A DNA stretch of 64,000 nucleotides from Gautieria morchelliformis (taxonomy: Eukaryota > Basidiomycota > Agaricomycetes > Gomphales > Gomphaceae), in assembly GCA_015179125.1 (NCBI GenBank), contig WHVA01000041.1, forward strand, positions 310,001 to 374,000. The letters run 5' to 3'. Below the pieces are notes generated by a model. It did not search any database. It saw nothing but the letters and a program-made list of their open reading frames with translations, and was not told the DNA's origin. Below, piece after piece: positions 1 to 64,000 of this stretch. Every line of letters starts with the position of its first letter. Position 1 is the first letter of the stretch. Made by a program: the position numbers and the translations under genes.

Positions 1-2092
1 CCCCCAGGCGGTACTCCACCCCCAATTCCCACCAACCCAATTCCCACCAACCCAGTTCCACCCGCGCCAGTTCTGGCTCTTGCACAAACTATCGCCATGC
101 TAGCCGGCCAACTCCAGTGCCCGGCCCAAGCCCCACCACGCCCCAAGACAAAGGTCCGTGAACCAGATCAATTCGACAGTTCCGACCCCAAGAAGCTCCA
201 GCCTTTTTTGGTCCGGCTTCAACTCAACTTCCGTGATCGTCCCAATGCCTTTCCTGACGACGAACGAAAGGTCAACTACACCCTTTCCTATCTCCGAGGC
301 ACGGCTCTCGACTATTTTGAACCCGCCCTCATGGATCCATTCGCCCTCATCGACTGGGCTGACGATTACCACAACTTCGTTCCGAACTCTGCTGCAACTT
401 CGGACCATTTGATATGGAAGCTGATGTGGAAAATGAACTTGATAAGCTTCGTATGAAAGACACTCATAAGATAGCTAAATACATTGTCACTTTCCAGCAG
501 CTTGCTCCTCGAGTCCAATGGGGAGAAGCCGCACTCTGACGCCAATTCTACATGGGCTTGCCATCCCGGATCAAGGATGAAATTGCCTGTGTCGGAAAAC
601 CCGCCACCCTTACCGACCTCCACAACCTTGCCCAATCCATCAATTCGCGCTACTGGGAAAGAGATTCTGAGATCGCTCGTGAAACTTCCGCCCAGAGCAG
701 GAACGACAAGCCTTCTGACAAGAAGTCTGATAAAGACAAGAAGAAGATGAATTCTGGAAACAACAACTCCGGAAACAACAACAACAACAACAACAACAGT
801 TCCGGCTCCAACTCCAGAAACCGGAACAACACCTCCACACCTCGCAACAACCAGGCCTCCGGTTCTAACACCAACACCCAGAAGAGCACTCCGGACCTTT
901 CCGACAAACTTGGGAAGGACAGAAAACTAACCCCTGCAGAACGCCAGCGTCACATGGACAACAATCTTTGCCTCTTCTGCGGCAAAGGCGGTCACGTCGC
1001 TCGCGATTGCACCCGAGCTTCCGCTTCTGCTGCTAAGGCCAAGGGCCACACAGCGAAGACGGAAGAGAAATCTGAAGCGACTCCTGCTATGGATGCAAAA
1101 AAATAGTCAGCAGTCCTCCGGCCTCCGCACGAGCTGAGGGCTGTGTTGACCCTATTCGTGCGACAAACGAGGTTAAACTCAACGCATCCGCTCTTTCATC
1201 CTCCGATTCCCTCTTGGTTCCGCTCACTTCCGACACCATTTCCGCACCCCCGTTTACAGCATTGATCGACTCTGGTTCGACTCATTGTTTCCTCGATTCC
1301 GACTTTGTTTTGAAACATAAACTTCCGACCCGCAACATTCCAACAATTCCACTCTGCCTTTTCGATGTGTCATCCAACACGGCAATTTCCCAAGTCGTGG
1401 ACCTGTCTATCTGTTTCACTACTGGGGACAACCATGAAGTTACGTTTTACGTTACTCCGCTAGATGCTAGCTGTTCCGTTGTACTAGGACACAATTGGCT
1501 CACCCAATATAATACGTCAATTAACTGGGCATTGGGTCAGATACAGTTCCGTACCCCGGATCAACTTCTGTCTATTCTGACGTCGTCCGCAAAGATGGTT
1601 CAAGCCTCTTCTGCAACTCCGCTCGTGGATTCAGTTCTGCACTCCGGTCCCGCTTTAGCATCTCCGCCCCTCGAAGCTCCTCGAATTGCGCTCGTTTCTG
1701 CCACCGCTTTCCGCGTATTGCAACGGCAAGAAGATACGTCCATTTTCCAGCTTCACCTTTCCGATTTGGCTACAGTAAAGGCTCGTTCTGCCTCGACTTC
1801 CGCTCTGGTCGACATGGGCTCAGTTCCGGAAGAATATCGTGAATTCCCGGACGTGTTCAACAAGGCCAAAGCCAATAAACCTGCTGAACATCGACCTTAC
1901 GATTTGAAGATAGATTTGGAAGAAGGAGCATCTCCGCCCCTTGGACCGATCTACTCCCTTTTGCAAAGTGAACTCCAGACTCTCCGAGAGTTCGTCGATG
2001 AACACCTGAACATGGGCTTTATCCACCCTTCGCTGTCTCTGCACGGCGCTGTGGTCCTTTTCGTCAAGAAGAAAGATGGATCTCTCCGCCTC
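1..2092 (+). mobile_element. Fam1 Gypsy element, plus-strand copy, truncated fossil
   Basis: Gypsy-type LTR retrotransposon fossil running off the left edge of the window. Parts in order: gag capsid region (about 97-950) with an Asn-rich linker and a CCHC zinc knuckle (CLFCGKGGHVARDC, near 975-1016); an aspartic protease beginning ALIDSGSTHCF (near 1258); and the start of reverse transcriptase ([11 protein letters not shown], near 2065-2095). It stops at about 2092, where an opposite-strand copy of the same family begins. The gag closely matches the minus copy at 4537-5961. The copy is broken in several places and lacks RT core, RNase H, integrase and LTRs. Older than, or as old as, its neighbour. 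Confidence 0.9.
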
Positions 2093-3190
2093 TGTTACAA
2101 CGTCGATCGGATAAGTTGGACCTTCGAGGTAGTGTCTCCAAATTTTGAAGGCTTCGAAAATCGCAAGTAGTTCCTTATCGTGGACGTCGTAGTTGAGTTC
2201 CAGGGCGGAAAAGGTGCGGGAATGAAAGGTGATCGGATGAATTTCTCCGTCGTCGGGGGAAATGATGGAAAGAATGGCGGCTAGCGCGTAGTCGGAAGTG
2301 TCGGTTTCGAGTACAAGTTGGGCATCAGGAATCCAGAAACCGAGTATGGGAGCTGTGGTGAAGGCCGATTTGAGAGCTTCAAATGTGGAACGGCATTCCG
2401 GAGTGAAATTCCATGGGGCACCCTTCCTGGTGAGACGCGTAAGCGGAACAGTAATATCGGAAAAATTATAAATGAAACGCCGGTAAAAGTTGGCGAAGCC
2501 AAGGAAAGACTGCACATCCTTAACACGTCGGGGTTCCGGCCATTCTTGAATTGCCTTGACCTTGTCCTCTGCCATGGTAAGACCTGTTGGAGAGAGGATG
2601 TAGCCGAGGTATTCGACCGTGTCACGGTGCCATTCGCATTTCTCTGCTTTTACGTAGAGATGGTGTTTGCGTAGACAGCGGAGTACTTCGCGGACATGTT
2701 CCCGATGTTTTTCCGGTGTGTCGGAATAGATGAGGATGTCGTCAATGTAGACTAGGACACATACGTCGAGGAGGTCGGAAAATACATTGTTCATGAATCG
2801 CTGAAAAGCGGCGGGAGCATTGGTTAGACCGAAAGGCATGACAGTCCACTCAAAAGCACCGTAGCGGGTGCGGAAAGTGGTTTTCCACTCGTCACCTTCC
2901 CGGATGCGGACAAGGTGATAAGCGTGCCGGAGGTCAATTTTGGTGTAGATCTTCGCCCTGCGGGGGGTGTCAAGTAAGTCGGAAATGCGCGGAAACGGAT
3001 ATTTGTCCTTCTTAGTGAGGGCATTGAGTCCGCGGAAATCGACGCAGAGGCGGAGAGATCCATCCTTCTTCTTGACGAAAAGGACCGGAGCACCATGCGG
3101 AGACAGCGAAGGGCGGATGAAGCCCATGTTGATGATGTTCATCGACGAACTCGCGGAGAGTTTGGAGTTCACTTTGCGAAAGAGAGTAGA
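2093..3190 (-). CDS. Fam1 pol segment: reverse transcriptase and partial RNase H
   Basis: Fossil pol segment of the minus-strand Fam1 Gypsy copy. Visible landmarks are the RT entry [18 protein letters not shown], the primer-grip and thumb region ([15 protein letters not shown]), the catalytic YIDDILIYS, and the connection domain [14 protein letters not shown]. It runs into RNase H and stops near the inverted junction at about 2093. In life it would copy element RNA into cDNA in virus-like particles. It is a fragment: integrase and chromodomain are missing. Confidence 0.85.
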
Positions 3191-3649
3191 TCGGTCCAAG
3201 GGGCGGAGATGCTCCTTCTTCCAAATCTATCTTTAAATCGTAAGGTCGATGTTCAGCTGGTTTATCTGCTTTGGCCTTGTTGAACACGTCCGGGAAGTCA
3301 CGATATTCTTCCGGAACTGAGCTCATGTCGACCGGAGCGGAAGTCGAGGCGGAACGAGCCTTGGCTGTAGCCGAGTCGGAAAGGTGAAGCTGGAAAACGG
3401 TCGTGTCTTCTTGCCGTTGCAATACGCGGAAAGCGGTGGCGGAAACGAGCGCAATTTGAGGAGCTTTGAGGGTCGGAGGTGCTAAAGCGGGACCAGAGTG
3501 CGGAACTGAATCCACAAGCGGAGGTGCAGAAGAGGCCTGAGCCATCTTTGCGGACGACGTCGGAATAGACGGAAGTTGATCCGGGGTACGGAACTGTATT
3601 TGACCCAATGCCCAGTTAATCGACGGATTATATTGGGTGAGCCAATTGT

Positions 3650-4147
3650 TGTAGAGGACAGGAATTATAGGCAGTAGGTATGGACTTGGTGATCAAAAGA
3701 ATAGACTAGAAAACAATTCACTCTCTCAGTGAATTTAGTTGTCACTGTAAATATATTATACACTACCTAGAAAACAATTCACTACAGAGGATTTCTAGGT
3801 CAGTAAATCGAAGGAACACTAGATTAATTTACTTGCCTCTCTCAGTGAATTTAGTTGTCACTGAGAGAGGGGGAAATCTGTCTCACTGTGCATGTACTAC
3901 TACCCGGCCCTTTAGCGCCCAAGGGCTCGCGCGTCGAAGTCATTTCAGACTCCGCTGGGTGCAGCCGCTTGTGAAAATAGAAATAACAAGATAAAATGGA
4001 GAGGTAGGGAGTGACTGGAAAATTTCGAAAATAACCAGAGAAATGGATGCATGGTACAAGAACAATGTGAGAAGAGATTGGAAAAACATACAACAAATTG
4101 AATATATTATGCTTGATTTTGGTGCAGGAGCATAAATGCACCCAACA
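3650..4147 (-). mobile_element. Fam2 solo LTR inside the Fam1 protease region
   Basis: 498-bp solo LTR with TG...CA ends and a perfect 5-bp target duplication ATTGT (3645-3649 and 4148-4152). It interrupts the protease region just after VVLGHN. It carries the family's internal palindrome around CTCTCTCAGTGA / TCACTGAGAGAG, here with a longer AT-rich segment than in sister copies. Related copies lie at 24063-24550, 31147-31635 and 47021-47509. This is the most divergent of the four, so probably the oldest or from a subfamily. Confidence 0.92.
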
Positions 4148-4536
4148 ATTGTGTCCTAGTACAACGGAACAGCTAGCATCTAGCGGAGTAACGTAAAACG
4201 TAACTTCATGGTTGTCCCCAGTAGCGAAACGAATAGACAGATCCACAACTTGGGAAATTCCCGTGTTGGAAGACCCGTCGAAAAGGCGGAGCGGAATAGT
4301 CGGAATGTTGCGGGTCGGAAGTTTATGTTTCAAAACAAAGTCGGAATCGAGGAAACAATGAGTTGAACCGGAGTCGACCAGTGCTGTAAACGGGGGTGCG
4401 GAAATGGCGTCGGAAGTGAGCGGAACAGAGAGAGAGTCGGAGGACGAAAGAGCGGACGCGTTGAGTTTAACCTCGTTTGTAGCACGAATGGGGTCAACAC
4501 AGCCCTCAGCTCGTGCGGAGGCCGGAGGACTGCTGA

Positions 4537-5961
4537 CTATTTTTTTGAATCCGCAGCGGGAGCCGCTTCGGATTTCTCTTCCATCTTTGCTGCATGGCCT
4601 TTGGCCTTAGCAGCGGAGGCGGAAGCGCGAGTGCAGTCGCGAGCGACGTGACCGCCTTTGCCGCAGAAAAGGCAAAGGTTGTTGTCCATGCGACGCTGGC
4701 GTTCTACAGGGGTTAGTTTTCCATCCTTCCCAAGTTTATCGGAAAGGTCCGGAGTGCTCTTCCGGGCGTTGGTGTTGGAACCAGAGGCCTGGTTGTTGCG
4801 AGGGGTGGAGTTGTTGTTGTTGTTCCGGTTGCCGGAGTTGGATCCGGAACTGTTGTTGCTGTTGTTGTTTCCGGAGTTGTTGTTTCCGGAATTGGTCTTC
4901 TTCTTGTCTTTATCAGACTTCTTGTCGGAAGACTTGTCGTTCTTGCTCTGGGTGGAAGTTTCGCGAGCGATCTCGGAGTGTCTTTCCCAGTAGCGTGAAT
5001 CGATGGATTGGGCGAGGTTACGGAGGTCGGTAAGGGTGGCGGGTTTTCCGACGCGGGCAATTTCATCCTTGATCCGGGATGGCAAGCCCATGTAAAACTG
5101 GCGTCGGAGTGCGGCTTCTCCCCATTGGACTCGAGGAGCAAGCTGCTGGAAAGTGACGATATATTTAGCTATCTTATGAGTGTCTTTCATGTGAAGCTTA
5201 TCGAGTTCATTTTCCACATCGGCTTCCATATCAAATGGTCCGAAGTTGCTGCGGAGTTCGGAAATGAAATTGGGGTAATCATCGGCCCAGTTGACGAGAG
5301 CGAATGGATCCATGAGGGTGGGTTTGAAGTAGTCGAGCGCCGTGCCTCGGAGATAGGAGAGGGCGTAATTGACCTTTCGTTCGTCGTCGGGAAAGGCGTC
5401 GGGACGATCACGGAAATTGAGTTGAAGCTGGACCAGAAATGGCTGGAGCTTCTTGGGGTCGGAACCGTCGAACTGATCTGGTTCGCGGACCTTTGTCTTG
5501 GGGCGTGGTGGTGCTTGGGCCGGGCGCTGGAGTTGTCCGGCTAGCATGGCGATGGCTTGTGCAAGATCCGGAACTGGCGCGGGCGGAACTGGGTTGGCGG
5601 GAATCTGAGGTGGAATTGGAGGTGGAGGACCGCCTGGGGGACCGCCGGGTGGGCCGCCATGAGGGCCGCCTGGAGGTGGTCCTGGTGGAGGTGGTGGTGG
5701 TGGAGCTGGGCGTCGGAATGACGCTGCTGTTTGTTCGCCGCTGCTACTCGTCGACTTCCCGTCATAGTTGGGATTGTCGTCGGGATTAGCGTCAGGAACT
5801 TCTTCGAAACGTTGCTGAAAAGCATCGGAGAGCTCATCGTCGGCATGAGAGCTGCCGGAGGGTTCCGCGTGCCTTGGTGCTGCGGATCTAAGACTGCCAA
5901 AATAAGAGAGAGCTTCAACAGCTCCTGCTCGAGCTGAAGTAGCTGTGGTACGAGGAGGCAT
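4537..5961 (-). CDS. Fam1 gag polyprotein, 474 residues
   Basis: Open gag frame of the minus-strand Fam1 Gypsy copy. The N-terminus is Ala/Ser-rich, followed by a Pro/Gly-rich stretch (about residues 85-125), a helical capsid domain of the retrotransposon-gag type (about 150-330), an Asn/Ser/Gly low-complexity linker with Lys runs, and a CCHC zinc knuckle CLFCGKGGHVARDC (about residues 433-446). The role in living relatives is assembly of intracellular particles and RNA packaging. The ATG lies about 34 bp inside the 5' LTR, so the leader is very short. Gag is separated from protease, as usual in this group. Confidence 0.85.
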   Translation of the reverse strand: MPPRTTATSARAGAVEALSYFGSLRSAAPRHAEPSGSSHADDELSDAFQQRFEEVPDANPDDNPNYDGKSTSSSGEQTAASFRRPAPPPPPPPGPPPGGPHGGPPGGPPGGPPPPIPPQIPANPVPPAPVPDLAQAIAMLAGQLQRPAQAPPRPKTKVREPDQFDGSDPKKLQPFLVQLQLNFRDRPDAFPDDERKVNYALSYLRGTALDYFKPTLMDPFALVNWADDYPNFISELRSNFGPFDMEADVENELDKLHMKDTHKIAKYIVTFQQLAPRVQWGEAALRRQFYMGLPSRIKDEIARVGKPATLTDLRNLAQSIDSRYWERHSEIARETSTQSKNDKSSDKKSDKDKKKTNSGNNNSGNNNSNNSSGSNSGNRNNNNNSTPRNNQASGSNTNARKSTPDLSDKLGKDGKLTPVERQRRMDNNLCLFCGKGGHVARDCTRASASAAKAKGHAAKMEEKSEAAPAADSKK

Positions 5962-5994
5962 AGTGATAGTTATCAGGTGGGAATCAGATAATAC

Positions 5995-6684
5995 TGTTAC
6001 CGTAACTCGAGATTTCCGCTAAGTCGGAACTGGAAAGGACAGCGGCTTCAACTTATAGGTTGCACCCCCAATGAACTATCGTCCTAAGTATTTCGGAATT
6101 GAGTCGGAAGGCGGAAAGTACTGAACCAAAGGTTTGGTCGGAACTTAAGTCGGAACTGAGGCGGAAGGTGGAAGGCGGAAGGCGGAGAGACTGAGATTTT
6201 GCTAGACTCGCTGTGCTAAGAACAGGAGATGGAGCGAAGGAAATCAAGTATCGAAGGTGATTATCTGATTGCAGAATAATAGACATACATGAGGGGGTTT
6301 TTATACAAAGCGCAGAACAACAAGTAATGGTATGATACTAAGCAAATTCCGGAGGAAGCGGAAGTCGAGTACAATGTGTGGGAACTAACTATTGGGAACA
6401 ATGGGACTACAAGGGGGGTTCAGGGTAAGGTAGAACAATGGCAAAGAACAAGGCGGGTGAGTACAATAGGCATCGGAAGAAATGGACTACGGAAATGGTA
6501 TCTTGCTGTGCTCAGGGTCGAGTACGGGAGCCGGTATCTGGAGGTGGCCAGGGGTACTGAAACAAGGGAGGAGGGTTCGGATATTGCGGATGTTGCGGAT
6601 GTCGAAATAGAGTCGGAAGTGGTGCGGAGGTGGTGCGGAGGTTATGCAGGGGTGGCGGAGATGATTGATCGGAACAGTCGTAAC
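5995..6684 (-). repeat. Fam1 5' LTR (690 bp)
   Basis: LTR of the minus-strand Fam1 Gypsy. On the sense strand it begins TGTTACGACTG and ends GGTAACA. It matches the solo LTR at 18738-19429 and the interrupted LTR at 18668-20060. The shared R/U5-like part is recognised by GGCTTCAACTTATAGGTTG. It is packed with the pentamer TTCCG/CGGAA. Its outer end forms the last codons and stop of the neighbouring zinc-cluster gene. Confidence 0.9.
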
Positions 6685-7623
6685 ATGAACTCCACATCCG
6701 CCCGGTTCATCCTATCGTTCGCCGCTCTAAACTCCCTCAACAACTCACACACCTTTTCCCCAACCTTGCCAACCTTCTGTCCCACGTCCCTCACTGCCGC
6801 TATCAACTCCCTCACCTCCGCACTTTGCTCCGACCTTTTCACCTTCTTGTCTTTCTTCGCCCTCCGACCTTCCACCTCGGTTTCCTTCCCCTCACTCTGC
6901 CTCGCTCCCTCTGTTCCCTTTCCCTTCTCCTCGCTCATCCTCGCTTCCATTCTCTCCACCCTCATCTCGAGGTTCCGCTCGACCCAGTCGCTCGAGTCGT
7001 TGTCATCATCAACCTCGTCTCGAACCTTGGCCCCTTTCCTTGGCCTCGGTCCATCCTCGGCCTCCTCGCTCCTCACTTGCTTCTTGCTCACTGCACCCGC
7101 CTGACCTTTTCCTGAGGTCGCCTTGCTGCGGCGACCTTGGGCGATGCTACAGCCCAAGGAACGGGTCCTGCACCACACGCAGGCACCCTGGTCGGCGAGG
7201 CCGAAGTCGAGACTAACGGCCTGAAGGCACGTATAGTCGCGCTCTTCGCAGCGCGCGCACCTCGCCTCGGCCTTGGTCGCAAGCTGCCACTCGCGAGGTC
7301 CCCCGTCGGTGAGCTTGTACCCGTATAGGGACAAGTCGGTCGGGTGGTAGGGAAATAACATGCACTTATACTAGACAAATCAGCAGCGCCCATGACCAGA
7401 CAACTACGGTACTCACCTTCTTTCCACTCGGCCCCTCCTGCCACGGTTGCCGCATGTCAATGGCCCCCGTCTCATCAATTGGCAGTACGCCAACCTCGGG
7501 TCGATCCTTGGGCATAACCTTGCCCGAGGCTCCATTCTCCTCAGACAACAATGTCTGGTCGAACCCGTTTGTCGCACTGTTCTCGTCGACGGCTAAGTTG
7601 AAGAGGGCTTGAGGGTGCACCAT
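6642..7623 (-). CDS. Zinc-cluster / coiled-coil protein, antisense gene beside an LTR
   Basis: Two-exon gene: exon 1 is 7417-7623, then a 52-bp GT-AG intron, then exon 2, 7364-6642; splicing keeps the frame. About 310 residues. After ~75 residues comes a paired cysteine motif C-x2-C-x6-C-x15-C-x2-C-x6-C (from CARCEERDYTC to CVWCRTRSLGC), resembling a widened Zn2Cys6 cluster. Then follow a basic Lys/Arg-rich region, an acidic patch and a long charged helical, probably coiled-coil, C-terminal half. The last ~15 residues and the stop lie in the Fam1 LTR that inserted at 6684. Downstream on the opposite strand are a polypurine tract and LTR (7782-8357), so this gene lies antisense inside an LTR element. 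DNA or RNA binding is an inference; no known function is claimed. Confidence 0.7.
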
Positions 7624-7781
7624 ACTTCGTTGGCACTTGGGTTCGCTGCATCCTACCCACCCTTTTATCTAACCTCGGCTACGATTTAAGCTTCGCCTTT
7701 CCGGCTACTTAACATCGGGCCGGGATCTAGATTCAAGGAGAGGCGAACCTTGCTCATATTACGGCCTCGAGGGTCTCGGCC

Positions 7782-7796
7782 ATAAGGAGGGGATAC
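7782..7796 (+). promoter_or_regulatory. Polypurine tract of the 7797-8357 LTR element
   Basis: ATAAGGAGGGGATAC lies directly against the TG of the LTR at 7797. Its position and purine content fit a plus-strand primer for reverse transcription. The same arrangement occurs beside the LTRs ending at 20060 and 34338. Confidence 0.7.
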
Positions 7797-8357
7797 TGTA
7801 AGGACCCGGCCTTTGGCCGGTTACTTACCGGTAAAACCTTCTTCCGAGCCCCAGCCTTGTGATATTCGTGCCCGAGTACACCTGATCCTTATCCCCGCCC
7901 GAGCCCGAGCCCGAGCTTGAGTTCATATCTGACCTTGATCCCATGCCCGTATCCCCTTAGTTACTGATTCCGCTCCATCACGCATCATTCGTATATTACC
8001 TCGCCCTGACCTCGGTCTCCTGACCTCGCCCTGACCTCCACTAATATGTTCGCCCCTGACTTGCACCCTCGTCCGTATATAACCCCCTTGTATGCATTCC
8101 TACTCCTCAGTCTGAAAATCAACTATCGTATCCCTTCGATCCCTAGCTAGTTTCTAAGCCTCGCCTCTTAAGCCAAACCTCGCCTCTTATTCATTTGCCT
8201 CCGAAGTTGGGACTCGTGCGTAGGGTCGGCGCAGCACATAAGCTGAAGCCAAGTCCCTCTCTGACTTCCCCATCCAAACCTCGCCCCCTAACCTCGGACC
8301 TTGCCTCGGGTCTTGTTCCCGACCTCGGTCAACCCTACGACGGATCGTACTGTAACA
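7797..8357 (+). repeat. LTR (561 bp) of a Gypsy-like element carrying the antisense zinc-cluster gene
   Basis: The segment begins TGTAAGGACCCGG and ends GTACTGTAACA, giving TG...CA ends. It is preceded by a polypurine tract, so it is the 3' LTR of a plus-oriented element whose interior lies to the left. That interior is reduced to the antisense gene at 6642-7623, cut by the Fam1 insertion. No partner LTR or target duplication could be identified. The sequence is rich in CCTCG/GACCTCG repeats and contains no visible coding. Confidence 0.6.
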
Positions 8358-9884
8358 CTTGGGGTATGCCAGCTTTACTCAGGCTTTAGCTAGCATGGAC
8401 CTTTTGGGTCCATTTCCGCAGCATCTGCTACGGCAATGCAGATCATCCATGTGATGCCATTGTATGGCTCTTGTGAGCCATCCGTTTGGTCCGGTATGCC
8501 CTGACCTTCAGTGGCCAAATCAGGCTCGGCTGGGCTCGGCTTCGGCCTTGAGCCCCGTGCATCACTAGCTGCGCCGCCATCCCATCATAGCTCCGAGCGT
8601 AGCAGGTGTCCACGCTGTCAAGGCGGGGCGGCATGGGTCTTGAGGGGTGAATGCGCTTGTGGCGAGCTGCGAGGACTTATGCTGACTGCTACGTCCTCAT
8701 ATTGCTGAAACATCATGACCAGACGCTGCCTGTTCCCCAGATTCATGGAGGGGACTTTGACCCTTCCGAGGCTGTTGGTGCGCCGTTCTCCGTAATGGAG
8801 AGGCTTATAGCGAGTATCAATGGTCCGTGCGGCCGAAGCTGAGGGCCCCATTCGAAGAGAAGGCGACTCGGTTTCGTTCTTCATTCCGGTGACCCGCGGC
8901 ACCTCTTGGCACATCTCGACCTCCGACCACCTGTAGCGCATCCTGGCCTCCTACAAGCGTGGCGCTTTCGATTCCAAGTGGGTCAAGATAGGTCATGCGG
9001 GCTTTGAGGCGCAGGGCGAGTATGGTGAGGCGATTGCGTGCGTGGGCATGAACGCGGGGGCGCACTGCAGAAGGAGGGGTATGGGGTGCAGAATCGGACG
9101 GCAGCGCATGAGGGCGCCGAGGCCGATATCACTCCTCACCCCGCGCCTGGACGTTAGACGTTGCATGCATCTTCCTTCATCATCTTCACGCTCCACGCTT
9201 CATGCACCAGGATGGGTCGTGTGTTCTTTGCGAGCTTCTTTCGTGGGGGTTTCGCTGGTAGGGGTTTTGATGGCTCCGTGGTTTGGAGGCGGCTGTTTCG
9301 CAGGGGGTCGCGTTTGGCTTTTGCGTGAGGGTTGGTTGGCAAGGGGAACAATAAAGGGTGGGATAGGTTGTACCCCGCGTTGAACGCACCAAGCAGACCT
9401 GACGCCTTCTTCACAGGATGAAGAGGGTGGGGATCGTTCGCTAAAAGACCCTCCTTCACGCAGCACTTTAGCTCGGCGTTCCATACATCCGTACTATGCA
9501 CAGTCTGCACTAGATTTCTCTATTATATTTAGTTCTGGCTTGGGACAATACACCGTCGTCCTCTGCAATATAACAGTCATTATAAAACATCGTCTAGAGT
9601 AACCGTCCAACAAAATCCATAAAATAAACCTCGTTCCCAGGGGGGCCGGCACATGATCTCCGAAACCACACTTCATCCATAGTGACTAGTGGGGATAGGA
9701 CCATAAGCAACCACGGTCGAGAGACTCGTTCTATAGAGAGAGACTCCGTGCCCGTGCGTGAAACTCAGAATATTTCAGTTACGTAAACCTCTCACAGGTC
9801 GTGTCTTCTTATTCCCACGTTCTCACCGCGCTTTGCCTCGCACTGCCTCCTTTCCCGGAGACCACCCCGACCTCTAACTCCTCC
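8358..9884. other. Intergenic spacer upstream of the NLR-like gene
   Basis: GC-rich spacer. No complete gene was seen. One short plus-strand stretch (about 8690-8810) reads like an aminoglycoside-phosphotransferase-family protein kinase-like fold (LPVPQI, then PSEAVGAPFSVMERL), suggesting a decayed gene; this is weak. The last ~350 bp, CT-rich near the end, must contain the promoter of the gene starting at 9885. No TATA box can be named with confidence. Confidence 0.4.
8680..8835 (+). pseudogene. Possible relic of an APH-type phosphotransferase gene
   Basis: A single short reading-frame stretch shows an order of motifs (LPVPQI, an aspartate, VGAPFSVMERL) reminiscent of the N-lobe of fungal aminoglycoside-phosphotransferase-like proteins. 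No catalytic loop (HGDLH-type) was found downstream, and surrounding frames are interrupted. It could equally be chance. Confidence 0.25.
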
Positions 9885-12800
9885 ATGGACCATAATCAGC
9901 AGATTGCCAAAGCTTCCACTTCATCCAGGCATGGCGAAACGCCGCCGATCGTAAATCCGTCTTTGGTACCGTCAACGGTAAGCAAAGTTTATTCCGGGAC
10001 CCTAAATAATCAAAGGGACTGACTATCCCATGAATCTTTATGAACAGGTCACACCACTGTCTACTTCTGGACTTGCCGCAGGGAGAACGGACATAGAATC
10101 TACCCCCACGACGCAAACCGATCAGCATCAGCGGGCCGGGCTTAGGTTGCTTTCACTCGGTAATGTTTTCATACCTGCTAGCTACTACCTTCTGACTCCC
10201 TCCGCAGATGGCGGCGGAATCCGTGGCTTGTCCGAACTCATCATACTACAGGAAATCATGCGACGAATCCAGCTCGAAGAAGGGCGACCCACCGCCCCCC
10301 TTCCTTGTGAATATTTCGACCTTATCTGCGGTACGAGTACAGGCGGGTAAGTTACTTTCTTCTCGATCGCCGTCGTTCACTAATACGTTCCATGCAGACT
10401 CATAGCACTCATGCTGGGCCGCCTTTGCCTGCCCGTAGATAAAGCGATCGATGCCTATGGCACATTTGCCGAGCAAGTCTTCTCGGAGAAGAAACTATTT
10501 TGGAAGGACGGAAGGTTCAAGGCTAGCAATTTGGAGAACGCTATCAAGGCAATCATCCAGGAATCGACTGGTGACCCTGACGCACGCATGTTCGATCCAA
10601 GACCGAGCAGTGGAGTGTGCAAAACGTATGTTCATTCTGCAGCTCTTTCTTGGCTTGGTACATAGCTGACCGTAGCCTAGTTTCGTCTGCGCGATGCCCG
10701 CAAATAGCATCAGGACACCCCGCCTCTTTCGTACGTACAGCGTCGGCAAGTACGAATCATTCGACTGCGCGATATGGGAGGCCGCCCGTGCTACGTCTGC
10801 CGCCCCTACTTTTTTCAAACCGATTTTCATCGGCAAACCACCTACGCGTGAACCCTTTGTTGATGCTGGCCTGGGTTGCAACAATCCAATCAAGCAAATC
10901 CTCAGAGAAGCAGAACATATCTTTCCGCTTGAACATATTGCTTGCATTGTCAGCATTGGCACTGGACATGTCACCACTGCCAGCCTGCCGGCATCTAGTC
11001 TGCTTAATAACATCATACCACTAAGTGTAGCTGAGGTATTGAAGAAGATCACCACAGAATGTGATACAACAGCGGAGGAAACTGAGCAGCGCTTCAGATC
11101 TGCACCGAACGTCTACTTCCGGTTCAGTGTGGAGCAGGGAATGGAAAGTGTAACATTAGCAGATTGGGAAAGGTCACCTGAGGTGACAACGCAAACATTA
11201 TGCTATCTTGGGGGGCCAGTGGTAGATAAGAGGGTAACGGCTGCTGCCATTGCTCTCAGGGAGCGCCGGGAAGCGATACCTGCCGCATACCTCAGTGCGT
11301 ACAATGTGCAATGGCTCCCAGCTGATGACATATGTTCTATGGTAGACACTGTAGGCGGAGGCATTGTCAGCCAACTATCAGGTAAACAGAGAGCTTGCCG
11401 TAAGGCTTGTCCTCCACCAACATGCAGATTTACCGGAAGAGTTGATATCCTTTTGCAACTTGAGGAATACTTCTTCCCAAAACAGACATCTACTGCTAAG
11501 GAGGAACAGCACATCTTTGTCTTGTATGGGCTTGGTGGGGTGGGAAAAACACAGATTGCATTGACATTCATTGATAAGTTTTATCAACGGTGGTGTGGTT
11601 TACCTGGCTTTGTTATGCTTTGACTAATCTGTTTTATACTTAGCTTTTGGAGGGTCTATTACATGGATGCAAGTAGGATGTCCACTATAAACTCTGGCCT
11701 AGAGGACATTGCTCAGGAAGGGGGTATTGGGGAGACTGCTGAGGATGCTCTTCTCTGGCTGTCTGGACAACACCAAGCGTGGCTGCTCTTCCTGGACAAT
11801 GCTGATGACACAGATATAAACCTTCAAAAGTACTTCCCAGCATGCAAGCATGGAAACATCATTGTGACAAGTCGCAATGTGGAGTGTCGTGTGCATGCAC
11901 CCAGCTCCAACTGTCATGTGTCGGGCATGAATCCTGATGAAGCAATTCATTTGCTCCTCATGTTCTCTACAGCCAAAGGTTCCACAAAGGATCATGACCT
12001 GGCAGCTCTGATTGCCAGAGAACTTGGTTACCTTGCCCTTGCCATTGTACAAGCAGGTGCCTATATCTCAAAGGGGTGCAGCTTGAATGAATACCTGAAT
12101 ATTCTCCCAAAGGATCGGGTTCAGTTGATGAGCAAGCACTCTGTACAGATGATAGATAGCTATCAGTGGGGAGTATATGCAACATGGGAAATCAGCTTTA
12201 AAAGGCTAAGTCCCAAAGCAGCAAGCCTGCTACACCTGTGTGCATTTCTGCATTATAGGGGTATTTCCAAGAGCATATTTCAGAGGGCAGCTCTCAGAGA
12301 TCCAGATGGGCAATTTTATGATGCAAAACAGTTTCTACATAACTTTCAAACCACAGATGGTAGCTGGAGTGACTTTCAATTTCAGGAGGTCATTAATGAA
12401 TTAAGTTCTTACTCATTGATCACCACTAATGAGGCAGATGATACATTTTTCCTTCATCCACTAGTACATGCTTGGGCTGGAGACAGACTGGGGGTGGCAG
12501 AGCAGGAGCATAACCAACGGTGCATGATGCAGATACTAGCACTTTCTATCCCATTTGAAAATAGTACAGAGGACTATGCCTTTAGGAGGACTCTTCTCCC
12601 TCATATTAATGAGCTACATAAGAAAGGTGCAGATCCAGACATGGCAAATAAATTTGCACAAGTGTTTAACAAGGCAGGGCAATGGATGGATGCTCAAGAG
12701 CTGCAGGTCAAGGTCATAGAGGCAAGGAAGAAGGACCTTGGTGAGGAACATCCTGACACATTGGCTGCCATGGGCAGCCTTGCTGCAACCAATTTCAAGA

Positions 12801-15652
12801 TGGGGCAGTGGAAGGATGCTTTGGAGATGGAGATTAAAGTCATGGAGGGAAGCAAGAGGGTCCTTGGTGAGAAGCATCCCGACACACTGACAAGCATTGG
12901 CAACCTTGCTGCAACCTATCTGTGTCTGGGCCAGTGCAAGGATGCTCAGGAGCTGAAGATTAAAGTCATGGAGGCAAGGAAGACCGTCCTTGGTGAGGAG
13001 CACCCTGACACACTGAATGCCATGGGCAGCCTTGCTGCAACCTATCGGAGGCTGGGCCAGTGGAAGGATGCTCAGGCACTAGATATTAAAGTCATGGAGG
13101 CAAGGAAGAGGGTCCTTGGTGAGGAGCATCCTGACACACTGGATGCCATGGGCAGCCTTGCTGAAAGCTATCGGAGTCTGGGCCAGTGGAAGGATGCTCA
13201 GGAGCTCGAGATTAAAGGTATAGAGGCCAGGAAGAGGGTCCTTGGTGAGGAGCATCCTGACACCCTAAATGCCATGGGCAGCCTCGCTGAAACCTATTGG
13301 AGTCTGGGCCAGTGGAAGGATGCTTTGAAGCTGGAGATTAAAGTCATGGAGGCAAGCAAGAGGGTCCTTGGTGAGGAGCATCCTGACACACTGGATGCCA
13401 TGGGCAGCCTTGCTGCAACCTATCGGAGTCTGGCCCAGTTGAAGGATGCTCAGGAGCTGGAGATTAAAGTCATGGAGGCAAGCAAGAGGGTCCTTGGTGA
13501 GGATCATCCCAACACACTCACTGCCATTGGGAACCTTGCTAAAACCTATTGGAGTTTGGGCCAGTGGAAGGATGCTCAGGAGCTGGAGATTAAAGTCATG
13601 GAGGCAAGCAAGAGGGTCCTTGGTGAGGATCATCCTGACACCCTAACTGCCATGGGCAGCCTCGCTGAAACCGATTGGAGTCTGGGCCAGTGGAAGGATG
13701 CTCTAGAGCTGCAGATTAAAGTCATGGAGGCAAGCAAGAGGGTCCTTGGTGAGGAGCATCCTGACATGCTAAATGCCATGGGGAGGCTTGCTGCAACCTA
13801 TCGGAGTCTGGCCCAGTTGAAGGATGCTCAGGAGCTGGAGATTAAAGTGATGGACACAAGGAAGAGGGTCCTTGGTGAGGAGCATCCCAACACACTGACT
13901 GCCATGGGCAACCTTGCTAAAACCTATTGGAGTCTGGGCCAGCGGAAGGATGCTCAGGAGCTGGAGATTAAAGTCATGGAGGCAAGCAAGAGGGTCCTTG
14001 GTGAGGATCATCCTGACACCCTAAATGCCATGGGCAGCCTTGCTGAAACCTATCGAAGTCTGGCACAGTTAAAGGATGCGCAGGAGCTGCAGATTAAAGT
14101 CATGGAGGCAAGCAAGAGGGTCCTTGGTGAGGAGCGTCCTGACACCCTTAATGCCATGGGCAGCCTTGCTGTAACCTATCGGAGTCTGTGGCAGTGGAAG
14201 GATGCTCAGGAGCTGCAGATTCAAGTCGTGGAGGCAAGGAAGAGGGTCCTTGGTGAGGAGCATTCTAACACACTGACCGCCATCGCCAACCTTGCTGCAA
14301 CCTATCGGAGTCTGGGCCAGTGGAAGGATGCTCAGGAGCTGGAGATTACAGTCATGGAGGCAAGGAAGAGGGTCCTTGGTGAGGAGCATCCCAACACACT
14401 GACTGCCATGGGCAGCCTTGCTGCAACCTATCGGAGTCTGGGCCAGTGGAAAGATGCTCAGGAGCTGGAGATTAAAGTTATGGAGGCAAGGAAGAGGGTC
14501 CTTGGTGAGGATCATCCCAACACACTCACTGCCATGGGAAACCTTGCTGCAACCCATTGGTGTCTGGGCCAGTGGAAGGATGCTCAGGAGCTGGAGATTA
14601 AAGTTATGGAGGCAAGGAAGAGGGTCCTTGGTGAGGATCATCCTGACACCCTAACTGCCATGGGCAGCCTCACTGAAACCTATTGGAGTCTGGGCCAGTG
14701 GAAGGATGCTCAGGTGCTGGAGATTAAAGTCATGGAGGCAAAGAAGAGGGTCCTTGGTGAGGATCATCCTGACACACTGGATGCCATGGGCAACCTTGCT
14801 GCAACCTATCAGAGTCTGGGCCAGTGGAAGGATGCTCAGGAGCTGGAGATTAAAGTTATGGAGGCAAGGAAGAGGGTCCTTGGTGAGGATCATCCTGACA
14901 CCCTAACTGCCATGGGCAGCCTCGCTGAAACCTATTGGAGTCTGGGCCAGTGGAAGGATGCTCAGGTGCTGGAGATTAAACTCGTGGAGACAAGGAAGAG
15001 GGTCCTTGGTGAGGAGCATCCTGACACACTGACTACCATGGGCAACCTTGCTGCAACCTATCAGAGTCTGGGCCAGTGGAAGGATGCTCAGGCACTGCAG
15101 ATTAAAGTCATGGAGGCAAGGAAGAGGGTCCTTGGTGAGGAGCATCCTGACACACTGACTACCATGGGCAACCTTGCTGCAACCTATCAGAGTCTGGGCC
15201 AGTGGAAGGATGCTCAGGCACTGCAGATTAAAGTCATGGAGGCAAGGAAGAGGGTCCTTGGTGAGGAGCATCCTGACACACTGACTACCATGGGCAACCT
15301 TGCTGCAACCTATCAGAGTCTGGGCCAGTGGAAGGATGCTCAGGCACTGCAGATTAAACTCATGGAGGCAAGGAAGAGGGTCCTTGGTGAGGAGCATCCT
15401 GACACACTGACTACCATGGGCAACCTTGCTGCAACCTATCAGAGTCTGGGCCAGTGGAAGGATGCTCAGGCACTGCAGATTAAACTCATGGAGGCAAGGA
15501 AGAGGGTCCTTGGTGAGGAGCATCCTGACACACTGACTGTCATGGGCGGCCTTGCTGCAACCCATCGGAGTCTGGGCCAGTGGAAGGATGCTCAGGAGCT
15601 GGAGGTTCAAGTCATAGAGGTAAGCACCAGGAGGAGCATCCCAACATACTAA
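9885..15652 (+). CDS. Patatin-like phospholipase / NB-ARC / TPR protein (fungal NLR-like)
   Basis: Six exons: 9885-9977, 10048-10159, 10208-10346, 10398-10625, 10681-11589, 11644-15652. All introns are 47-70 bp GT-AG, and the frame closes to 1,829 residues. N-terminal patatin domain: oxyanion motif DGGGIRG (69-75), nucleophile in GTSTGG (Ser112), catalytic Asp in DAGLG (Asp252). NB-ARC: P-loop GLGGVGKT (474-481), Walker-B-like LFLDNADD (~542-549), IIVTSR, and a winged-helix region ending near HPLVHAWAG. The C-terminus is about 23 TPRs of 42 residues (~840-1820) of the kinesin-light-chain-like type (LGEEHPDTL, ATYRSLGQWKDAQ). By analogy with fungal and animal STAND proteins it likely senses a ligand through the repeats, oligomerises with nucleotide, and releases lipase activity, possibly in non-self recognition or regulated cell death; that role is inference. 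The repeat array ends in a partial unit, so the C-terminus is ragged. ATG 9885 was chosen as the first start in frame with the spliced patatin domain. Confidence 0.9.
12684..15640 (+). repeat. 126-bp tandem array encoding ~23 TPR units
   Basis: Direct repeats of 126 bp (42 codons) inside exon 6 of the NLR-like gene. Units share the core CTTGGTGAGGAGCATCC. Units around 15000-15520 are almost identical to each other, differing by one or a few bases, while the first three (12684-13060) are clearly diverged. This points to recent expansion or gene conversion at the 3' end. Opposite-strand open frames across the array are by-products of the repeat composition. Confidence 0.92.
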
Positions 15653-16486
15653 CATAAGCCCAAACCTATGGATAGACACAGGCTAGGCTTTCGCCAATAC
15701 TCGCAGTATAAAAGGATTTTTGGTTTGAAAAACTATTTAAAAGACAGCCCAGATTTTCCCAAAAATTTTTAGGGTCTTTTATATAACAAACACTTTCACC
15801 AAATTTAGTGTTTTCTCAATCCAAGCAAGCATTATAAAAGATAAGTGCAAAAAGTTATAAGAAACACTTGTCAAAGTTATAGTCTAAAAAAGAAACAGAC
15901 AGTTAGCTGCTGCCACAATACTAGAAAACTCTTGACTGTTTTTCTCATTATTAAAGCTCTTTCAAAGGCTACTATATCTTTATATTTCTTTTTTGCTCTT
16001 CCGCTACAGAATTGTGGTTCACAATTAGACAACCCAATATTACATAGTGTATATACCTGAATGCTGAAGACTAGAAGCGACACACACACCTGTAGCTTAT
16101 ATAATGGATTTTGTGGTGATTTGCGACCACCATGGGCATATTCCCTTCAACCTTCCTTTCCCACCTACTCTCAAAACAGGAGAGAATTGATCCCAGATAG
16201 GAACTGTTATTACTATGCCGTGTACCATGTCCTGCCAACTGCACCTCCACCACTTCTGTGAGAGACAGAGAGTATCAATATAGTGCTCAAGGTACCAGAT
16301 ACTTATGATGCACTTTGATACTATGCAAGATATAATTAAGTATCTATGGCTATTAAGGAAACTGTGGCAGATAGATTGCATGATAGAGGAAATGAGTCTT
16401 GACAATTGGATCTTGTGAGTGTAAGGGACCAACTGAGACCCCATGGGCCCACATCCAGTACAGAGCTCCTGGGCCAGAGTTGGTAG
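15653..16486. other. 3' flank of the NLR-like gene, no gene seen
   Basis: AT-richer sequence following the stop codon. It contains short A/T runs but no convincing poly(A) signal, coding region or repeat relationship to the rest of the window. Confidence 0.5.
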
Positions 16487-17206
16487 TGTGAAGAGTAAGA
16501 GTGCTTAAGAGTGATATTGAATAGAAGTATGATTCAGACTTCGAAGCGAAGTCGAATCGAGTGTAAGATTTATTCTGGTAAGAATAGATTGCGCAGGACT
16601 TATACGCAGTGAGACAAATGTAACACAGGTAGATGTATCTCAGAGCGAAAGGTTGTGTGAGAAACGGGTGAGTTGGATTAACTGGCTATCTGGGGTACAC
16701 ACAGTGACTATTTAACCATTTGTGTGTAGGGATCTAGTATGAAAGGGTGCGACCGGCGCGAGTGGGTGTGCATGTGAAGTATGAACTAGGGGAATTGTAA
16801 TGCCGGATGCTGCGGTTTCTACGGAAGGGTGGAGAGATCATGTGCAGTGGGTACTAGCGATGTATGTTGTGCTAGAAGGAGTTAATCACAAGTGAGTGGT
16901 ATAGGAGAAGGAAATGATGGAAAGAGAATGAAGGGAACGTGTGCGCGGCAGACTAGTTGTCATGCCACTCCATGGATCAGGCGGCCTCGGGCTCGGGGAT
17001 GGGTCCGCAGCTTGCTCCATCAATTGCATTCCGCGGGTTGGCAGGGTATTGTGACATGTGATGTGCGATCGTTCGTGGGTTCGAAGGGGTGTGCGTGGGT
17101 TGAGGTGGCTCGAAGTCGATGGAAGGGGGACACGGCGTGGAAGTCGATGGACTGGGGCAAGGCCTGTGTTCTGTGTTGCAGATGTACTCTTTTCTATTTC
17201 ATGACA
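16487..17206 (-). mobile_element. Fam4 solo LTR (720 bp)
   Basis: TG...CA-bounded segment with a perfect 5-bp target duplication GGTAG (16482-16486 and 17207-17211). It shares the motif ATTCAGACTTCGAAG and a distal block around CACTCCATGGATCAG with related LTRs at 32287-32965, 53847-54557 and 60074-60793. The copy at 53847-54557 sits upstream of a Copia-type gag, which sets the orientation. No internal domain is present, as expected of an LTR-LTR recombination product. Confidence 0.88.
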
Positions 17207-17394
17207 GGTAGTGTGAGGGGAAGTTAGGTTAGCATGCTCTGCCAAAGCATCATTCATTGGGGAAAGGAGTGTTAGACAGTGGTTGGATGCTGTTATGACA
17301 CAATCCTTCAGAGGGGGGCTGACCAAGCTTGGGGACAAGACCTGAGGCAAGGTCTGAGGTTATAGAATGAGGTTCAGAGAGGGAGGTCAGTGTA

Positions 17395-17705
17395 AGAACC
17401 TAGCCAGCCACCAGCACACGGTGCACTGATCGTGCGATGACAGCACCAGCCACCACTGTCCTGTGCGCTGACCGTCCGCTGACAGCGCCAGCGACCAACA
17501 CCCTGTGCGCTGGTAGCGGCGCTGTCAGCGCAGGCATTTGCTGGTACCCGGCGCTGTCAGCGCACCGTGCGCTGGTGCACGTCGCTGTCAGGGCAGGCTT
17601 GTGCTGGTACCCCCCACGTGTGCGCTGGTACCGGCCCTGTCAGCGCACGTGGTCGTTGGTACCCGGTGCTGACTGGCAGCACTGGGACCCAGTGCATGCT
17701 CTCCA
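17395..17705. repeat. GC-rich minisatellite with internal inverted repeats
   Basis: About 300 bp built from variants of two short modules, GCGCTGTCAGCGCA and TGCGCTGGTACC, repeated at roughly 50-60-bp spacing. The first module is itself nearly palindromic (TGCGCTGACAGCGC-like). Open frames across it are low-complexity and not credible genes. Confidence 0.7.
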
Positions 17706-17774
17706 TTCCTTGTGATCTTCAGGACCCGCTACCAACTTGGTGGAAATCTGCGAAGCAGCTAGCTGCACATCTGA

Positions 17775-18560
17775 TTAGACTATCCAAGAACACTCAGCTA
17801 GAATTTCCAAACACATGACTTTCCAGGTATCCACAAGGAGCTTGGGGTCATTGAAACTCCAGTCAAACTTCTCATTCATAACAGGCTCATTGCTTGGGTC
17901 ATGGTATGGTGAGACATACTCCTCTGCAAGACAGTGGGTTCCCATTATGTACTTGCATGGATCATACACAAGCATCTTCTCCAGCAGGTTGAGTGCTACT
18001 CAATGGTAAAACATGTGAGTGATGCCTCATCAGCGTATGTGAAAAATGTACCACTTTCATCCATGCACTGTAGTTTTTTGTGAAATGGAATGTGTTCATG
18101 CTTTGCAAGGCTTCGCACAAACCGGAGCATCTCAAGTTGAGAGATTAGTCTTTTACTGAGGCATGAAAGCGCATGGCATCTACATTTTCACTGGAGATTG
18201 TCTGGATGACATTTTCTAGTGGCATCCCTAGGAGCTCAGTAACTATTGAAAATGGTTTTACACCTATAAATGGAGATGAGGTCAGAATTGAAGTATGCCA
18301 TGGAGCTGAGGGATCACAAGTGGTCTTTGCCTGGGAAAAGTGGCTTGCCCTCGAACATTTCTGTAAATATGCATCCAGGGCTCCAAATGTCCACTATGTA
18401 AGTTGTAAACACTCTGGTCCGGCCCAAGAATGAAGCAAATATCTCACTCACTATGTCATACTTTTGCTGTGTGACCATTATCTCTGGAGCATGGTAGTAG
18501 CATGTTGATATGTAACCAATCATTTGTGGGTCTTGAAAACATGCCAGACCCAAATCACAG
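17775..18560 (-). pseudogene. Hog1-type stress MAP kinase pseudogene (C-lobe)
   Basis: Minus-strand blocks in several frames follow the Hog1/Sty1/p38 family in order: [11 protein letters not shown] with a decayed activation lip (expected TGY reads IGY), [60 protein letters not shown], and the C-terminal YHDPSNEPV...FDWSFND. An intron-like GTGAGT...TAG segment is retained between KYDI and VDIW, arguing against a processed retrocopy. It is broken by several frameshifts and stops; HRD and DFG are absent or altered (DLG). The living parent would be an osmotic-stress kinase. It abuts a Fam1 LTR. Confidence 0.85.
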
Positions 18561-18667
18561 AGAGTTGAAACTGCTCAAGCATATTACCCACAAGAACGTG
18601 GGTCTTTTCGTTCCCTCAGAGATAACTTTTTTTCCCATGATTGATGCAATGTTTGATGTAGATTATT
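18561..18667 (+). pseudogene. Inverted N-lobe piece of the same MAP kinase
   Basis: On the plus strand, [14 protein letters not shown] followed by SEITFFPMIDAMF aligns with the Hog1 N-lobe ([27 protein letters not shown], recalled from the family). It touches the minus-strand C-lobe pseudogene head-on at about 18560, so the two halves of one kinase are in opposite orientation. The Fam1 LTR insertion at 18668 cuts it. Confidence 0.6.
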
Positions 18668-20060
18668 TGTTACGTCTCGGAAATCCCGGAGCTCAGAACT
18701 ATAAAGGACAACGGCTTTGACTTATATCTTGCGCCCCTGTTACGACCATTCATTTCCGACTTCCGACCCTCAGTTCCGCCACTCCTTCCGCCCCTCCGAT
18801 AGTTCCACCACACGTTCCGCCCCTCCGACATTTCCGACATTCCGCCCATTGTACATTTCCCTTGTTCTTTCGACTCTATTACTCGGACCCACCGGACCCG
18901 TTTCATCGTTCATCAAAACCATATATCTGGTCACCCTTGTAGTTCGTTGTCAGATATGTTTTCCCGACCCCTTGTTCTTTGCCATTGTTCTACCTTACCC
19001 TGAACCACCCTTGTAGTCCCATTGTTCCCAATTAGTTAGTTCCCACACATTGTACTCGACTTCCGCTTCCTCCAGAATTTGCTTAGTACAATACCATTAC
19101 TTGTTGTTCTGCGCTTTGTATAAAACCCCCTCATGTATGTCTGTTATTCTGCAATCAGCTAATCACCTTCGATACTTGATTTCCTTCGCTCCATCTCCTG
19201 TTCTTAGCACAGCGAGTCAGGCAAGATCTCAGTCTCTCTCTCAGCCTTCCGTCTTCCGCCTTCCGCCTCAGTTCCGACTCAAGTTCCGACCGAACCTTTG
19301 GTCCAGTACTTTCCGACTTCCGACTCAGTTCCGAAATACCTAGGACGATAGTTCATTGGGGGCGCAACCTATAAGTTGAAGCTGCTGTCCTTTCCAGTTC
19401 CGAATTAGTGGAAATCTCGATACGTAACAGCCCCTGATGAACTACCATCCTAAGTATTTCGGATTTGACTTCTGGATGTCGACCAAGGCCGACGTCGGGA
19501 AGAGAGTGCTGATGGTTGGAGGTTGGAGGATAGAGGTCGGAAGAGGCGGAAGACAGAGTATCGAAGGCAGGGAGAGAGACAGAGCTTGCAAAACTCGCTA
19601 TACTAAGAACAGGAGAAAGTGCAAAGGGATTCACGTATCAAAGTCGATTATCTGATTGCAGAAACGGAGACATACAAGTGGGGGTTTTATTCAAAGAGCT
19701 GAGGCAACAAGTAATAGTGTAGTACTAAGCAAATTCGGGAGGGAGCAGGAATTGAATAGACATATGGGGTCAGTAACTAATGCGGAACAAGGGGATAACA
19801 AGGGGGTGCAGGGTAGAGTAAGAACAATGGCAAAAGAACAAAGATGCGTAAGTATAATGGACATTGGAACAAACGGAAATACAGAAATGGTATCTTGCTG
19901 TGTTCAGGGTCGAGTATGGAGGCCAGTGAGTAGAGTCAACCAGGGGTACTGAAGAACAAGGGGTTGAGGTCATGGGTTGCGAAGGTTGCGGAATAGAGTC
20001 AGAGGTGCTGCGGAGGTGTTCCAGAGGTGGCGGAGATAGTTGAGTGGCATGGTCGTAACA
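18668..20060 (-). repeat. Fam1 3' LTR, interrupted by another Fam1 solo LTR
   Basis: Outer LTR of about 696 bp in two parts (18668-18737 and 19435-20060), with TGTTACG/CGTAACA ends. A polypurine tract follows on its sense side (20061-20072), making it the 3' LTR of a minus-oriented Fam1 element with interior to the right. Flanks 18663-18667 and 20061-20065 differ, consistent with an LTR still joined to interior sequence. Confidence 0.85.
18738..19429 (+). mobile_element. Fam1 solo LTR nested in a Fam1 LTR
   Basis: 692-bp LTR with TGTTACG...CGTAACA ends and a perfect 5-bp duplication GCCCC (18733-18737 and 19430-19434). It sits in opposite orientation within the R/U5-like part of the older LTR. 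Two dense TTCCG arrays lie near 18750-18850 and 19245-19335. Confidence 0.95.
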
Positions 20061-20072
20061 GTATCTCCCCTT
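20061..20072 (-). promoter_or_regulatory. Polypurine tract of the Fam1 element
   Basis: On the sense (minus) strand AAGGGGAGATAC immediately precedes the LTR start at 20060. It matches the pattern next to the LTRs at 7797 and 34338. Confidence 0.7.
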
Positions 20073-20183
20073 CATGGTCGAGCCCCGCGAGACCATAAGT
20101 CAGATCACGTGACCTGTGAATAACGCGTTGTTGGAGTTCGAAAGATAGGCAGGGAAAAGAATGTGTCTCAATCCATATCCATC

Positions 20184-21403
20184 ATGAGCTCCCCAATCAA
20201 TTTCTCTAAAATGACCAGCACCCAAATGAAGCAACATTTCACCGATAAGCTTGCGGAGAATGAATTGGTGGAAAAGCATGAGGCCGAGGAGGCTGAGGAG
20301 GCCACTCAGAAGGAGAAGGAGTGGTTGGAGGAGGAGCGCAAGGAGGAGGAGCGCAAGGAAAAGGAATGCAAGGACCGCGAGGAGCGCGAGCACGAAGACC
20401 ATGAACGCGAGCTTGAGCGCATCGAGTGCAAGCGTGAAGAACGCGAGGCTGAAGAAGTGGCAGAGAAACTCGCGGAAGATCAAGCCGCTGCGGAAGAGGC
20501 AACCACAGAAAATGCGGCCACGGCGGAAAAAGATCACGCGGCTGCAAATGTAAGTTCCTCAGTCCATTTGATAGAGTAGGCTGGCTATTAGAACAGACAA
20601 AATTGGCAGATGTGGAAGAGATTTCCGTTCAGAGTGAGACTCCATCAGAGGACACGCTGGAAGAGACCCCAAATCCAAAAACCAAGGGCAAGGGCAAAGT
20701 GACGGTGTAGTGGTGAGCGGCGCAGGAAGAAAAACAGCGCTGGAAGGAGGTGCACCGAGCAGGTGTCAAGAGGTCGGCACCAGAGGAGGACGGCCCATTG
20801 GAGCCTAGCTGCGAGGGCTGCTTGGAAAAGGAATTGCCGTGTGTCTGGGACCTGGCCGGGAAGGCCACCGCCTGCAACCGCTGCAAGGACGCCAAGAAGG
20901 CTTGTCCGACCCAACCTCCAACCCTCCGGCCTTCTTCTGCTTGGTCAACACTCAGGCCGTGAGCCTGTCGACCACACAGGCCTCCACAAGGAGGCAGGAA
21001 ACCCTTGTCCAGGGCGCCCAAGGCGAAGGGGGTGCAGGGGCCGGAAGTGAGCGGGAGTGGTGTGACCAGACAGGGGTGGACCGTGGATCCACTCTTGGAT
21101 ATCATGAGGACACTCTGGGGACTGCTCCAGCAGGGGGAGCAGACGCTGCGGATGTAGCATAATTTCTACAGCACGGTTGCGGATTGCCTCGGAGTCTTTG
21201 AGGACCACTTAGACCAACTCATTGCGGAGTTGCAATGGATGCAGGAGACTGAGGACTCAGAAGCGGTGGTGGACGTATTGGAGGGTGAGGTACAGGACGT
21301 GGTGAGGTTCGAGGAGAGTGATGGGAGAAACAGAAATGCGGAGGATCCAGAGGCGGATGACTGGGTGGGATTTTATGGTAACAACACCATGGATGAAGAT
21401 TAA
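20184..21403 (+). pseudogene. Zinc-cluster / coiled-coil protein, antisense to its Fam1 host element
   Basis: Gene reading away from the Fam1 LTR, antisense to the element. It begins MSSPINFSKM. Residues ~20-120 are a continuous Glu/Lys/Arg heptad-like helix. A GT-AG intron follows near 20551-20607, then an acidic and Lys-rich linker. Next is a cysteine cluster C-x2-C-x6-C-x10-C-x2-C-x6-C (CEGCLEKELPC ... CNRCKDAKKAC, near 20808-20903). The tail is acidic (VGFYGNNTMDED) and ends at 21403. The reading frame is broken in a few places, so it is scored as a fossil. Architecture and position mirror the gene at 6642-7623. Function is unknown; nucleic-acid binding through the cysteine cluster is an inference. 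Confidence 0.65.
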
Positions 21404-21661
21404 GGGTCAAAGTGACTTGTAGAATAATTTTCTTGGAATGTTGGAAATAAAGTAGCAGAATTGAATAATCAGATTTAACTTGTGACTTAAGGAGTGAAGG
21501 TGGAATAGGATGGCAGAGGTGTTGGAATGACTTAGTGTGCGAGAACAGGTCCAGGCTTGGCAGGGTATGCCTTATGGAAATCTGAGACGAGTTCAGAGGC
21601 GTGGTCGAGTTCCATGGCAGAGATCCAGGATGTTTCTTTGTCTGTGTTTTAGCCTGCCCAC

Positions 21662-22933
21662 TGTCATGATGTGTTTATTTCCCATACTCAGATGCTCTGT
21701 CCTCCCATTCTCCATTCCACCTCCGTGTTCGCTCCGATCACCCTTGCCGTGTTCGGCGACCAATCTTCGCTGTTTGCGCCATTCACCATAGCCACGCCAT
21801 CAAAGCACAATTAACATCTTTGGACCGACTTGGTAGTCATCACTGGTCCTATCACCTCCTCTGCTCAACCCTCTTTCGATGGTGTTCCTATGATAGGATT
21901 GTCATGACTTGTGTATTTCCTGCACCTAGTTATCCCTGTTTCCCCTTTCGCCACTCCTCCCCCGTGTTTGCTCGGCTTGGCCCCCCACTTCTACTACTCC
22001 TCCCCTATGTCATCTCTGTTCGCCCTTCCTCGCATTTCGCTGAATGACTATTTGCTGCTCACATCATTCACCAGCAGGCATGCCATCAAAACACGATCGA
22101 CGCCCCCTCCCTGGTATGATGGTTCGTCACTGCTCCCATCAGCTTCTCAATCCAACCCCTTTGGGTGTTCATATGGCCAGGATGTGTTCATGGGACGTCC
22201 CATCCATAGGCCGTGTGGGATCAACCTAGTAGACGAAGAGTCCATGCAGGGTAGCATGTATGCAGGTCCCAAGACATGGTTTCGTACATAAGTGCCGTCA
22301 CAACCTTTACTCTCCGTTGTTTCATGTTCACACTCCTCTTCCACTCTATTGTATGTTTATTTCATCTATGTTGTATCATGGCTGCGCACCCCTATCCAAC
22401 CCTGACTCACAACGGACTCTTTTGTATTCACTGATACCTTACGAGCATTCGATATAAGTAGTTTACATTCGCATGTATATTCCTCAGTTCAATTATCATA
22501 CGTCGTCCATCTTGTGCAAACTTGACCTCGCTGTGATCATCATCTTGAACCTTCTCCTGGAGATTTCTATCTTCGACCAGAAGAGGACTTAGGCATCACT
22601 GGTGAGTTCTCATACTTCATCTTCGTTACCTTAGCCTTCGACCTATTTTCTGTGCTGTTGGTGAAGGGCTCTGAAGGAGCATCTTCACCGGCAAAGGGAT
22701 TGTCGCTACTTAGACAACCCTTCCATGACACCTTGCACGTTACATTGTCAAGTGCCACGGGCTATTTCTCTACGACTGTAGATAGGGCAAGCTCCGTTCG
22801 GGCAGCCCTCTTATCTTGTGAACATTTGTTGGTTCACCTATTCGCCGAATGGCATACTTATTCGCACAAGTTATTCGGGCATTCGCTGTGTTCACTAATA
22901 CACGATATTAACGCCTAAAAACCAATCTTGACA
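21662..22933 (+). mobile_element. Fam3 solo LTR (1,272 bp)
   Basis: Long LTR beginning TGTCATGA and ending TCTTGACA, with perfect duplication CCCAC (21657-21661 and 22934-22938). Closely related copies are at 56686-58960 (interrupted), 57825-58826, 59883-62545 (interrupted) and 60879-61833. No open frame in it is credible. Strand is nominal because no internal domain is linked to this family here. Confidence 0.92.
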
Positions 22934-23208
22934 CCCACTTGACTAGGTACTGGAGTTGTGTAAAGGGTGTCGATCTTAGAACCTTGTATCACAAGGGCAC
23001 TACAGAGCTTGACCAATGAGTGGTATTCTGAATGCTACGTAGTGACAGGTAAGAGTAAGATGCGATGGGGACCGCTGGCCGGTTCCCACGCATAAACTAT
23101 ACAGTGGGTCCCTAAGGGGCCCACTGGAATTATGTAATAACTATTGTACATGTAGATATACAGGTTATTTACACCCTCCCCCTCTATAGACAACTATAGG
23201 GGTCAACT

Positions 23209-24062
23209 ACGACTCATAGAGGTCATCCATGAGGGAGTCCTCTAGAGTGGCCGATACAATGACGTCGTCGTCGTACGGGGCCGGTGGAGCACGTGACTGC
23301 TCCGGGGGCACCTCCGCGTCATCGGTGGTTATTGGGTGAGGCTGGTCGGCCTCACCACTAGCGGCGGTATCCGCTTGGGTGATGAGGCCAGCGTCCTCGC
23401 GGAGCATGGCCTCAACGGCCGGGTCCTCAGTCTGAGGAGGGGGCCGGAAGCGCGCCAGCTCTTGGTCGAGCTGAGCGTGAGTGAGGGGTCGCGGCACCGC
23501 AGCCCTCACATGGCTGGTCTCAATGACCTTTTGTTGGCCCTCGCGGGCGGCGGCACTGAATGCCGCGCCGGTGATGCTGCGTTGAACATAATGTTCAATG
23601 CATGCCACTTGCTCGCGAGTGACCCCCGCGTAGCGGGCCAACCATCTCGCGATCTCGGCGAGGGGGATGTCGGGGCTGGCTCGGCCCTCCACAGGGAATG
23701 GGACCATAATTGAGAGCCGCAGGGTGGTGCTCTGAGGTGTCAGCACTTCCCTGGCATCGACAATGTCGCACCGAGGTGATGCGACCCCTTTGACCCGGGG
23801 CGCAAGGGCCTTCAACCACATCCAGACGTGCATGTCGTCAAGGTTGAAGGTGCCATCCGCATTGTCACGGATGGCGGATGGGATTCCTTCAGGGTTATGT
23901 ATCCAACCCTTCAGGATGGCCGCAATATCGTGCAGGGTACCACCCGCTATCATGAGACAAGCCCTTTTGGGATTGCAAGCGCGTTGTTCGCGCTCAATGC
24001 GTTTAAATATGCTGATCATCTCACGCGTACGCACGAGCTGTGGCGTCTCTTTTGCCCGCGCT
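23209..24062 (-). CDS. Chromovirus ORF3, C-terminal part (left arm)
   Basis: Coding stretch ending DDLYES*, matching the plus-strand copy at 25926-26870. It contains the conserved features GTLHDIAAILKGWIHNPEG, WMWLKALAPRVKGVASP, IPLAEIARWLARYAGV and a Pro/Glu/Asp-rich acidic tail. No catalytic motif or membrane segment is visible. A further ~50 bp of the same frame lie at 24551-24603, beyond the solo LTR. Function unknown; it is encoded between the chromodomain and the polypurine tract. Confidence 0.6.
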
Positions 24063-24550
24063 TGTTGGGTGCATTTATGCTCCTGCACCAAAATCAAGCA
24101 TAATATGTTCGATTTATTGTATGGTGTTTCAATCTCTTCTCATATTGTTCTTGTACTATGCATTCACTTCTCTGATTATTTTCGAAAATTTCCAGTCACT
24201 CCCTATCTCTCTATTTCACTTTGTTATCTCTATTTTCACAGGCGGCTGCACCCAGTGGAGTTTGAAACGACTTCCACGCGTGAGCTCTTGAGCGCTAAAG
24301 GGCCAGGTGCACGTATATGCTTTCTGAGACCGGATAGTGCTCCTCTCTCAGTGACAATAAATTCAGTGAGAGAGGCGAGTAGTATTCTTTATATTTTCAT
24401 AGCATGTTGACTGAAAATCATGTAGTGAATTTGATTCTAGGTATTGTATTAATATAACAGTGACAATAAATTCACTGAGAGAGTGAATTTGATTCTAGCT
24501 TTCTAAGAACTCTACCGAACCTTCCCTGCCATAGCCCCAAGTTGCTAACA
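24063..24550 (+). mobile_element. Fam2 solo LTR (488 bp)
   Basis: Begins TGTTGGGTGC and ends GTTGCTAACA, with perfect duplication GCGCT (24058-24062 and 24551-24555). A 34-nt near-perfect palindrome (24342-24375; arms CCTCTCTCAGTGA / TCAGTGAGAGAGG around an AT loop) and a second shorter one lie near the 3' end. It interrupts ORF3 of the chromovirus remnant. Confidence 0.95.
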
Positions 24551-24603
24551 GCGCTAAGAGTTCGACGAAGCGTGGTTCGTCAAGCGGGCAGACGTCGTCA
24601 TGT

Positions 24604-25222
24604 CGCCTAAGGTCCAACGGACCTGGAACTCCAGGTCCGTCAAGTTTATCCATTGATGTGCAATAATCTCGTCGACGAGCCACTCCTCATTGTCATTTGC
24701 TCCGAAGTCATAAAATGACTTGGCCTCACGACGAGGGAACAATTCGTCCTTGTTAGCCTCGTATCGCCGTACGAGGCTTGAATGGAAGACCGGTGAAATG
24801 CGACGGCTTTTCAGCTCATCGAGAAGATCAAGGGTCACTGTCGAGGTGTCATTGTGAGCTTCGACGACGCGGTACGGTCCGATGTACCGCGGGACTAGTT
24901 TTCTGGCTCTTCCTTTCGGGAGAGTTAGGTTTTGTGTCGAAAGGTAGACGCGGTCGTTGGCCGCGTACCTGTCGCTCGCCATACGTTTCTTATTTGCATG
25001 AAATGTTTGCGTCACTCGATGCTCTATGATTGCATCATGTGCCGCCATCAGGTTCCATCTTGCCTGATGCGCAAACCGGGCTACCCCCTTGAACGGGGTG
25101 TCCACGGCCATGGGGAGGTCTATCCGCGGCATATAGTCATGGTTCAGCTCGAAAGGTGCGAACCCTGTGGTCGCGCTGACGTTGCTGTTGAGGGCGACCT
25201 CAACCATTGGGCTTGAGTATGA
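24604..25222 (-). CDS. Chromovirus integrase C-terminus and partial chromodomain
   Basis: Fossil fragment. It shows the Gypsy integrase C-terminal landmarks SPMVEVALNSNVSATTGFAP, VYLSTQNL, KLVPRYIGPYRVV and PVFHSSLVRRY, followed by a chromodomain start EEWLVDEIIAHQW ... FQVRWTLGDMT. It breaks off there and runs into ORF3 sequence. A more decayed copy with a fuller chromodomain is at 58961-59500. In living relatives the chromodomain steers integration to particular chromatin. Confidence 0.85.
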
Positions 25223-25224
25223 CG

Positions 25225-25926
25225 CTGTTGGGCCTTCCCTACCAGCCATGGTAGGAGGCCCGTCTCGGAGACTGGTGGATCTCCGAGTGGGATGAGCGTC
25301 CCCTCCCCCAGGTAGGGAGGGTGAACTGTCCCCGCCGGTGGAGGCAGGGTCACGCCAGGCCCGATGTACTGGGCCTCGACCTGTGCTATCCACCGTTGAA
25401 GGGCGGGGTCGTTGACAGTGTGTGACGATGACGCCGCTAGGTAAGCGCTAATTGCACTTTCCCTCGCAATGGTTAGCCCATTGACGGTGTTGGGGGAGCT
25501 GCGCAATTTCTTGCACTTCTTCTTTGGCTGCTCTGCTAGCCGCTGTGCCCTTTCCGGGTCGTACGTCTTCCAGACGGACGAGTCTGACTCCCATCCATCT
25601 GGGACGCCATACGCAGAGTCGGAAGGCACGCTATGCCCTTCCGTCATTGTCGTCATCGGGGTCGGCGCCGACAATCGGGACGCTAGTCCCGATGTTGCGC
25701 GTGCCGGCAGAGGCACCGTCGCGCGAAGTGATGATGGCCCGGCCACTGGGTCCGTGGCCGGGTCATGTCGCGGCCTTTTTGAGGCAACGTGGGCCAGGGT
25801 AACCTGGAGCTGGGCTGCCCTCAGCTGTTGCTCCAGTTCCTTGATCCTGGCACACTCGGTTATGAGCGCATCGTCACGGTCTTCGACCGTGCGTTCCAAC
25901 TTCTTGCCCAACAGCGTCCTACTCAA
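25225..25926 (-). CDS. Chromovirus ORF3, N-terminal part
   Basis: Coding stretch with a coiled-coil beginning (ECARIKELEQQLRAAQLQ), a basic KRPRHD patch, a Pro/Ser/Thr-rich linker, then a conserved block DGWESDSSVWKTYDPERAQR, a Lys-rich cluster, and YLAASSSHTVNDPALQRWI. It corresponds to the decayed copy at 62604-63320. It is joined at about 25224 to integrase sequence rather than to its own C-terminal half. Confidence 0.6.
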
Positions 25927-26870
25927 TGGTACAACGTCTGCCCGCTCGATGAACTACGCTTCGTCGAACTCCTAGCACAGGCAAAAGAAACGCCACAGCT
26001 CGCGCGTACGCACGAGATGATCGGCGTATTTAAACACGTCGAGCGCGAACAACGCGCTGGCAATCCCAAAGGGATTGTCTCGTGATAGCGGGCGGTACCC
26101 CACACAATATCGCAGCCATCCTAAAGAGTTGGATACACAACCCTGAAGGAACCCCATCCACCATCCGTGACAATGCGGATGGCACCTTCAACCTTGACAA
26201 CATGGACGTCTGGATGTGGTTGAAGGCCCTTGCGCCCCAGGTCAAAGGGGTCGCATCACCTCTCAGGGCGAGGCTACTCGACCTATTCGGCTCGACAGAC
26301 CAATGGTCGAGCCTCATCGACGCCAGGGAAGTGCTGATGCCTCAGAGCACCACCCTGCGGCTCTCCATCATGGGCCCTTTCCCTGTAGAGGGCCGAACCG
26401 GCCCCAACATCCCCCTCGCCGAGATCGCGAGATGGTTGGCCCGCTACGCGGGGGTCACTCATGAGCGAGTGGCACGCATTGAACATTATGTTCAACGCAG
26501 CATCACTGGCGCAGCATTCAGTGCTGCCGCCCGCGAGGGCCAACAAAAGGTCCTCGAGACCAGCCATGTGAGGGCCACAGTGCCGCGACCCCTCACTCAC
26601 GCTCAGCTCAACCAAGAGTTGGCGCGCTTCCGGCCCCCTCCTCAGACTGAGGACCCGGCCGTTGAGGCCATGCTCCGCGAGGACACTGGCCTCATCACCC
26701 AAGCGGATACCGCCACTAGTGGTGAGGCCGACCAGCCTCACCCAATAACCACCGATGACGCGGAGGTGCCCCCAGAGCAGTCACGCGCTCCACCGGCCCC
26801 GTACGATGACAACGTCATTGTATCGGCCACTCTAGAGGACTCCCTTCTGGATGACCTCTATGAGTCGTAG
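25926..26870 (+). CDS. Chromovirus ORF3, C-terminal part (right arm)
   Basis: Plus-strand counterpart of 23209-24603. It starts with VCPLDELRFVELLAQAKETP, continues through the WMWLKALAPQVKGVASP block and an internal segment LLDLFGSTDQWSSL that the left arm lacks, and ends DDLYES* at 26870. The polypurine tract (about 26891-26903) and LTR start follow directly, placing this ORF at the 3' end of the element. Confidence 0.6.
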
Positions 26871-26903
26871 TTGACCCCTATAGTTGTCTATAGAGGGGGA
26901 GGG

Positions 26904-27118
26904 TGTAAATAACCCGTGTATCTACATGTACAATAGTTATTACATAATTCCAGTGGGCCCCTTAGGGACCCACTGTATAGTTTATGCGTGGGAACCGGCC
27001 AGCAGTCCCCATCGCATCTTACTCTTACCTGTCACTACGTAGCATTCAGAATACCACTCATTGGTCAAGTTCTGTAGTGCCCTTGTGATACAAGGTCCTA
27101 AGACCAACATCCTTTACA
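26904..27118 (+). repeat. Chromovirus 3' LTR start, truncated
   Basis: Begins TGTAAATAACCC directly after AGAGGGGGAGGG. The mirror image lies at 22934-23173. It is cut at about 27118 by the Copia fragment. The true LTR length cannot be read here. Confidence 0.65.
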
Positions 27119-28197
27119 TCTGGGCTGGGGAGTATGGTGCTGTGGTCTCCATTATAATGCCATGTTTTGCACAAAATTCCTTGAAATTTTTATTGACATA
27201 CTCCCTGCCATTGTCCAACCAAAACCTCTCCAGTTTCTAACCTGTTTGGGTCTCAAGAAATGCTTTGTATGTTTCAAAGTGCCTGAGCGCTTCATCTTTG
27301 GCGCTCCCGAAATAAATGACCATGTACCTCGATTTGATGTCCGTGAAAGAATAAAAGTACTTTTCACGTGATGGTCCCTCACTCTGGGCAGGCCCCCATA
27401 CATCGGATACTGGTAGGTCACCGACCTGATCAACAGTGTCCTCGGCTCTTTTGGGGAATGGCTCCACATGCTGTTTGCCTTGTATGCAGGCCTTGCACTG
27501 ACTCGGCTCTTTTGACTCATCGATCTTGAGTCCAGTAACTAGATCGTTAGATTTCAACATTATTTATAGAACTTATGTTGACGTGCCCGAGTATCCTGTG
27601 CCATTTGTCCCATGACCGTCCTTTTGCCGCTGCGGCAAAATCCCATGCCTCAACTGATTGAGTGACCCATGCCTTCATACAGAATAGCCGCCTGCACTTC
27701 TGTCCCTATGCGAAAATAACTCCGGCACGTGATTTGAATTTGACGCTGGTGCCTGTAAATGTGGTCGTGTTGCCCTTATCAGTTAGACACCCTACACTGA
27801 TAAGATTGTTTGGCGCATCTGGTGCATGCTTGACGTCACGTAGCTCGATCATGTTCGTCTTGGCGCTGACTTTGAATTCCATGTAGATAGTGCCTCGGCC
27901 TTGTGTATGTAGTACTGCTCCAGGTGAAATTCCTCGAATTTCTGACGGCTCCTCGGCATACCTGGCGAAATCATTTCGGCTTTGAGCTATGTGTGTTGTT
28001 GCTGCTGAATCAGCTAGCCAGTCAGATGCAGAGATAGCACTGTATGCTACCTCCTTAGATACAAATGCGAAGTCCTTTTCTTCTGCTTGTTTAACCGTTT
28101 CTTTGTTCCCTCATTTGAACCACTTTGGTGCTTGACCTTCCTTGCCACCACCTTTCGCCCAGCAGTCCTTCACGTAATGACCCTTCTTGCCGCAATT

Positions 28198-28884
28198 TCA
28201 GCACTTGCCCTTTGTTGCCCCTGAGTCATCTTTCCTGGGTCTGTGACATTGTTGCACCTTAAGCGCCGTCTGTCGTGCTGATCCAGCTTTCCATGCTCGG
28301 TCCTCATCAAGGACCCGAGCTATTAGTATATCAGCCGTCGTTCCAACTCCACTGGCGTTTACTGCTGTAATAAACGCCGCCAAAGGTTCTGGTAATGACA
28401 TCAGTAACATGTTTGAGAACTCGGTGTCACTGATGTAATGTCCCCACGCATTCAGTTCCTGTTGAATGCCGCAGAGCTTGTGTACGTGCTCCTCCATGTT
28501 CACACCATCCTCGGCAAGCGTCCGGAAGAAATCTCTTTGGAGATTTACAATTCCCACAGCTCCCTTAGATTTGAATATTGCCTGTAAACTAGTCCATACT
28601 GCGAATGCAGACATTGTCTGATTGATGTAGACTAGTTGTTCATCGGCGACTCTGAGGCAAATTTCTTTTCTAGCTTTTTTATCCTTCTTTCTCCAATCGT
28701 CGATTTCTTGCTGCTCAGTTGCAGTGACGTTGCCAGCATCTGCCGGTCTCAGTTCCATCTCCCCGCCGATAGCCACGTCCCACAGATCCAAATCGTCGAG
28801 TATCCACTCGAGCCGTCGGCACCATGCCGCGTAATTATCCCCGTTCAAGGGATTGATCTTGTACGTGTTATTGCTACTCGACAT
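28198..28884 (-). CDS. Fam5 Copia gag fragment
   Basis: Gag of the older Fam5 copy: starts MSSSNNTYKINPLNGDNY, shows the Copia-gag pattern (W..R.LEWIL, FRTLAEDG, VHKLCGIQQEL) and ends before the zinc knuckle. It parallels residues 1-228 of the whole element at 37587. Fossil. Confidence 0.8.
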   Translation of the reverse strand: MSSSNNTYKINPLNGDNYAAWCRRLEWILDDLDLWDVAIGGEMELRPADAGNVTATEQQEIDDWRKKDKKARKEICLRVADEQLVYINQTMSAFAVWTSLQAIFKSKGAVGIVNLQRDFFRTLAEDGVNMEEHVHKLCGIQQELNAWGHYISDTEFSNMLLMSLPEPLAAFITAVNASGVGTTADILIARVLDEDRAWKAGSARQTALKVQQCHRPRKDDSGATKGKC

Positions 28885-28973
28885 CGTTGATCGGTATTGA
28901 GTTGGTGGAGTATAGAATGTGATTAGGATAAGCTAGGTCTGTAGTAATTTAGTTATGGCCAGGGCCCATAACC

Positions 28974-29196
28974 TGTAGAACGAAGGAGTTATAATAAGTT
29001 GTTATTCTACGATCTACTCAAGATCGTCTGTCCTTATATACTAAATACGAGGCTCCTATGTTACTAATCCTTTGAGCTAATGCTGTGCTGATGCCATGCC
29101 GGTGCACCAACATCTCGGAGTCGAGAGTGTTCTCGAACTCCCGGCTAAGTGCGTGCCGGCTCTGCCTCGGCCATGTCATTGTCCTGATTACTAACA
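28974..29196 (-). repeat. Fam5 5' LTR (223 bp), older copy
   Basis: Same length and ends as the LTRs at 37275-37497 and 41558-41780, with scattered differences. Followed on the sense strand by the primer-binding site GGTTATGGGCCC. Confidence 0.88.
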
Positions 29197-31146
29197 CCCT
29201 TCTCCATGTTGCTGAGTATTTTTGCATACCAGGTCTTCTGTGCTTCCATGATCGGTCTTTGATGTGTCTTCGTCAGGAGGTTGTCTTGAGCTTGTGTTTC
29301 GTCCATCCCACTGGGAAGACTTCTGACAGGCTGAGGGCAAAGATGTCAGCGTATTCCTTGATGAGCTCAGTGACGTGCTGCCACTGCTGTACCATGAGGT
29401 CCGGCCCTATGTTGACCTTATCAATGATTTTCTTGACTCTTGCCAGTTCAAACAGGTCTGTCGCTCACATACTTCTGACATGTGGTATGGTCGGGCTATC
29501 TTGTCCCTCGCTTGCCTGTCCTATCACCAGTATGTCTGCTATCTCTTTCCCTTCTAGGCCATCCTCCAGTCTTATCTCTGCTACCCTCTGTGCTATTTTC
29601 AGTGCTTGTCTGATCCTTGCTCCGGCCTTAGCTTTTCTCCCTCATGTCCCCTCTTGTCTGTCGGTCAGCCCCCTGTCCTCTCCTTCCCCATTCTGTGGGT
29701 CCCCTGGCCCTTGGCCCTTGCCCCCATGCCTCCTTCCCCTTCTGCTCTTGTCCATCTGTTTCCTCTGCACCCATCCACTGTTGTGCTTGGGTGCTTTCCT
29801 CCATCATCCATGCATCTTTTATCCCTTCTAGGTACTCCTTGAACCACATCTGTCTGGGTCTTCCTGTGTGTATTGCCGCCACTCTCGCTTCTTCCTCTCT
29901 CAGGTTCTCCTCTAACCTCTTCCTCCTCCCTTTCAGTCCCTGTGCCTTCATTGTTCCCCATTCCCCTTCTGCCTTGTTTCTGACCCCTTCCTTCTCTTCC
30001 ATGTTCTCAATCGTCGTCAACTGTCCCTCCGCTGTGATCTGGATGTGGTCAGATGCATACGTGTGTACGACTTGTGCTGCCTGCAGCTATGGCTTCCCTA
30101 GGATGACTTCGAAGGCGCCTCCTGAGTCGAATACCTTGAACTGCTCCTCAACTGTGATTCCAGCTACTGAAACTGGCCCCTTCCAGCTCCCTTCTGATCG
30201 TATGCCATGGTTGTCCGCTACTCTCAGTGTGATGTTCGACGGCTGCAGCAGCTTGAGTCTCATGCCCCACTCTCTCCATTTGGTACTGTCGATCATGTTC
30301 CTCATTGCGCCTCCATCTATCACTGCCCTTACTCTGACAAATTCTCCCCTTTCTCCATTCAGCTTTATCCATCTTCGGTATACTGCACTCCCATTCTTAT
30401 TGTTGTTGTCCCCTTGTGTCTGTACAGCTAATAGTACAGCCCTTATTGGTCTCTCATAGGTTTCAATAGTCATGTTATCTGCTCTCAAAACGTTATCTGG
30501 AAAGAATGGGCTGTCGATTCCACACCCTTCCTCACCCTCCTGGTCTTCTTGCCCCTTTCCCCATCCCTCCTTCATCTCTGGGGCCTTCTTCTCCTGGGTC
30601 ATCCTTGCCTCTTCTATGCGAACAGCCCCTCCCCATTTCCCGGTTCCTCTCCCTTTCCTTCCTCTACCATCCCTATGGTGGCCTGCTGTTCGCCTTGGCT
30701 CCTCTCTGCTGCCCTCTGCCTTGTCATGTGCGATGTGTATGCTACTCTCCAGTACCTCTCCTTGTCCAGTATTTTTTCCTCTTCTGTTGCTTGGCAGTCC
30801 TATGCTATGTGTTCCCTGCCCAGCTCCTTCTTTCCGCATACGAAGCACTCGCCTGAGGTGAGGTTCACGCCTCCCAGCTTGAGTGGGTAAGGGTTCTTGA
30901 TGGATGGCTTGGCGATCCTGAAGCGCCTTCTCCACTCATTGACTGCTCTCTGGTATGCTGCCGCACCTGCCAGGGTCTTAGCAAATGGCAGCCAGAGGTT
31001 CTGGTTCGAGAACGCTATCTGTCCACTCTGGAGTGTTCTTGTGCCTGCTGGGGACAGTGTCCCCAGTGTATTGGGGGCTGTCTGTGGGAAGAACAGGTTA
31101 CCTGGTGAGTGCATTGGTCTGTTCTGTGTCTGCCATGCCGGTCTGT

Positions 31147-31635
31147 TGTTAGCAACTAGGGGCTATGGCAGGGAAGGTTCGGTAGAGTTCTTAGAAAGCT
31201 AGAATCAAATACACTCTCTCAGTGAATTTATTGTCACTGGGATACTAATACAGTACCTAGAATCAAATACACTACATGATTTTCAGTCAACATGCTATGT
31301 AAATATGAAAGATATTACTCGCCTCTCTCAGTGAATTTATTGTCACTGAGAGAGGAGCACTATCCTGTCTCAGAAGGCATATACTTGCACCCGGCCCTTT
31401 AGCGCCCAAGGGCTCGCGCGTCGAAGTCATTTCAAACTCCGCTGGGTGCAGCCGCCTGTGAAAATAGAAATAACAAAGTAAAATGGAGAGGTAGAGAGTG
31501 ACTAGAAAATTTCGAAAATAAGCAGAGAAATGGATGCATGGTACAAGAACAATGTGAGAAACAACTGGAAACACCACACAATAAATTGAATATATTATGC
31601 TTGATTTTGGTGCAGGAGCATAAATGCACCCAACA
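31147..31635 (-). mobile_element. Fam2 solo LTR (489 bp)
   Basis: TG...CA ends with perfect duplication TCTGT (31142-31146 and 31636-31640). It interrupts the gag region of the old Gypsy. It is very similar to the copies at 24063 and 47021, including the internal palindrome. Confidence 0.95.
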
Positions 31636-32286
31636 TCTGTTGGGTGGGGAAGTGTGAGGGGTCTGTGGCATGGCCGGCATCCTCGGACTGATTGGGGTCG
31701 GAGTTCTGAGGATTGTCGGCGTGTTCAAGCTGTTCTGCCATCCCCCACTGTAGAATTGTTGTGCCCTCTGTGTCATCGGGGTGTGCACTCCTAGTGACAG
31801 GGCTTGTTCTATTCTCTTCAGTCTCTCTCCCGTCTCTGCTTCTCTGGTTGCCTCCTCAAGTGCTGGGATCCTGATGGCCGTCATGCCATCGTGGAATTCC
31901 TGCCAGGCATCGTATGTTTCGTTAGCAATGAACTTCCTGGCTGCATTCGGTAGGGTTCTCCTTGTGTCCTCTACCAACAGGCCTGTCGGGTCCTCTATTG
32001 CCTGCACTAGGACCAGTGCCTTCCCGGAGAATGCAATGTGGGCTGGGACCATTCTCCCTCTGAACTCTACCGTGGTACCTATTTCTTCCAGTGTCAGGTG
32101 CAGGGTCGCTAGCTCATACTTGGTCTGTTCCTTCTTGTGCGTGTTCTTCATGGGGATCAACCACCTGGCCACAAATGCGGCCCTCACTGCTCTCCACTTG
32201 CTTGTGTCTATCTTCCCCCCCATCTCTGTCCACCAGTCCCCGGCCTTTTCTCCTGCTGCCATGCTTGAGAAGAAGTCTAAGTAATG

Positions 32287-32965
32287 TGTGATGTGTTGTG
32301 ATAGATATATGATTAAAGCTTTCAGGTGAAGCCGAATTGAGGGTATGTTTGGAGTATATGGGTCTATAAGATTTCTGAGGAGGATGTGCAATGCAGATGG
32401 AGAAATACGCAAGTATATGTGTCAAGACAAACAAGTTCTTGCAGAAGGGTGAGTTCAATTGACTAAGGGCTGTACTATACACATGACAGCCTTTTAACTA
32501 ATGTATGGAATGGACTAGGATGGATAAATGCGACTGGCGTACGAAGGTGCGGATGCTAGGACTAGGTTATGGGGTTTGGTGTGCTGGTAGCTGCGGAATG
32601 TGTATATATTCTATCTATCGAATGGGAGGGGTGGAGTATGGTGTGGACATCAGAAATGAGTGATATAGAAGAAAGAAGAAAGAAGAGAAGAGAGAAAAGG
32701 GAATATGAGTGGCCAGCGGGCTAGCCATCGTGCCACTCCACGGATCAGATGCACTCGGGATCTTGGGTTTGGGGATGTGTTGGCGGTTTGATGTGCTGAC
32801 CGCCAATTCGTCGTTCTTTGGGATGAAGTGGTTGTGGGCTTTGTGGGTATATGTGGGACTGAAAAGGCGAGTGTGGGGAGTGGGTGGTTGGTATGGACGT
32901 GTGTGTAGGATGTGGGTCGGGGGGCGCTGTGGTGATCTGTAAGGATGGCGTACATATTTGTGACA
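32287..32965 (-). mobile_element. Fam4-like LTR in the gag region of the old Gypsy
   Basis: About 680 bp related to the Fam4 LTRs by the motif TTCAGGTGAAGCCGAATTGAG and the distal CACTCCACGGATCAG block. The right end reads ...TTTGTGACA. No exact target duplication could be read at the ends (left flank AGTAATG, right ATGCT), so the boundaries are approximate. Gag sequence on both sides indicates an insertion. Confidence 0.6.
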
Positions 32966-33268
32966 ATGCTCAGTCCAAAATGTATCCATTTGTGTGGGAG
33001 CTTCCCCTGTCCTGTAGTCTCTGTAGTACAGTGGTATATCTGGGCTCACTGCTTCTACTGCTTTGTGTACTATGGATCTGACCATGTTTGCTCTGAGTCA
33101 GGTGCTGTAGTAGTCTCCTTAGACTTCGTATCCTTGTGTCCCTCCTTCGTCTGGGCCGGCTCTGCTCGGTGTCTCGCTCGATCCTGGCAATGGTGTCATC
33201 TCACTCTCGCTGTCGTCCCTTGGGATCTCTGTTCTGCTTCTCAGCTGATACCTATGTACTTTCGCCAT

Positions 33269-33868
33269 CTTTCCTGTCCTGCTGAGCACAGTTTTTCCGG
33301 TATCAAATCCCCTGGTGTCACCACTTGGATACTTACAGAACTGGAACTGTAAGGAACTCACTCTCTCAGGGAGAAGGGAATAGAGGCTGGGTTGCAAGAG
33401 GGAAAGGATGGATGTATGGATGTAGTAGCATGATACAGGATGATGTAGATATAATCTCAACTCCGCTCAGTCCCTATGGACCCACTGCACTCTGGGAGCC
33501 CCACTCCAGCACTCCCACTTGGCTTCCCTTGCCCTTTGATCCTTTTCCTCAGCTTTCACTTTCCATTGCCCTTCCTCCTCAGCTTCCCATGCAACCTGTT
33601 CCCCCTCCACTTTCTTCTCCGCCACTTCCTTGGACTCCTGGGAAAGGCATCATTTTTCTTTCAAATTTTCCCTCCTCTCCTCAGCTTCCTGCTTCTTATT
33701 CCATTATCATCATACAAAACAACTGACACTCGACCTCACCCCAAGCAACTAATATTAGGGGTGGGAGAGTGGGTGGAGTGGGCAGGTAGGATGGGCACAT
33801 AAGTAAAAAACCAAAATGCCCAGAAGCCCAAGGTGACAGTCTTACACCATCATCTGAGATAGCACTGC
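33269..33868. other. Spacer, no gene seen
   Basis: Upstream leader side of the old Gypsy followed by a CT/Pro-codon-rich low-complexity tract (about 33490-33640). Open frames there are compositional. No LTR edge for the old Gypsy was identified. Confidence 0.4.
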
Positions 33869-34338
33869 TGTTAAGAATGTGTGTCATACTTAAGACTCAA
33901 CCCAAAAGCTGAGCCAAGATCTGGGAACAGAGGGCTTGGCTTCAACTTCATAGGTTGCGCCTACTACAGTGTTCCGCCCTAATTTTGGGAAAAGGGTTTG
34001 GGAACAGATTCGGCTTCAAGCCAATGTTCATGAAACAGGATCAGACAGAGGAGAGGATGACATGAGAATCTAAGTAGATATCATAACTGAGGATTTAGTG
34101 TACATGATGGAGGGTTTATATACTAGTTGCAAGGAGTGGAAAGAGGGCATGAATGCCCGCATCGAGCAGGTAAGAAAGATAAGGGGATGATCATCAGGAA
34201 TGGAACAGGTTTATCTAGGAAAGGAAGTTAGGGTGAATGATGAACCAAAGGAAACCCGAGTTAGCCAAGAAGGGTTCCTGAGCGAGATCCAAGGACAAGG
34301 CGAGGCCTCAGGTCTGTACTTGGGAACTGGTCTTAACA
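33869..34338 (-). repeat. LTR (470 bp) of a Fam1-related element
   Basis: Perfect 8-bp inverted ends TGTTAAGA...TCTTAACA. The R/U5-like block GGCTTCAACTTCATAGGTTGC resembles Fam1. A polypurine tract lies on its sense side (34339-34353, sense ATAAGGGGGAGGTAC), marking a 3' LTR with interior to the right. Only a remnant of that interior survives. Confidence 0.75.
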
Positions 34339-34471
34339 GTACCTCCCCCTTATGGCCCAACCCATGAGGCCATAAGCAAGATCCTGGAGATCGCTGGGGG
34401 CATGTGCATTATATAAGCTTTGTTTCATGTCTCTTTTCTTGTTTCTCCCATCACCATCAGCAAAGAATTCC

Positions 34472-34528
34472 CACATGTCTGATGCCTATGAGCTGACTGT
34501 CAATGAACTGGATGTGGAGCTCATATAA
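34472..34528 (+). pseudogene. Start of an antisense ORF next to the 33869-34338 LTR
   Basis: Short frame starting MSDAYELTVNELDVEL, at about the same distance (~130 bp) and orientation from the polypurine tract as the zinc-cluster gene at 20184. It ends after 18 residues and is followed by unrelated sequence. Interpreted as the N-terminal stub of a third antisense gene; this rests on position more than on sequence. Confidence 0.35.
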
Positions 34529-35264
34529 CTCGAGGCTTAGAAATAATAAAGTGACAAAGACGCGAAGATAATCCTAGGTGGCTTATAACTCAAAGCAGGC
34601 CTGGAAGAAAATCGTGTAGAAGTCTAGAAGTGTTTTTATTGTATGCAAAGTCCAGCTATTTAAGCTGTGAGATACAGGGGTTGTGGATAGGGTTATGGAT
34701 AGGGAAAGTAATGCTGCTGATAGTTTGGACTCCTAAATAGAAATATGATGTCACTAATGATGCTGCATGCTCCTATATGCATAATACATCAGCAGGGCTG
34801 AATAGATGATGATGATGATAGGAGTATGTAGTCATAGCTTGTGAAATGATAGATAGGAAAATAGTTCATGGTGAAATGAATAAGATGATGAATATCCTGA
34901 CTGGGAAATGTCCTTCTGCCATATAATAACAGCCCCCACACACTTGCCCATGCCCCACCCCTGTCCCAGTCCAGGATACCTTTCAATTGCTCTTTTAACA
35001 AAGGACTCTTTCATATGTAGCCAAGACATTCGCTCCTGTTTTGGGATATGCCCACATACATTATGTATAAAATACTTACCTACGCTACAGTGAATAATTC
35101 TTGAGAGTTGTTAGTCCAGTCTAGGACATTACCACCTTAGGGGCTCATGTTTACGCCTTTTGATCATAGGCACTTGCTAGGTACGTGACTTGTATTATCC
35201 TACATGAGCATGCTCCTCAATGGATAACAATGGATATAAATAAAAATAAAAATAAAAGTACAAA
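34529..35264. other. AT-rich spacer, no gene seen
   Basis: Contains short simple repeats (GAT triplets near 34805; AAATA units near 35235) and no credible coding, LTR edge or inverted termini. Confidence 0.4.
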
Positions 35265-35389
35265 GGAGTGCATTACTGTAATAGAATCCCTGATCTCCTC
35301 TGACAATCAATCATTCATGTTGAAAGAAGATAAATAAGGAATCAAAGCTGCGAATTGAGCTCATCGTCTCGAGGATGAAATTTCTCTAG

Positions 35390-37110
35390 TTAGATTCCTT
35401 GGGATTCATGGGAAAGAGCCAGGTCTCCCAGATCATCTATCACCCCGTTATCAATGTCGCTGCTGCTGCTATAATCCTGGGTGTTGATCATCCAGGCGAG
35501 GGGAAATGGTATCTGTACCCCGCTAGGGGTGAGGGATGTTCCGTGGTTACCCTTCACGGAGCGATGCAGGTTGATCGTCAAGCGATTGATCATAATTGAA
35601 ACCAGACTGTTAGCAGAAGCATCAGCCAGAAGAGCGGAACCCGAACATTGAGGAGCCTACACTTCTGATGGGCTGACGTGTGACAATCAAATAACATCAT
35701 TGGACGAGTGAGTGAGGGACTTACTACGCATTTACAAACTTGAGTCCCAACTGATATATCGTCAAAGTTTATAACTATAGACCCATGCTTAAGTTAACAC
35801 TCACCGGTGCGAAAATCCCCACGCATAACCAGATGAACATGGTGGAAAATATAACACTAAAATGTGTTCGCAGCAGGGTATTGAACAACATGGCGCATGA
35901 CTTACAGGAAGTAGATGATACTGTCCCTAACCATGATCCGTATGACCCCGCCCCGATCCCTCAGTCCATTGAGAGACCTGTCTTTCCAACCCTTGGCCAT
36001 GATTAGGCCAACTATCGAGACACCATATATTAGTTCCAGGATGGTGGCAGCGTATTCTCCATTTTTACTGTGAAATCGTTATATATTGATCATAAACCCT
36101 AGGGAACATACAGTCCGGAAGAAGGAAGAAAGAAGCAGCCTTGCAGAAGTGAGGAATAAATAAACATGAGTTGCAGTGATGCAACACGTAGGTGTCAACG
36201 TTTCGCACCTTGAAAGGCAGCGATGTCAATTGGCGGCAGAAGCAATGCTGAAAATCGGGTTAGAAGTGATGCCTCTACACAATGTCACTCGAAACTTACG
36301 TCCGCTACCCGGAAAAGCCCCAATACAAATGCTGGCAGCAAATTGAATGGCAACGATTGAGCTCAAGTAACCCAAGATCCATTTGTTACGATTGTACAAC
36401 GCATATACACTGTCGTTAAAATCGTCAATAATTATGTATGACGCATGAATCAAGGTTACAAATAACTAACCGTAGAAGGAGTAGAAAATTGGATGCGATA
36501 CCAACCACGTTGAAAAACGCAAGCTCTAACGGGCCTACTGTTTTGCAGCTTAAGATAGAGGATTAATAGCCATGGCAGTCGGCAGCCTAGATAGCTCACG
36601 CCTAAAACATAATCAGAAACACACACTGCCAATGGGCACGAGACATACGGTTTTACCCCACTTTGTTGTGAGGGCTAAAGCACTAGGTAAGATCCATGAC
36701 TGTATACCAATAGCCAACTAACGTACCAGCTGTTATCACTGACAAGGAGATTGGGACGAAATATCTGGTCTGCTGGACATCACTATTGAGAACGTCCAAA
36801 GAATTGAAGAGCTCACGACGAAAAACAGAGAACGAGCTGCGGCATGGTTTAGAGCCATGTTTGTCTCCCGAGGCTGAATTAAGTGATTTACCTAAAGATA
36901 TACTGTTGGACCAAATGTACCGAACCTAAAAGTTGTCGTGAAGTTGTCACTGATCTTGAAAAATACAGACGTACTTCATCTCCAAGTGTGAGGAGATGCT
37001 CATAGAACAGAAGGGCGAGGCTTGAAACAAGGTAATACTGATCCGACAGTCAGAGAAGTCATATAACTGGTCCCTTGGGTGGGTACTTGCTCTAGTAGCT
37101 TGTCTATCAT
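35390..37110 (-). CDS. DUF6533-type seven-helix membrane protein, copy 1
   Basis: Twelve exons on the minus strand: 37087-37110, 36975-37037, 36904-36925, 36727-36873, 36657-36674, 36471-36537, 36300-36409, 36209-36247, 36112-36139, 35906-36067, 35805-35856, 35390-35656. They sum to 999 nt (332 residues) with GT-AG junctions and consistent phases. The N-terminal helix YYLVSSLALLFYEHLLTLGDE is the DUF6533 signature. Further helices include LLLLRVYALYNRNKW and ILELIYGVSIVGLIM; RMVRDSIIYFL-like and SLVSIMINRLTINLHRS segments close the core, as in the family. Expected in a membrane; substrate or ligand unknown. The fourth exon is unusually hydrophilic and the 18-nt fifth exon is tentative. A Copia element lies 165 bp upstream of the ATG, head to head. 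Copy 2 is at 42610-44637. Confidence 0.75.
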
Positions 37111-37274
37111 TTTAAGGTGACAAGGACGATTGATCAATTGAAAAACTTGATAACTTACAACTGCCATCCAAGGACGATGAGGTCTTCCACACTGCCAGAC
37201 GACATAATGGGAGATACACAGTTGCATGGGAATCATCCCTCAAGCGTCAAGCTTTATCACATTCCTACCTGCCT

Positions 37275-37497
37275 TGTTAGTAATCGGGACGATAACACCG
37301 CCGAGGCAGAGCCGGCACGCATTTAGCCGGAGGTTCGAGATCGCTCTCGACCCCGGGTTGCTGGTGCGCCGGCATCGCATCGGCACAGCAGCTCGAAGGG
37401 ATTGGTAATATAATGGACATTATAATTTGTATATAAAGGAACGATCTACTTGAGATCAAGGTAGAATATCAGATCATATTTACTCCTTCGTTCTACA
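37275..37497 (+). repeat. Fam5 5' LTR
   Basis: TGTTAGTAATCGG...TTCTACA, 223 bp, with a TATATAAAGG-like promoter element near 37430. Identical base for base to the 3' LTR as far as read. Confidence 0.95.
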
Positions 37498-37509
37498 GGT
37501 TATGGGCCC
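37498..37509 (+). promoter_or_regulatory. Primer-binding site, half-tRNA type
   Basis: GGTTATGGGCCC directly follows the 5' LTR. It is the same motif as in Drosophila copia and pairs with the anticodon arm of initiator tRNA-Met rather than the tRNA 3' end (family knowledge). It is conserved in the older copy at 28962-28973. Confidence 0.75.
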
Positions 37510-37586
37510 CGCGCATAACTAAACTACTACAAATCTAGCTTACTCCAACTACACCCTATACTCCACCAACTCAATACCGATCAACG

Positions 37587-40500
37587 ATGTCGAGTAGCAA
37601 TAACACGTACAAGATCGATCCCTTGAACGGGGATAATTACGCGGCGTGGCGCCGGCGGCTCGAGTGGATACTCGATGACTCAGATCTGTGGGACGTGGCT
37701 ATCGGCAGGGAGACGGAACCGAGACCGGCAGATGCCGACAACGTCACTGCGACCGAACAGCAGGAGATCGACGATTGGAGAAGGAAGGACAAGAAGGCTA
37801 GAAAAGAGATTTGCCTCAGAGTTGCCGATGAACAACTAGTTTACATCAATCAGACGATGTCTGCGTTTGCTGTATGGACTAGTCTACAAGCTATATTCGA
37901 ATCTAAGGGAGCAGTGGGGATTGTAAATCTCCGAAGAGATTTCTTCCGGACGCTTGCCGAGGACGGCGCGAACATGGAGGAGCACGTACGCAAGCTCCGC
38001 GGCATTCAACAGGAATTGAATGCGCGGGGACATTACATCAGTGACACCGAGTTCTCGAACACGTTGCTGACGTCATTACCAGATTCTTGGTCGGCGTTTA
38101 TTACGGCAGTAAACGCCAGTGGAGCCGGGACAACAGCTGATATATTAATAGCTCGGGTCCTCGATGAGGATCGAGCACGGAAAGCTGGATCGGCACGGCA
38201 GACGGCGCTTAAGGCGCAACAACGTCACAGACCTAGGAAAGATGACTCAGGAGCAACAAAGGGAAAGTGCCGAAATTGCGGCAAGAAGGGTCATTACGTG
38301 AAGGACTGTTGGGCGAAAGGTGGCGGCAAGGAAGGCCAAGCACCGAAATGGTTCAAATCAGGGAACAAAGAAACAGTCAAACAAGCAGAAGAAAAAGACT
38401 TCGCATTTGTATCTAAGGAGGTAGCATACAGTGCTATATCTGCATCCGACTGGCTAGCCGATTCAGCGGCAACAACACATATAGCTCGAAGCCGAAATGA
38501 TTTCGCTAGCTATGCCGAGGAACCATCGGAAATCGAAGGAATTTCACCCGGCGCGGTACTACATACACAAGGCCGAGGCACTATATACATGGAATTCAAG
38601 ATCGGTGCCAAGACGAACACGATCGAACTACGTGACGTCAAGCATGCACCGGATGCGCCGAACAACCTTATCAGCGTAGGGCGTCTGACTGATAAGGGCA
38701 ACACAGCCACTTTTTCAGGCACCGGCGTCGAATTCAAATCACGCGCCGGAGTTACCTTTGCACAGGGACAGAAGCGCGGGCGGCTGTTCTGTATGAAGGC
38801 ACGGGTCACTCGATCAGTCGAGGCACGGGACTTTGCCGCAGCGGCAAAGGGACGGTCATGGGATAAATGGCACAGGATACTAGGGCACGTCAACATAAAC
38901 TCCATAAAATTGTTGAAATCTAACGACCTAGTTACTGGACTCGAGATCGACGAGTCAAACGAGCCGAGCCAGTGCAAGGCATGCATACAAGGCAAACGGC
39001 ATGTGGAGCCATTCCCCAAAAGAGCCGAGGACACTGTAGAACAGGTCGGTGACCTGACAGTATCCGATGTATGGGGACCTGCCCAGACCGAGGGACCATC
39101 ACGTGAAAAATACTTTTATTCTTTCACGGACATCAAATCCAGGTACACGGTCATCTATTTTGGGAGCGCCAAAGATGAAGCGCTCAAACACTTCGAGACG
39201 TACAAGGCATTCCTCGAGACCCAAACAGGTCAGAAACTGAAGAGGTTTCGCTCAGATAATGGAGGGGAATATGTCAATAAGAATTTCAAGGAATTTTGTG
39301 CAAAATATGGCATTATCATGGAGACTACAGCTCCATACTCCCCAGCCCAGAATGGAATCGCCGAACGACTCAACCGAACCTTACTCGAGCACGCACGGGC
39401 AATGATATTTGCCAAGAACCTGCCTAAAATACTCTGGCCCGAGGCCGTGGCTTACGCGTGTTACATCAAAAACCGATCACCCACGCGAGCGCTTGGAGAT
39501 GACGCAACGCCGTTCCAGGCACTATTCGGCAAGAAGCCGAACATAGCACGTCTAGAGGAATTTGGGACAAATTGTTGGGTTATGGTGCCGGATCAACGAC
39601 GAGCTAAACTTGATCCAAAAGCAGAAGAACACATCTTCGTCGGAGTAGCAGAACATGCAAAAGCATGGAGGTATTACAATAAAGCCTCAAAACATGTTCA
39701 AATTTCGAGAAATATCACATTCGACGAAAATGACAACCGACTCTACCCTATCCCAGACAACGACGATGATGACACGGCACCGCTCGAGGGGGAGCACTCA
39801 CCGCGCGAGCATGTGCCGGACCCGATCACATCTACCCCACAGACGTCATCACCCCAGACAACACCCGTTCCTGATCCACCTGAACAAGCGCCAGCTCCAG
39901 AGATCCGACGGAGCGCGCGTATCACTCAGAGACCGGATTACCGGAAACTGAATAATTCAGGACGCACCGAGCAGGTTTACATAACGAGAGAAATCGTCAC
40001 TGAACCTGAGAATTACAGAGCGGCGGTATCACGAGATGATGCGCCGATCTGGGAGAAAGCGATGGAAATTGAGATGGAACAACACAAAACGTTAAGAACA
40101 TGGGAATTAACAGAACTACCACCCGGACGAATAGCTATCGGTTGCCGATGGGTATACGCCGTCAAAACGCAACCGGATGGACAATTTGATAAGGCTAAAG
40201 CAAGGGTCGTGGCTCAAGGATTCACACAGAGGCCAGGAATGGACTACTACGAGATAACTTCACCCGTGGTCAAATTCGATTCACTACGTGTTCTATTGGC
40301 GATCGCAAACACACTCGATTGGGAAATCGAAATGATGGATGTCAAAGGCGCCTACCTCAATTCAACTATAGATGAGGAGATCTACATGCGCCAGCCCGAC
40401 GGATTTGATGATGGATCTGGACGCGTTCTAAGAATATACAGAGCGCTCTACGGACTCAAACAATCGGGACGAGCTTGGCATCAGCGCTTACGCAAATTAC

Positions 40501-41609
40501 TACTCGATCTCGGCTTCCATCAAAGTACAGCCGATGAATGCGTCTACATCAGACAAGATAAGGACTCAATCGAAGTCATATCAGTATATGTGGACGACTT
40601 CGGACTATTTGCTGACTCCAAGGGAGGGATGATTAAGCTCAAGGGGGAGCTTCATGGAAAATTCCCCTTAACAGATCTAGGAGAAATGAAGAAAATCTTG
40701 GGAATTAGAGTTGAGAGGAATAGGGATGAGGGAACACTGATCATGTCTCAAGGACATTACATCGACATCATACTCGATCGATTCAACATGACAACGGCTC
40801 ATTCGGTATCTACACCCCTGCATAAAATGATCAAACTCACGACACCCATGGACTCAACAGGTCCAACTGCCGAAGTACCCTATGCCAAAGCGATCGGATC
40901 ACTCATGTATGCAGCACTCAGCACGCGACCTGATTTGGCTTTTACCGTACAACATCTGAGCCAATTCACTACTACTTACGGAACCGAGCACTGGACGGCG
41001 ATCAAGCACGCGCTCAGGTACCTCAAAGGGTCACGTGACGACGGCATAATCTTCCGACGAGACGCTGGTCTCGACCTCGAAATATTTGTCGACTCGGATT
41101 ATGCTAATAGAAACGACGCACTATCTATTAGTGGCTATGTAGCTATACTAGGAGGGGGAGCTATTGCATGGAGCTCGAAGAAGCAGCGAACGATCGCGCT
41201 ATCTACCACGGAGGCCGAATACATGGCACTTACCGAGGGCGCCAAGCAATTAATCTGGCTGAGGCGTTTCATCGAGGAACTTGGAATCGATCAAACCCAG
41301 CCCACGTCACTTCGATCAGACAATCTAGGCGCCATTACACTATCGCATGACGCAACGTATCATGCGCGTACCAAACATATCAATGTCGCATATCATTTTA
41401 TCCGTGAGAAAGTGGCCTCTCACGAGGCATCACTTACATACGTACCGACGAAGGAGAACATAGCGGACATATTTACAAAGGGATTAGACATGCACCAACA
41501 TAGGTATCTATTAGGGAAATTGGGATTTTACCGAAGGGACTTCTCGCTGAGGGGGAGTGTTAGTAATCGGGACGATAACACCGCCGAGGCAGAGCCGGCA
41601 CGCATTTAG
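37587..41609 (+). CDS. Fam5 Copia gag-pol polyprotein, 1,340 residues
   Basis: Single open frame. Order: Copia-type gag (1-~225), zinc knuckle CRNCGKKGHYVKDC (~228-241), aspartic protease with DSAATTH (~290), pre-integrase HHCC-type region KWHRILGHVNI (~427), integrase core with DNGGEYVN and SPAQNGIAERLNR (~490-650), RVT_2 reverse transcriptase (~830-1075) with YVDDFGLF (~1004) and the entry motif IGCRWVYAVK, and RNase H with FVDSDYA and STTEAEYMAL (~1165-1235). This is the normal Copia order, integrase before RT. The frame ends about 50 bp inside the 3' LTR. No gag/pol boundary signal was looked for beyond noting one continuous frame. Confidence 0.95.
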   Translation: MSSSNNTYKIDPLNGDNYAAWRRRLEWILDDSDLWDVAIGRETEPRPADADNVTATEQQEIDDWRRKDKKARKEICLRVADEQLVYINQTMSAFAVWTSLQAIFESKGAVGIVNLRRDFFRTLAEDGANMEEHVRKLRGIQQELNARGHYISDTEFSNTLLTSLPDSWSAFITAVNASGAGTTADILIARVLDEDRARKAGSARQTALKAQQRHRPRKDDSGATKGKCRNCGKKGHYVKDCWAKGGGKEGQAPKWFKSGNKETVKQAEEKDFAFVSKEVAYSAISASDWLADSAATTHIARSRNDFASYAEEPSEIEGISPGAVLHTQGRGTIYMEFKIGAKTNTIELRDVKHAPDAPNNLISVGRLTDKGNTATFSGTGVEFKSRAGVTFAQGQKRGRLFCMKARVTRSVEARDFAAAAKGRSWDKWHRILGHVNINSIKLLKSNDLVTGLEIDESNEPSQCKACIQGKRHVEPFPKRAEDTVEQVGDLTVSDVWGPAQTEGPSREKYFYSFTDIKSRYTVIYFGSAKDEALKHFETYKAFLETQTGQKLKRFRSDNGGEYVNKNFKEFCAKYGIIMETTAPYSPAQNGIAERLNRTLLEHARAMIFAKNLPKILWPEAVAYACYIKNRSPTRALGDDATPFQALFGKKPNIARLEEFGTNCWVMVPDQRRAKLDPKAEEHIFVGVAEHAKAWRYYNKASKHVQISRNITFDENDNRLYPIPDNDDDDTAPLEGEHSPREHVPDPITSTPQTSSPQTTPVPDPPEQAPAPEIRRSARITQRPDYRKLNNSGRTEQVYITREIVTEPENYRAAVSRDDAPIWEKAMEIEMEQHKTLRTWELTELPPGRIAIGCRWVYAVKTQPDGQFDKAKARVVAQGFTQRPGMDYYEITSPVVKFDSLRVLLAIANTLDWEIEMMDVKGAYLNSTIDEEIYMRQPDGFDDGSGRVLRIYRALYGLKQSGRAWHQRLRKLLLDLGFHQSTADECVYIRQDKDSIEVISVYVDDFGLFADSKGGMIKLKGELHGKFPLTDLGEMKKILGIRVERNRDEGTLIMSQGHYIDIILDRFNMTTAHSVSTPLHKMIKLTTPMDSTGPTAEVPYAKAIGSLMYAALSTRPDLAFTVQHLSQFTTTYGTEHWTAIKHALRYLKGSRDDGIIFRRDAGLDLEIFVDSDYANRNDALSISGYVAILGGGAIAWSSKKQRTIALSTTEAEYMALTEGAKQLIWLRRFIEELGIDQTQPTSLRSDNLGAITLSHDATYHARTKHINVAYHFIREKVASHEASLTYVPTKENIADIFTKGLDMHQHRYLLGKLGFYRRDFSLRGSVSNRDDNTAEAEPARI

Positions 41610-41780
41610 CCGGAGGTTCGAGATCGCTCTCGACCCCGGGTTGCTGGTGCGCCGGCATCGCATCGGCACAGCAGCTCGAAGGGATTGGTAATATAATGGA
41701 CATTATAATTTGTATATAAAGGAACGATCTACTTGAGATCAAGGTAGAATATCAGATCATATTTACTCCTTCGTTCTACA
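41558..41780 (+). repeat. Fam5 3' LTR
   Basis: 223 bp, identical to the 5' LTR; preceded by the polypurine tract and followed by TGCCT. Confidence 0.95.
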
Positions 41781-41785
41781 TGCCT

Positions 41786-42504
41786 CACTAGCAATCGGCA
41801 GCAGCTCAGTTCGAACCAGCCAGTGCTCGGAGCTCGAGTACGCGAAACGATGTGCAGGGAAATATCTGGTTGATGCATGATGGACGATCTGGTTTGCCAA
41901 GTTAATGCAGGCACTTTACGTAAGTGCAAGGCTGGAAAAGACCAAAAAAGAAGCTTGCGCGTCAGTGAGCTGGACTGAGGCTGTACATCTGCAGTCTGAT
42001 CGAAGGACCCATTGTTGATCGGATGGCACAGCCGCGCCTCGTCGGAGACTTGTTTGAGACCTCAGAAATAAGTAGACTCGGGAGGGGGCTCCCTGACAAT
42101 TGCTGACTGGTGCACTGTCACTGATTCATAAGTACCCATTGTTTCTCCCACTTACTATAGCTGTCATGGAAAACGCGCAGCGGGAGGGAGAAACCACAAC
42201 GCTCATATATGATAGATGCACACCCTGGATGGCTAGATCGCCCTTGGCAAATCACGATCAGACCCTGCTCAGACACTGGCTACACTTGGACAGTCGTGTC
42301 ATCTCAAGTTTTTCATGAAGAATGACGTAGTTGGCTCAGCATCAAAAAGATATAATAGCCCCGCTAATCTTGGTGCGAAATTGAATTCGAAGTTCGTTCC
42401 CATATGTGATTAAATTATGTCGTTTGTCATCCTGTCTTGAAGATCATGTGACGACATGCAAAATATATAAATGCGCTCCATAAGTTTCCTCGTATGCTCC
42501 TTCC
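41786..42504. other. Host flank between duplication units, no gene seen
   Basis: Left 300 bp belongs to unit 1 of the duplication; the rest shows no credible coding. Only short open frames without family resemblance. Confidence 0.4.
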
Positions 42505-42609
42505 AAGTGGTGGGCATTACTGTAATCGGAATCTCCGATCCTTCCACATGCCTAGACACAATCTCGTCTGACGAACAATAATTCATGTCGAAAGAAAATA
42601 AATAAGGAA

Positions 42610-44637
42610 TCAAAGCTGCGAATTGAGCTTATCGTCTCGAGGAGGAAATTTCTCTAGTTCGATTCCTTGGGATTCATGGGAAAGAGCCAGGTCTCCCAGA
42701 TCACTTATCACCGCCTGATCAATGTCGCTCCTGCTGCTATAATCCTGGGTGTTCATCATCCAGGTGGGGACAGCGCCGTGCAGCACCGCGCTAGGGGTGA
42801 GGTAAGTTCCGTGGTTATTCTTCACGGAGCGATGCAGGTTGATCGTCAAGCGATTGATCATAATTGAAACCAGACTGGTAGCAGAAGCATCAGCCAGAAG
42901 AGCGGACGCCGAATATTGAGGGGCCTACACGTCTGATGGGCTGTGTGGAACGAAGGAGTAAATAATAGTCTGTTATTCTATGATCCGTACAAGATCATCT
43001 GTCCTTATATACTAATTATGATGTTCCTATATTACCAATCTCTTCGAGCTGCTGTGCCGATGCGGTGCCGGTGCACCAGCAACCCGGGGTCGAGAGCAAT
43101 CTCGAACCTCCGGCTAAGTGCGTGCCGGCTCTGCCTCGGCGGTGTCATCGTCCCGATTACTAACAGGCTGTAGTTGAATGTGATGTGTGAGAATAAAATA
43201 ACATCATTGGACCAGTAAGTGACTAGAGGAACTTACTGGGAGTTTAAAAGCTCGAGTCCCGGCTGATATATCTTCAAAGTTCATAACTCTAGACCCATCC
43301 TTAAGTTAACACACTCACCGGTGCGAAAATGCCCACACATAACCAGATGAACATGGTGGAAAATATAACACTAAAATGTTCACGGGACGTTATTGGGGAA
43401 TATGGCGCATGACTTACAGGAAGTAGATGATGCCGTCCTTAACAATGACCCGTAAGATCCCGCCCCGATCCCTCAGTCCATTTAGAGATCTGTCTTTCCA
43501 ACTATTGGCCATGATTAGGGCAACTATGGAGACATCATATATTAGTTCCAGGACGACGGGAGCGTATGCTCCACTTTTACTGTGAAATCGTTATATAAGA
43601 GTAAATATTGATATTAAACCCTATGGGAACACACAGTCTGGCAGAAGGAAGAAAGAAGCAGCCTTTCTCAGAAGTGAGGAATAAAATAAACATGAGTCGC
43701 AGTGATGCAACACGTAGGTGTCAACGCTTCGCACCTTGAAAGACAGGAAGGTCTATTGGCGGCATAGGCAATGCTGAGAAAAAGGTTAGAATTGCCTCGA
43801 CACAATGTGACTCGAAACTTACGGCCGCGACCCGGGAAAGTGGAAACGCAAATGCTGGCAGCGAATTGAATGGCAATGATTGAGCTCAAGTAACCCAAGA
43901 TCCACTTGTTACAATTGTACAACGCATATACGCTGTCGTTAAAATCGTCAATAATTGTGCATGACGTATGGATCACGGTTGATAACTAACCGTAGAAGGA
44001 GTAGAATACTGGATGCGATAACAATCACGGTCAAAAACGCAGGCTCTAAAGGACCTACTGTTTTGCAGCTTGAGATAGAGTATTAATAGCGAGCCAGGGC
44101 AGTCGGCAGCCTAGATAGCTCACGCCTAAAACATAATCAGAAACACAAACTGCCAGTGGGAACGAGACATACGGCGCCACCCCACTTTGTTGTGACCGCT
44201 AAAGCCCTAGGTAAGATCCATGACGGCATATCAATAGCCAAATAACGTACCAGATGTTATCACTGACAAGGAGATTGGGACGAAATATCTGGTCTGTTAT
44301 ACATCATCACTATTGAGAACGGCCAAAGAATTAAAGAGCTCACGACGAAAAACAGAAAGCCAGCTGCGGTATGGTTTAGAGCCATGTTTGTCTCGCGAGG
44401 CTGAATTAAGTGGTTTACCTAAAGATATTCTGTTGGACCAAATGTACCGAACCTAAAAGTTGTCGTGAACTTGTGGCTGGACGTGAAAAATACAGACGTA
44501 CTTCATCTCCAAGTGTGAGAAGATGCTCATAGATCAGAAGGGCGAGGCTGGAAACAAGGTAATACTGATCCGACAGTCAGAGAAGTTATATGACTGGTCC
44601 CTTGGGAGGATACTTGCTCTAATAGCCTGTCTATCAT
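42610..44637 (-). CDS. DUF6533-type seven-helix membrane protein, copy 2 (possibly decayed)
   Basis: Same exon plan as copy 1, readable in blocks: start MIDRLLEQ (44637), YYLVSSLALL, exons 43991-44057, 43823-43932, 43418-43579, 43319-43370 and last exon 42610-42924. The segment ILELIYG of copy 1 reads VLELIYD, and GGILRVIVKDGIIYFL is closer to the family norm than in copy 1. The splice donor after the third exon (SN, near 44427) reads GA instead of GT, so the gene may be mis-spliced or dead unless another donor is used. The last intron holds a Fam5 solo LTR, making it about 390 bp. The C-terminus is longer than in copy 1 by about 16 residues. Confidence 0.6.
42944..43165 (-). mobile_element. 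Fam5 solo LTR in an intron
   Basis: 222 bp, ends TGTGGAACG.../...ACTAACA, with perfect duplication GGCTG (42939-42943 and 43166-43170). Lies in the last intron of the copy-2 membrane-protein gene, antisense to the Copia at 37275 but in the sense of the gene. Confidence 0.95.
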
Positions 44638-45245
44638 TTCAAGGTGACAAGGACGATTGATCAATTGAAAAACTGGACAACTTACAACTGCGGCCCTCCA
44701 AGGATGATGATGTCTTCCACACTGTCAGATGACATAATGGGAGATATATACACAGTTGCATGGATCACCCCTCAAGCTTTATCGTATCCTAGGGCGATAG
44801 GGGTGGCAAGCGAGGCTGCCTCACTAGCAATGTCGCCTCAGGAGAGTCAACGGCAGCTAACACTACTCCAAACACCAGATATAACTCAATTCATCACCAA
44901 ATTGGCGTGTAGCCAATCAAGCATATTTCGAATACCAGTCATGGGTCAAAATACCTCGCCCCTCAATTCCGCTCATGCCCAACGGTTAGCTCAGGCTTGT
45001 CGCCGCACGGTTGCAGAAATTTAGCAGTCCTTCTGCAGCAGCTCAAAGTATGTACGAATCAGCATGCAAGCATCATGTACGCGAAACGAGGCGCAGGGAA
45101 ACAGATGACCATCTGGTTTCCCCAGAGTCCCCTTACTCTGCAAGGGCTCTGCAATGGAAGCCTCGTGGGAAAGCTGCAGGCACCAGGCACATGTTGCCGC
45201 GTCGGCAGATCGTTCTGGTTAGCACGAGTCACGTTCAATCTCCCG
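44638..45245. other. Upstream flank of copy 2, no gene seen
   Basis: Part of duplication unit 2; corresponds to the sequence on both sides of the Copia insertion in unit 1. Includes CTGCCTCACTAGCAATG, the uninterrupted form of the Copia target site. No credible coding. Confidence 0.5.
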
Positions 45246-45253
45246 CCGAGAGT

Positions 45254-46136
45254 CAGTGTTGGCTCCTAAGGGTAAGCCTTAAATGGTCCTACCCTTAATT
45301 AAGGCCGTAACGTTACGGCTTAACTAGCGGACAGCAGATGGTAACCCTTAATTAACCCTTAACTCATATATTCATTTTTCATGATTTTCCAGCCCAGTGG
45401 GTGCTCATGGAGCCAAACTTCCAATTTGTTAAACTTTGTGCATGTTAATGGTTACTTAAGCATCCTGAGTTGGATGCCTCACCGTTAATCTTTAATCTTA
45501 TGTCTGCCACCTGCCTTGGTCCACTGTGGGCTTTTTTTCACAAGGGAGAGGCCCAGAACAGCAGGTACAACAACGCTTACTGTCATAGCTGTGTGGCAGT
45601 CAAACTGAAGTTAGAGCCAGAGGGAAATGCTGCTGAACACTACTTCCATGATGGTGAGAAATATGCTAGCATTTAAATACAACTTCATTATTAATACCAA
45701 AATTAATCTCACAGCTTGTGAGGCTGCTGGAAAGACAAGAGGCACAAGGGATGCCATGCTTGCCCACCTCATCAGCGGCACAGCCAGAAAATGCAAAGAC
45801 ACTAGCGATGCAGCTGTGAATATGGCCCTGTACGCCCTTCGAGAATCATTGAAGAGGAGGAGGAGGAAGCCCTGGGTCAGGCTATGGCTGAAGCAGCAGA
45901 AGATGAGGTGCCAGATGATGGTGCCATTGAGATTGGATCAGATGAAGAGTACCAATGAATACTCTAAGTGCTACATGAATATATTTCTAAGAATTACAAC
46001 CAATATTAAATATTCAAGTTATATTATATATTCATGTTAATGCCCTTAACTCAACACCCTTAATTAAGCCTTAATCCTTAACCTACCCCTTAACACCCAC
46101 CGGTGCCCTTAATTAAGGCCTTAGGAGCCAACACTG
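45254..46136 (+). mobile_element. hAT-type non-autonomous DNA transposon (883 bp)
   Basis: Terminal inverted repeats of 18 bp, CAGTGTTGGCTCCTAAGG at the left and its complement at the right, perfect as read, with the CAGTG start typical of hAT. 8-bp target duplication CCGAGAGT at 45246-45253 and 46137-46144, perfect. Near both ends are several copies of CCCTTAATTAA, likely transposase-binding subterminal repeats. The interior keeps the first and last coding parts of a transposase but not the catalytic core, so it depends on a partner elsewhere. Confidence 0.95.
45470..45960 (+). CDS. BED-type zinc-finger remnant of a hAT transposase
   Basis: Exon 1 (from ATG 45470 to about 45653) encodes LWAFFHKGEAQNSRYNNAYC followed by HSCV, the aromatic/Cys part of a BED finger. 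A GTGAGA...CACAG intron of 59 bp follows (about 45654-45712). Exon 2 supplies MLAHLISGTARKCKD, the His/Cys part. In a shifted frame from about 45839 comes an acidic C-terminus (RIIEEEEEEALGQAMAEAAE ... GSDEEYQ*) resembling hAT C-termini. The DDE/hATC core is deleted. A short BED-finger protein could bind the element ends; that is speculative. Confidence 0.6.
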
Positions 46137-46144
46137 CCGAGAGT

Positions 46145-47020
46145 CAACATTGTCGTCTTATTGGCATCTTTCCACAATCCATTCACTCAGGTGCTTCAGC
46201 ACGTTCGAGGGCTCTTTCCAAGGCTACGTACTGCGTCCCTTACGATTATCTTTGGGTTTTGGTTTTGATTTTCGGTGTCCGAGTACTTTTCTACCGTTCC
46301 AGTCATTCCTGCACTACCAACTTATTCAAAATTTAAGTAGGTGTACTTCTCTCTTCTTGTATCCTCGATGGCATCCCGCTTCCGCTCTGTGAGTTGCTTC
46401 TTACCCTCTGTATATTTCCAGGGTATTCATTTTAGCGTTCTTCACCCGGTCGCTTGCGCCGATGCCTGTGGCTTCTGTTCTTTTACCTATGCATAGCCAC
46501 CAAATACGGCCAATCCTTGTCCTATCCATTGACCTTTCGATGTATACCTTCTCAACCGGCTGTCCACGATCTCACGCTTGCCTACTGCTGCAATTTTCGT
46601 CACTGTCTCTACCTCCGACCTCCAATCACCCCCTCCACTCCCATCCGTTAGTATTGATGAACATAGCTGTGATCCGGGAGTTGTTGGTTGTATCACCGCC
46701 GAAGCCTCCAGTTGCATCGCCTATGAAAAGGAAAAACATAAGGGATGGCCCATCAACGAGCCATAAGGAACAGATGCGCATGTAACTTCTTGCATTTTGT
46801 CTTTGTATCAGCTTTGCATCTTAGTCAGATAAATTTGTTGTGTAAACAAATTGTACGCATTTTTGCGAGCCAGCTTAATTCGGGAGCAAGGGGTCTGCCG
46901 CTGATAACGGACGGCCCTCCCTCTAGTTACATGATGGCACTTGACAATTGGCTGAAAAAACCAAATTGGTGTTTTCAGCTGGTCACCAAAAAAGAAGCAG
47001 CTGGACTGAGACTGCACATC
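46145..47020. other. Host spacer between hAT and Fam2 LTR
   Basis: No recognisable gene. A plus-strand stretch around 46580-46765 is open and Ser/Pro-rich without family resemblance. Its right end (from about 46975) matches duplication unit 1 near 41935. Confidence 0.4.
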
Positions 47021-47509
47021 TGTTGGGTGCATTTATGCTCCTGCACCAAAATCAAGCATAATATGTTCAATTTATTGTGTGGTGTTTCCAATTGTTTCTC
47101 ACATTGTTCTTGTACCATGCATCCATTTCTCTGCTTATTTTCGAAATTTTCCAGCCACTCTCTATCTCTCCATTTCATTCTGTTATTTCTACTTTCACAG
47201 GCGGCTGCACCCAGCGGAGTTTGAAATGACTTCGACGCGCGAGCCCTTGGGCGCTAAAGGGCCGGGTGCAAGTATATGCCTTCTGAGACAGGATTACACT
47301 CCTCTCTCAGTGACAATAAATTCACTGAGAGAGGCGAGTAGTATTCTTCATATTTACATAGCATGTTGACTGAAAATCATGTAGTATATTTGATTCTAGG
47401 TATTGTATTAATACATCAGTGACAATAAATTCACTGAGAGAGTATATTTGATTCTAGCTTTCTAAGAACTCTACCGAACCTTCCCTGCCATAGACCCTAG
47501 TTGCTAACA
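47021..47509 (+). mobile_element. Fam2 solo LTR (489 bp)
   Basis: TGTTGGG...CTAACA with perfect duplication ACATC (47016-47020 and 47510-47514). The uninterrupted target, ACATCTGCAGTCTG, is present in unit 1 near 41988-42001, which confirms the insertion. Confidence 0.97.
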
Positions 47510-48043
47510 ACATCTGCAGTCTGACTGAGGGACCCTTCTTGCCTGATCCGAGGGCACACCGTGCCAGTGTGCCACACCCGCGCCTCGTCGGAGACTTTAT
47601 TTGGGACCTGAACCGTAATTGACACGCAGGTACTAGTACCGTGTAGAGAATCCGCTGGCATCCGGTTTTAATCTCCAAGCCTGAGCGCAGAGCGTCATCT
47701 TCCCAGAGGACTTGCCCTCTCGAGACGACTACATCATTGTCTGTGCGTGCTCGGACATTTCCCATTCGCGTCGATGGGTAGCTCGCTGATATCCTATCCC
47801 CATCGTGTAGTGTTCGGAGATTCCGGAAACACATCCCCAAGGTTTATAATCCAAGCGCAGCCCACACTGAGTGATATACGGGTGGCTTGACGGAATGTGC
47901 TCACAAGAATCGCTGTCACACGCTATTGAGATGTGTGGCTTGGTGCCAAAGTATACGAAGGTCTCATGAAAATAGGCAAGTTGCAAGTCTAGCAACGCAT
48001 CTACAGAACGTCCCCTAGAACGAAGACAGCCGTCCTCGTCTCT
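47510..48043 (-). other. Spacer with an unassigned minus-strand frame
   Basis: An 88-residue open frame (47995-47729, starting MLDLQLAYFHETFVYFG) shows ordinary amino-acid composition but no family I recognise. It may be a fragment of a host gene. Nothing else seen. Confidence 0.25.
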
Positions 48044-48571
48044 CTAGTCATATACGTTACACCGATACGCCGTGTTCCCTTCTCGTGTGAAGGTGACCAT
48101 ATGGTCTAGAAAGCGAATGTATGCGGTAAATCCACGCACAGCATACACTATTCAGACATTCAATGACTCACCGCCCAGCGTGCGTGTCGTAAACCCAACT
48201 TCACAATAACAACTTCGGGACCGCCTGAGCACACACTAAGAGGGTAAACCTAAAAATAGTAGTCTGCAACAGCGCATACGCGATTAAAAACATCGTACGG
48301 TAGACGCAGCCGAGTAATGGCACCCACAAATCCACTTGCGCTTGAACACTTCTACTTCCTTCTGCCCTCTTTCGCCCCCCATGGTGTCCGGATACTCTTT
48401 CATCAGCGCGAGCACTGTGACGCTGCTGGGGCGCTCCGGGGGGCGGCGGCGCCACTCGCGCAGCGTGCGCGCGTAGTGTGGCCCGATGTTGACCACGCTG
48501 TCGATGACGAGCCGCCCCTGAGAGCCGGCCTGTAGCGTGCTCAGAAGCAGTGACAGCGGACGGTCATACAC
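48044..48571 (-). pseudogene. Cyclopropane-fatty-acyl-phospholipid synthase, 3' fragment
   Basis: Minus-strand exons match the C-terminal end of fungal cyclopropane-fatty-acid synthase-like methyltransferases. Exon 1 (48571 to about 48478 and onward to KWI near 48335) reads YDRPLSLLLSTLQAGS, VVNIGPHYARTLREWRR, EYPDTMGGERGQKEVEVFKRKW. A second exon ending at 48172 reads CYCEVGFTTRTLG. A third, 48105-48044, reads DHMVTFTREGNTAYR up to the stop. The family methylates membrane lipids with S-adenosylmethionine. The SAM-binding N-terminal half is absent: at 48572 the sequence changes abruptly to an unrelated plus-strand frame. Confidence 0.8.
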
Positions 48572-48884
48572 GAAATCAGCGACGCCAAGGATACTTGGGA
48601 GACCTTGTTACAAAAGGCTTCTTGAATGGGAGGAAAAGAACCCCACATTGGAGAAATTCAAGGAGTATGTTCTTGCCTTCCCATATTCCTCTCTAACTCA
48701 TGTCATATGCAGAGCGATGTCGATGAACTACATGCTCGACCAAAAAGACTTCTTGCGATCAAAGCCCGACCTTGCCATGCGGCCTGTCATGTTGAGCAAG
48801 GACCTCGACCAATGGCAAATCGTTTGTGATCACCATGAAAAGCAGGCACTGAAAAGATTGGATCTGAAATGCGGAGGTTCATAA
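48572..48884 (+). pseudogene. Unknown ORF fragment joined to the synthase fragment
   Basis: Plus-strand open frame with well-mixed composition (LLEWEEKNPTLEKFKEY, MNYMLDQKDFLRSKPDL, MRPVMLSKDLDQWQIVCDHH) ending in a stop at 48884. No family recognised. It lacks a natural start and begins at the junction with the synthase fragment, so it looks like the 3' end of a relocated gene. Confidence 0.4.
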
Positions 48885-49175
48885 AATACTTCTACCAAAC
48901 TCGATGAAATGTTCAAGGTTTTTTAGGCCTAAATTGATTCGCGGAGGTTTCTTTGATAGACCTAGCTGCGTGATCTTGGTGAGCTACACGCCACTCTCCC
49001 CCAATATCCTCTGACAAACATTTCAAAAATATATGCCACCAACAGTGGTGTATTACTTGCCAAATCATCCAGAAATAGATGTGAGCGACTGTGTCGGGTC
49101 TTGAATCGGCGGCACGCGAGCCGCTGACTCACCTGCTAGTTCTCCGTTGTACTGGCGGTCTAAGTAGTAAGTACG

Positions 49176-50756
49176 ATGGCTCAGCACCCGCAGGTTGATT
49201 TCGATTGCGACGACCGCGATGTCACCCGCTATACATGGCTCGCATTTTGGGACTCCACCAGCTCCTGGCTGGCTGAGCGAGGATACACGCTCTTCGAGTA
49301 TCGCTATCACTGGGGGAACAGTTATCTCGGCCACGTGACACACTGGGCTCCGAAGCTAAACAATGTGTCCGTTTCTGACGTGGAGCATCCTTTTTCAAAA
49401 TCTGGGGGTGACCCAGAGGGTCTACCCGTGCCGCCTCTAAGTGCTGATTGTATCTCGGTGCGTCTATTCGTCTGCCAACGTCCCCTCAATGCTCATTGGA
49501 TTCAAGGAACGCATCGGCTTCGCCCAAGATTCATTGGAGCGTCATGTTGCCTTGAGGTTGACCAAGAAGAGCTCCGATGAGTATAAAATTTTGCAATTCT
49601 TGATTGAGCAATCTATCGGCCTGTCTCTGGAAAGGTTCGAGGGTGTTTTACCCCATTTAGACCTCTTGGAGTTCGGAGATCATTCCATTGTGGTTATGCC
49701 TAGGTACAGTATACTTGTTCCGTGACCCATCATTTACTCATTGATTACATCATAGGTGGGGTGAGGACGCATTTCACCCCTGGTTCTCGACCATCGGTGA
49801 AGCCATCGACTATATGCGATACTGGCTTAAGGTAATACTACTACTGACCGCTTTATTCCCTTTTTCATATGCCATCGACTTCAACAGGGCTTGAGCTTCT
49901 TGCACAAACATCATATTGTCCACCGCGTCAGCCTGTTTCTTTCCTTGCACGGTCCGAACTGTCTCGTCTAAGAGTCTTATGCAGGATATCAAGTCCGGCA
50001 ACATTCTAGTCAATCATTTTGGGGCTTTCGCCGATAACCCTTCCAACGACTTGCGAAGAAAACTCCGACGTGATGGCCGCTTAGTGTATGCCATCATGGA
50101 CTTCGACATCTCCATGATATTCCCACCCACTGCGACACGTGAAGAATGTCGGCTTCCCAGTCACCTGTCTTGGATTGGCGGACAAAGCCAACCTCACGAT
50201 ACCAGGCAGGGCGAACTCGATTATGACCCGTTCGCGTTTGATGTAGGGTGCCTTGGCGTTCTCTTCTGCGAATGTTTTCAAGTCCGTTTCCATTTTCTGC
50301 GGTGCAATCCGAGGTGAAGTGACTAATCCAGGTGCTCTGCAACAGCATTTTACCCGCGTTGTTCCAATGTTTGCGCCGCTTATGGATCGAATGACGACGC
50401 GTGATATCAGTCGCCGATTTACAGCTAGTCAAGCCCTCGAGTTCCTGGAAAGCTTCGCCTCCGAGTTGACGCTAGAGCAACTGGAGTTTCCTGCGCCACC
50501 TTGGAACCCCGGCCACCCTCCATATGACAAATATGATCGTTGGGCAGGTCTGCCGGACACATTTATCAAGGATTGGGATAATTTCCGGGAGCCGAAACCG
50601 ACATTTCAGATCAGACTTCTTCGCCGAATCTGTGATTGCCGAATCTGTGATTATGAATGGGGTTACAAGTTGGTGCAATGGGTTAGACAAATTATTAGGT
50701 TTTGGCAGAAGGGAGATACAAGGGTGCGGTTGCCAAAAACCATTTCACCTGATTAA
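49176..50756 (+). CDS. Divergent protein kinase-like protein, basidiomycete family
   Basis: Six exons: 49176-49457, 49507-49703, 49756-49831, 49888-49926, 49985-50281, 50346-50756. They give 1,302 nt, 433 residues, all GT-AG with consistent phases. Kinase landmarks: beta-3 region VALRL, where the usual Lys is Arg111; hinge region IVVMPRWG; catalytic loop HRDIKSGN (Asp199, Asn204), complete; metal-binding motif DFD (237-239) in place of DFG; and the helix region MFAPLMDRMTTRDISRRFTA near residue 300. The N-terminus (~90 residues) is outside the fold and starts MAQHPQVDFD. Family members are numerous in Agaricomycetes and have no settled role (from memory). With HRD intact but Lys and Gly replaced, reduced or unusual catalysis is likely. 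The third acceptor choice at 50346 was made because it joins CECFQ to HFTRVVPMF in frame. Confidence 0.8.
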
Positions 50757-51420
50757 CATGTAGCAGACACGGTACCCTCAGCTGTAGTGCAGCGCAGATG
50801 AACGCAAACATGCCCAGGCGAGCGCCAGGGGCCGAGCGTGGCCATTGGGAGAGCAACCCAACCGTTGGGAGATTGGGCCAGACAAGGCCTAATGTATAAG
50901 TAAATTGTGGCGGAGAATAGCCCTATAGGTGAGGAAATCTACAGCAGTCCATGACTGGCGGCACTTCTGAGGAATTTAAAAAAATAATTTGCAAGCTGGA
51001 CTACCTTGGAACATCAAATCTCGAAGAATACTTCGATGCGCACTTAGTTCAAAATGTATTCGAACGATAATTCAAGACTTGGAGAAACATTGCTCGCTTC
51101 TTTGCTGCGCATCGCACAGATTTCGATTTTGCCTTGTGTACCGACTTCAGATCACGAATCCAGGATACAGTCAGAAGCGAAACGATGGAGGAAGGAAGAC
51201 AATGAACCGTAGCTTTGATCATCCCAGCGATTTAGTTCACACCGTACGAGGAGGAGCTCAATCAAAGCGCATTGCCACGTAACAAACGGGTAAGATCTCG
51301 CTCTCAGCTAGTCATTGTACCCACCTTCCGCAATTTCTCACAATGTTGATTTGAAGGAACTCGTTTCTCTTGTTAATAGGGCGTTTCAAAGTCAATACGT
51401 GAGTTCGGTCGTGAATAGCC
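50757..51420. other. Spacer downstream of the kinase gene
   Basis: No credible gene or repeat edge. Likely holds the kinase 3' UTR near its left end. Confidence 0.45.
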
Positions 51421-51429
51421 CACGCGTTT

Positions 51430-52045
51430 GTGCCCCAGCCCGCAGGTGCGGCTCGCCTTCGCATCCTACCTCGGGAGCCGCTGGGGCCCCGCAGCCCCGC
51501 CCAGAAGACCCACACGGGCACGCTGCTGCGCACCTCCCATATGGCTAGGGCACCTTCCTGTGCGGCAACAGTGAATTTAAGGCTGTCGGAAGTCCAGGCG
51601 GTGGAGAAGCACGCGTGCGGGGGCATGAGCCGATGGGTGGCGGGAAAACGTGTGTGGTCGGGGGATATGCGAGTGGGATGGCGGTGACATAAGGACAGGG
51701 TGTGCCAAGGCAAGACGAGCCTCGCAGCTTGCTGTCGTGGCATTAGGCTGCGAGGGGTTCGCAAGCGAGGGACGCGCCGGGGATGATGCGGAAGAGGTAT
51801 GCGCGAGGGGTGTCGCCTACGCATCGGGGGAGATGGACGCTGGAGGGATGAAGAGGAATCAGGAAGTGAAGATAGCGGGCACTGGGGGAAGAGGTTCACC
51901 GCGGTTCAAGCAGATGTTGAGACGCAAGACATCACATCTGTGGAAACGCTGGTGATCCCTCGCGGGGGTGTGGACAGCGAGATCGAAGAATTGAATGGCC
52001 ATGTCATTCCCGCCGATGATGAGATGCAGGTCTGAGGGGGTGCGG
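51430..52045 (-). pseudogene. WD40 / DUF2415-like gene, decayed
   Basis: Minus-strand blocks in different frames keep the order of a fungal WD40-type protein with DUF2415: NDMAIQFFDLA (near 51990), VGDTPRAYLFRI (near 51815), and CFSTAWTSDSLKFTVAAQEG followed by ALAIWEVRSSVPVWVF (near 51510-51600). Several frameshifts separate the blocks, and no complete propeller is present. Family assignment comes from the pattern FSTAW..D.LKFAVASQEG, which I recall from that group. Confidence 0.55.
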
Positions 52046-52651
52046 CCTGCTGTAGAGGAATGAGTGAGGCAGCTGCTTACGGATGTTTTGCGGCACGGCG
52101 CACGAGTGTCGTCTGTGAGCTCTGCGGAGAGAAGAACATGTAGTTCACAACGTCGCGCTGGGGGCGCAAACGCTTGAGATGGGATCAGAGAGGGGCTTGT
52201 GGGGGGATGTGGGGAGGCCGTGGCGGGGTGCTGGAGGGAATGGAAGGAATTGAGGGAGAGATGGAGCTGGGACTCCGTGCCACCGAGTACGGGGGAGGAA
52301 GTGGGGGACAGACGGGACGAAGGCTGTGGCGAAGTAGGTCGGGAGCAAGTTGAGGTTGAAAGGGTGTATAGACACTTGGGTGAGGGTCAGAGGGGTGTTC
52401 TGGGGAGTGCACTGTGGGAACAAACTCCCTGATAAATCAGTGGGATGTCCATATCTGATTTGCCATATCTGATTTGATGGATGGTCCACCACTGGTTGAT
52501 GGACACTCCACTGGTCTGGTGGTGGACCATCCACAATATACATCTCATGGTAAGTCCACTGGTGGCTCAGGGGGCCATGTCCCCTAACCACTCACAGTAT
52601 GGACTATCCACTCACAATAAGGCCCTTTTTTCAATGGATCTTATATCCATA
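52046..52651. other. Spacer with a short hairpin
   Basis: GC-rich then AT-richer sequence without a credible gene. Near 52478-52533 a 14-bp inverted repeat (GGATGGTCCACCAC / GTGGTGGACCATCC) flanks a ~26-nt loop. Confidence 0.5.
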
Positions 52652-53390
52652 CTAGCCAGTAGACCTGTGTGTTCGCACAGGGTTAGTTAAGGTAAACACT
52701 GCACAGGGGTAGTTAATAGTATTAAAGAATTACTTGTCACACCAGACCCACCACATGTGCAAACACCCAAGCAGAGAGAGGGAGTACTTGCCTCTCCAAG
52801 AGGGGAGTTGTAAATTGCTCTCAAGGAGCCAGGCCAGCGGGGGGCAGGGGGCTTATCGTCAGTGCATCTGCTCACTCGAGGACACAGGGGATTGGGAGTC
52901 CCAGGGAGAGAGGGTAAAGGCCCACCTTTTCATGTACAATTTGTGTAGCAACCATCATAGGCCTGCCCTGCAGTTGAATAAATTGATTATAAAAATTTTT
53001 TTTAAAGAATTATTTGGTGGAATGAAACTACATATTTTGTGTACATTAAATACAAATTAAAATACATATTTAATCAGGCTTTAGCAACACCTCTTTGTAT
53101 ACAATAGTAGATGTTTTGTCCCCTCCCCCAAAGAAGATGGACTCTGTTCAGATTAGTGCCTCTTGATACTCCAACATAAAACTGTCCAGGTGAAAATACT
53201 GCATATCCCAAGTCCATTTCTCCCATGCCCCTGTGCTGCGGACTGGGATATGCCTGGATGTGGCACAGCGCTGGGTAGGGACTGCCAGGGACCTGTGGGA
53301 TGAGCCTGGATGCCCTGACTGTCACAGCCCATGAAGCCTGGATGTGCTGTGACCACTGCTAGGTTGGATACCCATGCTTTTCCCAGGGGT
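52652..53390 (-). mobile_element. Helitron, 3' end with helicase remnant
   Basis: On the minus strand a Pif1-type helicase C-terminus (53325-53074) is followed ~400 bp later by a Helitron-type terminus: hairpin CCTGTG-loop-CACAGG (52681-52664), then eight bases, then CTAG (52655-52652), next host base T. This matches the rule hairpin + CTRR, inserted before T. The 5' end (TC) and the Rep nuclease were not found; at about 53390 the sequence passes into a Copia gag. Broken. Confidence 0.75.
53074..53325 (-). pseudogene. Pif1/Helitron helicase C-terminal fragment
   Basis: Contains VFSPGQFYVGVSRGTNLNRV, matching motif VI of Pif1-family helicases (GQ-YVA-SR), followed by HLLWGRG and a natural-looking C-terminus GVAKA*. 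Walker motifs are missing. In a live Helitron this domain unwinds DNA during rolling-circle transposition. Confidence 0.7.
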
Positions 53391-53821
53391 TAGGTCAAAC
53401 ACATCAGTAAGGTCAAACACATTGGGTAAATAAAACTTGGGATAAGTAAACCTAGTTTGGATAAATCAAACTCATTCAGATAAGTAAAACTCATTGGGAT
53501 AAATGAAGCATTCATATAAGTAAAACACATCTTATTGCAATTGAAAGTAGCTACAAGTAGCACATCAGGGTAGGCAATGTCTCCACACATTTCTGCCATG
53601 TCTGTGTGCCCCTCATGTGTAGCATGTCCCTGCATATAGCATGTGTTCCCGTGCATAGCATGTGTTCCCATGTATAATCCCCTATCCCTAGCAGTTGCTA
53701 ATAGCTCCCTCTTCCAGGACATCCAATTATCCTTGCCTAGTTTGGGTTTGATATCCCTGAACTTGTGGATATAGTGTTTCGGCGTGATGTGCGCCGGTGC
53801 CGTTGCTGTAGATTGTGCCAT
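53390..53821 (-). CDS. Fam4 Copia gag, N-terminal fragment
   Basis: Starts MAQSTATAPAHITPKHYIHK and shows the Copia-gag entry KLGKDNWMSWKRELLATARD. After ~60 residues it contains an in-frame minisatellite of ~19-20 bp units (GCATGTGTTCCC..., 53620-53690), then short AAGTAAAACTCATTGGGAT-like tandem units (53400-53540). The element is cut at about 53390 by Helitron sequence. Fossil; only the 5' LTR and start of gag remain. Confidence 0.7.
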   Translation of the reverse strand: MAQSTATAPAHITPKHYIHKFRDIKPKLGKDNWMSWKRELLATARDRGLYMGTHAMHGNTCYMQGHATHEGHTDMAEMCGDIAYPDVLLVATFNCNKMCFTYMNASFIPMSFTYLNEFDLSKLGLLIPSFIYPMCLTLLMCLT

Positions 53822-53846
53822 GGTGAGTATGATGAGACTCTTAATC

Positions 53847-54557
53847 TGTGAAAGACTAAGAGTTATTGGTAGTAGAATGAGTAATGAGTTAGATTCAGAC
53901 TTCTATTCGAAGTTGAATTGAGTGGAGTTGTAAAAGCAGAAATATAGAGAAGGCACAGTATGTGGATTCTCTCCAGTGATAACTATGCAAAACTATGCGT
54001 CACAAAATACCAAGGTAATTCGCAAGGTGAGTTCTGATTGACTGAGGATTTTTGATGTACAAGCTGAGGTATTTATCCAGCTACAGGATGTGCTGCTGTG
54101 CGAGGAGCGGAGGAGTGATGTGTGGGTGGACTCGAACGACTGGACTCAGGGGGAACGGTGGTCTGGATGCAGCGGTAACTAAGAGGCTCGTCTATCGAAT
54201 GAGAGGGAATGTAGATAGTCATGTGTATCAGAAATGTGGAGTGCAGTCAGAAAAGATAGAAAGGAATATGGAAGGAATGCAAATGAGTGGCTAAACGTCT
54301 AGTCTCTCCATGGATCAGCATGCCTCGGGCTTGGGCTTCGTCTCGGATTGGGGTGGATCCACGGGTACTGGATCAGGGTTGAGTCTGCGGGGTGATGGAA
54401 ACGTCAGGGTGTGTCGTGTGGACATGTGTGGGCTCAGATAGGTTCAGTTGTTGTGAGTGGGGATGTGTAGGCGACGTGGGGTAGCATATATGCGGAAATG
54501 GGATGTTTGGGCTGTGTTGTAGTGGTAGTGATGGGCTTACTAGCATCTTTTATGACA
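53847..54557 (-). repeat. Fam4 5' LTR (711 bp)
   Basis: On the sense strand begins TGTCATAAAAGATGC and ends CTTTCACA, 25 bp upstream of the gag ATG. It is related to the solo LTRs at 16487-17206 and 60074-60793. It lies within the chromovirus pol that continues from 54558. Confidence 0.75.
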
Positions 54558-55390
54558 TGCATGAGGTATCGACTACCCAAGTGTCCTGAACACTTCCGTG
54601 AGGAATTGTCTGTAAAACTAGAATGGTACACCACTGCGAAGTGGTGGATACTGGCAGTGGCCCATCAAGCTTTGCCGATGCTGTGTGTACCAAAGAAAAA
54701 TGCTACTCTACGTACTGTCTTCAATCTGCGACAGCAGAATGAAAATACGGTGAAGGACATGATGCCCTTCCCGGACCAGGATGTCATCAGGAGCAATGTC
54801 GCTCACTGGAAATACAGCACAAAGCTTGATATGTCAGAGGCATACAAGTAGATCTGTATCCATCCTGAAGACGTCCCAAAGACAGCCTTTGTGACAATCC
54901 TTGGCAGGTTTAGGAGCCAAGTGATACAGATGAGAGATTGTAATGCCCCATCAATGTTTCAACATCTTATGACATTGATATTCGGTGACTGCATAGGTCG
55001 CTTCGTCCATGTATACATGGACGACATATTTATATTCTTGCACTCAATACAAGAGCATGAGGAGCATCTCTGCATAGTATTCAACAGACTACAGAGTAGT
55101 CATCTCTTCTTAACCAAAAAGAAGGTTGATCTCTATTCAGAAAGAATGGAGTGCCTTGGCAATATCATAGATGGCCAAGGAGTTCATGCGGATGGTGATA
55201 AAATGAAACACATCCACAAATGAAGGAGGCCCCATACGTTTAATGACATGCAGAGGTTCCTCGGCCTCGTCCAATACCTGGCACACTACATGCTGGATGT
55301 CAGCGCATACACCACCCCATTATCACAATGTGTGCACAACAACCGTCCATTTGAATGGACACCCCTGCTGGACAAATGCTTCCAGAGCAT
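54558..55390 (+). CDS. Chromovirus reverse transcriptase, decayed
   Basis: Fossil RT blocks: TLRTVFNLRQQNENT, STKLDMSEAYK, NAPSMFQHLMTLIFGD, the catalytic VYMDDIFIF, and the connection region MQRFLGLVQYLAHYMLDVS. Order and spacing fit a Gypsy RT; several breaks. Confidence 0.85.
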
Positions 55391-55966
55391 AAGGAGGATG
55401 TTCACATTGACAACAATGTACATTCTTCTAGGATATATTAGATATCTTTTAAAAAATCAACCATAACTGAGTTCATAGTCCATCATTTTGAGCAACTTGT
55501 ATATTGTGGATATCCTAAATTTTTTTGAATGTTCTGATATTTTAAAAATATGGTTGTATGTGCTAAGGCATGGTGTGTATTCAGATAACAGGGCAATTTC
55601 AGATAGGATTTGGATGACTATATGTTAAACATATATAGCCAAATTTTTAGATGTATGATGATAGAATGTAGAGGCAAGTATGGACAATACCTGTACTATA
55701 TTATTATATATGGTTGATAGATCTGATTAGAAGGTATGTTTAAAATAATATGCATTTATAGTACAAAGATATATAACTATTGATGTTTAGACAATGGGGT
55801 ATACACCCTTTCCTGGGGGAGCAGCAGACTGTGAGAAAGAACTTTAGGGCTAGGATTAAGCATGTCTTACAGATGCTGGCAACTGCCTCAATTGTGATAT
55901 ATTTTATGAAATATAGATGAGCTAAGCTATATATACATATATATGACACTTATAAACATCCCCCTA
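55391..55966. mobile_element. AT-rich MITE with hAT-like ends (576 bp)
   Basis: Lies between RT and RNase H of the chromovirus. Flanked by AGAGCAT at 55384-55390 and 55967-55973 (8-bp repeat with one mismatch if extended). The ends are imperfect inverted repeats: left AAGGAGGATGTTCACA, right complement TAGGGGGATGTTTATA (12 of 16 match). The interior is AT-rich without coding. Ends and duplication size suggest a hAT-type MITE, unrelated in sequence to the element at 45254. Confidence 0.7.
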
Positions 55967-55989
55967 AGAGCATTGGCCTGCAAGGCCCC

Positions 55990-56400
55990 GACCTTACATC
56001 CAATCGATGTACAGAATGCAGACCCAATATAGGTCATCACTGACAGTTCAAAGTCTGGTGTTGGAGCCGTCTACGGCCAAGGACCAGACTGGAAAACATG
56101 TCGGCCAACTGGCTTCTTGTCAAAGAAGCTCAGTGTTGCTCAGCAACACTACAGAACACACAAGCACAAAACCATTGCCGTGCTCGAAGCTCTCATGAAA
56201 TGGGAGGACAAACTCCTAGGGTGAAAGTTCACCCTAGTCACGGACCCCAAGGGTCTCAAATACTTTGAGACCCAGAAGAATCTGTCAGGCAGACAGGTCT
56301 GGTTGTGGAAGTTTCTATTGTGCTTCAATTACAACACTGTCCACATTGACAGCATTGAGAACAAGGTAGCAAGCAGACTATCTATCCCACTATTATGAAA
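55990..56400 (+). CDS. Chromovirus RNase H, decayed
   Basis: Blocks KSGVGAVYGQG, FLSKKLSVAQQHYR, TIAVLEALMKWEDKLL, VTDPKGLKYFET follow the Gypsy RNase H order (Asp, Glu, Asp region). Fossil. Confidence 0.8.
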
Positions 56401-56685
56401 GCGACATGGGTGATGACAATCACCCGGAACATGTCTTTGTCAATGCAGACACACGACTAGACTTGGATGATGAGCTAATGCCCACCAACAAATACATGTA
56501 GCTGCATACAGCAGCTACAAGGTGATCAGCTTGCCTCGCAGAGAAAACTGAGCCGTGAACCATAGAGATGCAGTCATGAACAAAGGCTCCACCAAGGAGC
56601 CTCACCACGATGTGTCACTGTTGGACAAAAACAATGACATCCGCATGATTGTGGCAGGCAATGATGGAACCTGCCTACACATAAG

Positions 56686-58960
56686 TGTCATGACGTGTTT
56701 ATTTCCCATACTCAGATGCTCTGTTCTCCCATTTCTCACTCCACCTCCGTGTTCATTCCGATCGCCCTTGCCATGTTTGGCAACTGATCTTTGCTGTTCG
56801 CGCCATTTACCATAGCCACGCTGTCAAAGCACGATCGATGTCTTTGGACTGACTTGGCAGTCATCGCTGGGCCTATCACCTCCTCTGCTCAACCCTCTTC
56901 CGATGGTGTTCCTATGATCGGATTGTCATGACTTGTGTATTTCCTGCACCTTGATATCCCCATTTCCCCTTTCGCCACTCCTCCCCCATGCTCGCCTGCC
57001 TTTGCCCTCCACCTCGACCACTCCTCCCCTATGTCATCTCTATTCGCCCTTCCTTGCATTTCGCTGAACAGCCATTCGCTGCTCGCATCATTCGCCAGCA
57101 GGCACACCATCAAATCACGATCGACATCCCTACCCGGCATGATGGCTCGTCAGTAGCTCCATCAGCTTCTCGATCCAACCCCCTTTTGGTGTTCATATGA
57201 GCAGGGTGCGTCCATGGGACGTTCTACCCGTAGGTCATGTGGGATCAACCCAGTAGATGAAGAACCCATGCAGGGTGGTGTATATGTGGGCCCCAAGACA
57301 TGATTTTGTACATAGGTGCCTTCGCCACCTTCACTCTCCGTCGTTTCATTTTCTCCCTCTTCTCTCACTCTATTGTATGTTTATTTCATCTATGCTGTAT
57401 CATGCCTGCGCACCCCTATCCAACCCTGACTTGTGACGGCCTCTTTGCTATTCGCTGATACCTTACGAGCATTTGATATAAGTAGTTTGCATTTCGCATG
57501 TATATTCCCCAGTTCAATTATCATACATCGTCCATCCTGTGCAAACTTGACCTCACTGTGATCATCGTCTTGAGCCTTCTCCTGGAGATTTCTATCTTCG
57601 ACCAGAAGAGGACTTAGGCATCACTGGTGAGTTCTCATCCTTCATCTCCGTTGCCTTAGCCTTCGAACTATTTTCTGTGCTGACGGCTCAGGGCTCCGAA
57701 GGAGCACCTTCGCCGGTGAAGGGATTGTCGCTACTTAGACAACCCTTCCGTGACACCTTGTACATTACATTGTCAAGTGCCACGGGCTGCTACGACTGTA
57801 GATAGGGCGAGCTCCGCTTGGGCATGTCATGACCGGTCTATTTCTCCTACCGCACTGCCTCTATGTCCCCCCTCGTCACTCCCTAGCATCTTCGCCAGAG
57901 TTCGCCGCACCTACCGACCACTCCCCCTCCACGTCCACTCTACCCGCTGTTCTCCCCATTCTCCGAACCGCTATTCGCTGCTTGCGCATTTCGCCACCAG
58001 GCACGCCATCAAATATGATTGATACCATTCACCCGGCATGATGGTTCATCATTAACCCCATCATCTTCATAATCCAACCCCATTGGGCGTTCGTATGGCC
58101 AAAGTGTGTTCGCAGGACGTCCCTTCCATAGGTCGTGTGGGATCAACCCAGTAGACGAAGAGTCCGTGCAGGGTTGCATGTATGCGGGTCCCAAGACATT
58201 GTTTTGTCCATAAGTGCCTTCACTCCCTTTTACTCTCTGTTGTTTCATGTTCGCATTCTTCCCTCACTCTATTGTATGTTTATTCCATCTACTTAGTATC
58301 ATGACTGCGCACCCCTATCCGACCCTGACTCACGACGGCCTCTTTCCTATTCGCTAATACCTTGCGAGCATTCGATATAAGTAGTTTACATTCGCATGTA
58401 TATTCTCCAGTTCAATTATCATACATCGTTCATCTTGTGCAAATTTGACCTCGCTGTGGTCATCGTCTTAAGCCTTCTCTTGGAGATTTCTATCTTCGCC
58501 TAGCAGAGGACTTAGGCGCCACTGGTGAGTTCTCATACTTCATCTTTGTTACCTTAGCCTTCGAACTATTTTCTGTGCTATTGGCGAAGGGATTGTCGCT
58601 ACTTAGACAGCCCTTCCGTGACACCTTGCATGTTGCATCGTGAAGTGCCATGGGCTATTTCGCTACGACTGTAGATAGGGTGAGCCCCGTTCGGGCAACC
58701 CTCTTACCTTGTGAACATTCATCGGTTCACCTATTCGCCGAACAGCATACTTATTCGCACAAGTTATTCGGGCATTCACTGTGTTCACTAATACATGCTA
58801 TTAACGCCTAAAAACCAATCTTGACAGGGCAGCCCTCTTATCTTGTGAACATTTATTGGTTCACCTATTCGCCGAATGGCATACTTATTCGCACAAGTTA
58901 TTCAGGCATTCGCTGTGTTCACTAATACACGATATTAACGCCTAAAAACCAATCTTGACA
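56686..58960 (+). mobile_element. Fam3 solo LTR, interrupted by a younger Fam3 solo LTR
   Basis: Outer LTR in two parts (56686-57824 and 58827-58960) with perfect duplication ATAAG (56681-56685 and 58961-58965). It splits the integrase region of the chromovirus. Confidence 0.93.
57825..58826 (+). mobile_element. Fam3 solo LTR, nested (1,002 bp)
   Basis: TGTCATGACC...TCTTGACA with perfect duplication GGGCA (57820-57824 and 58827-58831). Same orientation as the LTR it entered; shorter than the 1,272-bp copy at 21662 because of internal length differences. Confidence 0.95.
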
Positions 58961-59500
58961 ATAAGCATCAAAGAGAACATGGACCTGCCAAAGGTCCTAC
59001 ATGACGCTTACCATAAGGAACCTGAGCGACAGGTACACAGCCAACGACCGTGTATACCTGTCAACTCAAAACCTGACCCTGCCGAAGGGAAGGGCCAGGA
59101 AACTCATACCATGGTACATCAGACCATACTGCATGGTAGAGGCACATAATTAAGCCTCAATGGTAACCCTACAGTTACCTGACAATCTGAAAAGCCACCA
59201 TATCTTGCCGGTTTTTCACTCAAGCCTTGTATGACAATACAAGGCTAATAATGACAAGCTGTTTCCCCACTGGGAAGCTAATTCATTTTACAACTTCAGG
59301 TCAAATGATGATGAAGAGTAGCTTGTTGACAAGAATATTGCACACCGCTGGATAAACTCGATGGACCTGGAACTCCAGGTCCGCTGGACCCTAGGCAACA
59401 TAACATGGGAACCCATGTCGTCATGCAAGGATCTAGAAGCCCTGGATCATTACCTAGAGCTCCCGGGAGTGGGAAAGCCACGCGACTTGCCCAAGTGACA
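58961..59500 (+). CDS. Chromovirus integrase C-terminus and chromodomain, decayed
   Basis: Readable blocks: LTLPKGRARKL, PVFHSSL, LFPHWEA, then a chromodomain with RWINSMDLELQVRWTLGNIT, WEPMSSCKDLEALDHYLELP and a final GKPRDLPK. It retains the chromodomain C-terminal half missing from 24604-25222. Broken in several places. Confidence 0.8.
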
Positions 59501-59623
59501 CTAGATGTGTCAGTCACATGCATACCATGCGATGTGCCAGTCATGGTGCAGAGAAACTTTCACCTCAGATCTTTCTGAGGCGCATCACTTCTTCGAAGCA
59601 ACCACCACCACCATCATCTCCTA

Positions 59624-62600
59624 ATGAATATGATGCCATCAAAAGATGGGATGGATGTTGATCAATCAATGTCCGAGCCACAATCAATGGCCCCAAAACA
59701 AGAGGCCGCTTGCATCCTTCATGCACCTGTCACCCATGAGCACTGGATGATCGTGGGGTGGGAAGATGCCCTAGCAATTGTCCACCCAGACAATTGTGAC
59801 ACCTGCGCAACATATGCTGCACACCGGAGGGCTGTGACCGGCACCCGCAAGGTGAACCTGAAGGACGAAGACATCAGCAATATGTCAAGATTGGATTTTA
59901 GGCGTTAATAATGTGTATTAGTGAACATAGCGAATGCCCAAACAGCTTGTGCAATGAGGGATGTAGTTTGGTGAACAATGTAAAGCCAATAAAGGTTTAC
60001 AAGGTAAGGGGGTTACACAAATGGAGCTCACCCTGTCTACAGTCAAAGTGAAATAGCTCGTGGTACTTGACAATGATAAGAGTTGCTATAAATGTATTTG
60101 GATTTTATTCAAGCTTCAAGTGAAACTGAATCGAGTAGAGGTCTGAATTCTGAGAGGACTGCTTGTACTACGGGGACTATTTCGATCAGGAATCTGGAGA
60201 CAGTGGAGAGGTAAAGCTATTGTTATTTTTTTGACAGTTACATTTGTTTGTACTATTTGACTACTGGAAAGGACTCGGTGTCGATACTATACGTACGGTA
60301 TGTGATGTAGAGATATAGGGGGGGTGTGGAGTATAGTCTGGAGTGAACTCTTGAATGAATACTACAAGGGAATGCTAAGGATTTGTTGTACATAAGACGA
60401 TGGTGTGGAGGGACATGTGCATGATGTATAGGGGAAATCATGGAGCTGCGGCTAGAGCCGCTCAGGGACGATCGGATGCATATCGTGTCTCAGTCGCAAT
60501 TGAATTGGTGCCTAAGCGGGGATTTGTGTCCCAGGTTGGTCTCTCGATCGAGATTGATGGGATCGACATATGTAATATGATGCTGATCGACTTGGCGTGC
60601 CCTGTGCGCGTGCGTGATAGTGTATTGGTCCGGCGTCGCGTATATGCGAGTCAGGGGATTCGGGGATATTTCTGTGTATCGGCGTATGGACGCGGGCATG
60701 GATTATGGGGATTGTGTGGTTCGGTGACATCAGTGTATTTTTAGGTTCGGATCTGAGTGATATCATTAACGTCGTTACTTGAATATCATAACAGACAATG
60801 TAACGTGCAAGGTTCCACAGAAAGGTTGTCTAGTAGTAACAACCCTTTTGCCGGCGAATGTGCTCCTTCGGAGCCCTTTGTCAAGATTGGTTTTTAGGCA
60901 TTAATATCGTGTATTAGTGAACACAGCAAATGCCCGAGTAACTTGTGCAAATAAGTATGCCGTTCGGCGAATAGGTGAACCAACAAATGTTCACATGATA
61001 AGAGGACTGCCCGAATGGAGCTCGCCCTATCTACAGTCGTAGCGAAATAGCCCGTGGCACTTGATGATGTAACCAGCACAGAAAATAGTTCGAAGGCTAA
61101 GGTAATGAAGATGAGGTATGAGAACTCACCAGTGATGCCTAAGTCCTCTTCTGGTCGAAGATAGAAATCTACAGGAGAAGGCTCAAGACGATGATCACAG
61201 CAAGGTCAAGTTTGCACAAAATGGACGTATGATAATTGAACTGGGGAATATACATGCAAATGTAAACTACTTATATCGAATGCTCGTAAGGTATCAGCGA
61301 ATAGGAAAGAGGCCGTCATGAGTCAGGGTTGGATAGGGGTGCGCAGTCATGATTACAGATAGATGGATTAAACATACAATAGAGTGAAAGAAGGGTGCGA
61401 ACATGAATCAACGGAGAACGGAGAGGAAAGGGGGCGAAGGCACCTATGTACAGAAATACGCCTTGGGACCTGCATATACACCACCCTGCACAGACTCTTC
61501 ATCTGGTGGGTTCATCCCACACGACCTATGGGTAGGACATCCCGCGAATGCATCCTGACCATATGAACACCTAAAGGGGGTTGGATTGAGAAGATGATGG
61601 GGCTAGTGATGAACCCTCACGCCGGGTAAATGGTATCGATCGTATTTGATGGCGTGCCTGCTGGCAAAATGTGCGAGCAGCGAATAGTGGTTCGGAGAAT
61701 AGGGCGAACAGTGAATGGAGTGAACGTAGAGGAAGAGTGGTTGAAGGGTGGGGCGAACTCTGGCGAAGATGCTAGGGAGTGACGAGGGGGAACGTAGAGG
61801 CAGCGGGGTAAGGGAAATAGACAGGTCATGACACCCTTCGCCGACAACTCCGACAATGGTTTGAAGACTAAAGTAGTGACGGTGAAGTATAGATACTCAC
61901 CAGTGGTGCTTAAGCCCTGCTCTGGTTAGAGATAGTAGTCTATACAAGAGGGCTTAAGACAATGGTCACAGTGTGGTCAAGTTTTGCACAAGATAGATGT
62001 ATGATAATTGAACTGCAGAATATACATGCGAATGTAAGCTACTTATACCGAATGCTCATATAATATCAGTGAATAGGAAAGAGGCCGTCATGAGTCAGGG
62101 TTGGATAGGGGTGCGCAGTCAGGATACAAATAGATGAAACACATATACAATAGAACTAAGGAGGAGTGCAAACATGAAACAATGGGGAGGGAAGAGGACA
62201 AAGGTACCTATGTAAGAAAACATGCCTTGAGACCTGCATATATGTTACCCTGCACGGGCTCTTGGCATACCAGGTCAATCCTGCATGATCTATGGGTAGG
62301 ACATGCCACAAATGCATACCAGCCATAGGAACACCCAAAAGGGGTTGAATCAGGAAGGTGATGGGGCCAGTGATGAACCATCATACCGGTTAGAGGATGT
62401 CAATCATGTTTGATGGCGTTACTACTGGTGAATGATGCAAATAGCAAATGGTCATTTGGAGAATTCGGCAAAGAGTGAATGTAGAGATGGAGGGATGAAA
62501 GGGAAAATGGGGGTAACTGGATACAAGAATAAATGAGTCATGACACAATGCCATTGATGCAGCCTGGGCGTGGTTCCCAAGGGCTGTCTCACATGACACC

Positions 62601-63930
62601 TGAGTGGAGCCCTTGTGGGATGTCCATGGCCTCAAAGAGGAGGTCAAGGGGTTGGAATGTGTGGTCAAAGACCACGACAATGTGCTCGACACCAAGCATG
62701 CCAAGCTAAAAGAGCTGGAGGAGCAGCTCAAGGACCTCCAGCTCGAACATGCGGCCTCCAAAAGGCCATGCCCAGATCAAGCCACTGACCCACTCACCAG
62801 CCCGTCATAATCACATGCAATGGTGCCCCTGCCAGAGTGTGCAGCCCTGGGGCTAGCTGCCTGGATAATGCCCCCCCCTCCAGTGTCAACAGAGGGGCCA
62901 TGTGCACCACCAGACACGGCGCACGACAACATCCCAGATGGATGGCAGCCTAACTCCTCTACCTGGAACTTCTATGACCCAGATCGGGCTCAGCACATCG
63001 CTGAGCAGCCCAAAAATAAGCACAAGAAAGTCTTGCATGGCACCCCCAACACCCACAATGGCATGGCCATTGCAAAGAATGCATAGCCAACGTGTACCTA
63101 GCAGCATCACCATTGCACACATCCAACGACCCTGCCTTACAGTGGCAGCTGGCTATGGTCGAGGCCCACTACATTGGCCCACACGTAGACTTGCCGCTGA
63201 CAGCGGGCCCAGTCCACCTTCCCTACCTGGAAATCATCCCACTTGGAGATCCACCAATTTCCAAGACAGGCTTCCTGCCACACCCCATAGGAAAGACACC
63301 ACAGCAGTGTACACAATAGTATGACATCTGCCTGCATGACAACACTCACTTCACTGAGCTTCTTGTGCACGAAGGAAATGCTGCAGCACCTGTGCACACG
63401 TGAGATAACGCATTCAAGCGCATTGAGCGTGAGCAATGCACCCACAATCCCAAATGGGATTGCTTTATGATAGTGGATGGCACACCGCTCAACATAGCAG
63501 TGGTCCTCAGGGGCTGGATCCACAACCTGGAAGGGATACCTTCCACAATCCACGACAACACAGATGGGAGCCTCAACCTCACAGACATTGACATCTGGAT
63601 GTGGTTGAAGGCCATCGTGCCCCGGGTCAAAGGGGTCGCATCACCCCTCAGGGCAAGACTCAATGACCTGTTCGGCTCAACCAACCAATGGTCAAGCCTC
63701 ATAGACACCAGGGGAGTGTCTGACACCACAGAGCACCAGCCTCCAGTTATCCATCACAGGCCCCTACCCTATAGGGGGCTGTGCTAGCCCAGACATCCCG
63801 CTGGCCAAAATTGCGTGATGGCTGGCCCGATACGCTGGCGTGACACATGAATGCATAGCATGCATTGAACAATACGTTCAGCACAGCCACCAGCATGGGG
63901 TTCAGCGCCATGGCCCATGAGTGTCAGGGG
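59624..63930 (+). CDS. Chromovirus ORF3 after pol, decayed and interrupted
   Basis: Starts MNMMPSKDGMDVDQSMSEPQ about 120 bp after the chromodomain. It includes WMIVGWEDALAIVHPDNCDT and a Cys/His patch CDTCATYAAH, then is interrupted by nested LTRs (59883-62545). It resumes with a coiled coil (KHAKLKELEEQLKDLQLEHA), DGWQPNSSTWNFYDPDRAQH, YLAASPLHTSNDPALQW, GTPLNIAVVLRGWIHNLEG, and WMWLKAIVPRVKGVASPLRA. The same blocks occur at 22934-27118. No known domain. Broken in many places. Confidence 0.6.
60074..60793 (-). mobile_element. Fam4 solo LTR, nested (720 bp)
   Basis: Ends TGATAAGAG.../...ATCATAACA with perfect duplication GACAA (60069-60073 and 60794-60798). Related to the Fam4 LTRs by AAACTGAATCGAGTAG. 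Inserted in the outer Fam3 LTR. Confidence 0.88.
60879..61833 (-). mobile_element. Fam3 solo LTR, nested (955 bp)
   Basis: TGTCAAGATTGG...GTCATGACA with perfect duplication CCCTT (60874-60878 and 61834-61838). Same orientation as the outer Fam3 LTR. Confidence 0.93.
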
Positions 63931-63939
63931 ACACCCTGT

Positions 63940-64000
63940 TTTCCATTTCCAGTTCCGACTCCATTTCCGACTCCGCTTCCGATTCCGATCCCATCTCCGC
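63940..64000. repeat. TTCCG-rich tract at the window edge
   Basis: Repeated TTCCGA/TTCCG units (at least six in 60 bp) like those in Fam1 LTRs. Probably the edge of a Fam1-like LTR that continues beyond the window. Confidence 0.45.

Follow-up and report, generated by a model that had tools for sequence, protein, structure and literature searches.

A conserved antisense gene with a predicted zinc-cluster product in Ty3/gypsy chromoviruses of Gautieria morchelliformis

The window is a stretch of 64,000 nt from the 122-Mb genome of Gautieria morchelliformis, and all coordinates below are positions in it. Three loci of the window carry the same arrangement of an antisense gene, a near-palindrome and an LTR; locus 1 belongs to family A, locus 2 to family B and locus 3 to family C. 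Their features are as follows.

Locus 1, family A
7623-6686, minus: antisense gene, truncated copy, with its ATG at 7623
7417..7623, minus: exon 1, 69 codons, followed by a phase-0 intron; homologous exon in the aligned copies
7371..7416, minus: intron, 46 nt, GTGAGT...CTAG
6686..7370, minus: exon 2, truncated, with the zinc cluster, the basic stretch and part of the coiled coil
6642..6685, minus: spurious C-terminus outside the gene, reading into a nested minus-strand gypsy LTR; the continuation in copy L069 differs
7663..7668, minus: TATA-like core promoter, ATAAAA
7760..7784, no strand: conserved near-palindrome, TACGGCC-N11-GGCCATA, a candidate operator
7785..7796, plus: polypurine tract (PPT) of the carrier, AGGAGGGGATAC
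7797..8357, plus: 3' LTR of the carrier, TGTAAGG...TGTAACA, with the PPT directly before it

Locus 2, family B
18668..20060, minus: family-B (Fam1) LTR region; inner edge 20060 checked, outer edge taken from the initial annotation
20074..20096, no strand: palindrome, ATGGTC-N11-GACCAT, adjoining the PPT
20184..20549, plus: exon 1, charged helix
20550..20609, plus: intron, GTAAGT...CAG
20610..21403, plus: exon 2 with in-frame stops, CEGCLEKELPC-x10-CNRCKDAKKAC

Locus 3, family C
34351..34374, no strand: palindrome, TATGGCC-N10-GGCCATA
34410..34417, plus: TATA box, TATATAAG
34475..34528, plus: decayed antisense-gene start, 17 codons and a stop

The initial annotation had described a two-exon antisense zinc-cluster gene just inside a PPT and LTR, and at locus 1 the exons, the intron, the LTR and the exon 2 motif (CARCEERDYTC-x15-CVWCRTRSLGC) were all confirmed. 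The block it had given as 6642-8357 holds good for the gene and for the LTR at 7797-8357 but not for the stop at 6642 as the gene's own, since a nested gypsy element, lying on the minus strand, has its LTR start at 6685 (TGTTACG...); for this reason the last ~55 codons are absent from locus 1, and the 242-residue exon 2 formerly taken as the true gene end was rejected. Alignment with the L069 copy, which has 359 codons, revealed a 165-nt terminal gap in locus 1. Locus 2 (row L039) carries four in-frame stops as against the uninterrupted copy L042 and is therefore a pseudogene. At locus 3 nothing of the antisense gene is left beyond the 17-codon stub, which had been recognised correctly as a short ATG stub, its ATG lying at 34475 and not at 34472. 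The topology agrees at the three loci, as had been proposed, with each locus falling into a family of its own, and the copies in the window are all three defunct remnants. In the family-C relative L079 the helical first exon is still present, and its motif reads CSNCLRWNMAC-x7-CQDCNVQKVH with the sixth cysteine missing (one family-C copy read).

Two complete elements, L069 and L070, carry the antisense gene within both LTRs, in the order LTR-gag-pol-[antisense gene]-palindrome-PPT-LTR, and are flanked by 5-bp target duplications. L069 is 7.5 kb long, has LTRs 99.5% identical and the target duplication GTCAT, and holds open frames for gag (385 aa) and pol (1202 aa); its pol scored above cut-off for reverse transcriptase (RT), RNase H, integrase and chromodomain, with a protease-like match under the threshold. 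L070 (8.1 kb, LTRs 97.4% identical, target duplication TGGCC) has long gag and pol frames. On the domain evidence from L069 the carrier is a Ty3/gypsy chromovirus. The antisense gene and pol of L069 are ~100 bp apart and do not overlap. The window also contains a Copia element (LTRs 37275-37497 and 41558-41780, 100% identical), which is a weak control because its pol frame enters the LTR and leaves no space for such a gene.

The genome search listed the best 132 of 724 candidate places for the antisense gene, and the other candidate lists likewise hold the best-scored places only (150 of 4604, 150 of 763, 99 of 1099 and 150 of 2819). The position tests used one row per copy with secondary exon pieces left out, giving 132, 116 and 99 gene rows, the sets of 116 and 99 being partly the same copies. 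For family A, a listed pol tail (150 listed) was found within 20 kb of 80 of the 132 listed gene places; the gene lay on the strand opposite to pol in 79 of these 80 and at a distance of 620-1300 bp in 78. The search with the L070 protein placed a listed RT within 20 kb of 32 of the 99 listed places, with 31/32 on the opposite strand and 28/32 at 3.0-3.3 kb. All 29 other top-scoring loci aligned to the gene-plus-LTR block of the window, and in 27 of them the alignment begins at most 4 bases from the outer edge of the LTR. The association of homologues with an antisense position near an LTR, on which the initial annotation had let its reading depend, is borne out by these counts. Stand-alone copies may occur among the 52 of 132 listed places with no pol tail among the matches listed within 20 kb. 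Seen from the carriers, a listed gene lies beside 78/150 listed pol tails and 59/150 listed RT. Six stretches were picked whose pol or RT frames are long and beside which no gene is listed; all six contained remains of the gene, damaged in five, and the gene is therefore not needed in cis. We conclude that the antisense gene is an integral component of a Ty3/gypsy chromovirus group in this genome, with three families, A, B and C.

Selection was analysed on 30 family-A and 30 family-B top-scoring loci, a choice that favours conserved proteins, and two of the family-B loci (L041 and L063) are repeats of a copy. Each alignment kept just the columns present in one natural copy (L069 or L042), which leaves insertions uncounted, and stops and incomplete codons were masked out before dN/dS was computed. 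Family A gave a dN/dS of 0.170 (31 copies; 435 pairs with dS >0.05, which are tree-dependent and not independent) while its shifted frames gave 1.20 and 1.09, and the codon model returned an omega of 0.184 (lnL -6461.2, compared with -6763.4 when omega is set to 1). Family B2 gave 0.187 (28 copies, 376 pairs) as against 1.12 and 1.16 in the shifted frames. Codon position 3 changes in family A at 2.6 times the rate of positions 1 and 2. The codon-matched frame of the opposite strand was also low (0.34 and 0.33), as expected because the third positions are shared. Purifying selection, whose absence from the cysteine pattern the initial annotation had named as refuting its reading, acts on the antisense protein frame (dN/dS 0.17 in family A and 0.19 in family B).

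The splice sites are conserved as well, with the GT donor in 30/31 and the AG acceptor in 30/31 family-A copies (REF row not counted) and a GT..AG intron in 27/28 family-B2 copies, the remaining one being without data. All six cluster cysteines are kept in 31/31 copies of family A; in B2 between 23 and 28 of the 31 rows keep each of them, the remaining rows having gaps, stops or other residues, and only 2/28 B2 copies have neither stops nor frameshifts. A large dominant-negative subfamily marked by lost zinc clusters was considered and rejected: of 40 places scored, the exact junction was found in two at 100% and in two that were less alike.

In the predicted product a basic stretch and a long coiled coil come after a Cys6 cluster, and the tail is acidic, a layout like that of fungal zinc-cluster transcription factors. 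The usual spacing of Zn2Cys6 clusters (PF00172) is C-x2-C-x6-C-x(5-12)-C-x2-C-x(6-8)-C. The paired C-x2-C-x6-C motifs are separated by 10 residues in family B, which fits, by 15 in family A, which exceeds the usual 5-12, and by 7 in family C (one copy, L079), where the last cysteine is absent. No family scored above the curated Zn_clus cut-off of 21 bits in the Pfam scan: the full family-B protein reached 19.4 bits and the B, A and C fragments 19.8, 14.9 and 15.0, the E value for the L070 protein was 0.0011 at a score below that cut-off, and the full family-A protein had no Zn_clus match. The half that resembles the second half of the Zn_clus profile stands first in families B and C. The predicted model of family B has a short helix after each CxxC, and 8 of its 9 Foldseek matches in the PDB at E up to 10 were zinc-cluster proteins or a complex that contains such a protein, among them Leu3, Ppr1, Gal4 and Pho7, with weak E values (best 0.19) and an rmsd >12 for Pho7 and Gal4. 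A Zn2Cys6-like fold of family B is thus supported by the model but not settled, while the family-A cluster was unfolded in its predicted model, with no confident fold. Profile comparison of families A and B gave a probability of 5%. The domain scans had no match to TRP28 (PF04195) at E up to 1 or 10, the NCBIfam scan had no match, one scan of IMG/VR found no relative, and the matches to PDB sequence profiles were all weak and lacked zinc clusters (two for A1 and one for A2).

Upstream of the ATG, ATAAAAG is present in 30/31 family-A copies (REF row not counted). A simple TATA box was rejected for family B, where 5/28 rows match and most others have GAAAGATAGG or GAAAGAAAGG at that place. Between the antisense-gene promoter and the PPT lies the conserved near-palindrome GGYC-N10/11-GRCC, with half-sites that change in a symmetrical way from family to family (GGCC/GGCC and GGTC/GACC). 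Conservation of the arms and of the rest of the promoter was 0.985 and 0.939 in family A, 0.948 and 0.832 in B, and 0.964 and 0.859 in C (24, 26 and 4 distinct copies, respectively). The spacer is almost equal to the arms in conservation; the block may therefore owe its conservation to something else, for instance to plus-strand priming or to a host factor. Neither of the two complete LTRs examined (L069, L070) has such a palindrome inside, a result of little information as the chance expectation is 0.3 and 0.1; control of the sense promoter is accordingly unsupported.

Since the protein is preserved by selection, the elements probably carry their own regulator. The reading that we favour, with fair though not full confidence and from sequence evidence, is a self-encoded, trans-acting zinc-cluster transcription factor as a standing component of these chromoviruses, likely acting via the near-palindrome. 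The antisense mRNA would be made and spliced, and the protein would enter the nucleus, form a dimer via the coiled coil and bind DNA through the cluster. Its likeliest target would be the near-palindrome between its own promoter and the PPT and 3' LTR, through which it could act in trans on family copies and set their antisense, and perhaps their LTR, transcription. If it acts in trans, single copies may lose the gene and yet spread. An acidic tail would point to activation more than to repression. The intron would survive retrotransposition because the gene is antisense, the sense genomic RNA holding only its unspliceable complement. The initial annotation had supposed that the protein could regulate element or host transcription, and we infer the same from its predicted features.

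A captured host zinc-cluster factor acting mainly on host genes, near or far from insertions, is in our judgement rather unlikely. Zn2Cys6 factors are numerous among the host regulators of fungi and 17 Zn_clus places were found in the genome, which would suit such a role, while the candidate binding site lies inside the element itself and no host gene close to the antisense proteins came up among the best-scored matches listed. A non-regulatory accessory protein, which might for instance assist import into the nucleus, the choice of integration site or the priming of cDNA at the PPT, we regard as unlikely. The conserved block adjoins the PPT, its spacer is conserved nearly like the arms, and plant antisense proteins are reported as nuclear in excerpts of PMC7264820 and PMC11963269; on the other side, a cluster with basic stretch, coiled coil and acidic tail is a layout of transcription-factor type, and elements with long pol frames and damaged gene copies exist. 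An antisense RNA as the functional product, pairing with gag-pol RNA and feeding silencing while the protein is incidental, has been discussed for plant and animal elements (excerpts of PMC7264820), but is improbable in view of the codon-level selection (dN/dS 0.17-0.19 in the true frame and, in family A, the faster third position); pairing with pol would need read-through because the L069 gene and pol do not overlap. An ordinary host gene family next to LTRs by chance, or a mis-annotation driven by repeats, to which the 52/132 listed places without a nearby listed pol tail would lend support, is very improbable, and chance adjacency is ruled out for the examined copies by the LTR at 29/29 other top places (27 from the outer edge), by the strand (79/80) and near-fixed distance (78/80) relative to pol among listed places, and by the gene's position between the LTRs of L069 and L070, both complete and flanked by target duplications.

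The self-encoded transcription factor may be part of a larger picture, which we offer tentatively: an old retrotransposon lineage with its own antisense, intron-bearing factor of Gal4 type and a matching operator, forming a trans-acting switch, complete in itself, that counts or activates copies, with the cluster halves swapped in two families and element-borne factors outnumbering the host zinc-cluster places found. If true, the factor would be old enough for three families to have diverged. Within a few hundred bases the gene combines a recognisable class of predicted DNA-binding domain and strong selection on codons with an intron, a core promoter and a candidate site. This opens the role of antisense genes in LTR elements to direct tests, and it suggests that mobile DNA could bear its own dedicated transcription factor.

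The predicted product resembles Gal4, Leu3, Ppr1 and Pho7 in its paired C-x2-C-x6-C motifs, basic linker, coiled coil and acidic tail, and in weak fold matches, while it differs in being encoded by a retrotransposon, in a Pfam score below threshold and in the seemingly reversed order of the cluster halves in families B and C. HBZ of HTLV-1 is spliced and encodes a bZIP protein. It shares with the present gene a spliced antisense arrangement at the 3' end of a retroelement, a nuclear protein and a coiled-coil dimerisation part (here predicted from sequence), while it has a bZIP and not a zinc cluster, has its promoter in the 3' LTR and not internally, and belongs to a human retrovirus. Excerpts of PMC11963269 and PMC7264820 describe HBZ as nuclear, with an antisense promoter in the 3' LTR.

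Plant elements have long been known to carry antisense ORFs in the interval from pol to the 3' LTR, with no function assigned. Those of the Retand-lineage Gypsy elements have a TRP28 domain, with gene23 of maize Grande and rice RIRE2 cited alongside, and their products are predicted to bind DNA or to be located in the nucleus (excerpts of PMC11963269 and PMC7264820). The layout is shared with Retand and Grande, while Retand elements are plant non-chromoviruses with TRP28 and the G. morchelliformis carrier is a chromovirus without a TRP28 match; the words zinc and intron are absent from the main text of the Retand paper. Botrytis is an ascomycete. Its Boty-like elements in Botrytis cinerea carry the antisense gene brtn (Zhao et al. 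2011, Virology, as cited in excerpts of PMC8365987 and PMC4227169), likewise in a fungal chromodomain-bearing gypsy element, a comparison made by description only. The initial annotation knew of no basidiomycete equivalent and did not mention brtn; within its scope our literature search agrees on the former. While antisense ORFs as such are known from plants, Botrytis and HTLV, what appears to be new here is an antisense gene in a basidiomycete retroelement whose predicted product is of the zinc-cluster class.

Reading of the window sequence revealed the following features:

7623-6686, minus strand: two-exon gene of locus 1 (sequence reading)
7797-8357, plus-oriented: LTR next to locus 1, with a polypurine tract (PPT); the gene lies just inside both
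20184-21403, plus strand: locus 2, in mirror layout of locus 1
34475: locus 3, a 17-codon stub

At locus 1, exon 1 comprises 69 codons and is followed by a 46-nt intron bounded by GT and AG; C-x2-C-x6-C-x15-C-x2-C-x6-C lies in exon 2. The two-exon minus-strand gene with paired motifs described in the initial annotation was thus recovered, except for its end: a minus-strand gypsy LTR starting at 6685 cuts the gene, so that the stop at 6642 is part of the insertion and is ruled out as the gene's own end. The design recurs at locus 2 as proposed, though with four in-frame stops relative to L042, the uninterrupted family-B reference copy, and the ATG stub of locus 3 is present but was read at 34475 instead of 34472. 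All three window copies are relics. The window also harbors a very young Copia element (37275-41780; 223-bp LTRs 100% identical, single open 1356-aa gag-pol frame) and, at 10676-15652, a patatin-like frame and after it a 1342-aa frame, whose array of 126-nt repeats carries 22 TPR_10 stretches and has most repeat copies 80-85% alike. Nine CxC2 matches are consistent with an agaricomycete host, given the taxonomic range of CxC2.

The proteins were searched against the genome from which the window comes (122 Mb, 1113 contigs), scoring being limited to the best candidates. The gene 1 protein (family A) gave 177 matches and 132 scored places, the gene 2 protein (family B) 163 matches and a related protein from L070, a family-B copy, 135 matches, the last two match lists sharing copies. 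The window LTR also aligned at 29/29 other gene-1 places given as loci, and at 27 of them the alignment begins no more than 4 bases from the LTR outer edge; the window gene is not a local oddity. The antisense position near an element expected of homologues was borne out in this genome: among the best 150 pol tails, 80 of the 132 gene-1 places had a pol tail within 20 kb, 79 of these opposite in strand to it and 78 spaced 620-1300 bp from it. Using the 150 best RT matches, 32 of the 132 places had an RT within 20 kb; 25 lay at 3104-3259 bp, all on the opposite strand, and the other seven comprised three opposite and four same-strand pairs. Among the RT matches listed, the L070-type gene had an RT within 20 kb at 32/99 places (31 opposite; 28 at 3015-3313 bp) and the locus-2 type at 15/116 (14 opposite; nine at 3284-3598 bp). 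Conversely, among the matches listed, a gene was found within 1.5 kb of 78/150 pol tails and within 6 kb of 59/150 RT matches.

Analysis of complete carriers indicated that the antisense gene is an integral part of the element. L069 (family A) is a complete 7.5-kb chromovirus with LTRs 99.5% identical, target duplication GTCAT and open gag (385 aa) and pol (1202 aa) frames; pol matches RT, RNase H, integrase and chromodomain above the cut-off and shows a protease-like match below it. Its antisense gene lies wholly between pol and the PPT, tail to tail with pol and about 100 bp from it. The complete family-B relative L070 spans 8.1 kb, with LTRs 97.4% identical and target duplication TGGCC.

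For six long pol or RT frames with no gene among the matches listed, the adjacent stretch was also read, and gene remains were present in 6/6. The zinc cluster is gone in L072 (in frame) and L073, most of exon 2 is lost in L075, L071 and L076 carry a frameshift downstream of the cluster, and the L074 gene is seemingly uninterrupted. The gene is therefore common, and dispensable in cis. L072 (G000:C182), which adjoins a 1249-aa pol frame, and G000:C404:70491-70691 have identical sequence around the in-frame deletion of just the zinc cluster region. The antisense zinc-cluster frame of a family-B copy at L083:232-4125 (G000:C139:94131-98024) continues with no intervening stop into a Helitron helicase, giving an open 1298-aa fusion with Helitron_like_N and PIF1 matches. 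An apparent recombinant at L057:2436-3053 (minus strand) links a family-B zinc-cluster frame to a chromodomain-like pol end.

Purifying selection, whose absence had been named as a sign against the gene, was found in copies sampled as top-scoring loci, which biases dN down somewhat: median dN/dS was 0.170 in the true frame of family A (31 copies, 435 pairs) and dN/dS was 0.187 in the family-B alignment set B2 (28 copies, 376 pairs; median dS 1.1). Shifted frames gave 1.20 and 1.09 (A) and 1.12 and 1.16 (B2), and the three frames of the other strand in family A gave 1.36, 0.34 and 1.47. A codon model for family A yielded omega 0.184 (lnL -6461.2 vs -6763.4 at omega fixed = 1), and divergence was 0.058, 0.058 and 0.150 at codon positions 1, 2 and 3, compared with 0.281 for the intron. 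The six cluster cysteines are complete in 31/31 family-A copies, donor GT and acceptor AG are kept in 30/31 each, and 20/31 copies are free of stops and frame-breaking gaps, insertions being ignored and the truncated window copy not among the 20. B2 is mostly decayed (2/28 copies without stop or frame-breaking gap); 23 to 28 of 31 rows retain its cluster cysteines, and GT..AG is kept in 27/28 copies, the remaining copy being without data. The protein has apparently been selected over a long time in active lineages, individual copies then decaying. In the family-B copy L082 (G000:C804:146300-148000) the intron is in frame without a stop, so an unspliced product would also be open.

L079, found with a query around locus 3, adjoins the same PPT and palindrome as locus 3. 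Its gene starts at an ATG in antisense with a helical, charged first exon, and a later frame contains CSNCLRWNMAC-x7-CQDCNVQKVH, the sixth cysteine being absent. Families A, B and C share a common layout and their proteins are barely alike; hhalign of A versus B aligned all six cysteines at a probability of 5%. Between PPT and ATG, a near-palindrome is conserved in all three:

Family A: TATGGCC-N11-GGCCGTA
Family B: A[A/T]GGTC-N11-GACCA
Family C: TATGGCC-N10-GGCCATA

With the PPT alone as guide, a junction was obtained at 33/33 family-A loci (spacer shortened in L010), 28/34 family-B loci (four of these rows being two copies listed twice; right arm lost in L067, left arm changed in L057 and L066) and 4/5 family-C loci (left arm changed in L078); for L059 and L080 this search gave unrelated matches only. 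In each family the arms are better conserved than the remaining promoter, but spacer conservation nearly equals that of the arms (0.977, 0.913 and 0.950 in A, B and C). The half-sites differ symmetrically between families, as for a dimer site; the difference comes down to one change in two arms and may have arisen by chance. The palindrome was not found in the two complete LTRs, where few are expected by chance. The core promoter is ATAAAAG in 30/31 family-A copies, TATATAAG in both family-C copies shown, and a degenerate GAAAKATAGG or GAAAGAAAGG in family B, with an upstream GGTCACGTGACC-like palindrome.

The L070 protein matched Zn_clus (PF00172) with E 0.0011 and 19.4 bits, below the cut-off of 21, and the full family-A protein gave no Zn_clus match. 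Cluster-only fragments matched with E 0.00088 (B), 0.029 (A) and 0.027 (C), the family-A fragment also matching Endonuclease_7 (E 0.32). The first triplet corresponds to profile positions 15-37 in family B, whose second triplet weakly matches 1-13 (E 1.9), and to 17-31 in family C; in family A the second triplet corresponds to 16-34, the ordinary order. These matches weakly suggest that families B and C may have the two cluster halves in exchanged order, as a pseudo-symmetric fold would naturally permit. In the AlphaFold2 model of family-B exon 2, each CxxC is followed by a short helix (pLDDT about 70-80), and 75 residues form a coiled coil (pLDDT mostly > 90). A Foldseek search of the PDB gave nine matches with E up to 10 (best E 0.19): Pho7, Leu3 four times, Gal4, Ppr1, the CBF3 complex and one unrelated complex; Pho7, Leu3 and a CBF3 subunit are Zn2Cys6 proteins. 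Ppr1 and three Leu3 chains superposed with an rmsd of 1.7-2.6 over 33-39 columns, Pho7 and Gal4 with an rmsd > 12. This supports a probable zinc-cluster fold class for family B; for family A the cluster region is poorly modelled. Beyond the cluster the protein continues into a basic stretch, and its terminal tail is acidic.

What is observed of the antisense gene is its placement, the selection on it, its splice sites and the conserved box. The gene would be transcribed; its protein would enter the nucleus, probably bind DNA and may regulate transcription. Only the antisense orientation of the gene makes its intron compatible with retrotransposition.

For the plant elements Retand and Grande, excerpts of PMC11963269 and PMC7264820 describe antisense genes located between pol and the 3' LTR, in agreement with the initial annotation's statement on plant Gypsy elements, and a DNA-binding TRP28 domain is proposed there for the Retand gene. 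In fungi, the Boty element of Botrytis is cited as having an additional antisense gene, brtn (excerpts of PMC8365987, PMC4227169). Neither 'antisense' nor 'zinc' occurs in the excerpt of PMC2864245, nor 'antisense', 'zinc cluster' or 'zinc finger' in that of PMC10799480. Consistent with the earlier claim of no basidiomycete equivalent, none of the titles and shown abstracts of the literature searched describes an antisense gene with a zinc cluster in an element of a basidiomycete. The antisense gene is real, recurrent and selected, well beyond an ordinary repeat. Its layout is known already from plants and one ascomycete; the predicted zinc-cluster regulator with an intron, its own promoter and a candidate operator has no description in the literature searched.
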